Assembly: GCA_903828975.1 (NCBI GenBank)
Contig: CAIKOD010000120.1
Location: forward strand, 1 to 34,400
DNA: 34,400 bases
Direction: 5' to 3'
From: an uncultured Methanomicrobiales archaeon
Lineage (GTDB): Archaea > Halobacteriota > Methanomicrobia > Methanomicrobiales > Methanospirillaceae
Part shown: positions 1 through 34,400 of the stretch, one piece after another
How positions within the stretch are numbered: the stretch's first letter is position 1
Layout: each line of letters begins with the position of its first letter
The notes under the pieces: generated by a model
The model's input: the letters and a program-made list of their open reading frames with translations, nothing else
Told to the model about the DNA's origin: nothing
Databases searched by the model: none
Made by a program: the position numbers and the translations under genes

Positions 1-1
1 A

Positions 2-115
2 AATGAGACTAAAAAATGGGAACAAAATCGTAATGAAAATCAAAAGTCTGTGGATTGGCAATTCATGACATCAGATGCACGAATAAAATTGAAAAGGCTT
101 TACCCTCAAATTTAG
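2..115 (+). pseudogene. 3' end of an IS630-like transposase (partial at window edge)
   Basis: An open frame runs from the window edge to a TAG at 113-115 and encodes 37 residues ending in DWQFMTSDARIKLKRLYPQI. The W-x-F-T/M-x-x-D-A-R-I-K-L-x-x-L-Y-P ending matches what I recall of the C-terminal tail of IS630-family (DDE) transposases. The catalytic DDE residues lie outside the window, so whether the upstream part is intact cannot be judged. A partial copy of the dispersed repeat starts about 50 bases downstream. The family call is from memory of the tail motif only. Confidence 0.5.
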
Positions 116-163
116 ATGGCCTCGTGCACTAGGAAATTTATTATCGTCTGGAAACGCGGCCCA

Positions 164-270
164 AAGGATATCTTGTCGGGGGTGGAACAGGGAGGGCGTG
201 AAACATCTCCTGTCTTACGTATTTTTCATTCCTTTTTCTAACCACGCAGGGTTTAAACAAAGCCGATATT
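164..270 (+). repeat. Dispersed repeat, copy 0 (right half only)
   Basis: This stretch holds the right-hand boxes of the repeat also found at 12963-13220, 14608-14834 and 32103-32375. It has the GGATATCTTGTCGGGGGTGG box at 167-186, then TTACGTATTTTT, then CCTTTTTCTAACCACGCAGG GTTTAAACAAAGCCGATATT. The left half with the GC-rich hairpin is absent, so this copy looks truncated. It lies between the transposase end and the convergent zinc-ribbon gene. A minus-strand frame across it has no recognisable protein. Confidence 0.75.
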
Positions 271-394
271 TCCGGAATATCTGCGAAAGGCGGCGGATTT
301 ATCGTAAAAGGGTAGAAATGTACTGACCCACCAAACGGATACGAAGTAACAATGAACTGCACGGTTTCTGGTAAACCCTTGTTGTCGGGAGGGG

Positions 395-694
395 TCAGGT
401 CTGCCCTCTGATCCACTCCGCGTATTGCACCCTTAACTGATCACGCTCTTCATGGGAAAGGTCTTTTTTCCTCGTCTTGTGAATATGCTGTTCAAGCTGG
501 GCCACGATATTTTCTGCCACCCTGAAATCTTCGACTTCAAGATAGTGGCTGGCACGCCGGACATCAATTGTGGCCCCGCAGATCGGACATAGTTTCCACT
601 CCTGAAAATGGTCAACATACGTAAAAGTTTTGCAGCCCCCGCATCGTATCACAAGATAACCTGCAGACACGTCACCTATTATTTCATAGCGCAT
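395..694 (-). CDS. Small zinc-ribbon protein, DUF1922-like
   Basis: This 99-residue protein has two CxxC knuckles, C18/C21 and C36/C39, which form a zinc ribbon, followed by a charged, probably helical C-terminal half. The N-terminal layout (YLVIRCGGC then LCPICGATIDV) resembles the archaeal DUF1922 zinc-ribbon family, which has no firm function. The ATG at 694 is preceded on the minus strand by a GAGGG-type ribosome site (around 707-711) and, farther up, an AT-rich stretch near 740-757 that could hold the promoter. It may be a nucleic-acid-binding or adaptor protein, but nothing in the context fixes a role. Confidence 0.65.
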   Translation of the reverse strand: MRYEIIGDVSAGYLVIRCGGCKTFTYVDHFQEWKLCPICGATIDVRRASHYLEVEDFRVAENIVAQLEQHIHKTRKKDLSHEERDQLRVQYAEWIRGQT

Positions 695-1109
695 TCGCTA
701 CTATGAAATACCCTCACACATCGTCTATTTGACATGTCCATGTATACATAATTATCCATCCCACGGGTAACCGTTTCCGGCCGTCTTACCTCAAACTATC
801 TGACAATGATAATATGTTGCTATGTGAGGCAGGGCTTTTGGGTTGCTGTGCTGGAAATATCATACGATTTCCCGGGGACTGCGCTGAAATCTGCGGAATT
901 TTATTGATAAAACAGATCTCTGCCAAAAACCCGCCTACAGGAATTGAACATTCCTTATTCGAATCTTTGAAATTTCATTCCGGGTGAGAGCACGATCAGG
1001 AAATACCTGGATTCAGGTCAACATAATGAAAAATACCAATAGATAACGGTTAATAATTTTTCAAGGTTGCTGCCCGAGATCTTCCTCCCGGCAAAACCAA
1101 AAAAAAAGA
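695..1109. other. Intergenic, no gene recognised
   Basis: These 415 bases separate the start of the zinc-ribbon gene from the end of Sec61-beta. Apart from the likely promoter of the zinc-ribbon gene near 740-757, I see no convincing coding frame, RNA gene or repeat. Confidence 0.5.
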
Positions 1110-1271
1110 TTATTTCCACATAACATCCAATACTAAAATAAACGCCCCGATGACAGCTGCCACCACAATCACTGAAATGGGGCTGATATGAACTGCCCGC
1201 CGGTCTTCACTCTCGTAATAATTGACGAGACCTGCCGACGAGATTAATCTTCCACCCTTATTCTTTGCCAT
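1110..1271 (-). CDS. secG: Preprotein translocase subunit Sec61-beta (SecG)
   Basis: This 53-residue protein (MAKNKGGRLISSAGLVNYY... ending VLDVMWK) is the tail-anchored beta subunit of the archaeal SecYE-beta channel. The sequence shows the family's layout: a short basic N-terminus with an SSAGLxxYY motif, a charged linker (ESEDRR), an ISP motif, and one C-terminal membrane span of about 18 hydrophobic residues ending at the C-terminus. The ATG at 1271 follows an AT-rich element at 1293-1303 with room for only a few bases of leader, so the transcript is probably near-leaderless. It is divergent from the amidohydrolase gene and appears to share that promoter element. The length is typical for the family. 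Confidence 0.9.
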   Translation of the reverse strand: MAKNKGGRLISSAGLVNYYESEDRRAVHISPISVIVVAAVIGAFILVLDVMWK

Positions 1272-1292
1272 ACAAAGCTATTTCTCATTCTC

Positions 1293-1303
1293 AATATATA
1301 AAT
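1293..1303. promoter_or_regulatory. Candidate shared, bidirectional TATA element
   Basis: AATATATAAAT lies in the 50-base gap between divergent secG and the amidohydrolase gene. Its centre is about 27 bases from the secG ATG (minus) and about 24 bases from the hydrolase ATG (plus). That is the usual archaeal TATA-to-start distance for leaderless or near-leaderless transcripts. It reads as a plausible TATA box in either direction, and no second AT-rich box fits in the gap. Confidence 0.55.
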
Positions 1304-1321
1304 GGGTGTTAAGGACATTAC

Positions 1322-2365
1322 ATGGACAAGGAAGTGACGGTCAGCGGCCATGCCCTTCTCGGCGAGTCGCTTGAGCAGCGTCCTGTCACGATTGTCGTGA
1401 AATCAGGCATTATCACGCACATCGAAGATGACCCGCATCCAGGGGATACCTGGATCGTCCCGGCATTTTTTAACGCACACACGCATCTTGGGGATACTAT
1501 TGCCATGGATGCGAATGCCAGGGGAGACCTTGCTTCACTGGTCACCCCACCGAACGGGCTGAAGCACCGGCTTCTTGCAGCTGCATCGCAGGATGATATG
1601 GTTTCCGGGATGCGTTCCAGTATCCAGGCAATGGTACAGAGCGGCACTGCAGGGTGTGCCGATTTCAGGGAGGGAGGTCAGAACGGAGTCAGGGCACTGA
1701 ATGAGGCGGCCGGGTCGTTACTTCCCGGGCTCGTTATTTTCGGCCGGGACGGGGGCGAGCAGGTCGCAGAAGGTCTGGGTATCAGTAGTTCCAGGGATGT
1801 CCCTGACCTCGAGAGACAGGTGAAGGGGGCCCGGGACAGTGGAAAGTTAATCGCTTTTCATGCCGGTGAAAGAGACCCGGATGATGTTGATGCAGCTCTG
1901 AGCTTTCGCCCGGACCTCATCATCCATTGTACCCACGCAACCCGGCTGCAGATCAGGCAATGTGCCGATGAAAATATTCCTATTGCAGTATGCCCCCGCT
2001 CGAACTGGGCCCTCGGTGTTGCCGGGTCCGGATCAGAACCGCCCATTCATGACATGATCGACCTCGGTTGCCGGGTATTCCTCGGGACCGACAATGTGAT
2101 GTTTGTCCAGCCTGACATGTTTGCAGAGATGGCATTTGCCCACTATGTGTACCGGATACCCCCTGCCCTGATGATTAAGGCAGCAATTGATGGGTCAGAA
2201 CTCGGGAAGACCTCGTTTTTCATCCGGGAGGGGGTTCCTGCAAGATTTTTTATGATGAGTCCCGGACAGTCCAATATGCGCTTCACTCTCGACTACCTTT
2301 CAACAATCGTAAAACGGGGCTCTTCAGCCAGCATAATCAAGAAGGTTTTTATTTTAGAGAGCTAA
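1322..2365 (+). CDS. Amidohydrolase-superfamily metal-dependent hydrolase
   Basis: The 347-residue protein is a TIM-barrel amidohydrolase of the cytosine/adenosine-deaminase-like group. Visible metal ligands are the H53-x-H55 pair (FFNAHTHLGD), H180 (LIAFHAGE), H205 (HCTHAT) and D257 (LGTDN). It is shorter than typical SAH/MTA deaminases such as the one at 29526 and has only a short N-terminal beta-sandwich part. The substrate cannot be told; deamination of a nucleobase or hydrolysis of a cyclic amide are the usual activities. The ATG at 1322 lies about 24 bases from the shared TATA element, suggesting a leaderless transcript. The uspA gene follows after 32 bases on the same strand. Confidence 0.8.
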   Translation: MDKEVTVSGHALLGESLEQRPVTIVVKSGIITHIEDDPHPGDTWIVPAFFNAHTHLGDTIAMDANARGDLASLVTPPNGLKHRLLAAASQDDMVSGMRSSIQAMVQSGTAGCADFREGGQNGVRALNEAAGSLLPGLVIFGRDGGEQVAEGLGISSSRDVPDLERQVKGARDSGKLIAFHAGERDPDDVDAALSFRPDLIIHCTHATRLQIRQCADENIPIAVCPRSNWALGVAGSGSEPPIHDMIDLGCRVFLGTDNVMFVQPDMFAEMAFAHYVYRIPPALMIKAAIDGSELGKTSFFIREGVPARFFMMSPGQSNMRFTLDYLSTIVKRGSSASIIKKVFILES

Positions 2366-2397
2366 CTCATAAAGAAGACTATTTTGTGGGGTAACTG

Positions 2398-2826
2398 ATG
2401 TTCAGTAAAATACTCGTCGCAATCGACGGATCGGGAATGAGTGGACAGGCACTCCAAACCGCAATAGAAGAAGCCAGAGTATGGAAAGCAGCCCTTCATG
2501 TCATTTATGTCGTTGAGACCGGGCTCTTTTCATCCCTGCCGATGGACAACACCTGGGAAATCATGCTATCGATGCTCGAAAAAGAAGGGGGCAAGGCAAT
2601 AGCTGAGGCAAAAAATCAGGCTGACATAAAGGGAGTGCTGATCACACCCCACCTGAAACAAGGCCATGCAGGTAATGAAATCGTAAAAGCTGCAGAAGAT
2701 ACCGGCGCCGATATTGTGATTGTCGGTTCACATGGAAAAAGCAACGTGGACCGCCTCCTGCTTGGAAGTGTAAGCTCATTTGTGGTCTCAAACTGCCCCG
2801 TGGCAGTCCTGGTGGTGAGATCATAA
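2398..2826 (+). CDS. Universal stress protein, UspA family
   Basis: This 142-residue protein is a single-domain UspA. It opens with MFSKILVAIDGSGMS and carries the ATP-binding signature G-x2-G-x9-G-S near the C-terminus (GSHGKSNVDRLLLGS), so it is probably of the nucleotide-binding type. Usp proteins are cytoplasmic dimers linked to stress and energy sensing, but their biochemical output is generally unclear. A GGGGT ribosome-site-like stretch precedes the ATG. The four-CBS protein starts 5 bases after its stop. Since CBS pairs also bind adenosine nucleotides, the two probably form an energy-sensing unit (inference). Confidence 0.9.
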   Translation: MFSKILVAIDGSGMSGQALQTAIEEARVWKAALHVIYVVETGLFSSLPMDNTWEIMLSMLEKEGGKAIAEAKNQADIKGVLITPHLKQGHAGNEIVKAAEDTGADIVIVGSHGKSNVDRLLLGSVSSFVVSNCPVAVLVVRS

Positions 2827-2831
2827 CCGAG

Positions 2832-3680
2832 ATGCTGGTTAAAGACTTCATGACCGCTGATGTGGTCAGTGTAGAAATCCCGGGAAACCGGGACGATGTA
2901 CTTAAAATCCTGAAGAGGACGGGTATAAGCGGTGTACCGGTACTGAAAGGAGGTAAACTGGTAGGTATCATCACCAGGAAAGACCTCCTCCGGAAATCTG
3001 AAGAGACCCAGCTCGGTCTCCTGATGACAGCGGAACCTGTTGTCATCAGCCCTGATGCCCCGTTGAGCGAGGCTGCAAAACTCCTCGTAAACCATAATGT
3101 CCGCAGGCTGCCGGTAGTAGAAGATGACACGCTTCTTGGCCTGATCAGTATTGCTGACCTGGTCCATGCCATTGCCACGTTGCGGATCAAAGATGAGATC
3201 AAGGACGTCTATACAAGCCAGACCTTCGCATTATGGGAAGAGACGCCGTTGCCGGTTGTCGGACGTGTCATGGAGATCTCCGGGTTCGAGGCAATCCCGA
3301 TCCTTGATGCCGAGAGTAAACTCCAGGGCATCATATCCGAACGTGACCTTATCAGGCATTCGACAATTGAGGACTCAGTTGAGATCAGCGATTTCTCGAA
3401 CGGTACTGATGATGATGAGTGGACATGGGAGAGTATCCGTGATATGCACACCATCAGTTACGGTATTTCCAAGGTCCAGCTTCCCCCGAGACCGGTTAAG
3501 ACAGCGATGGTAAAGAATGTGGTTGCAGTCCCGGTTAATTCAGAAGTCAGCGACTGTGCACTGAAAATGAAACGTGCCCGTGTGGACCAGTTACCCGTGA
3601 TCAATGGGGATAAGAAACTTGTTGCGATGCTTTTTGACCGCGACCTGATCAGGGTGCTCTGCAACCCTGCTATTCAATAA
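2832..3680 (+). CDS. Protein with four CBS domains
   Basis: The 282 residues are filled by four CBS motifs in two Bateman pairs, each ending in the typical G-I/L-I-T/S-x-x-D-L strand. They begin near VKDFMTADVV (residue 3), LLMTAEPVVI (about 64), DVYTSQTFAL (about 124) and VKTAMVKNVV (about 222). No catalytic or DNA-binding domain is attached. Such stand-alone proteins bind AMP, ATP or SAM and regulate partners. The 5-base gap from uspA indicates co-transcription. A spacer with acidic residues (TDDDEWTWES, near 195-205) separates pairs one and two. The partner it regulates is unknown. Confidence 0.85.
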   Translation: MLVKDFMTADVVSVEIPGNRDDVLKILKRTGISGVPVLKGGKLVGIITRKDLLRKSEETQLGLLMTAEPVVISPDAPLSEAAKLLVNHNVRRLPVVEDDTLLGLISIADLVHAIATLRIKDEIKDVYTSQTFALWEETPLPVVGRVMEISGFEAIPILDAESKLQGIISERDLIRHSTIEDSVEISDFSNGTDDDEWTWESIRDMHTISYGISKVQLPPRPVKTAMVKNVVAVPVNSEVSDCALKMKRARVDQLPVINGDKKLVAMLFDRDLIRVLCNPAIQ

Positions 3681-3683
3681 AAA

Positions 3684-3694
3684 CCTTTAAATTT
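3684..3694 (+). promoter_or_regulatory. Candidate TATA box for psmB
   Basis: CCTTTAAATTT lies just after the stop of the CBS gene, about 75 bases before the psmB ATG. It looks like an archaeal TATA box, which would start transcription near 3712-3716 and leave a leader of about 50 bases containing the ribosome site. Position and composition are the only evidence. Confidence 0.4.
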
Positions 3695-3765
3695 ATTGAT
3701 GTCATCATATAACTCAAGCGCTTTTAGTAATTTTTCCAGCGTTACAATATTTTAGGGTGTTTTAT

Positions 3766-4407
3766 ATGAATGAACCTTACCAGGAACCTCTCAAAGGGAC
3801 GACCACGGTTGGTCTGGTGTTTTCTGAAGGAGTCGTCCTTGCCACGGAGAAAAGGGCAACAATGGGATATTTCATCGCCAGTAAGAAGGCGAAGAAAGTC
3901 TACCAGATCTCTGACCGTATAGGAATGACAACTGCAGGTGGAGTCGGGGACGCCCAACAGCTTGCCCGGGTAATGACGGTCGAAAGCAGCCTGTACCAGA
4001 TCCGGCGCGGGCGACCGATTGCCGTAGGGGCAGCCTCAACGCTCCTCTCGAATTTACTGAATGCAAACCGTTACTTCCCGTATTATGTCCAGCTCCTTGT
4101 CGGTGGCGTTGACGAATCAGGCCCTACAATATATTCAGTTGACGCAATGGGTGGTGCGACAAAGGAAGAAGAGATTGTCGCCACAGGTTCAGGGTCACCC
4201 GGCGCCTACGGGGTCCTTGAAGACCGGTTTAAAAAAGACATGAACGAAGATGATGCAGTTGAACTCGCGGTCAGGGCAATTAAAGCTGCAATGAGACGTG
4301 ATGCAGGGTCTGGTGAAGGTATCCACGTTGTGGTTATCACCAGGGAAAGTTACATGGAGCTTGCCGATGAGCAGATCCAAAAGGCACTTTCAGCAATCGC
4401 TGCATAA
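3766..4407 (+). CDS. psmB: Proteasome beta subunit (20S core, catalytic)
   Basis: This is the self-processing catalytic subunit of the archaeal 20S proteasome, an N-terminal threonine hydrolase that degrades unfolded cytosolic proteins. I chose the ATG at 3766 (213 residues), because an AGGGTG ribosome site sits 7 bases upstream; a GTG at 3757 would add three residues and overlap that site. The propeptide is 11 residues and is cut between G11 and T12. Counting from T12 as Thr1, the catalytic lysine is Lys33 (the last K of SKKAKK). Position 17 is Glu (ATEKRATMG) where Asp is common, a conservative change. fttA follows after 24 bases across a T-rich spacer. Confidence 0.95.
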
Positions 4408-4411
4408 TTTC

Positions 4412-4418
4412 TTTTTTT
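4412..4418 (+). terminator. T-tract between psmB and fttA
   Basis: Seven consecutive T residues follow the psmB stop codon and precede fttA. Archaeal intrinsic termination, and FttA-assisted termination, use U-rich tracts of this kind, so it could attenuate transcription into fttA. The run is short and the case is weak. Confidence 0.3.
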
Positions 4419-4431
4419 CAGGACGGATTGA

Positions 4432-6321
4432 ATGCTAATTGAAGATAGATTGAAAGAACTTAAGGATAAGATTAATGAAAAGGTGCCTGCAGGCATCACG
4501 GTATCAGACGTGGAATTTGAAGGGCCGGAACTGGTTATCTATACTGACGACCCGAAAAAATTTGCCGATGAGGCGGATCTTATCAAACTACTGGCAAGGG
4601 ACCTGCGCAAACGTATCGTGGTCCGCCCGAACGTACTGGAAGACCCCGACAGGGCAATTGGTGAGATAAAGGCAGTTGTCGCTGAAAATGCGGGCATCAC
4701 TGATATCTTTTTTGATGCAGATACCGGGGAAGTAATAATCGAGGCAGAAAAACCAGGGGTAGTTATCGGGAAAAACGGGGCCACACTCCGTGAGATAACA
4801 AAGCATATTGGCTGGACACCAAAAGTCGTCAGGACACCCCCGATCGAGAGCTCTACCGTTAAACAGGTACGCCAGTACCTGAGGTCGGTTAACGAAGACC
4901 GTAAAATCTTCTTACGTACAATCGGACGCCGTATTCACCGTGATATTACAAGCAAGGACCAATGGGCGAGGGTCACGATGCTCGGCTGTTGCAGGGAGGT
5001 CGGAAGGGCAGCATTCCTGCTTACGACCCCCGAAAGCAGGGTATTGATCGACTGCGGTGAAAAGCCCGACAGTAATAACAGCACGCCATACCTCTATGTC
5101 CCTGAGATACACCCGCTCTCGCAGCTCGATGCTGTCGTTCTGACCCATGCGCACCTCGATCATTGTGCCCTTGTCCCGCTCCTGTATAAATACGGGTATG
5201 ACGGCCCGGTCTACAGCACGCCACCGACCCGTGACCTTTCGGCGATGCTCCAGCTGGACTACCTTGATGTGATTCATAAGGAGGACAGGAAAGTTCCCTA
5301 CTCCTCAAACGAAGTCAAGACATATATCAAGCACTCTATTACTCTCAATTATGGGAACGTGACGGATATCGCACCCGATATTAAACTGACATTCCATAAC
5401 GCAGGTCATATCCTCGGTTCAGCCATCGCCCATTTCCACATCGGCGACGGCCTCTACAACATCGCATTCACCGGGGACTTCAACTACAGTAAAAGTCGTC
5501 TCTTCAACCCCGCAACTGCAAATTTCCCCCGACTTGAAGCACTCTTCATGGAGAGCACGTACGGGGGTTCGGATATGATGCAGCCGGCACGGTCAGATGC
5601 AGAGGAGAAGCTGTACGAGACGATCAATGTTGTCCTCTCACGGGGAGGAAAAGTCATCATTCCGGCATTTGCCGTAGGTCGTTCCCAGGAAGTAATGCTT
5701 GCTCTCGAAGAAGGGATCAGAAAAGAGAAAATTCCGAATGTCAAGATTTACCTTGATGGTATGATCAAGGAAGCAACGGCAATACACACTACCTATCCCG
5801 AATACTTAAACAGTGACCTCCGGAACCTGATCTTCAAGGACGGGATGAACCCGTTCCTTTCAGAAAGCTTTGTTGCGGTGGATTCATCAGACCTCCGCGA
5901 GCGGGTCATCAACGGAGACCCCTGTGTAATTATTACAACAAGCGGGATGATGAACGGCGGCCCGGTAATGGAGTACCTGAGCAACCTTGCAGCAGATGAA
6001 CGGAATGCTCTCGTCTTTGTCGGGTACCAGGCAGACGGTACGCTGGGTAGGCGTATCCAGAAAGGCTGGCGTGAAGTGCCGCTTGGACGGGGCAGGACCA
6101 TCATAATCAACCTCGAGATCGTCACCGTCGATGGGTTCTCCGGGCATTCAGACAGGAGGCAGTTGATGAATTATGTGGGGCAGGTACAACCGAGACCTGA
6201 AAAAATATTCACCATTCATGGCGACGAGAACAATACCATCGACCTTGCCAGCTCGCTCTACAAGCGGTACCATATCCAGACCCATTCCCCTATGAACCTT
6301 GAAACATACCGGATGATCTAA
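4432..6321 (+). CDS. fttA: Transcription termination factor FttA (aCPSF1), KH-beta-CASP ribonuclease
   Basis: This 629-residue protein is the archaeal CPSF73 homologue, an RNase that cleaves nascent RNA and triggers transcription termination. Order of domains: two KH-like RNA-binding domains in residues 1-150 (the second with the GxxG loop VIGKNG at 111-116), a metallo-beta-lactamase core from about 180, and an inserted beta-CASP domain in the middle. Zinc ligands include H239-x-H241-x-D243-H244 (THAHLDHC), a later H in [10 protein letters not shown] in FTGDFNYS, and the C-terminal GFSGHSD motif. The length is typical of archaeal orthologues. The position directly downstream of psmB is one I recall from other euryarchaeal genomes. 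Confidence 0.95.
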
Positions 6322-6335
6322 CAACCCTTATTCAC

Positions 6336-7445
6336 ATGAGAGCCCTGATTACGTTATACCTGGGTATTTTCTCAGTCATGGCACTCTCAAATGCCATCGT
6401 CCCGGACCTTGCCTCGTACGCCTCCGGGACGGCGTTACAGGGCCAGATATTTTCCGCTTATTTTCTCGGTGCATTTCTTCTGACACTCCCTGCCGGGATA
6501 TTGTCGGACCGGTGGGGACATACATATTTTATCAGGGCCGGGCTCCTGCTGACAATCGTTTCAGGCGTTCTCCTTCTGATGGACTCATCGGTATATATGA
6601 CCATCTTTGCGAGGTTGGTAGAGGGTGTCGGTGCAGGCCTTTTTATTGCCTCCGCGATGTCATATCTTAATTCACGTCCTGATCACACGCGATCGATCGG
6701 TCTTTTCATGGCCCTGTTAAATATCGGTCTTATCGCAGGTCTGATTATATCAGGTCTGGCCAGTAATGTTTTGGGTTACAGGTCTGCCGGGATAATGTTT
6801 TTTCTGGTGGTCTCAATAATTCCCTTCATAATCAGCATTCTCGAACCATTTGACGGACAAAAGGCAGTTCTTCCTTTTTCCAGGGAGGCCCAGGTCATAA
6901 CAAACCTGGTATATTACCTGAAAAAGTACTTCTGGATGTGGTTTTCTTCGGTGGTCCTTATCGGTATTACCGGCGCCGTGACCGCCCTGTACCCGCAATT
7001 TAGTGGTAACAGTCCGGAGACTATCGGCCTCCAGATTTCCGCGATGAACGGCGCTACCGCAATTGCTATCCTTTTAGTATCCCACGTGAAATTTACCCCT
7101 ATCCCGACAATCCGCATAGCGGCCATTTTCTCTGCTGCAGCGGTGATAGCCAGTTACGTCACTTCTTGGGCATTTATTGTCATCGGGGCTTTTGCAGGGA
7201 TTATCATGATCGCCCAGCTCGCCTTCCTTGCAGATGCCGGAAAAGAACAGGGGACTTTCATGGGACTGTTTAATACGTCAAGTTACCTTGGGATGACGAT
7301 TATCCCGTTTTTTGTCACATTTATTGCAGAATTATTTGGATTCTTAACGGCATTTCTAATTACTGCATCATTATGCCTGGTTGTCGCCGGTACCATTGGA
7401 TTGTGCATGCAGTGCAGGGTTGAAACACAATGCCCACTTTCCTGA
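6336..7445 (+). CDS. Major facilitator superfamily transporter
   Basis: The 369-residue hydrophobic protein has repeated membrane spans consistent with a 12-helix MFS carrier. The loop between helices 2 and 3 carries motif A (GILSDRWGHTYFIRAG, from about residue 54), including the conserved Asp-Arg and Gly. It is a little shorter than the usual 400 or so residues. The substrate cannot be inferred; drug or metabolite efflux is the most common activity for such small archaeal MFS proteins. It starts 14 bases after fttA, so it is probably co-transcribed, although no clear ribosome site precedes the ATG. Confidence 0.85.
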   Translation: MRALITLYLGIFSVMALSNAIVPDLASYASGTALQGQIFSAYFLGAFLLTLPAGILSDRWGHTYFIRAGLLLTIVSGVLLLMDSSVYMTIFARLVEGVGAGLFIASAMSYLNSRPDHTRSIGLFMALLNIGLIAGLIISGLASNVLGYRSAGIMFFLVVSIIPFIISILEPFDGQKAVLPFSREAQVITNLVYYLKKYFWMWFSSVVLIGITGAVTALYPQFSGNSPETIGLQISAMNGATAIAILLVSHVKFTPIPTIRIAAIFSAAAVIASYVTSWAFIVIGAFAGIIMIAQLAFLADAGKEQGTFMGLFNTSSYLGMTIIPFFVTFIAELFGFLTAFLITASLCLVVAGTIGLCMQCRVETQCPLS

Positions 7446-7721
7446 TAGAGGATGGAATACTCCCTAAATATCAACGGTATAAAGAGCCTTGTATTATTAT
7501 CCCCGAAATCCTATTTATTAAACAGTTAGATAACAGAGAGATTGGCAGAAGCGATCCCTCGTACTATCAAATCCCCTGAAATTTTAAGGATAAAAGTTCA
7601 AGAGTGATAATCAAAGAGCTATGTGATAGTATCCTGCGTATATATTGTTGGCCGAAGGCCCGTCAGGCCGGATAAGACTGGATTATTCGAGGCTCCGGAA
7701 TAAACGATAGATTGATGCATC

Positions 7722-9320
7722 ATGACAGGAACAAAGACACCACAGGTATCACGGGTCGTTGCGTTCATTGACATCGGTACGAATTCAATCAGGTTGTTTG
7801 TTGTCAGGCTGAACCCTGATTGCTCGTATATCGTTCTCTCGAACCAGAAAGAAGCAGTACGGCTGGGTGAAGGGGAATTTGAAACCGGGTTCATAACCGG
7901 GGAGGCCATGGACAGGGCGGTCATGGTCGCAGGTAAGTTCGTGGAGCTGGCCCACTCTTTTCGCGCCGAAGAATTTGTGGCAGTTGCCACTTCCGCAACA
8001 CGGGAAGCCCAGAACAGGTACGAGTTCCTGTCCAGGCTCAGGAAAGAATCACATCTGGATGTACAGGTCATTTCAGGCAGGGAAGAGGCACGGCTGATTT
8101 TCATGGGTGTCACTACAGCGATGCATCTGGAAGACGAGCAGATAATGGTCATTGATATCGGGGGGGGTAGCACCGAGATAGCGATAGGGAGGAACGGTGC
8201 CTGCAGTTACCTGTCAAGCATGCACCTCGGCACTATCAGGCTGACGAACAGGTTCTTCCCCGAAGGGGTAGTGGAGCCGGTAAGTGAATCCCGGTATGAA
8301 GCGATCAGGAATTATATCAGGAATGAGGCCCGGGTGGCGATACGTCAGGCAGGACGTCATCCCACAGATATAGTCGTAGGCAGTTCCGGGACTATCATAA
8401 ACCTTTGCGATATTGCAGCACGGTTGTTCCACGCCGGTGACCCGAAAAGGGCAGTCCTTTCCGCATCTGACCTAAAAAAGACAGTCCCCGTCATTTGTTC
8501 GTTGTCTCTTGCAGAGCGTCGCAAAATACCTGGGATCAATCCTGAAAGGGCTGATATCATTATTGCCGGGACGGCTATCATTGACACGCTTATGAGCGAG
8601 CTGAACATCCAGGCGCTTGAAGTAACCCAGAGAGGGCTCCAGGATGGTCTTCTCGCGGATTACCTTTCGAAAATGGAGGGGTTCCCGCTTCTGGGCCACC
8701 TTTCTGTACGGGAAAAAAGTGTGCTCCTCACAGGAAGGGCATTTGGTATCAACGAGTATCATGCAAGGACGGTCTCAACCATCGCACTTGAGATGTTTGA
8801 CAGTGGTAAAACAGTGGGGCTTCACTCACTGGGTTCACGTGAGCGGGAACTTCTGGAATATGCATCTTTTTTACATGATATTGGGTCGCTGATTTCGTTT
8901 AACAACCACCACGCACACTCCTACTATATTATCAGGAATAGTGACCTGCTCGGATTTGAACCTGATGAGGTCCTGATAATGGCGAACATAGCCCGGTACC
9001 ACCGCAAGAAACTGCCACGGAAAAAGGAAATCGAGATGCCAGAACTTGATGAACACGGGAAAGAACTGGTCACCATTCTTTCAACATTCCTTCGCCTTTC
9101 AGAGAGCCTTGACCGGCGGCATGCTGCCCTGATCGAACGGGTGTCCTTCACCAGGATCATTGATAAAACGGCTGAACTAGAAATTGTTGCCCGTGAAGAC
9201 TGCCAGTTTGAGTCCTGGGGGGTAGAGAACGAGGCAAAAAATTTCGAGCGGGCATTCGGCCTTAAACTTGACCATATCATCGTTCTATCCGGTTCACCCC
9301 CCGGGACAGGTGCTCCCTGA
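7722..9320 (+). CDS. ppx: Exopolyphosphatase / pppGpp phosphatase (Ppx/GppA) with HD domain
   Basis: This 532-residue protein has an N-terminal actin-like Ppx/GppA domain with phosphate-binding loops DIGTNS (17-22) and DIGGGSTE (145-152), and a C-terminal HD-type domain around residues 380-400 (FLHDIGSLISFNNHHAHSYY). The likely reaction is release of phosphate from the end of polyphosphate; Ppx/GppA proteins in bacteria may also hydrolyse pppGpp, a role not expected in archaea. The domain order matches long bacterial Ppx. In this window it may oppose ppk1 at 17199. The ATG at 7722 has no strong ribosome site, and the 276 bases upstream form its own promoter region. Confidence 0.9.
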   Translation: MTGTKTPQVSRVVAFIDIGTNSIRLFVVRLNPDCSYIVLSNQKEAVRLGEGEFETGFITGEAMDRAVMVAGKFVELAHSFRAEEFVAVATSATREAQNRYEFLSRLRKESHLDVQVISGREEARLIFMGVTTAMHLEDEQIMVIDIGGGSTEIAIGRNGACSYLSSMHLGTIRLTNRFFPEGVVEPVSESRYEAIRNYIRNEARVAIRQAGRHPTDIVVGSSGTIINLCDIAARLFHAGDPKRAVLSASDLKKTVPVICSLSLAERRKIPGINPERADIIIAGTAIIDTLMSELNIQALEVTQRGLQDGLLADYLSKMEGFPLLGHLSVREKSVLLTGRAFGINEYHARTVSTIALEMFDSGKTVGLHSLGSRERELLEYASFLHDIGSLISFNNHHAHSYYIIRNSDLLGFEPDEVLIMANIARYHRKKLPRKKEIEMPELDEHGKELVTILSTFLRLSESLDRRHAALIERVSFTRIIDKTAELEIVAREDCQFESWGVENEAKNFERAFGLKLDHIIVLSGSPPGTGAP

Positions 9321-9528
9321 TACAGAAATATTCTCTCTGGCCTTCCCGTCTGATGTTATCTTATACCGGACAACATACCCGGATTATCCGGGAATAGTAC
9401 GTATCATTCCCTTTAATCCGTTCTCGCTAACTGCACTGAACCGGTTGAGATATGTTATTTCTCCGTACAATTTTAGGGTTCAAAGAATTGAAATTCAGCC
9501 CTGGGACCACCATGGCAGGGAGGATTGA
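9310..9528 (+). CDS. Possible small protein overlapping the ppx 3' end
   Basis: A frame starting at GTG 9310 overlaps the last 11 bases of ppx and encodes 72 residues (VLPDTEIFSLAFPSDVILYR..., ending HHGRED). Its codon choice resembles neighbouring genes, its composition is balanced, and it would be translationally coupled to ppx. I do not recognise a family, and there is no independent ribosome site. The alternative is that 9321-9660 is simply a non-coding gap before the convergent ABC permease gene. Confidence 0.35.
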   Translation: MLPDTEIFSLAFPSDVILYRTTYPDYPGIVRIIPFNPFSLTALNRLRYVISPYNFRVQRIEIQPWDHHGRED

Positions 9529-9660
9529 AAGTGGGTAACATTTGCGTCCGGCCACCAGGGTTGCATTGTATACACCTGTACACGCACAGTACTACACCTG
9601 GAAAACCAGGGAAGCAGGAACTATTTGTTCTTCAGGTTGGGAGAAAAAAGAAAAAAGTGT

Positions 9661-10494
9661 TCAGGCATTCCCTGGATTGACTCTGTGTTTATTTTTTCGC
9701 AATCCCCGTTCTATCAGCACAAGTCCATACAGTCCGGCAGCAATCAGGATTATCGTCGCACCAGATGGGACATCAAGGAAATAGGAGAGGAAGATACCTC
9801 CGGTAGTGACCAGGATACCGACAAACACAGAGAGTACCATCATATTCTTCAGGTGGGAACAATATTCCCTGCTGATAGCTGCGGGTAACGTAAGCAATGC
9901 GATTACCAGGATAATTCCTACGATCCTGATAAGCATGACCACCGTAAGTGCAACCAGGGACAGCAGAAGAAGGGTAACTATTTCCACAGGGATATCGAGG
10001 ACCATTGCATACTCTTCATCGAACGTAACTGTGAGAAAGATCTGGTAGCAGGCGATTACTACAACCACAATCATGACCGCAAGGATTGCCATAATCACAA
10101 GGTCCCCGACCGGTACGAGCAGGATATTACCGAACAGGAAGCTGAAAAGGTCAGGTGCATAACCGGGTGTGAGTGAAATAAACAGGATACCAATCGCCAT
10201 CCCAATCGCCCATATTGCACCGATGAGGGTGTCGAGGTGTTGTTTTGCGCGAAGGGACACCATTCCCATGCCGAGAGCACTCACCAGAGAAAAACCAATC
10301 GCCCCGAGGACAGGGTCAAAACCGGCATAGTAACCGAGGCCGATTCCCCCGAATGCTGCATGGGAGACCCCGCCTGACAGTGCGACCAGCTTCTTTACCA
10401 CGACATATGTACCGATAATACCGCAGGTGACACTTGCGAGGAGGCCTGCTAATAGGGCATTCCTGAAAAATTCAAATGCCATTATGGAGATCAT
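9661..10494 (-). CDS. znuB: Metal ABC transporter, permease (ZnuB/MntB family)
   Basis: The 277-residue protein is very hydrophobic with about eight membrane helices, matching the ABC-3 family permeases of zinc and manganese importers. The landmark segment (VALSGGVSHAAFGGIGLGYY) is typical of these permeases. Its ATG overlaps the stop codon of the ATPase gene by four bases (ATGA), and GAGGGG just upstream is its ribosome site. It is the last gene of the regulator-substrate-binding-ATPase-permease operon. Whether the metal is zinc or manganese cannot be settled from the permease. Confidence 0.9.
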   Translation of the reverse strand: MISIMAFEFFRNALLAGLLASVTCGIIGTYVVVKKLVALSGGVSHAAFGGIGLGYYAGFDPVLGAIGFSLVSALGMGMVSLRAKQHLDTLIGAIWAIGMAIGILFISLTPGYAPDLFSFLFGNILLVPVGDLVIMAILAVMIVVVVIACYQIFLTVTFDEEYAMVLDIPVEIVTLLLLSLVALTVVMLIRIVGIILVIALLTLPAAISREYCSHLKNMMVLSVFVGILVTTGGIFLSYFLDVPSGATIILIAAGLYGLVLIERGLRKNKHRVNPGNA

Positions 10495-11261
10495 GGTAGC
10501 CCCTCGTGCGTATGTTTCCGGAATACCCGGTGGGGGACGCCGTGGGCAATCAGTTCAACCGGGCACATATACGCCGATGTCAGCATCTCCTCTGTTATCT
10601 CGCCACTATCATGGGTATACAGGTGCCGGTTCAGGCAGGCTACTTTCGTTGCATAATCAGAGACCACCCCGATATCATGGGTAACAAGGATTACGGCCAT
10701 TTTCTCTTTTAGCGAGTTGAGAATGTTATAAAACTGCTGTTCTGCAGGTGCATCAACATACACGGTCGGCTCATCTAGGAGGAGTGCACGGGGTTCACTT
10801 ACCAGGGCACGGGCAATAATTGCACGCTGCCGTTCACCGCCGGAAAGTGCGGATATCTCCCTGCCAGAAAGGTCGGAAATCCCCAGTGTTATTAATACTT
10901 CTTCGGTAATACGGCGGTCTTCCTGCGTGTACCGTGTGAATACCCGTGATTTATTGCCCAGGCGTCCGGAGATTACCATCTCGTGCAGGGTGATAGGATA
11001 ATGAAAATCAAACGTGTGGAACTGGGGGACATACCCGAGCATCCTCCGGTTCTCTCGTGGTGTCCCGCCAAATACCTTGATCATACCTTTTTTGGGTTGA
11101 ATTAATCCAAGCATGAGCTTGACCAGGGTTGTTTTGCCACCACCGTTCGGGCCGATAATTGCATAAAACTCCCTCGTATTAACCGCAAGGCTGATATCTT
11201 CAAGGACGGTCTGCCCTGCGATTTCAGCATACACATGGTCGAGTTTAATTGCTTCTGTCAA
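10491..11261 (-). CDS. znuC: Metal ABC transporter, ATP-binding protein (ZnuC/MntA family)
   Basis: This 256-residue ATPase drives the metal importer. It shows Walker A (GPNGGGKT, about 37-44), the Q-loop region (YVPQFHTFDF), the ABC signature LSGGERQR, Walker B (ALLLDEPT) and the switch histidine (VTHD). Its start is a TTG that overlaps the znuA stop as TTGA, with no in-frame ATG nearby, so translational coupling is likely. The stop overlaps the permease start by four bases. The C-terminal tail is short and contains several histidines (HGVPHRVFRKHTHEG), as is common in metal importers. Confidence 0.92.
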   Translation of the reverse strand: MTEAIKLDHVYAEIAGQTVLEDISLAVNTREFYAIIGPNGGGKTTLVKLMLGLIQPKKGMIKVFGGTPRENRRMLGYVPQFHTFDFHYPITLHEMVISGRLGNKSRVFTRYTQEDRRITEEVLITLGISDLSGREISALSGGERQRAIIARALVSEPRALLLDEPTVYVDAPAEQQFYNILNSLKEKMAVILVTHDIGVVSDYATKVACLNRHLYTHDSGEITEEMLTSAYMCPVELIAHGVPHRVFRKHTHEGLP

Positions 11262-12202
11262 TTGAGACCCGCCCTGGATAGTACCTTCGCAAGTTTTTGT
11301 AGTTCACCAGGCATTTCCGGGGCAAGGGGGTCTGCCATGACTACACTGCCGTTGATAGAGTTTGCGATCATATCAGCTGCTCGGCGGCTATATTCCGGTT
11401 CTGCGATAATAATAGTAATTCCCTCCCCGTGGGCAGCCCTGATAAGGGACTCAATATCTTTCGAGGTAGCTTCTTTCCCGGGCTGCCCGATTACCACCTG
11501 GGTGAGCCCATAGTCACGGGCAAAATACCCCCACGATGCATGGGACGCAATAAACTTTTTGCCCGGTGTTTTGTTTAACACTTCCATGATCTCATTATCC
11601 ACAAGGGTGATATTTGTAAGATATTTATCACGGTTCGCATGGTAATATGGTTCATTCGCAGGGTCCACGCTGACCAGTGCATCGTACATATGATTGACCA
11701 TAACGGGTGCATTTTTCAGTGAGACCCAGGTATGCGGATCGGGCCCTTCATGAGAATGCGCTTCAGCCCCCGCACCCGGAACCTGGTTATCCGCATGATT
11801 TCCTTCCTCGTGCTCATCTTCACTCAAAAGAAGTGTAATACCTGGTGCTGTTTCAACGACCTTCATACGTGGGTTCATTGATGATAACCGGGACACCAGG
11901 TTGTCTTCAAGCGGGAGGAGTCCTCTTCCGATGGTCATATAGATATCAGTATCAAAAAAATCCACCACATCCCTTGCTGAGGGTTCAAAGGTATGCGGGT
12001 CAGCCCCCGGAGGTACTGCTACAAAGACTTCCACCCTCTCACCCCCGACTGCCTGTACATAACCTGCTTCAGGTAATACCGTTACCAGGACTTTTATTTT
12101 CGTGGAGTTCTCCTTATGGGGCTCTGTCATGGAACACCCGGCAACAAGTGCACTTATTACGATAAGACAGGTTACCACAAGGGCTATTTCGACGCTCTTC
12201 AT
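11258..12202 (-). CDS. znuA: Metal ABC transporter, substrate-binding lipoprotein (ZnuA-like)
   Basis: I place the start at ATG 12202 (314 residues), because it begins a clean lipoprotein signal: MKSVEIAL, a hydrophobic core, and lipobox LVAGC with Cys23. GAGGG precedes this ATG. A longer frame would prepend about 40 charged residues that do not suit a secreted protein. The mature protein is a cluster A-I binding protein with metal-ligand segments ADPHTFEPS, GPDPHTWVS and ASHASWGYFA. A loop rich in His and acidic residues (SEDEHEEGNHADN, then AEAHSHEG) before DPHTW is typical of zinc-specific ZnuA and argues for zinc over manganese. It is anchored on the outer face of the membrane. Confidence 0.9.
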   Translation of the reverse strand: MKSVEIALVVTCLIVISALVAGCSMTEPHKENSTKIKVLVTVLPEAGYVQAVGGERVEVFVAVPPGADPHTFEPSARDVVDFFDTDIYMTIGRGLLPLEDNLVSRLSSMNPRMKVVETAPGITLLLSEDEHEEGNHADNQVPGAGAEAHSHEGPDPHTWVSLKNAPVMVNHMYDALVSVDPANEPYYHANRDKYLTNITLVDNEIMEVLNKTPGKKFIASHASWGYFARDYGLTQVVIGQPGKEATSKDIESLIRAAHGEGITIIIAEPEYSRRAADMIANSINGSVVMADPLAPEMPGELQKLAKVLSRAGLN

Positions 12203-12239
12203 TTTTCCCTCGTTTTTTTTACAAAAATCCCTGTTAATA

Positions 12240-12254
12240 TTGGTACTATACCAA
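12240..12254. promoter_or_regulatory. Palindromic operator candidate between regulator gene and znuA
   Basis: TTGGTACTATACCAA is a perfect palindrome of 6-base arms with a 3-base centre, in the 70-base gap between the DtxR-like regulator and znuA. It is flanked by AT-rich ATA/TAT sequence. The core TTGG-N7-CCAA recurs with the same spacing upstream of the regulator at 12781-12795. It is the best candidate binding site for the DtxR-like regulator. Confidence 0.55.
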
Positions 12255-12272
12255 ATATTCCCGGTTGGTAAA

Positions 12273-12764
12273 CTACCTGGCGGAAATTTGCGATTTCCCC
12301 TTTTCCTGTCTTTTTTCAGGTCCATTGCAACAGCATGGGTCGTGCGAAATCCTTCCGCAGACCCCCATCATCGGGTGACCCATCGAGCGGCACATCGAAT
12401 CGATGACAACCTTTGAGACTGAATTCTCGAACCGGGCGGCTTCCTCGCAGGCTTCTTCCGGGGTAAGTCCGTAATGGGTGAGTACCAGCCCGAGGATCCG
12501 GTGCCTCCTGACGAGGTATTCGGCATAAATTACCCCTTTTCCGGTAAGGCTGGTGGCCCGGTAAGGCTCATGGGACAAGAGGCCCATTGATGTCAGTTCC
12601 ATGAGGGTTTTGGTCACCGTGGATGGATCAACCCCGAAATATGTGGCAATTTCGGTTGTCTTTGTAGTATCCGGGCTCTCATAAATGAATTTTATATACA
12701 TTGCCTTTCTCGGTGAAAGGAGGAGGCGGTCGATGTCATCCATCAGGTTAATTACATAGACCAC
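12273..12764 (-). CDS. DtxR/MntR-like metal-dependent transcriptional regulator
   Basis: The protein has an N-terminal winged helix (HTH about residues 36-62, IATYFGVDPSTVTKTLMELTSMGLL) and a DtxR dimerisation region. It is 163 residues from GTG 12764, or 156 from ATG 12743; neither start has a good ribosome site. It precedes the ZnuABC-like genes in one operon and probably represses them when metal is plentiful. Oddly, the helix that normally ends in C-x-x-E-H reads A-R-F-E-N (110-114) and the H-x3-E pair reads HRILG (89-93), so standard ligands are missing. A Cys/His-rich tail (C125, H130, C136, H141, C144-C146) may bind metal instead. There is no SH3-like third domain. Confidence 0.8.
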   Translation of the reverse strand: MVYVINLMDDIDRLLLSPRKAMYIKFIYESPDTTKTTEIATYFGVDPSTVTKTLMELTSMGLLSHEPYRATSLTGKGVIYAEYLVRRHRILGLVLTHYGLTPEEACEEAARFENSVSKVVIDSMCRSMGHPMMGVCGRISHDPCCCNGPEKRQEKGKSQISAR

Positions 12765-12780
12765 AACAGGTAAAAATATT

Positions 12781-12795
12781 TTGGAGTGATGCCAA
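12781..12795. promoter_or_regulatory. Second TTGG-N7-CCAA operator candidate, upstream of regulator gene
   Basis: TTGGAGTGATGCCAA lies 17 bases upstream of the GTG start of the DtxR-like gene. Its four-base arms and seven-base centre have exactly the geometry of the palindrome at 12240-12254. Located at the promoter of the regulator, it would allow autoregulation. The centre is not symmetric here, so the match is weaker. Confidence 0.45.
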
Positions 12796-12962
12796 CATTT
12801 TAAAAAATCTACGCAATATTATTCCACGTTGCTGGATTCCAGTCCGGGAAAAATGCCCATGAACACCTTATCGTGAACTATTTACAGGGCTTATAAAACC
12901 GCTATTACGATTTGGCTGTTGTTAACAGAGGAGGATTAGTATTTTCCGCTCTGGTGATATCC

Positions 12963-13220
12963 TCTCAAGTCCCTCTTTCTATTTGGGTATTCCAAAATTT
13001 TATTACGTTCCCGGGGTCCCACCCCGCCGCTTTGGAGGGGCCGGTTAGAATAGGAAATATCTCGGAATCTCTGAAGTATTTATCGGGTCCTAATGATTGA
13101 ATCCTCCCTGAAAAGTATCTTATCGGGGTGTGGCAGGGAGTGTTTGAAAACCCCTCCTGTTGACGTATTTCATCGTTCTGTTTTTTAAACATGCAGGATG
13201 TAAACAAAGTCTATTTTTAG
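12963..13220 (+). repeat. Dispersed repeat, copy A
   Basis: This is a near full-length copy. The left box (TATTCCAAAATTTTATTACG, from 12989, then a GC hairpin CGGGGT-CCC-ACCCCG and CCGCTTTGG) is followed about 80 bases on by the TATCTTATCGGGGTGTGG box and the TGACGTATTT ... TTTTTTAAACATGCAGGATG end. It lies in the long gap between the DtxR-like gene and the HTH-PAS gene, both on the minus strand. Small frames across it are not supported as genes. The rest of the gap, 13221-13385, holds nothing I recognise. Confidence 0.75.
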
Positions 13221-13385
13221 GAAAATCAGAGGGGATATTCCCCTTACAGCCTGTTTGGTCAGTTATATTTTGGAGAATATGACTTTAATTCAATGTTTAT
13301 TACCATATCGTATCGGGAATTCATTGTGATTTATCCCGGATGTTACTTCCCCCAGGTATAATTGCAATACAAGGAAGACGGTCGT

Positions 13386-13943
13386 TCAGGAATATTCTTT
13401 CGAAATGGCGCTATCCCGGAGAATTACTGAAACACCGCGTTCACCTTCTTCGAACACAACCGGCACACATTTAGCAAAAAAATGCCATTTATGCCCATTA
13501 ATGGTAATTATTTCCTCGATAACACGTTCATCCCCATTTTCACCCTCTTTTATCATTTGTCTTAATTCAGGACTGATAGATGCCCCAAAACGGGTATGGT
13601 CGATATGGTGGACAATAAGGTCTGATCTGGAGACCAAAAAAACTTCAAGAAGCCTGTTATTTACCAGTTGTACAACCATTTCATGGTCCAGAACCATAAT
13701 AAGGTCTGAGCTCAGATTAATAAGCTCTGAAATTGGTACCCGCTTCGCGATAAAAAAAACTTTGGCCGGACCAAATGTCTTCATATCAACCTGGCCTGAA
13801 ATGAGCATCCGGTTCAGGTAATTTGACGTTGCATTCCGGTTAAGCGGCAGGATCTGGGATAATTCTTCAATTGTCAACCCCCTGGGATGTTCACGAAGTA
13901 TTTCAATAAATCGTAAATGTCCTCTTTCCTTTTCCTTTAACAT
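13386..13943 (-). CDS. HTH-PAS transcriptional regulator
   Basis: I take ATG 13943 as the start (185 residues) because AGGTG lies five bases upstream; a TTG at 13970 is the alternative. Residues about 5-55 form a MarR/ArsR-like winged helix (LRFIEILREHPRGLTIEELSQI then LNRNATSNYLNRMLISGQV). A PAS-like domain follows (ELINLSSDLIMVLDHEMVVQLVNNRLLEVF), with a C-terminal PAS core strand (FFAKCVPVVFEEGERGVSVI). There is no kinase or output domain, so the protein probably senses a ligand or redox state and binds DNA itself. Such short HTH-PAS proteins are common in Methanomicrobiales. It is divergent from the orphan gene at 14146, across an iteron-bearing gap. Confidence 0.7.
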   Translation of the reverse strand: MLKEKERGHLRFIEILREHPRGLTIEELSQILPLNRNATSNYLNRMLISGQVDMKTFGPAKVFFIAKRVPISELINLSSDLIMVLDHEMVVQLVNNRLLEVFLVSRSDLIVHHIDHTRFGASISPELRQMIKEGENGDERVIEEIITINGHKWHFFAKCVPVVFEEGERGVSVILRDSAISKEYS

Positions 13944-14021
13944 CAGAACACCTAGCTTCGCCCTTTCCAAGATCTTCGGGTAAATGGAATTTTTCTATCG
14001 TATAATATTGAATGATCTTTA

Positions 14022-14085
14022 TGCAATGTATTATTACAATATCATAATGCATTACACAAATATATCAAATAATTGCATTACATTG
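14022..14085. promoter_or_regulatory. Three TGCA-type motifs at 26-base intervals (operator candidates)
   Basis: TGCAATGTA at 14022, TGCATTACA at 14048 and TGCATTACATTG at 14074 start exactly 26 bases apart, in the AT-rich gap between the divergent HTH-PAS gene and the orphan gene. The regular spacing suggests side-by-side binding of a dimeric regulator. They overlap the likely promoter region, with the ATATATATATA stretch for the plus-strand gene just downstream. Confidence 0.45.
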
Positions 14086-14145
14086 TGGCATAGATATATA
14101 TATAATAATGATAATTAGTGTATATCACTCATAATCTGAGATACC

Positions 14146-14418
14146 ATGGATGACCTGACATTAGATCAAGGGAAATTATCCGGGCAAAACACAATCCAAC
14201 TTCAGGTATCAGATAAAAACAGGGAGATCAAAAAATGGCAGGCAATAGCCAGAATGGTGGATTCCAACCCTGATGTCCTTCCCTTCTCCCTCTCAATAAC
14301 TGAACCGGAAAGACGGTGGGCTTTCTTTGCCCGTGCATCAGGGATATTAAACCAATCCGTAACCAGAGATATTGACGAAGCTGCAGAGATTTCAGAAGCG
14401 GTTGTGGCAATATTCTAA
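14146..14418 (+). CDS. Orphan small protein, function unknown
   Basis: This 90-residue protein (MDDLTLDQGKLSGQNT..., ending EISEAVVAIF) matches no family I know. It has no signal peptide, membrane span or cysteine motif, and looks like a soluble, mostly helical cytoplasmic protein with an acidic C-terminal half (TRDIDEAAEISEAV). The ATG at 14146 is preceded by a strong TATA-like run (about 14091-14106), and no clear ribosome site is present. It is divergently transcribed from the HTH-PAS regulator and likely to be its target. Its translation reads like a real protein, but conservation has not been checked. Confidence 0.5.
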   Translation: MDDLTLDQGKLSGQNTIQLQVSDKNREIKKWQAIARMVDSNPDVLPFSLSITEPERRWAFFARASGILNQSVTRDIDEAAEISEAVVAIF

Positions 14419-14477
14419 AAAAAATGTCCCGGTGAGTGATAGAGCATAAACAGATGTGGAGGTAATAGAATGAAATC

Positions 14478-14564
14478 ATGACTACTCAATCACCAGGTCC
14501 GAATCAGTACACCTCTCCTCCTGTTGGTCGTGATAACCAACCTCCTGTGCTGAAAACAATATAA
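14478..14564 (+). CDS. Possible tiny proline-rich ORF
   Basis: ATG 14478 opens a 28-codon frame (MTTQSPGPNQYTSPPVGRDN... ending LKTI). GGAGGT lies upstream at 14457-14462, but it is better spaced for an ATG at 14470 that is closed after three codons (ATGAAATCATGA, overlapping the second ATG). It could be a real short peptide or the proline-rich N-terminus of a gene cut off where repeat copy B begins. Nothing identifies a function. Confidence 0.2.
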   Translation: MTTQSPGPNQYTSPPVGRDNQPPVLKTI

Positions 14565-14607
14565 TAATAATCTGTTTTTTATGATTTCCGGCTTAATTGA
14601 AACTCTA

Positions 14608-14834
14608 TAATCTATCTTAGAGATTAGGGCATTCAAAAATTTAATCACGCTCCCGGGGCTCCGCCCCGCCGCTTTGGCGACCCCAGTCATGATATAAAAT
14701 GGCCTTTAAATCTCTGAAAGAGCCCTGCCCGAAGGATATCTTGTCGGGGGTGGGAATGATCGGGAGAAAAAACCTGCCTACGCATTTTCCCTTCATTTTT
14801 CTGAACACGCAGGGTTTCAACAAAACCCGATATT
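14608..14834 (+). repeat. Dispersed repeat, copy B
   Basis: A full-length copy. The left part has ATCTATCTTAGAGATTAGGG (14610-14629), TTCAAAAATTTAATCACGCT, the hairpin CGGGGC-TCC-GCCCCG, and CCGCTTTGGCGACCCC. The right part has GGATATCTTGTCGGGGGTGG (14734-14753), CCTGCCTACGCATTTT, TTTTTCTGAACACGCAGGGT and CCCGATATT. It lies between the convergent ends of the orphan gene and ruvB. The hairpin differs from copy A by a compensatory T-A to C-G change. Confidence 0.8.
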
Positions 14835-14875
14835 CTAAAAAAAACAACCTATCTTAACAGATTGGGGGACAACCG

Positions 14876-15868
14876 TTACCACCACTGCTGGTGGATATGC
14901 TCACCAGCAGCCGGCGTCGTTTCCCTTCCCTGTGGAGTCCTTTTAATGAACCCGATCTGTATCAGGTACGGTTCGTACACATCCTCAATCGTCCTTGATT
15001 CCTCCCCGACAGAGATCGCGATAGTCTTGAGACCGACAGGCCCACCCTGGAAATCATCTGAAATGACCGTCAGGATCCGCCGGTCAAGATCGTCAAGACC
15101 AAGCGCGTCAATACCAAGCAGGGTAAGGGCATGTGAAGCCACCTCCCGGGTTATCGTGCCATCACTCCGCACTAATGCAAAATCCCCCACGCGACGGAGG
15201 AGACGGTTTGCAATCCTCGGTGTTCCCCGGCTCCGGCCGGCAATTTCACGGGCGGCATCCTCCGTAATACTGACCTGCATGATACCGGCACTGCGTTTGA
15301 TGACTTCGGCAAGTTCACCGGGACTGTACAGGTTAAGACGGGAGATCAGACCGAAGCGGTCACGGAACGGCGAACCCAGGAGACCTATCTTTGTTGTTGC
15401 CCCGATCAGCGTAAAATGCTCAATATCAAGCCTGATAGAGCGGGCGCCCGGGCCTTCGCCAATCATCACATCGATAGCAAGGTCTTCCATGGCCGGGTAC
15501 AAAACTTCCTCCACAACAGGGCTGAGGCGGTGGACTTCATCGATAAAAAGGACATCACCTTTCGAGAGGGTGGTAAGAATTGCTGCGAGGTCCCCTGGTT
15601 TTTCCAGCACCGGGCCGCTCGTTGAATGGATGCAGGTGCCCATCTCGTGGGCGATAATATGAGCGAGCGTAGTCTTCCCAAGGCCGGGAGGACCTGAAAG
15701 CAGGATATGGTCCAGGGGTTTTTCCCGTTTCTGTGCCGCTTCTATTGCAATTGATAGTGTTTCTTTCAGGCCGTCCTGGCCAATAAAGTCTTTCAGCTTT
15801 GACGGCCTGATCGTCTCCTCGATCTCGTCCTCTCCGGTCACAACAGCCACGATCACCCGTTCCCTCAT
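14876..15868 (-). CDS. ruvB: Holliday junction branch-migration ATPase RuvB
   Basis: The 330-residue AAA+ motor drives branch migration of Holliday junctions with RuvA. It shows Walker A (GPPGLGKT, 59-66), Walker B (FIDEVH, about 108-113), the sensor and arginine-finger region (GSPFRDRFG, arginine 169), and a C-terminal winged helix ([19 protein letters not shown]). The length and motif order are those of bacterial RuvB. Its ATG overlaps the ruvA stop by four bases (ATGA), as the last gene of ruvC-ruvA-ruvB. A bacterial-type RuvB is unusual in archaea overall, which normally use Hjc-type resolvases; in Methanomicrobiales it is presumably of bacterial origin. Confidence 0.95.
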
Positions 15869-16470
15869 ATCTTATTCCTCTCTTTCAGGAGTAACAGGGA
15901 GGCTTTCAATAATGCCTGCGAATCGACCGGCCCTGTCCTTCTGCAGGTCTCGTCAACAGCAGCGTACGATTCGCGGGAAGGGAATCCCAGTGCGATCAGG
16001 GCTTCAGCCACGTCTTCGCGGATATTGCCCGGGACTCCCGGGGATGCCGAAGCGACCGCCGGGAGATGCTCCTTCATCCGGTCTTTTAGTTCGAGTATGA
16101 GCCTTTTCGCGTTCCTTGGTCCTATCCCGGAGAGCCTCGTCAGCCTTTTCTCGTCCTCCCCGGTAACCGCCTGGACAAATTCCTTCGCAGGGACCTGTGA
16201 GAGGATGGAAAGTGCCAGCTGGGGGCCGACACGGTTCACAGTGATGAGGAGCTGGAATACCTCGAGGTCGAACGTTTCGGAAAACCCGTACAGGGCAAGC
16301 GAGTCCTCCCGTACAATAAGGTGGGTGTGTACTCTTTTCTTCCCTGGAGACCGGGAGAGGCTGATGATATCTGTTGATGTCATATTAACCCGGTACCCTA
16401 CTCCCCCAACATCAAGTACCACAAATCCTTCCCCGGTTGCAACAATTTCCCCACAGAGTTGTGATATCAC
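15865..16470 (-). CDS. ruvA: Holliday junction-binding protein RuvA
   Basis: RuvA binds the four-way junction as a tetramer and loads RuvB. I choose the GTG at 16470 (201 residues, beginning [13 protein letters not shown]) because RuvA families begin at this OB-fold strand and a GGAGGGG ribosome site lies eight bases upstream; an ATG at 16509 would add 13 unrelated residues. Order: OB fold (about 1-62), helix-hairpin-helix domain ([13 protein letters not shown] and [16 protein letters not shown]), an Ala/Gly/Pro linker (ASASPGVPG), then the C-terminal RuvB-binding domain ([12 protein letters not shown] to KERNKI). It lies between ruvC and ruvB, with a 134-base gap after ruvC. Confidence 0.93.
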
Positions 16471-16603
16471 CAATGTCCCCTCCTGGCCTGGGGGAGTATT
16501 CCTGTACACCCGTACCTGTTACTGCAGTATAGTGAAGTCCCGGTTGTTCTTAACAAGGACAGACCCGGGTGAATAAAAAACATAAGGGTAAGAGCTTTCA
16601 TCC

Positions 16604-17080
16604 TTATTCCCTCATGGTATGGATATGGCAGAGAGCGATGGAAAGACCGTCCGCGGCATCATCGGGCTTCGGGATTTCCTGCAGGTGAAGGAGCCGTTTG
16701 ATCATCTCCTGCACTTGTTTCTTGTCTGCCCGTCCTGACCCCGTTATCGCCTGTTTCACCTGGTTCGGGGTATATTCGGTCACGGGGACCCCTTCCTGTT
16801 CGCAAAGCAAGAGAATGATACCACGGACTTCGGCAACGGCCATAGCAGACGTGATATTTTTCGAAAAAAATAGTTTTTCAACTGCCGCACACTCCGGACT
16901 GTGTTCCAGAAACAGGTCTTTCAATCCGCCATAGAGCTGATTGAGCCTTGATCCCGCTGACATATCTCCCCTGGCAGTCGTTATGCAGCCATGGGTAACA
17001 TGGGTAGCCCGGTTACCCGTCTTCTCGATTACCCCGTATCCCATACGCGCAAGGCCAGGGTCAATACCTAGTACAATCAT
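16604..17080 (-). CDS. ruvC: Holliday junction resolvase RuvC
   Basis: The 158-residue endonuclease cuts Holliday junctions symmetrically using two magnesium ions. It has the RNase H-like fold of bacterial RuvC: MIVLGIDPGLARMGYGV with Asp7, a conserved Glu in AAVEKLFF (about 68), and the C-terminal acidic pair in KPDDAADGLSIALCH. This is the resolvase missing from many archaea that use Hjc instead, so its presence gives the complete bacterial RuvABC set. It is first in the ruv group, 118 bases after ppk1 on the same strand, and may have its own promoter there. Confidence 0.95.
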   Translation of the reverse strand: MIVLGIDPGLARMGYGVIEKTGNRATHVTHGCITTARGDMSAGSRLNQLYGGLKDLFLEHSPECAAVEKLFFSKNITSAMAVAEVRGIILLLCEQEGVPVTEYTPNQVKQAITGSGRADKKQVQEMIKRLLHLQEIPKPDDAADGLSIALCHIHTMRE

Positions 17081-17198
17081 GACCGCTCAGAAATGTTATT
17101 GAAATAGATTCGCTTATGCGGCGATTAACCTTTTCACCGCGGTGCGAAAGTGATCCCGGGAATAACATGACCGGCTCCGGAATGACCGTAATGTACAG

Positions 17199-19373
17199 TT
17201 ACTTTTTCTTCGAAGATTTCCTGGCTTTTTCATGCCATATACCACGGTGTGAGATCAGCCATGCCTGGGCATTGCACGGTGCTTCCCCCTGCAGGGGCCT
17301 TACCCTGGTGTAATCCCCGTCCTGATCCAGTATGCGCATATTCACCGTGTCCTTCATGTATACCTTCAGGATGATATCGATAATCGCCCGCCTGATAACC
17401 GGGTCGTTAACCGGGAAAAGGACTTCAACACGGCGGTCGAGGTTTCTCGGCATAAGGTCTGCACTACCAAGGAACACCTCCTCGTCACCACCATTCCTGA
17501 AATAAAAGATACGGGGGTGTTCCAGGAAACGCCCAACGATACTTGAAACCCTGATATTTTCACTGAGCCCCGGGATACCGGGCCGAAGACAACAGATACC
17601 CCGTACCTGGAGTTCCACCCTGACCCCGGCGTCTGAAGCCCTGCATAATATATCGATACAGTCCCGGTCTACCAGTGCGTTGATCTTGAAAATGATTTGC
17701 CCGCCACCGTTTTTCCTGTGTAATTCAATTTCACGCTCGATCCGCTCAAAGAGGCCACTCCTTATACTCACCGGGGCGATCAGGAGTGACCGGTATGAAT
17801 GTACCCGCGAATAGCCGGTGAGTGCATTAAACAGGTCAGCTACATCGGCACCAATCAGGTGATCCCGCGTGAACATGCCGAGATCGGTGTAAATCCGGCT
17901 TGTCGAAGCGTTGTAGTTCCCGGTCCCCAGGTGGACATAGCGGATGATCCCCTCTTTCTCCTTCCGCACAACCATGCAGACCTTGCTATGAACTTTGAGA
18001 CCGGAAAGTCCGTAGACCACATGAACACCTGCCCTTTCAAGTGCTCTGGCCCACCCGATGTTATTTTCCTCATCAAAACGGGCCTTTAGTTCAATCATCG
18101 CGGCAACATCCTTGCCGTTATCCCGCGCTTCCATCAGGGCATCAACAACAGGGGAATTCGGACCCACGCGGTAGAGGGTCATTTTTATGGCAAGGACATC
18201 AGGGTCTTTTGCAGCCTGTTTTAAGAAGGATACCACAGGGGAGAAACTATCGAATGGATGGAACAGAAGGATATCCCCCTTCCTGATCTCTGCAAAAATA
18301 TCTGCATCCCCTTCAAGCGATGACGGTACAGACGGAACGAAGGGTTGATCTTTTAAATTGGGCCGATCGAGCCCGTACAACTGCATAAGGTCTGCCATCC
18401 CTACAGGAGGTTCCACCCGGTAGAACATGTCCGGGCTGATCCCGAGTTTGACAGAGAGCATTTCAGATATCGCTGCAGGCATGGCCGAAGATACTTCTAC
18501 CCGGACAGGGGATCCGATACGCCGAAGCTCAACACTTTCTTCAATGGCGGTCAGCAGGTCTGATGCCTCATCCTCTTCAATCTCAAAATCTGCATCCCGC
18601 GTTACCCTGAACGGGTACGCCGCAATAACTTCCATTCCCGGGAAGAGCCGGTCAAGACAGGCAGCAACAAGGTCCTCCAGAAATACGTATTTTTCGTTCG
18701 GTTTACTCCGATTTTTCACCGGTTTTTGTTCCGGGATTTGTATAAGACGGGGGAACAGGTCGGTGGGGACTTTTATCCGCGCGAAGAGTTCCTCCTTCCT
18801 CGAGGGGTCTCTTACCAGGATGGCAAGGTTCAGCGAGAGATTGGAGATAAAGGGAAACGGGTGTGACTTATCGAACGCAAGCGGGGTCAGCACAGGGAAT
18901 ATCTCATGCTCGTAATATGCCCGCAAAATGGAACGTTCCTCGTCTGAAAGGGCACTAACAGGCAATATTTCGATCCCTTCGGCCTTCATTGCCGGTACCA
19001 GGTCACATTCCCAGCATCCGGATTGTGCTTCAAGGAGGGGCGCCAGGAGATCATGTATTTCTGCCAGTTGCTCGTTGGGGCTCATCCCGTCAGGAGGTGC
19101 CTCGAGGACCCCGCTTTCCACCTGTCTCTGGAGCCCTGATACCCGTACCATGAAAAATTCATCGAGATTGTTTGCAAATATGGAAAGGAACTTGACCCGT
19201 TCGAGTAACGGGTGCCGTTTATCAGATGCCTCGTCAAGGACGTGACGGTTGAACCTTATCCAGCCAATTTCACGGTTAATATAACGGGATCCCTGTACCT
19301 GGACAGATGTATTCTGATTTGGTCGATTATTCCTGCTACGAGGCGACGTGATGTCACTCTCCCCTGGTTTCAC
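17199..19373 (-). CDS. ppk1: Polyphosphate kinase Ppk1
   Basis: The 724-residue cytosolic enzyme reversibly transfers the gamma-phosphate of ATP to polyphosphate. Domains follow the Ppk1 plan: an N-terminal helical domain (INREIGWIRFNRHVLDEA, FSIFANNLDEFFMVRVSGL), a head domain, and two phospholipase D-like catalytic domains. The autophosphorylated His is probably in GLKVHSKVCMVV, and the phosphate-binding motifs include HLGTGNYNASTSRIYTDLGMF and the arginine of NLDRRVEVLFPV. The start is GTG 19373, 25 bases from a candidate TATA box, implying a near-leaderless transcript. Ppk1 occurs patchily in archaea; with the Ppx-HD protein and the PiT genes here it suggests polyP storage. Confidence 0.93.
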   Translation of the reverse strand: MKPGESDITSPRSRNNRPNQNTSVQVQGSRYINREIGWIRFNRHVLDEASDKRHPLLERVKFLSIFANNLDEFFMVRVSGLQRQVESGVLEAPPDGMSPNEQLAEIHDLLAPLLEAQSGCWECDLVPAMKAEGIEILPVSALSDEERSILRAYYEHEIFPVLTPLAFDKSHPFPFISNLSLNLAILVRDPSRKEELFARIKVPTDLFPRLIQIPEQKPVKNRSKPNEKYVFLEDLVAACLDRLFPGMEVIAAYPFRVTRDADFEIEEDEASDLLTAIEESVELRRIGSPVRVEVSSAMPAAISEMLSVKLGISPDMFYRVEPPVGMADLMQLYGLDRPNLKDQPFVPSVPSSLEGDADIFAEIRKGDILLFHPFDSFSPVVSFLKQAAKDPDVLAIKMTLYRVGPNSPVVDALMEARDNGKDVAAMIELKARFDEENNIGWARALERAGVHVVYGLSGLKVHSKVCMVVRKEKEGIIRYVHLGTGNYNASTSRIYTDLGMFTRDHLIGADVADLFNALTGYSRVHSYRSLLIAPVSIRSGLFERIEREIELHRKNGGGQIIFKINALVDRDCIDILCRASDAGVRVELQVRGICCLRPGIPGLSENIRVSSIVGRFLEHPRIFYFRNGGDEEVFLGSADLMPRNLDRRVEVLFPVNDPVIRRAIIDIILKVYMKDTVNMRILDQDGDYTRVRPLQGEAPCNAQAWLISHRGIWHEKARKSSKKK

Positions 19374-19390
19374 TGATTACAAGTCATATC

Positions 19391-19404
19391 ATAAGATTAT
19401 AATC
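19391..19404 (-). promoter_or_regulatory. Candidate TATA box for ppk1
   Basis: On the minus strand, TGATTATAATCTTAT is centred about 25 bases upstream of the GTG start of ppk1. The same GATTATAAT core recurs at 19422-19430, which may be a second box or a regulator site. Position and composition are the only evidence. Confidence 0.4.
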
Positions 19405-19578
19405 ATATCCCAGAAACAACAGGATTATAATTATTTTATTAAAAGGAGTCCTGGAAAGAGCGCTGACAATGCACTGCATTACACCGCCGGATTTCCCTGA
19501 TGGTTGACTTTCTTTAAAATTAATTATTGAAGTTACATTTTTTGCCATGGAAAAGGAAAAAATGTTTAACTATCCTTG

Positions 19579-20025
19579 ATGCAAGTAAAAATAGGTGTTT
19601 ATGTAATGGGATATTCTGGTGACATTATGCATGATATCGTGCAAAAGGAACTGAAACGCAACTACCCTGCAAGTGAGGGATGGGTAATTTCCGGAGACCC
19701 AAAACGGATTGGGAACGATGAAATATTTTCCGTATCAAGAAGACGGGGATCGAACCAGGTGGCGACAGTAGCTGCAACCTTTGGGAGAATTGTTGGACCG
19801 GGGTTGGTATCAGCCATGCTTGAAGGTAAAGCGACACCGGCCGCAAGTAAAGGCACATGGCATGCCTGCCTGTTAGTACCCCAGGGAACGGATGTTTCAG
19901 GCCTTCCGGATGAGGTCAGGGTTATTTTTATGCGTTCATTCCGTTACGAGGGAAAAGACCTCCTCTGGCTTAAACGCCCTGTAGGAAGCCAGGTCGCCCC
20001 ACAATCAACACAGGCATCCACCTGA
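19579..20025 (+). CDS. Protein of unknown function
   Basis: From ATG 19579 (a TTG one codon earlier is the alternative) the gene encodes 148 residues (MQVKIGVYVMGYSGDIMHDI...). I do not recognise a family. The middle is glycine/alanine-rich (VATVAATFGRIVGPGLVSAM) and the C-terminus is polar (RPVGSQVAPQSTQAST). There is no signal peptide; the sequence looks like a compact alpha/beta cytosolic protein. It stands alone on the plus strand, divergent from ppk1 and convergent with the Mut7-C gene, whose stop is 9 bases away. Confidence 0.6.
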   Translation: MQVKIGVYVMGYSGDIMHDIVQKELKRNYPASEGWVISGDPKRIGNDEIFSVSRRRGSNQVATVAATFGRIVGPGLVSAMLEGKATPAASKGTWHACLLVPQGTDVSGLPDEVRVIFMRSFRYEGKDLLWLKRPVGSQVAPQSTQAST

Positions 20026-20034
20026 TGGAAAGGG

Positions 20035-20523
20035 CTACCTTATCCCTTTTTTTAACCGGTTTGCAAGTTCTTCCGCATGTGATCCGGTCCAGTACAATTT
20101 CCTGCAGTGAACGCACCACAAGAATTTGTATCCGGCGCGCTGTTCCGGTGCGTAGCTTACGCATTTGATCTCACGTTCCCGGGCACTTCTCAGTTTTTCG
20201 TTACACAGAGAGCACCGGGTCATCCTTATCCGGGGCTCGACAAGTCCAAGGTCAACGAGTTCCTGGACCTGGGGGAGGACACGCACCGGCCTGATTAATA
20301 CTGCACGTTCACCCCCCCGTTTTGCAAGTTCCCTGTCACGGGTCAGGAGGACTCTCTCCTCCCGCAATGCTATCCCAAGCAGGATACTGTCTTCCCTGGT
20401 GTTCCCGGGAGTGATACTATTGGCACTCATCGTATCATAACCCATAAACCGGAGGTACCTGCCAAGTGTACCTAGCATACGGTCGATGAGAAACCTGGTT
20501 TCAGGACTTTTTTTTTCCGACAT
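20035..20523 (-). CDS. Mut7-C PIN-like RNase-domain protein with zinc ribbon
   Basis: Using ATG 20523 (162 residues; a TTG at 20532 is the alternative), the protein has a Mut7-C (PF01927) domain. It opens with FLIDRMLGTLGRYLRFMGYDT and carries the acidic PIN-like pattern D-R-M-L and LLTRDRELAKR, followed by a four-cysteine zinc ribbon (CSLC about 104-107, CVHC about 135-138). Mut7-C domains are predicted RNases of the PIN superfamily, found in many archaea; the target RNA is unknown. The start overlaps the 3' end of amrS by 23 bases, so the two are probably co-transcribed and coupled. Confidence 0.8.
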   Translation of the reverse strand: MSEKKSPETRFLIDRMLGTLGRYLRFMGYDTMSANSITPGNTREDSILLGIALREERVLLTRDRELAKRGGERAVLIRPVRVLPQVQELVDLGLVEPRIRMTRCSLCNEKLRSAREREIKCVSYAPEQRAGYKFLWCVHCRKLYWTGSHAEELANRLKKGIR

Positions 20524-21532
20524 CCGTGACAATTTCTATTACCTCGCCACATCTCCCGCAAGAGTGGTTATCAAGGTTTCTGATGGCTATTTCATATCCT
20601 GCCCTTTCTATCAGCAGTTCGCCGCAATGAGGGCAGTAGGTATGTTCAAACGGGTGCGGGGAAACATTCCCGAGATAGGGGAACCGGAGCCCCAGCTCTT
20701 TTGCCCGTTTGTAAATTTTTTCAAGCAAGGCAACTGGTGTGGCTGCACGGTCAGTCATGTGGTAATCCGGGTGGAACCGGGTGAAATGGACAGGGGTGGC
20801 GGGGCCCGGGAACTCGAGTACCCATTGTATCAGGTCATCAATCTCCTCCGGGCTGTCGTTCAACCCTGGTATAATCAGGGTCACAACTTCAACATGCATC
20901 CCTAGCTCCCTTGCGAGAATCGTCGAATTAAGGACAGGTTCAAGCCTGCCCCCACAGATTTTCCGGTAAAAATCATCAGAAAATGACTTGATATCAACAC
21001 GGAATGCATTCAGGACAGGAGAGAGATCGCGAAGCGCTTCTTCGGTGATATACCCGTTTGTAACATACACGGTACCGAGCCCCCTCATCCTGGCAAGTAA
21101 GCCCATATCACGTGCATATTCATGCCAGATAGTGGGTTCATTATAGGTCCACGCAATACTCCTGCACCCCTGCCGGACCGCGTGTGCAACACCTTCAGCG
21201 GGGCTGAGCCCGGCCATACGGACCATGTCCCCGGTAGCCCTTGAAATTTGCCAGTTCTGGCAATGGTCACAGTGAAAGTTGCAACCGATCCCACCAAGAG
21301 AATAGCAGCGCGTACCAGGCAGGAAATGGTAGAGTGGTTTCTTCTCTACCGGGTCAATTGCTTCAGAAGTGACAAGGCCGTACGTCGTTGAATACAATGT
21401 ACCTTTTTTGTTAACCCTGACCGAACAAATTCCGGTCTTCCCCTCTGTAATCGTGCAGCGGTTATGACAAACTGAACAACGAACGGCGAGATCGGGTAAT
21501 TTTTCGTAGAGGGCTGCCTCATGCATCGGCAT
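20501..21532 (-). CDS. amrS: AmmeMemoRadiSam-system radical SAM protein AmrS
   Basis: The 343-residue radical SAM enzyme begins at ATG 21532, chosen because GGGTGATACGG puts a GGTGA ribosome site five bases before it; a GTG at 21541 is the alternative. The 4Fe-4S cluster cysteines are C84, C88 and C91 (GCNFHCDHC). N-terminal cysteines (RCSVCHNRC about 19-26, and GICSVR) and a C-terminal zinc-ribbon tail (YCPHCGELL, then HSCGRCGEV) suggest more metal sites. The family is linked to AMMECR1 and Memo proteins, with poorly defined chemistry; neither partner lies in this window. A small zinc-ribbon gene lies 26 bases upstream, and Mut7-C follows with an overlap. Confidence 0.87.
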   Translation of the reverse strand: MPMHEAALYEKLPDLAVRCSVCHNRCTITEGKTGICSVRVNKKGTLYSTTYGLVTSEAIDPVEKKPLYHFLPGTRCYSLGGIGCNFHCDHCQNWQISRATGDMVRMAGLSPAEGVAHAVRQGCRSIAWTYNEPTIWHEYARDMGLLARMRGLGTVYVTNGYITEEALRDLSPVLNAFRVDIKSFSDDFYRKICGGRLEPVLNSTILARELGMHVEVVTLIIPGLNDSPEEIDDLIQWVLEFPGPATPVHFTRFHPDYHMTDRAATPVALLEKIYKRAKELGLRFPYLGNVSPHPFEHTYCPHCGELLIERAGYEIAIRNLDNHSCGRCGEVIEIVTDVGKKKS

Positions 21533-21558
21533 CCGTATCACCCTTTATGCAGGCTGGA

Positions 21559-21747
21559 TCAGGTAATTGTTTCATCCCGGACATTGCCAGGTCGGTCTCC
21601 CTGAAGTGTCTTAAGCTCTTCTTCATCAATTTCGAGGACAAATGAGCCGCGGTACCCGCATTTCTTGCAGCGATAGACCTGCCCGACACACCCGCCGGCA
21701 ACTTCATACACCTCAGTGCTCTGGCATTCCGGGCAACACAGTATCAT
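21559..21747 (-). CDS. Small zinc-ribbon protein
   Basis: Starting at ATG 21747 (AAGGA lies three bases upstream) gives 62 residues. A longer frame from TTG 21840 adds 31 residues with no protein-like features. The protein is a zinc ribbon with MILCCPECQS (C4/C5, C8) and YRCKKCGYRGSFVLE, followed by a short acidic helix (EIDEEELKTL). The folded part resembles the zinc ribbons of transcription factors such as TFS, but no catalytic motif identifies it. It lies upstream of amrS on the same strand with a 26-base gap and is divergent from pyrH. A role in transcription or RNA handling is possible but unproven. Confidence 0.6.
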   Translation of the reverse strand: MILCCPECQSTEVYEVAGGCVGQVYRCKKCGYRGSFVLEIDEEELKTLQGDRPGNVRDETIT

Positions 21748-21876
21748 TGATCCTTGTTCTATCACGCATGGCAATAATGACTCTTGATCATGACCATCCG
21801 GATGCCATCTCATGGGATAGAAAATGCCCGGGGAAAACAATCAGGTTAATATCTCCTTTTTCCCCATCTGTACGAA

Positions 21877-22584
21877 ATGAAATCCCTTGTCATCTCCCTT
21901 GGAGGTTCTGTGCTTGTACCGAACCTGTCCGAAAATAGAATTTTGGAGTACGCTGCCGTTCTCAGGCAGGTTTCAGAAAAACACCGGACTTATGTGGTAG
22001 TAGGTGGTGGAGGGGAAGCGAGGAGGTATATCGATGCGATGAGAAACCTCGGTGTTGATGAGGGCACATGCGATGAGATCGGAATCCTGGTAACGCGTCT
22101 CAACGCGACGCTTCTTATTGCAGCGCTCGGAGATTCCGCATACCCCGGTGTAGCAGAAGACCAGAAAACGGCGTTGGAATATGCGGTCTCAGGCAGGATT
22201 GTAGTCATGGGCGGGGTCACCCCGGCACAGACTACCGACGCAGTAGCCGCGGTGCTTGCCGAGCGCACAAGGGCAGATATCCTCGTAAATCTTACATCGG
22301 TGGATGGTATCTACAGCGCGGACCCGAAAACTGATTCTTCCGCGACCAGGTATACCCACCTGACCCCGGAGAGACTTGCAGAGATAGTCGGGGAAAGCAG
22401 TCTGAATGCAGGCTCAAATACAGTGATGGATGAAATCGCCGTAAAAATCATCCAGAGGAGCGGCATCCCCCTTATCGTCCTCGATGGCAGGAAACCAGAA
22501 AACCTCCCGAATGCAATTATTTCGGGCCGCTTAAACGGGACCATTGTCAGCAGCGATAACAACACAAAATATCTCCCACTCTGA
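21877..22584 (+). CDS. pyrH: UMP kinase (archaeal PyrH)
   Basis: The 235-residue amino-acid-kinase-fold enzyme phosphorylates UMP to UDP in pyrimidine synthesis. It shows the N-terminal GGSVL nucleotide loop, the GGGGEARRYI motif, the central GGVTPAQTTDAVAA segment and the ATP-site motif NLTSVDGIYSADPKT. Length and motifs fit archaeal UMP kinases. There is no ribosome site before the ATG; a GTTAATATC stretch at 21844-21852 could be a TATA box for a leaderless transcript. It is followed by tRNA-Pro and nth on the same strand. Confidence 0.92.
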   Translation: MKSLVISLGGSVLVPNLSENRILEYAAVLRQVSEKHRTYVVVGGGGEARRYIDAMRNLGVDEGTCDEIGILVTRLNATLLIAALGDSAYPGVAEDQKTALEYAVSGRIVVMGGVTPAQTTDAVAAVLAERTRADILVNLTSVDGIYSADPKTDSSATRYTHLTPERLAEIVGESSLNAGSNTVMDEIAVKIIQRSGIPLIVLDGRKPENLPNAIISGRLNGTIVSSDNNTKYLPL

Positions 22585-22647
22585 TCCGGATAGAAAATAA
22601 CCGGTAATTATTTGTACACTCCCGTCACACCTGTTGATCCAGTACCC

Positions 22648-22722
22648 GGGGTAGTAGGGTAGCCTGGTCCATCCTAGAGCGTTTGGGACGCTTTGACGGC
22701 GGTTCGAATCCGCCCTACCCCA
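22648..22722 (+). tRNA. tRNA-Pro (anticodon TGG)
   Basis: A 75-base cloverleaf with acceptor stem GGGGTAG/CTACCCC (22648-22654 with 22715-22721) and discriminator A at 22722. The anticodon stem is GAGCG/CGCTT around loop TTTGGGA, with anticodon TGG at 22684-22686. The T-arm is GGCGG-TTCGAAT-CCGCC. No CCA is encoded and there is no intron. Confidence 0.95.
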
Positions 22723-22759
22723 TTATTTTCAGATTTTTCCCGTAGTTAAGGCGACGAAT

Positions 22760-23404
22760 ATGGACCGGAAAGCAGCAAGGAACGTCTACCAGATCCTTGA
22801 TTCACAATACCCTGAGGCCAGCACCCACCACCGGGCCGGCGCCCCGCCATTCGAATCTCTTATTGCAACGATCCTCTCCGCTCAGACGACTGACAAATCC
22901 GTGGACGAAGTCATTGGCCTGCTATTCTCACAGTACCCGACCCCTGAGTTACTGGCAGAAGCCCGGATTGACGAGGTCGAGAAGATCATCCACAAGACAG
23001 GCTTTTTCCATATGAAGGCGCGGCGCATTATTGATGCGTCCGGGATGCTCGTACGGGAGTATGGCGGGAAGGTACCTGATACCATGGAGTACCTGCTCAT
23101 GATACCCGGGGTTGGGAGAAAGACCGCAAATATAGTCCTCTACCATTCATTCGGGAAACAGGTGGGTATAGCGGTTGATACCCATGTACTCAGGCTTTCG
23201 CAACTCATTGGATTTTCAAATTACAGCGATGCGGCAGGTGTTGAACAGGACCTCATAGCCCTGTTCCCAAAAAAAGAATGGGGAAAACTAACTGACCTTA
23301 TGATTAGCCACGGCCGGAAGATCTGCATTGCCAGGCGACCAAAATGTGAGGTTTGCAGCATCAGGCAGTTATGCCGCTATTACAGCGGTTCTTTTATAAA
23401 ATAA
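22760..23404 (+). CDS. nth: Endonuclease III (DNA glycosylase/AP lyase)
   Basis: The 214-residue base-excision repair enzyme removes oxidised pyrimidines and cleaves at AP sites. The helix-hairpin-helix motif LMIPGVGRKTANIVL ends in the Schiff-base lysine K121, and the catalytic Asp is D140 in AVDTHV. The 4Fe-4S cluster has the canonical spacing C189-x6-C196-x2-C199-x5-C205. AAGGCGA lies just upstream of the ATG as a weak ribosome site. It follows tRNA-Pro by 37 bases and could be cotranscribed with it. Confidence 0.95.
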   Translation: MDRKAARNVYQILDSQYPEASTHHRAGAPPFESLIATILSAQTTDKSVDEVIGLLFSQYPTPELLAEARIDEVEKIIHKTGFFHMKARRIIDASGMLVREYGGKVPDTMEYLLMIPGVGRKTANIVLYHSFGKQVGIAVDTHVLRLSQLIGFSNYSDAAGVEQDLIALFPKKEWGKLTDLMISHGRKICIARRPKCEVCSIRQLCRYYSGSFIK

Positions 23405-23509
23405 TGCGGGCATACCGGAATTAAGGTCACTTTTTATGATATAATCCCGGAAATTGTTAACCGGCCCTTATTGCCCTAAAAAAACCTTTAATCCGGATTC
23501 ACCCTCTGC

Positions 23510-24538
23510 TTAGCTCGCAATAATCCGGAGCCCGTAGAATACAACGAACCCGATAACGGCACTGATCGGAATGGTAAAAATCCATGCCCACATGATGCTC
23601 CGTGCCACACCCCATTTTACAACGCTTGACCCTGTCGTCGACCCCACACCCATGATGGATGCACATATTACCTGGGTAGTACTCACCGGGATCCCAAGCA
23701 TGGAAGCCCCTATAATCGTCCCTGCGCTTGCTGTTTCAGAAGCAAAACCATGTACCGGCCGGAGGCGTGTAATTTTATAACCCATGGTTTTTACGATCCG
23801 CCACCCGCCTGAAAGCGTGCCAAGGGCAATTGCAGTATAACAAATCAAGATGACCCAGAGCGGGACCGGCAGGGATTCCGGGTTTGCAGTCGCCCCATAG
23901 TACCCGATACTGAACAACAGTGGTGTAATAATCCCCATGGTCTTCTGGGCATCGTTGGTCCCATGTGAAAAGCTGTATGCCGCTGCGGAACAGAGCTGCA
24001 ATTTTTTAAAATAACTATCTGCAGTCATTTTATGGACTGATCGCGTAAAACAGAGAACTACCGCCATGAAGCCAAACCCGACGGTAAGACCAATCAGCGG
24101 GGAGAGGATCATAAAAGTTACGACCAGTCCGATGGTCGACCAATGGATAGCAGCTATCCCGGCTGCAGAAAGACCCGCCCCCATCAGGCCACCAATAAGG
24201 GCGTGGGACGAGGAAGTGGGAAGACCGATAATCCATGTGATGATATTCCAGATGATTGCTCCGCAAAGCGCCGATAGTATAATCCAGGGGATAACATCGG
24301 CAGGCACAGAATCAAGATTTATCGTTTTACTGATGGTGTTTGCAACGGCCACCCCAAACCCGAAGACCGCGATAAAATTAAAAAAAGCTGCAAAAACTAC
24401 CGCGTTCCGCGGTGAGAGTACCTTGGTCGAGACTACCGTGGAGATGGAATTTGCCGAGTCATGAAAGCCGTTTGTAAAATCGAAAACGAGTGCTATGAAA
24501 ATAATGAACAGGATGAGAATTTCGGGTGCTGGAATCAT
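23510..24538 (-). CDS. pit: PiT-family inorganic phosphate transporter (first copy)
   Basis: This 342-residue membrane protein belongs to the PiT family of sodium- or proton-coupled phosphate carriers. The N-terminal repeat signature is FTNGFHDSANSISTVVSTKVLSP, and the related C-terminal repeat holds STTQVICASIMGVGST. GGAG six bases before the ATG is its ribosome site. It is last in a four-gene minus-strand operon, 28 bases after its DUF47 partner. It is about 50 residues shorter than the second copy, mostly in the central loop. Both copies are named by family, so the substrate is presumed, not shown. Confidence 0.88.
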   Translation of the reverse strand: MIPAPEILILFIIFIALVFDFTNGFHDSANSISTVVSTKVLSPRNAVVFAAFFNFIAVFGFGVAVANTISKTINLDSVPADVIPWIILSALCGAIIWNIITWIIGLPTSSSHALIGGLMGAGLSAAGIAAIHWSTIGLVVTFMILSPLIGLTVGFGFMAVVLCFTRSVHKMTADSYFKKLQLCSAAAYSFSHGTNDAQKTMGIITPLLFSIGYYGATANPESLPVPLWVILICYTAIALGTLSGGWRIVKTMGYKITRLRPVHGFASETASAGTIIGASMLGIPVSTTQVICASIMGVGSTTGSSVVKWGVARSIMWAWIFTIPISAVIGFVVFYGLRIIAS

Positions 24539-24566
24539 TGTTCTCCTCAGGGCTTATCCGACTTCG

Positions 24567-25196
24567 TTAAGAATGTCGTATTGCGATATCTGAAAGTACG
24601 TTCGCCACATCTTCACAATAGTCCGTCGCTGTCTCAAGGTGCTCATAATTATCTTTATATTTGATGATGGTAATCGCATCATTTGACTTGAACAGGTCCA
24701 TAATTGCGTGGGCCAGTACGTCATCTGCCAGGTTTTCAAGGCGGTTTACCTCAATACACCGTGCTTCAATATATTTCGGTGTGGAAATTGCCCGGATACT
24801 TTTAACAGCCCCTTCAATTTCAATTACAGAGAGTTGTATCAGCTTTGAAAGTTCGATAATATGGGAATCAGTCGATTCAATTCCATAATAGAGCATTTTC
24901 TCTGCCGAACCGTCAATATAGTCCAATATGTCATCAAGAGCTGACGCAAGGCCGGAAATTTCTTCAGGGTCCAGCGGGGTTATGAATGTCTTGTTGAGGG
25001 TCTCGTAGATATCATGGGTGACCTGGTCACCCTGATGTTCCAGCATTTCTATTGCATGGCATTTTTCTTTCACATTGGTAAAATTCTCAGTGAGCGCGAC
25101 CAGCTGATTGGCACTTTCTGTAACAATCGCGACCTGCCGCTCAAAAAGGTCGAAAAAGATCTTATCCTGAGGAATCAGTAACTCGCGCAAACCCAT
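24567..25196 (-). CDS. DUF47 (PhoU-like) protein, partner of the first PiT
   Basis: The 209-residue all-helical DUF47 protein (MGLRELLIPQDKIFFDLFERQ...) is a PhoU-like regulator. Typical features are the KCHAIEMLEHQGDQVTHDIYETL segment and LDPEEISGLASALDDILDYIDG, whose E/D pairs form metal-binding helices in PhoU-like proteins. DUF47 genes are usually adjacent to PiT genes, where they are thought to gate phosphate uptake. It is the third gene of the DUF47-PiT-DUF47-PiT operon, 52 bases after the upstream PiT gene. It differs clearly from the other copy (26446-27075) in sequence, so the duplication is old or one pair was acquired separately. Confidence 0.85.
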   Translation of the reverse strand: MGLRELLIPQDKIFFDLFERQVAIVTESANQLVALTENFTNVKEKCHAIEMLEHQGDQVTHDIYETLNKTFITPLDPEEISGLASALDDILDYIDGSAEKMLYYGIESTDSHIIELSKLIQLSVIEIEGAVKSIRAISTPKYIEARCIEVNRLENLADDVLAHAIMDLFKSNDAITIIKYKDNYEHLETATDYCEDVANVLSDIAIRHS

Positions 25197-25248
25197 AGTG
25201 ATCTATTCTGGTACTGGATAGGGAAGGTAAAAAAATATGGCGGTTTTA

Positions 25249-26439
25249 TCAGCCGGAAAAAAGTAAACTGATCAAAAAAGCGACGACGTAATATCCGGCC
25301 CAGGCGAAGACAATGGCAATGGGTATCGTGATAATCCACGCCGTCATCATCTCCCGCACGACCTTCCATTGCACAGCATTTTTACCCCTTGTTGCACCTA
25401 CCCCGATTATCGCACCATTTATGGCATGGGTTGAGGAGACAGGAATTCCCTGTTCCGTCACCCCGACGAGGATAGCACTGCTGACCGTAGCAGCACAAAA
25501 ACCCTGGTACGGGCGGATTTTGGTGATACCTTTTGCCATTTTATCTACTACCTCCCAGCCTCCAAAACAGGTACCAAGGGCAATTGCAATTGCTGATGCG
25601 AGGATTACCCATGTCGGCACATCAAATGTTGCCAGGACCCCTGCGGATACCAGCAGGGCAGTAATAATACCGACTGCATGCTGGCCGTCATTGGCACCGT
25701 GAGCCGTGGCCTGTGCTAAGCATGCAACTACCTGGAGGGGCTGGAATATTCGTTTCATCCGGTTCTGCCGTGAATGTTTGAATAACTGGGATACGATAAT
25801 ATCGAATATGAAAGCCCCGGTCATTGCAAACACCGGTGAGATGAAGATAAACAGTACAATAGCAAAAAGCCCTGATATTTTAAGAACACCGGCGAGCATC
25901 AGGAACGGGATAATCAAACAAAAACCGCAAACTCCCCCAAGCACGATACCCATCTGGATATCCTCGTGGAATGTGGCGGTTACCAGCCCAAGAATGATCG
26001 CCCCTGTTACTGCCCCGATTAACCCATAGATAGCGACCTGGAGTACCATGTCCCAGCCAGGAAGGATAATGGCCGACAGCCCGGCTACCGCCATTGCTGA
26101 ACCAAGAAGGCCCCCCACCATTGCATGGCTGCTTGAAATCGGGATTCCTGACCGGGTCGCAACAAAAACAAGGGTAATGGCAGCACCCATCGCGACCACG
26201 ATGGATAACGGGGTCAGACCATTTTCGTTCACAATGGCAGTCCCGATAGTAGCTGCCACTGCTGTTGAAAACAAAAACGGTCCGACGAGGTTACATACAG
26301 CGGTTGAAAAAACGGCTTTTCCCGGGGAGAGTGCCCTCGTCGCGACAACCGTCGCTATTGAATGCGATGCATCGTTTAACCCGTTCACGAAGTTGAGGGC
26401 AAGCGCGAGGATAATACCAAACAGGACGAAGGGTTCCAT
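25249..26439 (-). CDS. pit: PiT-family inorganic phosphate transporter (second copy)
   Basis: A 396-residue integral membrane protein of the PiT family, with repeat signatures FVNGLNDASHSIATVVATRALSP near the N-terminus and SSTHAINGAIIGVGATRGKN near the C-terminus. The middle loop is longer than in the first copy and includes a polar stretch (SQLFKHSRQNRMKRIFQP). The start lies 6 bases after the stop of the DUF47 gene, so they are tightly coupled. Sequence divergence between the two PiT genes suggests different affinity or ion coupling (inference). Confidence 0.88.
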   Translation of the reverse strand: MEPFVLFGIILALALNFVNGLNDASHSIATVVATRALSPGKAVFSTAVCNLVGPFLFSTAVAATIGTAIVNENGLTPLSIVVAMGAAITLVFVATRSGIPISSSHAMVGGLLGSAMAVAGLSAIILPGWDMVLQVAIYGLIGAVTGAIILGLVTATFHEDIQMGIVLGGVCGFCLIIPFLMLAGVLKISGLFAIVLFIFISPVFAMTGAFIFDIIVSQLFKHSRQNRMKRIFQPLQVVACLAQATAHGANDGQHAVGIITALLVSAGVLATFDVPTWVILASAIAIALGTCFGGWEVVDKMAKGITKIRPYQGFCAATVSSAILVGVTEQGIPVSSTHAINGAIIGVGATRGKNAVQWKVVREMMTAWIITIPIAIVFAWAGYYVVAFLISLLFSG

Positions 26440-26445
26440 TCTAAC

Positions 26446-27075
26446 TCAGGTATGACTGCGCGCAATATCACTCAGGACATGGGCAACATCGTTATACATT
26501 TCCATGACCCGTGCCATACCCTCGTAGATATCCTTGAGTTTTATTATCAGGAGCAGGTCATCCGTCCTGAACAACTCGATCACCGACCGCGACAGCAGTT
26601 CAGTGGAGAGGTTATAGAGGCGGTTCGTCTCGCTGGCATGCTTTGCTACTTCATCTGCCTTTTTCAGGGTGGTCAGGTCATCGATTGCATGTGAAATCTC
26701 AGTACTCGAGAGGATCATCAGGTATGAGAATTCCTTCAGCAGGTCGTTGGACCCAGGGATTCCATAATTACAGATCTGGTGCGTGACCCGGTCAATACGG
26801 TCCATGACGTCATCAAGGGCGGGCGCAAGCCGGGCAATTTCATCCGGTTCGAGGGGGGTAATGAGCGATTCGTTCAGTTTTTCATAGATCTGCCTGGTCA
26901 CTTCGTCAGCGAGATGCTCCAGCTGGCGGATCTTGTGCCCTTTTTCCGTGCCACCAGGCAGCTCGTGCGTGATCTCATTGAGCACCGCCGACGCTTCGCT
27001 TATTTTACCCGCCATGTCCTTAAAAAGGGTAAAAAAAATCCTGTCTTCAGGGAGTATCAAATCACGGATGCGCAT
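26446..27075 (-). CDS. DUF47 (PhoU-like) protein, partner of the second PiT
   Basis: A second 209-residue DUF47/PhoU-like protein, MRIRDLILPEDRIFFTLFKDMAG..., with the family features HKIRQLEHLADEVTRQIYEKL and LEPDEIARLAPALDDVMDRIDRV. It is the first gene of the four-gene phosphate operon, so its promoter region (about 27105-27118, TTATATTTTTATAG on the minus strand) probably serves all four genes. PhoU-like proteins of this family modulate phosphate transport, so the pair can be read as transporter plus gatekeeper. Confidence 0.85.
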   Translation of the reverse strand: MRIRDLILPEDRIFFTLFKDMAGKISEASAVLNEITHELPGGTEKGHKIRQLEHLADEVTRQIYEKLNESLITPLEPDEIARLAPALDDVMDRIDRVTHQICNYGIPGSNDLLKEFSYLMILSSTEISHAIDDLTTLKKADEVAKHASETNRLYNLSTELLSRSVIELFRTDDLLLIIKLKDIYEGMARVMEMYNDVAHVLSDIARSHT

Positions 27076-27104
27076 GATCGTTCAGTCATACCCTATGCCT
27101 GTGA

Positions 27105-27118
27105 CTATAAAAATATAA
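27105..27118 (-). promoter_or_regulatory. Candidate promoter of the DUF47-PiT operon
   Basis: On the minus strand TTATATTTTTATAG lies about 35 bases upstream of the first DUF47 ATG (27075), a suitable TATA distance with a leader of about 10 bases. The nearest upstream gene is tRNA-Ala, with its partial duplicate between. Confidence 0.4.
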
Positions 27119-27151
27119 TGCCAGAAATTATGACTATTACAAAAAAAATAA

Positions 27152-27193
27152 GGGATTGAGCGGGATTTAGACCCGCGGGCCTCTACCATGCCA
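27152..27193 (-). pseudogene. Degenerate 3' half of tRNA-Ala (tandem duplicate)
   Basis: Reading the minus strand, TGGCATGGTAGAGGCC, a full T-stem pair GCGGG/CCCGC and TCAATCC repeat the 3' half of the adjacent tRNA-Ala (TGGCATGGGTGAGGCC, the same stem, CCAGTCC). The T-loop has TCTAAAT in place of TTCAATT, and no matching 5' half or acceptor partner is present, so it cannot fold as a tRNA. It lies immediately downstream of tRNA-Ala and ends in a T-rich run. Confidence 0.65.
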
Positions 27194-27198
27194 CGATA

Positions 27199-27270
27199 TG
27201 GACTGGGCGGGAATTGAACCCGCGGCCTCACCCATGCCAAGGGTGCGTAATACCACTTTACCACCAGCCC
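27199..27270 (-). tRNA. tRNA-Ala (anticodon GGC)
   Basis: A 72-base cloverleaf on the minus strand: acceptor GGGCTGG/CCAGTCC with discriminator A, D-stem GTAA/TTAC, anticodon stem CACCC/GGGTG around loop TTGGCAT (anticodon GGC), and T-arm GCGGG-TTCAATT-CCCGC. One G-T pair occurs in the acceptor. No intron or CCA is encoded. Confidence 0.93.
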
Positions 27271-27471
27271 GCTACAATTGTTTACCACAATTGTATGATA
27301 CAGGGTCGTTTTGGTTTACACCATACCAGGGTAGCTATCTACACCTGATCTATCGGCCCGCTCTATCTCTATGGGATGCCATCAGTTAAAAGAATTGTTT
27401 CCAGGCGCAGGCATTGGTCAATTATTTCGATACCATCCTTACCAATACCCTTGAATGCTGACCGTGCCTTT

Positions 27472-28644
27472 TCATGCCGCGCTATGATGGTCATGCCTTT
27501 CCGCGCATTCATGCGACCCGCAGGAACACCCGGACGGTTCAAATGAACCAAGAAAACGTTGCCGGGCCTCCTGGAAATCGCTGCCTGTAGTCACGTTGCC
27601 GTTTGTCAGGTACCGGATAAGCAGAGGTCTCGCATGGGCAGGTGCCGGGGTATCTTCAAGGAGAACGATATGGTAACGGTCCGGAAATTCATAGACCTGT
27701 TTTACCCCGCTCCTTTTTCCGCGCTTTGCACACATGGTACCTTCAATTTCGACGATATCCATTGCAAAATCCGTTACAGTTGCATTGGCAATCGCGCCGC
27801 CGATACCAAATGCATCGACGATATCACGGTATTCGATTACCTCTTCCCTTGTCACGCCACCCGAAAGGAATATCTTTACCCCGGGGTACCCGTGCGCATC
27901 AAGCTCCCAGCGCACTTCATTGATAATTGCCCTCATATTACCCCGGCGTGAACGCGGGGTATCAAGCCTGACAGCAGTTGCACCCTGGCCTGCTGCGACC
28001 AGGGATTCACGTTTTTCATCGCAGAACGTATCGGATAACATGATCCTCGGCATATCCGGTGGTGCGTGACTGTTGAATGATGCGAACGCGTCTTCCGGGC
28101 TGTCATAACACATGACGAATGCATGTGGCATTGTCCCTGATGTTGGGATATCCGGGTGTGCACACGTGTTTGAAACACCGTCTACCCCTCCGATCCATGC
28201 GGCACGTTCGATCATGGATGCAATGGCCGGGTGCTGCCGGCGCGAGCCAAATGAATATACCGGGCGGCCTTCTGCACAAACCCTTATATGTGCGGCTGCA
28301 GAGGCAACGCCTGATGCATGGCATAAAAACCCGAGAATTGACGTCTCGTATCGTGCAAAGTCCAGGTATCGCCCCGATATCCGGAGGACCGGTTCGTTCG
28401 GGAGGAACATCGTCCCTTCCGGCATCGCGTCGACTGTAACAGGAAGGCCCCTGAGCAATGCAACCACATCTTCCAGGCCGCAGAACACACCCCATCCGTC
28501 TGGGAGCCCGACCGCTGTTACCTCCATTACGACCCGCGGATTTTTTCCTTCTTTTCGAAGGATCTCCTCGCAACGGAGAAAATAGATATCGGTACATTCC
28601 CCTCGTTTTATTGTTTCCTCACTGACTGTCTCAAACAGACCCAT
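27472..28644 (-). CDS. pncB: Nicotinate phosphoribosyltransferase
   Basis: This enzyme of the NAD salvage pathway joins nicotinate to PRPP to make nicotinate mononucleotide. I choose ATG 28644 (390 residues, MGLFETVSEETIKRGECTDIYF), because this is where the family begins; an ATG at 28689 would add 15 hydrophobic residues. Diagnostic segments include YSFGSRRQHPAIASMIERAAWIGGVDGVSNT and the phosphate-binding FLSGGVTREEVIEY with DAFGIGGAIA. The last 20 residues (CSCGSHECAERHDHHSAA) are rich in Cys and His, unlike a normal tail. A second frame through the same DNA is open beyond the stop (see findings). Confidence 0.88.
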   Translation of the reverse strand: MGLFETVSEETIKRGECTDIYFLRCEEILRKEGKNPRVVMEVTAVGLPDGWGVFCGLEDVVALLRGLPVTVDAMPEGTMFLPNEPVLRISGRYLDFARYETSILGFLCHASGVASAAAHIRVCAEGRPVYSFGSRRQHPAIASMIERAAWIGGVDGVSNTCAHPDIPTSGTMPHAFVMCYDSPEDAFASFNSHAPPDMPRIMLSDTFCDEKRESLVAAGQGATAVRLDTPRSRRGNMRAIINEVRWELDAHGYPGVKIFLSGGVTREEVIEYRDIVDAFGIGGAIANATVTDFAMDIVEIEGTMCAKRGKRSGVKQVYEFPDRYHIVLLEDTPAPAHARPLLIRYLTNGNVTTGSDFQEARQRFLGSFEPSGCSCGSHECAERHDHHSAA

Positions 28645-28845
28645 ACAGATTATTAGTGCGCCTAATGGTATTACGATATCCAAACCCATCCCTGACTATA
28701 ATGGACAGGGATATGTAGCAGGCGCCGAAATACCTGTACAAGAATTATGCGAAGGACAGTTGATTACAGGCTTCAGAGACATTTACGTTCAATAACGACT
28801 GTCGTAGTACCTGGTGCGGGGTGCAGTCTACAGGAGGCGGGATAG

Positions 28846-29520
28846 ATGTCCCTCGGGATTATCGGTGGGACAAGCCTCCTTTTCACCCAGCTTCCACCGC
28901 TTGAAAAACTGGTGGTCAGGACACCATTCGGCGGGGTGGAAGTCCTGGCCGGGGATGTGACAATCCTGTTGCGTCACCAGGGTGATACGCCACCGCACCG
29001 GATCAATTTCTGTGCAAATATGGCAGCTCTTGCAATCCTCGGGGTGGACAGGGTCATCGCATTCGGGTCTTCAGGCTCCCTAAAAACTGAAATTAAGCCC
29101 GGGAACATCATGGTTCCTGACGATTACATGAGTATATCTGATATTCCCTCAATCCACGACCATACAATATCCCATGTAATGCCGGTAATTTCACTAAAAC
29201 TGGTCAGGAAACTTGGGAATGAGTTCCCTGATGCCCGCGTTGGCGGGACGTATGTGCAGACACGGGGACCGAGAATTGAGACAATAGCGGAGGTGCAGGC
29301 CCTTGCACAGTTTGCTGACATTGTCGGGATGACGGTGGCAAGCGAGGCAACCCTCGCCTGCGAGCTCGGTATGGAATTTGCCGCCCTTTGCACGGTTGAT
29401 AATTACGCAAACGGCCTTGGGACGGAAGTGCTCTCGTATGGCCACATCGTCGATAACGCACGGTTATTCCGTGAACGGACGGGAGAGATGGTTTCGACAA
29501 TTATTGAAAACATGGGGTGA
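28846..29520 (+). CDS. mtiP: MTAP-family purine nucleoside phosphorylase, probably 6-oxopurine-type (MTI phosphorylase)
   Basis: The 224-residue phosphorylase belongs to the MTAP/PNP family: GIIGGTSLLF opens the phosphate site, and RHQGDTPPHRINFCANM and GTYVQTRGPRIET follow. Where human MTAP has Asp220 and Asp222 for adenine, this protein has Asn186 and Ala188 (VDNYANG). From what I recall of the family this marks 6-oxopurine preference, so the substrate is likely methylthioinosine or 5'-deoxyinosine. That fits the downstream deaminase, whose start overlaps the 3' end, with translation continuing from GGTGA. GGAGG lies eight bases before the ATG. Substrate specificity is inferred. Confidence 0.82.
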   Translation: MSLGIIGGTSLLFTQLPPLEKLVVRTPFGGVEVLAGDVTILLRHQGDTPPHRINFCANMAALAILGVDRVIAFGSSGSLKTEIKPGNIMVPDDYMSISDIPSIHDHTISHVMPVISLKLVRKLGNEFPDARVGGTYVQTRGPRIETIAEVQALAQFADIVGMTVASEATLACELGMEFAALCTVDNYANGLGTEVLSYGHIVDNARLFRERTGEMVSTIIENMG

Positions 29521-29525
29521 CAGGA

Positions 29526-30839
29526 ATGGAACATAACGATTTATTGAATTATTCCGGGGCACTGCTCATCAGGGATGTCTTAGTAAACGGGGAAAAAGGG
29601 GACATTTTTATCGACGAGACCGGGACAATCGCAGGGTGCGGGGAGGGTATCGCGGGAATACATCGCGGCGAGGCAGAGGTTAGCATCAATGGAAAGGGTT
29701 CCATCGCCATGCCTGGGCTGGTCAATACCCATACCCATGCTGCGATGACACTCCTCAGGGGTTACGCCGATGACATGGTCCTCCAGGACTGGCTTACCCA
29801 GAAGATCTGGCCACTTGAAGCACACCTTAGAGGAGGTGACGTGTACTGGGGGACAAAACTGGCCTGTCTCGAGATGATAAAAAGCGGGACCACCACATTC
29901 AATGACATGTATTTCTTTATGGAGGATGCAGCCAGGGCCGTTGATGAAGCAGGCATCAGGGCAGTCCTTTCCCATGGTTTCATCGACCTTAACCTTCCCG
30001 AAAAACGTGAAACGGAATGCAGGGCTACCGAAAAACTCGTTAAAACCATTAAATCAATGGGAAACAGGCGGATCAGGGCTGCTGTCGGACCACATGCGAT
30101 ATATACTGTTTCCCCCGAAGGATTAAAATGGTGCGCAGAATATGCCGCATCGGAGAACATCGGCATCCATATCCACCTTTCAGAGACGGAAAAGGAAGTA
30201 CAGGACTGCATCAGCCAATATGGAAAACGTCCCTCCTACCACCTTGATGAGTGCGGTATCCTTACACCTTCTACGGTAGCGGCACATTGCTGCTGGCTGG
30301 ATGAAGACGAGTGTGCCCTCATGGGGAAGCGGAACGTCAACATTTCCCATAACCCGTCAAGCAATATGAAACTCGCAACACACAGGGCCATGCCATACCA
30401 CTGGCTCAAATCAGCCGGAGCTAATGTCTGTCTCGGCACCGATGGCTGTGCCTCAAACAATAGCCTCGACATGTTAGAGGAAGTTAAAACTGCCGCACTC
30501 CTCCAGAAATTTTTCTGGAATGACCCGACAGTCCTCCCGGCACCCGAGGCCCTGGCCATGGCAGGAACTAACGGGGCACAAGCACTCATGACCGGTGCAG
30601 GAACGCTGACGGTCGGTGCACCCGCTGATATTATCCTCATCAGTACACAGACTGCCTGCAACACACCCCTTCACAACCAGACATCAAACCTCGTCTATGC
30701 ATGTTGCGGCGCATCCGTCAATACTACCATTTGTAACGGTCACGTCCTGATGCATGAACGGCATGTGCTTAACGAAGAAGATATACTCCGGAGCTCCGCT
30801 GAGGCGGCCATTCAGCTTGTGAGGCGCTCCCAGTCGTGA
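29526..30839 (+). CDS. dadD: 5'-deoxyadenosine/MTA/SAH deaminase (DadD-like)
   Basis: The 437-residue amidohydrolase starts at ATG 29526, five bases after a GGTGA ribosome site formed by the end of the previous gene; GTG 29517 is the alternative. Metal ligands are H69 and H71 (NTHTHAAMT), the histidine of GIHIHLSE, that of VAAHCCW, and Asp in LGTDGCASNNSLDM. This family deaminates 5'-deoxyadenosine, methylthioadenosine or S-adenosylhomocysteine to their inosine forms. With the upstream phosphorylase it forms a pathway that clears by-products of radical SAM and methyltransferase enzymes. The MBL gene follows with a GTGA overlap. Confidence 0.88.
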   Translation: MEHNDLLNYSGALLIRDVLVNGEKGDIFIDETGTIAGCGEGIAGIHRGEAEVSINGKGSIAMPGLVNTHTHAAMTLLRGYADDMVLQDWLTQKIWPLEAHLRGGDVYWGTKLACLEMIKSGTTTFNDMYFFMEDAARAVDEAGIRAVLSHGFIDLNLPEKRETECRATEKLVKTIKSMGNRRIRAAVGPHAIYTVSPEGLKWCAEYAASENIGIHIHLSETEKEVQDCISQYGKRPSYHLDECGILTPSTVAAHCCWLDEDECALMGKRNVNISHNPSSNMKLATHRAMPYHWLKSAGANVCLGTDGCASNNSLDMLEEVKTAALLQKFFWNDPTVLPAPEALAMAGTNGAQALMTGAGTLTVGAPADIILISTQTACNTPLHNQTSNLVYACCGASVNTTICNGHVLMHERHVLNEEDILRSSAEAAIQLVRRSQS

Positions 30840-31804
30840 GTCCGGTTAAGATTTGCATTTTGACCGGCAGGAGAGTTATTTCTCTCCTCCCTTGCCTTCT
30901 CCTCCTTGCCTGCATTATTTTCGCAGGATGTACATTTCATACAAGCAGCAATCATGCAGGGACCAGCACCATTCCCCCTGCATACGGACTGAATGACGGA
31001 AGGGTGGTAGTCCATTTTCTCGATGTGGGACAGGGGGACTCTTCACTTATCCAGTATAACGGGACCACTATCTTAATCGATGCCGGTGAGGCTGATGAAG
31101 GGCCCGGTATCGTTTATTACCTGGAACACCACGGTGTCAGTGATATTGACCTCCTTATCGCCACCCACCCGCACAGCGATCATATCGGGGGGATGCAGGA
31201 GGTCCTGAAGAATTTTAATGTGCGGAGGGTCATTGACAGCGGCATGCCGCACACAACTACCACGTACCAGAAATTCCTCGAGACCATTGATCGAAAGAAC
31301 ATCCCGTACTCAACCGTAAGGCGGGGGGATCTGGTCTCTCCTGTCCCGGGGCTGACATTGCTTGTCCTCTCGGCCCCGGACGGGAACGAAGACCAGGACC
31401 TCAATGACGGTTCAATCGTGCTCAGGGCCACATACGGGCGGGTGAATATCCTCTTCGAAGGAGACGTAGGCACCACAGCAGAAGAATCAATGATTCATTC
31501 GGGACTCCCTCTCGGGAGCCAGGTCCTGAAAGTGGCTCACCACGGGAGCCCTCATGGCACAGGGAGTACATTCCTCGACCGCGTACGCCCTGAAGCGGCT
31601 ATCATCTCTGTCGGAGCAGGAAACCCCTATAATTTCCCTGCAGAGGATACTCTCATCCGCCTGGAAGATACCGGGGCGTTGATATTCAGGACTGACACAG
31701 ATGGCAGCATTATTGTAAAAACTGATGGCATTACGTTCTCGGTTGAGACTACGAAGAAAGGCATGTACCCGTTTGTCGTTAGTCCGGCATCAGCTCCTGC
31801 ATAA
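30836..31804 (+). CDS. Secreted MBL-fold lipoprotein, ComEC/Rec2-like hydrolase domain
   Basis: The 322-residue protein starts at a GTG that overlaps the dadD stop. Residues 1-32 form a lipoprotein signal (basic start, hydrophobic LLPCLLLLACII, lipobox IFAGC with Cys32), so the protein is anchored outside the cytoplasmic membrane. The rest is a metallo-beta-lactamase fold with FLDVGQGDSSLI, the metal site H111-x-H113-x-D115-H116 (THPHSDH), FEGDVG and KVAHHGSPHGT. This resembles the nuclease-like soluble domain of ComEC, without its channel part. A Thr/Ser-rich linker follows the lipobox. Extracellular nucleic acid or phosphodiester hydrolysis is a reasonable guess, though not shown. Confidence 0.8.
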   Translation: MSPVKICILTGRRVISLLPCLLLLACIIFAGCTFHTSSNHAGTSTIPPAYGLNDGRVVVHFLDVGQGDSSLIQYNGTTILIDAGEADEGPGIVYYLEHHGVSDIDLLIATHPHSDHIGGMQEVLKNFNVRRVIDSGMPHTTTTYQKFLETIDRKNIPYSTVRRGDLVSPVPGLTLLVLSAPDGNEDQDLNDGSIVLRATYGRVNILFEGDVGTTAEESMIHSGLPLGSQVLKVAHHGSPHGTGSTFLDRVRPEAAIISVGAGNPYNFPAEDTLIRLEDTGALIFRTDTDGSIIVKTDGITFSVETTKKGMYPFVVSPASAPA

Positions 31805-32102
31805 CACTTTGGTAACTAAGGGTGAGAGCATGGTAATTCCAGTACCTCATGAACTATCCCTTGTTTTTTCGTTGTGGGATAGATGTCCGGGCTGGCCCTG
31901 CGTTGGGTAAATCAGGGGCATTTTTTTATTCAACCACGAATGGACCCCTTGTTACATTCCTGCTCCAAAGCTGGAAACGGTTCAAACCACAGGGAACCCC
32001 TGGATACGTAGGGCAGAATAACGGGAATCTCTGGCTCTGTTGAAACACGCATGAACAGGATGTTTACACCCAAACCATGAAAATACCCTTTCAAAAATAT
32101 CT
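31805..32102. other. Intergenic, nothing recognised
   Basis: This stretch follows the MBL lipoprotein and leads into repeat copy D. No credible coding frame, RNA or repeat was seen; only short frames without protein-like composition. Confidence 0.5.
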
Positions 32103-32375
32103 TCATATTGGGGTTCGTTCATGCATTTGCACGGGAAACCCTGTATATTTAGAAAAAAAGAGGAGATACGTAAATAGGAGAGGGTTTCACCACGTCATTG
32201 GCCCCACCCCCGATAAGATATCCATAGACAGGGTTCAATTGGGGCATCCAAAGAAATTTCAGCGATTTCGGGATAATTCCTTATCCCAACCGGGGTCGCC
32301 AAAGCGGAGGGGCGGAGTCCCGGGAGCGTAACAAAATTTTGGAATTCCCTAATCTACAAGATAGATTTGAGAGGG
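32103..32375 (-). repeat. Dispersed repeat, copy D (inverted)
   Basis: A full-length copy on the minus strand. Its left box, read on that strand, is ATCTATCTTGTAGATTAGGG, AATTCCAAAATTTTGTTACG and the GC hairpin region with GCTTTGGCGACCCC (32291-32368); the GGATATCTTATCGGGGGTGG box is at 32204-32223 and the TACGTATCTCC ... ATACAGGGTTT end at 32136-32172. The hairpin of this copy carries one mismatch. It lies between the convergent ends of the MBL lipoprotein and the acyl-CoA synthetase genes. Confidence 0.8.
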
Positions 32376-32461
32376 TTCCAACAAAGCTGAATATCTCACA
32401 AAGAGGGATGGCAAAAAATTTCAGGGTATTTTATATAGCCCATTAGGCTATCGGGTATTAT

Positions 32462-34162
32462 TTACGCAGTTTTAATCTCTTCAGCCGCTTCTAGATGAAG
32501 TTCTTTTACCGAGACCTCACGCATCTTGAATTTCTGGATCTTTCCGGATATAGTAACAGGGAAATCATCAGTGAACCTGATATACCGAGGGATCTTGTAA
32601 TGGGCTATTTTTCCCTTGCAGAATTCCTTTATCTCTTCCTCCGTGAGGGTCTGGCCGGGTACAATTTTAACCCATGCAGCAAGTTCCTCACCATATTTCA
32701 CATCAGGGACACCGATCACGTATACATCTGCAATCTTTGGATGGTGATGGAGGAACTCCTCGATTTCACGCGGATAAATATTCTCACCACCCCGGATGAC
32801 CATATCCTTTAAACGGCCCACGATTTTTACATACCCTTCATCGTCTATAGTACCAAGGTCCCCCGTATGGTTCCAGCCGTTATGGTCAAGAGTCCCATGG
32901 GTAGCATTCGGATTGTTGTAATAACATTTCATGGTCATATATCCACGTGCGCAGATCTCCCCGATCTCCCCCCGTGGAACAATTTTCCGGGTCTTCTTGT
33001 CGATGAATTTCAATTCCGTATGGGGGAAAAGTTTTCCCACTGTTGATACCCGCCGTTCAATCGGGTCTTTTGTGGTGGTCATCGTAACACCTGGAGAAGT
33101 CTCTGTCTGACCGTACACGATTACAATATCGGTCATATTCATCTTCTTTGAGACTTCTTTCATCACCTCGATGGGACAGGGAGAACCGGCCATTATCCCG
33201 GTACGAAGGGTGCTCATCAAGTAACTGGAGAATTCCGGGTGTGAAAGTTCCGCAATGAACATCGTTGGAACGCCATGAAGCGCCGTACACCGCTCGTTCT
33301 GGACAGTCTTTAAGACTTCTTCCGCGTTAAATGTCGGAGAGGGGATTACCATCGTCGACCCGTGCGTAACACAGGCAAGGTTTGAGAGCACCATCCCAAA
33401 ACAGTGGTAGAACGGGACCGGGATACAAAGGCGGTCTGCAGGTGTAAAGCCCATTCCTTCCCCGATTATATACCCGTTATTCAGCACCGAGTGATGACTG
33501 AGGACGACCCCCTTTGGAAAACCCGTGGTACCGCTGGTATACTGGATATTGATGGCATCGTCGAACTCAAGCGACCCCTCGCGGTCGATCAGCTCGTCGT
33601 GACTGATTTCTTCACCTTTCCGGATGCATTCCTCCCAGACAAACATCCCATTGTAGGGGATATCCCCCATAAAAATAACGTTTTTGAGGAACTGGAACTT
33701 ATCGCTCTTGATGTGGCCCGGGCGCGATTCATAGGCTTCGGGGCAGGCCTCGTAAAACATGCCCACATAATCCGAGGTCTTGAACCGCCCCTGGATGATG
33801 AGGGTCTGGATCTCTGCCTGTTTCAATACGTACTCGAGCTCGTACGTCCGGTACGCCGGGTTGATATTGACCATAATGGCCCCGATTTTTGCGGTTGCAA
33901 ATTGCACCTGGACCCACTCGGCATAGTTCATCGCCCATATCCCAACCCGGTGACCTTTCTCAACACCAAGTGCCATCAGTCCCTTTGCCAGGTCATCCAC
34001 ATGCCCCTGGAATTCCCTGTACGTCCACCTGATCCCCTGGTGGACGGACACAAGGGCTTCATTATCAGGGTTCTCTTTTGCGATCCGGTTGAACATATAC
34101 CCGATGGTCTCACCGATCAACGGAAATGAAGAGATCCCACAATCGTAACTGATCTTCACCAT
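32462..34162 (-). CDS. AMP-forming acyl-CoA synthetase (fatty-acid-type)
   Basis: The 566-residue protein belongs to the ANL superfamily and would activate a carboxylic acid to acyl-CoA via an acyl-AMP. It has the P-loop-like [11 protein letters not shown] (about 208-218), the core [22 protein letters not shown] hinge, [17 protein letters not shown], and the C-terminal lysine motif [11 protein letters not shown]. The architecture is like medium- and long-chain fatty acyl-CoA synthetases more than acetyl-CoA synthetase. Methanogens have few fatty acids, so the substrate might be a branched or aromatic acid taken up from the environment. The start is preceded by a TATA-like ATCATATATCC (34181-34191) about 20-25 bases upstream, suggesting a leaderless mRNA. 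Confidence 0.87.
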
Positions 34163-34180
34163 TGATTAGATTATGGCGTG

Positions 34181-34191
34181 AGAAAAGGATA
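34181..34191 (-). promoter_or_regulatory. Candidate TATA box of the acyl-CoA synthetase gene
   Basis: On the minus strand ATCATATATCC is centred about 24 bases before the ATG at 34162. This spacing suits a leaderless or very short-leader transcript. Another TATATAAAGG element (minus strand, about 34372-34381) lies at the far right edge and may serve an RNA or gene outside the annotated region. Confidence 0.4.
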
Positions 34192-34400
34192 TATGATTAC
34201 TGATTTCGCAAAAAAAATCCTCCCTGTTTTAATAAGGAAGGACAATTACGGTAGTTCCCTGGAGCCCGTCCAATTAGGATTTCCACATAAAAAGCCATCG
34301 CTATTTTTCACGATTCGTTGAATAATTTGGTTTGAAAATCCGTAAATCGGCATATACGGAGACATTTCGGTACCTTTATATAGTTAGCCTGATTGCCTCT

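Follow-up and report, generated by a model that had tools for sequence, protein, structure and literature searches.

A gene for a DtxR-like regulator adjoins znuABC at this locus, with one copy of a short palindrome on each side of it. This arrangement raises the question of whether the palindromes are operators of the regulator and, if so, which metal the regulator would sense; little is known of how methanogens control zinc.

The regulator, the znuABC operon and two palindromes

The window is the whole 34,400-nt stretch of DNA analysed here, and the operon is read on its minus strand in the order regulator, znuA, znuC, znuB. An earlier note had located the pattern TTGG-N7-CCAA at 12240-12254 (TTGGTACTATACCAA) and at 12781-12795 (TTGGAGTGATGCCAA), flanking the regulator gene, and both copies were recovered at exactly these positions. 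The former falls within the 70 bp that separate the regulator stop (12273) from the znuA ATG (12202); the latter stands just upstream of the regulator, separated by 37 bp from its probable ATG at 12743. From the comparison of genomes described below, these are very probably the predicted sites by which a zinc-sensing repressor would silence itself and the adjoining zinc importer. The features of the locus are as follows.

12780-12796, minus strand: operator 1, predicted to be autoregulatory (GTTGGCATCACTCCAAA; core 12781-12795), its right arm abutting the TATA-like box
12771-12780, minus strand: TATA-like box AATATTTTTA, a putative promoter element 28-37 bp before the ATG
12273-12743, minus strand: DtxR-fold metalloregulator of 156 aa (PF01325 and PF02742 above cut-off; alignment of orthologues)
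12239-12255, minus strand: predicted operator 2, in the regulator-znuA gap (TTTGGTATAGTACCAAT; core 12240-12254)
11258-12202, minus strand: znuA, zinc-type substrate-binding lipoprotein (SBP) with a His-rich loop (PF01297, E 7e-58)
10491-11261, minus strand: znuC, ABC ATPase (PF00005)
9661-10494, minus strand: znuB, ABC-3 permease (PF00950, E 4e-71)

ZnuA, the ABC-3 permease and the ATPase are thus encoded side by side, as in a ZnuABC importer. A profile of 42 aligned upstream sites showed a T-rich block at a constant distance, directly after the operator, which places the right arm CCAAA at the expected position of an archaeal BRE. With the TATA-like block some 30 bp ahead of the ATG, the regulator mRNA would be leaderless or nearly so and would start with ATG 12743. 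The GTG at 12764, listed as the regulator start, is probably not the true one; it is near or upstream of the presumed transcription start. No clear or convincing TATA box was found after operator 2 in the regulator-znuA gap.

The bare TTGG-N7-CCAA pattern alone is not beyond chance. The window contains three copies against 0.98 expected, a number reached by 11 of 100 shuffles, and the third copy (4808-4822) lies within a 629-codon ORF. Pattern searches of the whole genome gave no enrichment either (30 sites versus 44 for the reversed control). Such counts would suit a reading of both palindromes as chance matches, which is nevertheless hardly tenable and is refuted by position-specific conservation across many genera: the same two positions are conserved in orthologous loci, and the palindromes are therefore non-random.

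Conservation of the predicted operator across the order

Of 61 genomes examined from the order, 48 have a relative of the regulator; genome contigs were also scanned with a 10-row alignment. Phylogenetic footprinting of the orthologous operons, a check proposed in the earlier note, revealed an exact TTGG-N7-CCAA in 24 of 47 readable loci, those of both congeners with the gene among them, where it lies 47-57 bp ahead of the regulator start codon. The note had taken absence of the motif from such operons as refuting, and this outcome did not arise. The sites vary in spacer and flanks, which argues against mere recent descent. Alignment of 42 upstream and 24 intergenic sites yielded a 17-bp consensus, TTTGGTAC-N-GTACCAAA; the palindrome described previously therefore stands, but its extent does not, the operator being longer than TTGG-N7-CCAA. 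The aligned sites had been chosen with a 14-position score that biases those columns, and the columns outside this score (C after TTTGGTA, G before TACCAAA) likewise fit the palindrome. In an unbiased test, the best match per region was compared with dinucleotide shuffles at a threshold of at least 12 of 16 matches. Of the upstream regions 17 of 47 reached this level (shuffles: 0.18), as did 11 of 28 intergenic regions (shuffles: 0.10); of 48 coding control regions, none did. These numbers overstate independence because the loci are related by descent. With up to two mismatches, the 17-mer occurs in only 23 places in 46 genomes, about half of them at the regulator locus.

The two-site layout is conserved in orthologues far beyond the genus. 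Operator 2 has a counterpart at the equivalent position in the two congeners with the gene (TTTGGTTATGTACCAAA in G002 and TTTGTAAGAGTACCAAA in G001), and the intergenic site is kept in most znuABC-type loci having a regulator-znuA gap. It could be argued that only operator 1 is functional, the intergenic copy being a relic or a chance match without separate effect and the operon giving one transcript from the first promoter; the lack of a convincing TATA box after operator 2 would fit, as would the znuABC loci L039, L041 and L043, in which the genes overlap and a second site is missing. We regard this as distinctly improbable, given that the intergenic site is conserved (11 of 28 strong against 0.1 expected), is retained in both congeners and is also found before the S-component gene of the ECF loci described below.

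Among named organisms, relatives of the regulator occur in Methanoregulaceae and Methanolinea. On contigs labelled Methanothrix, possibly misbinned, the regulator is accompanied by an adjoining EcfT gene and by an upstream site that is imperfect yet recognisable. The regulator of Methanohalophilus has neither the motif nor a neighbouring transporter, and no clear site was seen at the orthologous loci L051 and L052.

Of the two copies, operator 1 of the window is the weaker, matching the consensus at 10 of 16 positions. Most other sites in this genome lie inside ORFs or score 9-12 of 16, and therefore no further regulon member is claimed. The sequence TTTGGTCCTGCACCAAA (C150), which recurs in the congener G001, was rejected as a regulon site since it lies within a coding ORF in both genomes, and the C8 site was dropped for also being inside a coding ORF. 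One of the few non-coding copies, ATTGGAGCGATTCCAAA at L104:788-802 (G000 C123), is outside any ORF and precedes a membrane polyferredoxin-like gene by 43 bp, yet has a chance-level score (11 of 16).

Metal site, likely effector and proposed mechanism

The regulator had been called DtxR-like, and its domain scores agree: 44.9 bits for Fe_dep_repress (cut-off 26) and 51 bits for Fe_dep_repr_C (cut-off 27). It passes no NCBIfam equivalog cut-off; the nearest models are those of MntR, far out of reach at 54.6 versus 153, 52.5 versus 350 and 38.6 versus 138 bits. The classical metal ligands are M10, C102, E105 and H106 in DtxR and D8, E11, H77, E99, E102 and H103 in MntR. These are mostly replaced in the 43 orthologues aligned, only a His (H81) and one Glu (E106) being kept in 43 of 43. 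The C102/E99 position carries S, E, A, K and others, the H106/H103 position is His in only 3 of 43, and the E11 position is K or R in 40 of 43. Besides H81 and E106, residues C99, C118, H123 and C129 are invariant, C138 is found in 41 and H134 in 39 of the 43, and the protein has a conserved Cys/His-rich end. Alignment to solved MntR/IdeR-type proteins, read with these ligand numbers, presumably places C99 at the position of DtxR H98, with C102 and H106 lost; the sensor site is therefore remodelled. With most classical ligands missing, the metal of the regulator is not readable from homology.

The transporter points to zinc. The best solved match of ZnuA is a cyanobacterial zinc SBP (1pq4), and alignment to 1pq4 and AdcA shows, besides the His-rich loop, a His in the segment FIxxHxSWxYFARDY, which corresponds to the third metal-ligand position of zinc-type SBPs. 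On these grounds zinc is the likeliest metal, and most likely the effector of the regulator. The same regulator and operators might instead answer to another metal (Mn, Co or Ni) carried by the ABC transporter. Mn can be carried by ZnuA-type proteins, and MntR models are the nearest to the regulator, if far below cut-off; we nonetheless consider this alternative unlikely, since the best matches of ZnuA are zinc proteins and both the His-rich loop and the third His are present.

The only other DtxR-family gene of the genome (G000 C118, L118:639-3215) lies directly before a feoB-like GTPase gene. It probably encodes an iron regulator, and iron would therefore be left to that protein.

Taken together, the adjacent DtxR-family protein is quite likely a metal-activated repressor, most likely zinc-sensing, that would use both palindromes as operators. 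When zinc is plentiful, a metal-loaded dimer would bind TTTGGTAC-N-GTACCAAA, presumably as a repressor rather than an activator. At operator 1 it would lie over the BRE/TATA elements driving the regulator gene, which should block TBP/TFB and switch off its own operon. Operator 2, just ahead of znuA, would be a second control point, at which the dimer may block an internal znuA promoter or halt read-through transcription as a roadblock. When zinc is scarce, both operators would be released and ZnuABC made. Conservation of the sites at both positions supports the earlier proposal of autoregulation and znuABC control through a non-IdeR box; we infer that znuABC would be under separate control within the operon.

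The likeness to characterised systems is partial. DtxR/IdeR iron repressors have the same two domains and repress by binding over the promoter, as predicted here; unlike them, the present regulator has neither conserved equivalents of C102/H106 nor an SH3-like C-terminal domain. Like MntR and TroR of znu/tro-type ABC operons, it is a short two-domain DtxR protein adjoining an ABC metal importer, but the E11, E99 and H103 of MntR are replaced and extra conserved Cys/His residues are present. The title of Hazlett 2003, cited in PMC2628430, names the Treponema pallidum TroR as a zinc-dependent repressor. The suspicion that the operator is not a usual DtxR box was borne out: the consensus differs from, and does not match, the 19-bp IdeR/DtxR box TTAGGTTAGSCTAACCTAA (PMC10317159). 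In the archaeal FetR, MntR and ZntR regulons, too, a regulator of the DtxR family is paired with a palindromic operator close to genes for metal uptake, and archaeal DtxR regulons are thus already known as a kind. In 2015 Leyn and Rodionov (J Bacteriol 197:451) reportedly predicted these three, the zinc regulons with TroA-family transporters, in an abstract that is said not to name CbiM-type ECF transporters; part of the present regulon could already be in that work.

Probable exchange of the importer in relatives

In 16 of the 48 orthologous loci, the regulator is followed not by znuA but by a CbiQ-like EcfT gene, then by genes for an ECF ATPase and for an S component of the CbiM family (such ECF-type loci include L136-L145, L037, L038, L046, L047 and L050). 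The two operators recur in these relatives, one before the regulator and, in many loci, one 60-110 bp before the gene for the substrate-recognition (S) component. This second operator is clear in L137, L139, L140, L141, L142 and L145, weaker in L038, L138, L143 and L144, and absent in L136, L037, L046, L047 and L050. The two-operator layout follows the regulator and not the transporter.

The cassette resembles the Co/Ni systems CbiMQO and NikMQO in its CbiQ-like T component, ECF ATPase and PF01891 S component. It differs in that the S component starts with MAHIHLxDG, a shape invariant in 14 of 14 (MAHVHL in one), versus MHIMEG in the canonical CbiM of the same genomes, and in never co-occurring with ZnuA. 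The S component lacks the MHI(M/P)EG N terminus and scores below the NCBIfam CbiM equivalog cut-offs (35-58 versus 172-225 bits). Among the 61 genomes, the CbiM-like component is present in 17 and a strong ZnuA in 41, never together. Among 135 genomes, each at least 90% complete and overlapping the former set, 31 have the CbiM-like component, 91 ZnuA, 13 neither and 0 both, where 20.9 would be expected (Fisher value 1.6e-20, which ignores phylogeny). Both importer types occur inside the genera g1, g5 (6 versus 17) and g13, and the cargo must change six times on the regulator tree, two of the changes being forced by well-supported branches.

From this pattern, the CbiM-like ECF cassette probably replaces ZnuABC as the zinc importer: the two importers would be alternatives serving one function under a common switch, and the ECF system would accordingly import zinc. 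An operator fronting a CbiM-like system, from a family known for Co/Ni, could also be taken to favour a metal other than zinc. CbiM-family matches were present in all 61 genomes checked, however, with strong canonical ones in nearly all, so that other systems supply Co/Ni; the CbiM-like protein is also far below every CbiM cut-off (57 versus 205 bits) and differs in its N-terminal metal-binding segment. Keeping to zinc, we lean, with some reserve, towards the wider view that in Methanoregulaceae and neighbouring groups the CbiM-like ECF transporter imports zinc and has repeatedly replaced ZnuABC, being a zinc-specific branch of the Co/Ni family under a DtxR-fold sensor with a remodelled Cys/His site. 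Searches of largely open-access literature found no zinc ECF transporter.

Several ECF loci encode, after the S gene, a two-TM protein of about 90 aa (GPxGIEERF...GFSIEG), which may be an N-like partner of the CbiM-like component. The argument that the cassette lacks an N component and hence is not a Co/Ni system was dropped, a small two-TM ORF following the S gene in three of the loci examined. G004, G008, G043 and some 10 other genomes within the order yielded neither ZnuA nor the CbiM-like component, which may reflect incomplete assembly or zinc uptake by ZIP or a different system.

The comparison provides a precise 17-bp operator and points out a clade of regulators whose metal site is distinctive. 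For the orphan ECF transporter, present only where ZnuA is absent in the 135 near-complete genomes, it makes a sharp prediction; if true, the annotation of these 'cobalt transporters' should become zinc. Of all this, the exchange of importers most deserves to be tested, and the split between the two is testable within a single genus.

Elsewhere in the window, a ruvB-ruvA-ruvC set lies at 14876-17080 on the minus strand, with strong matches to all three Pfam families. Bacterial-type RuvABC is unusual in archaea, and its presence here therefore suggests horizontal transfer or a misbinned contig.
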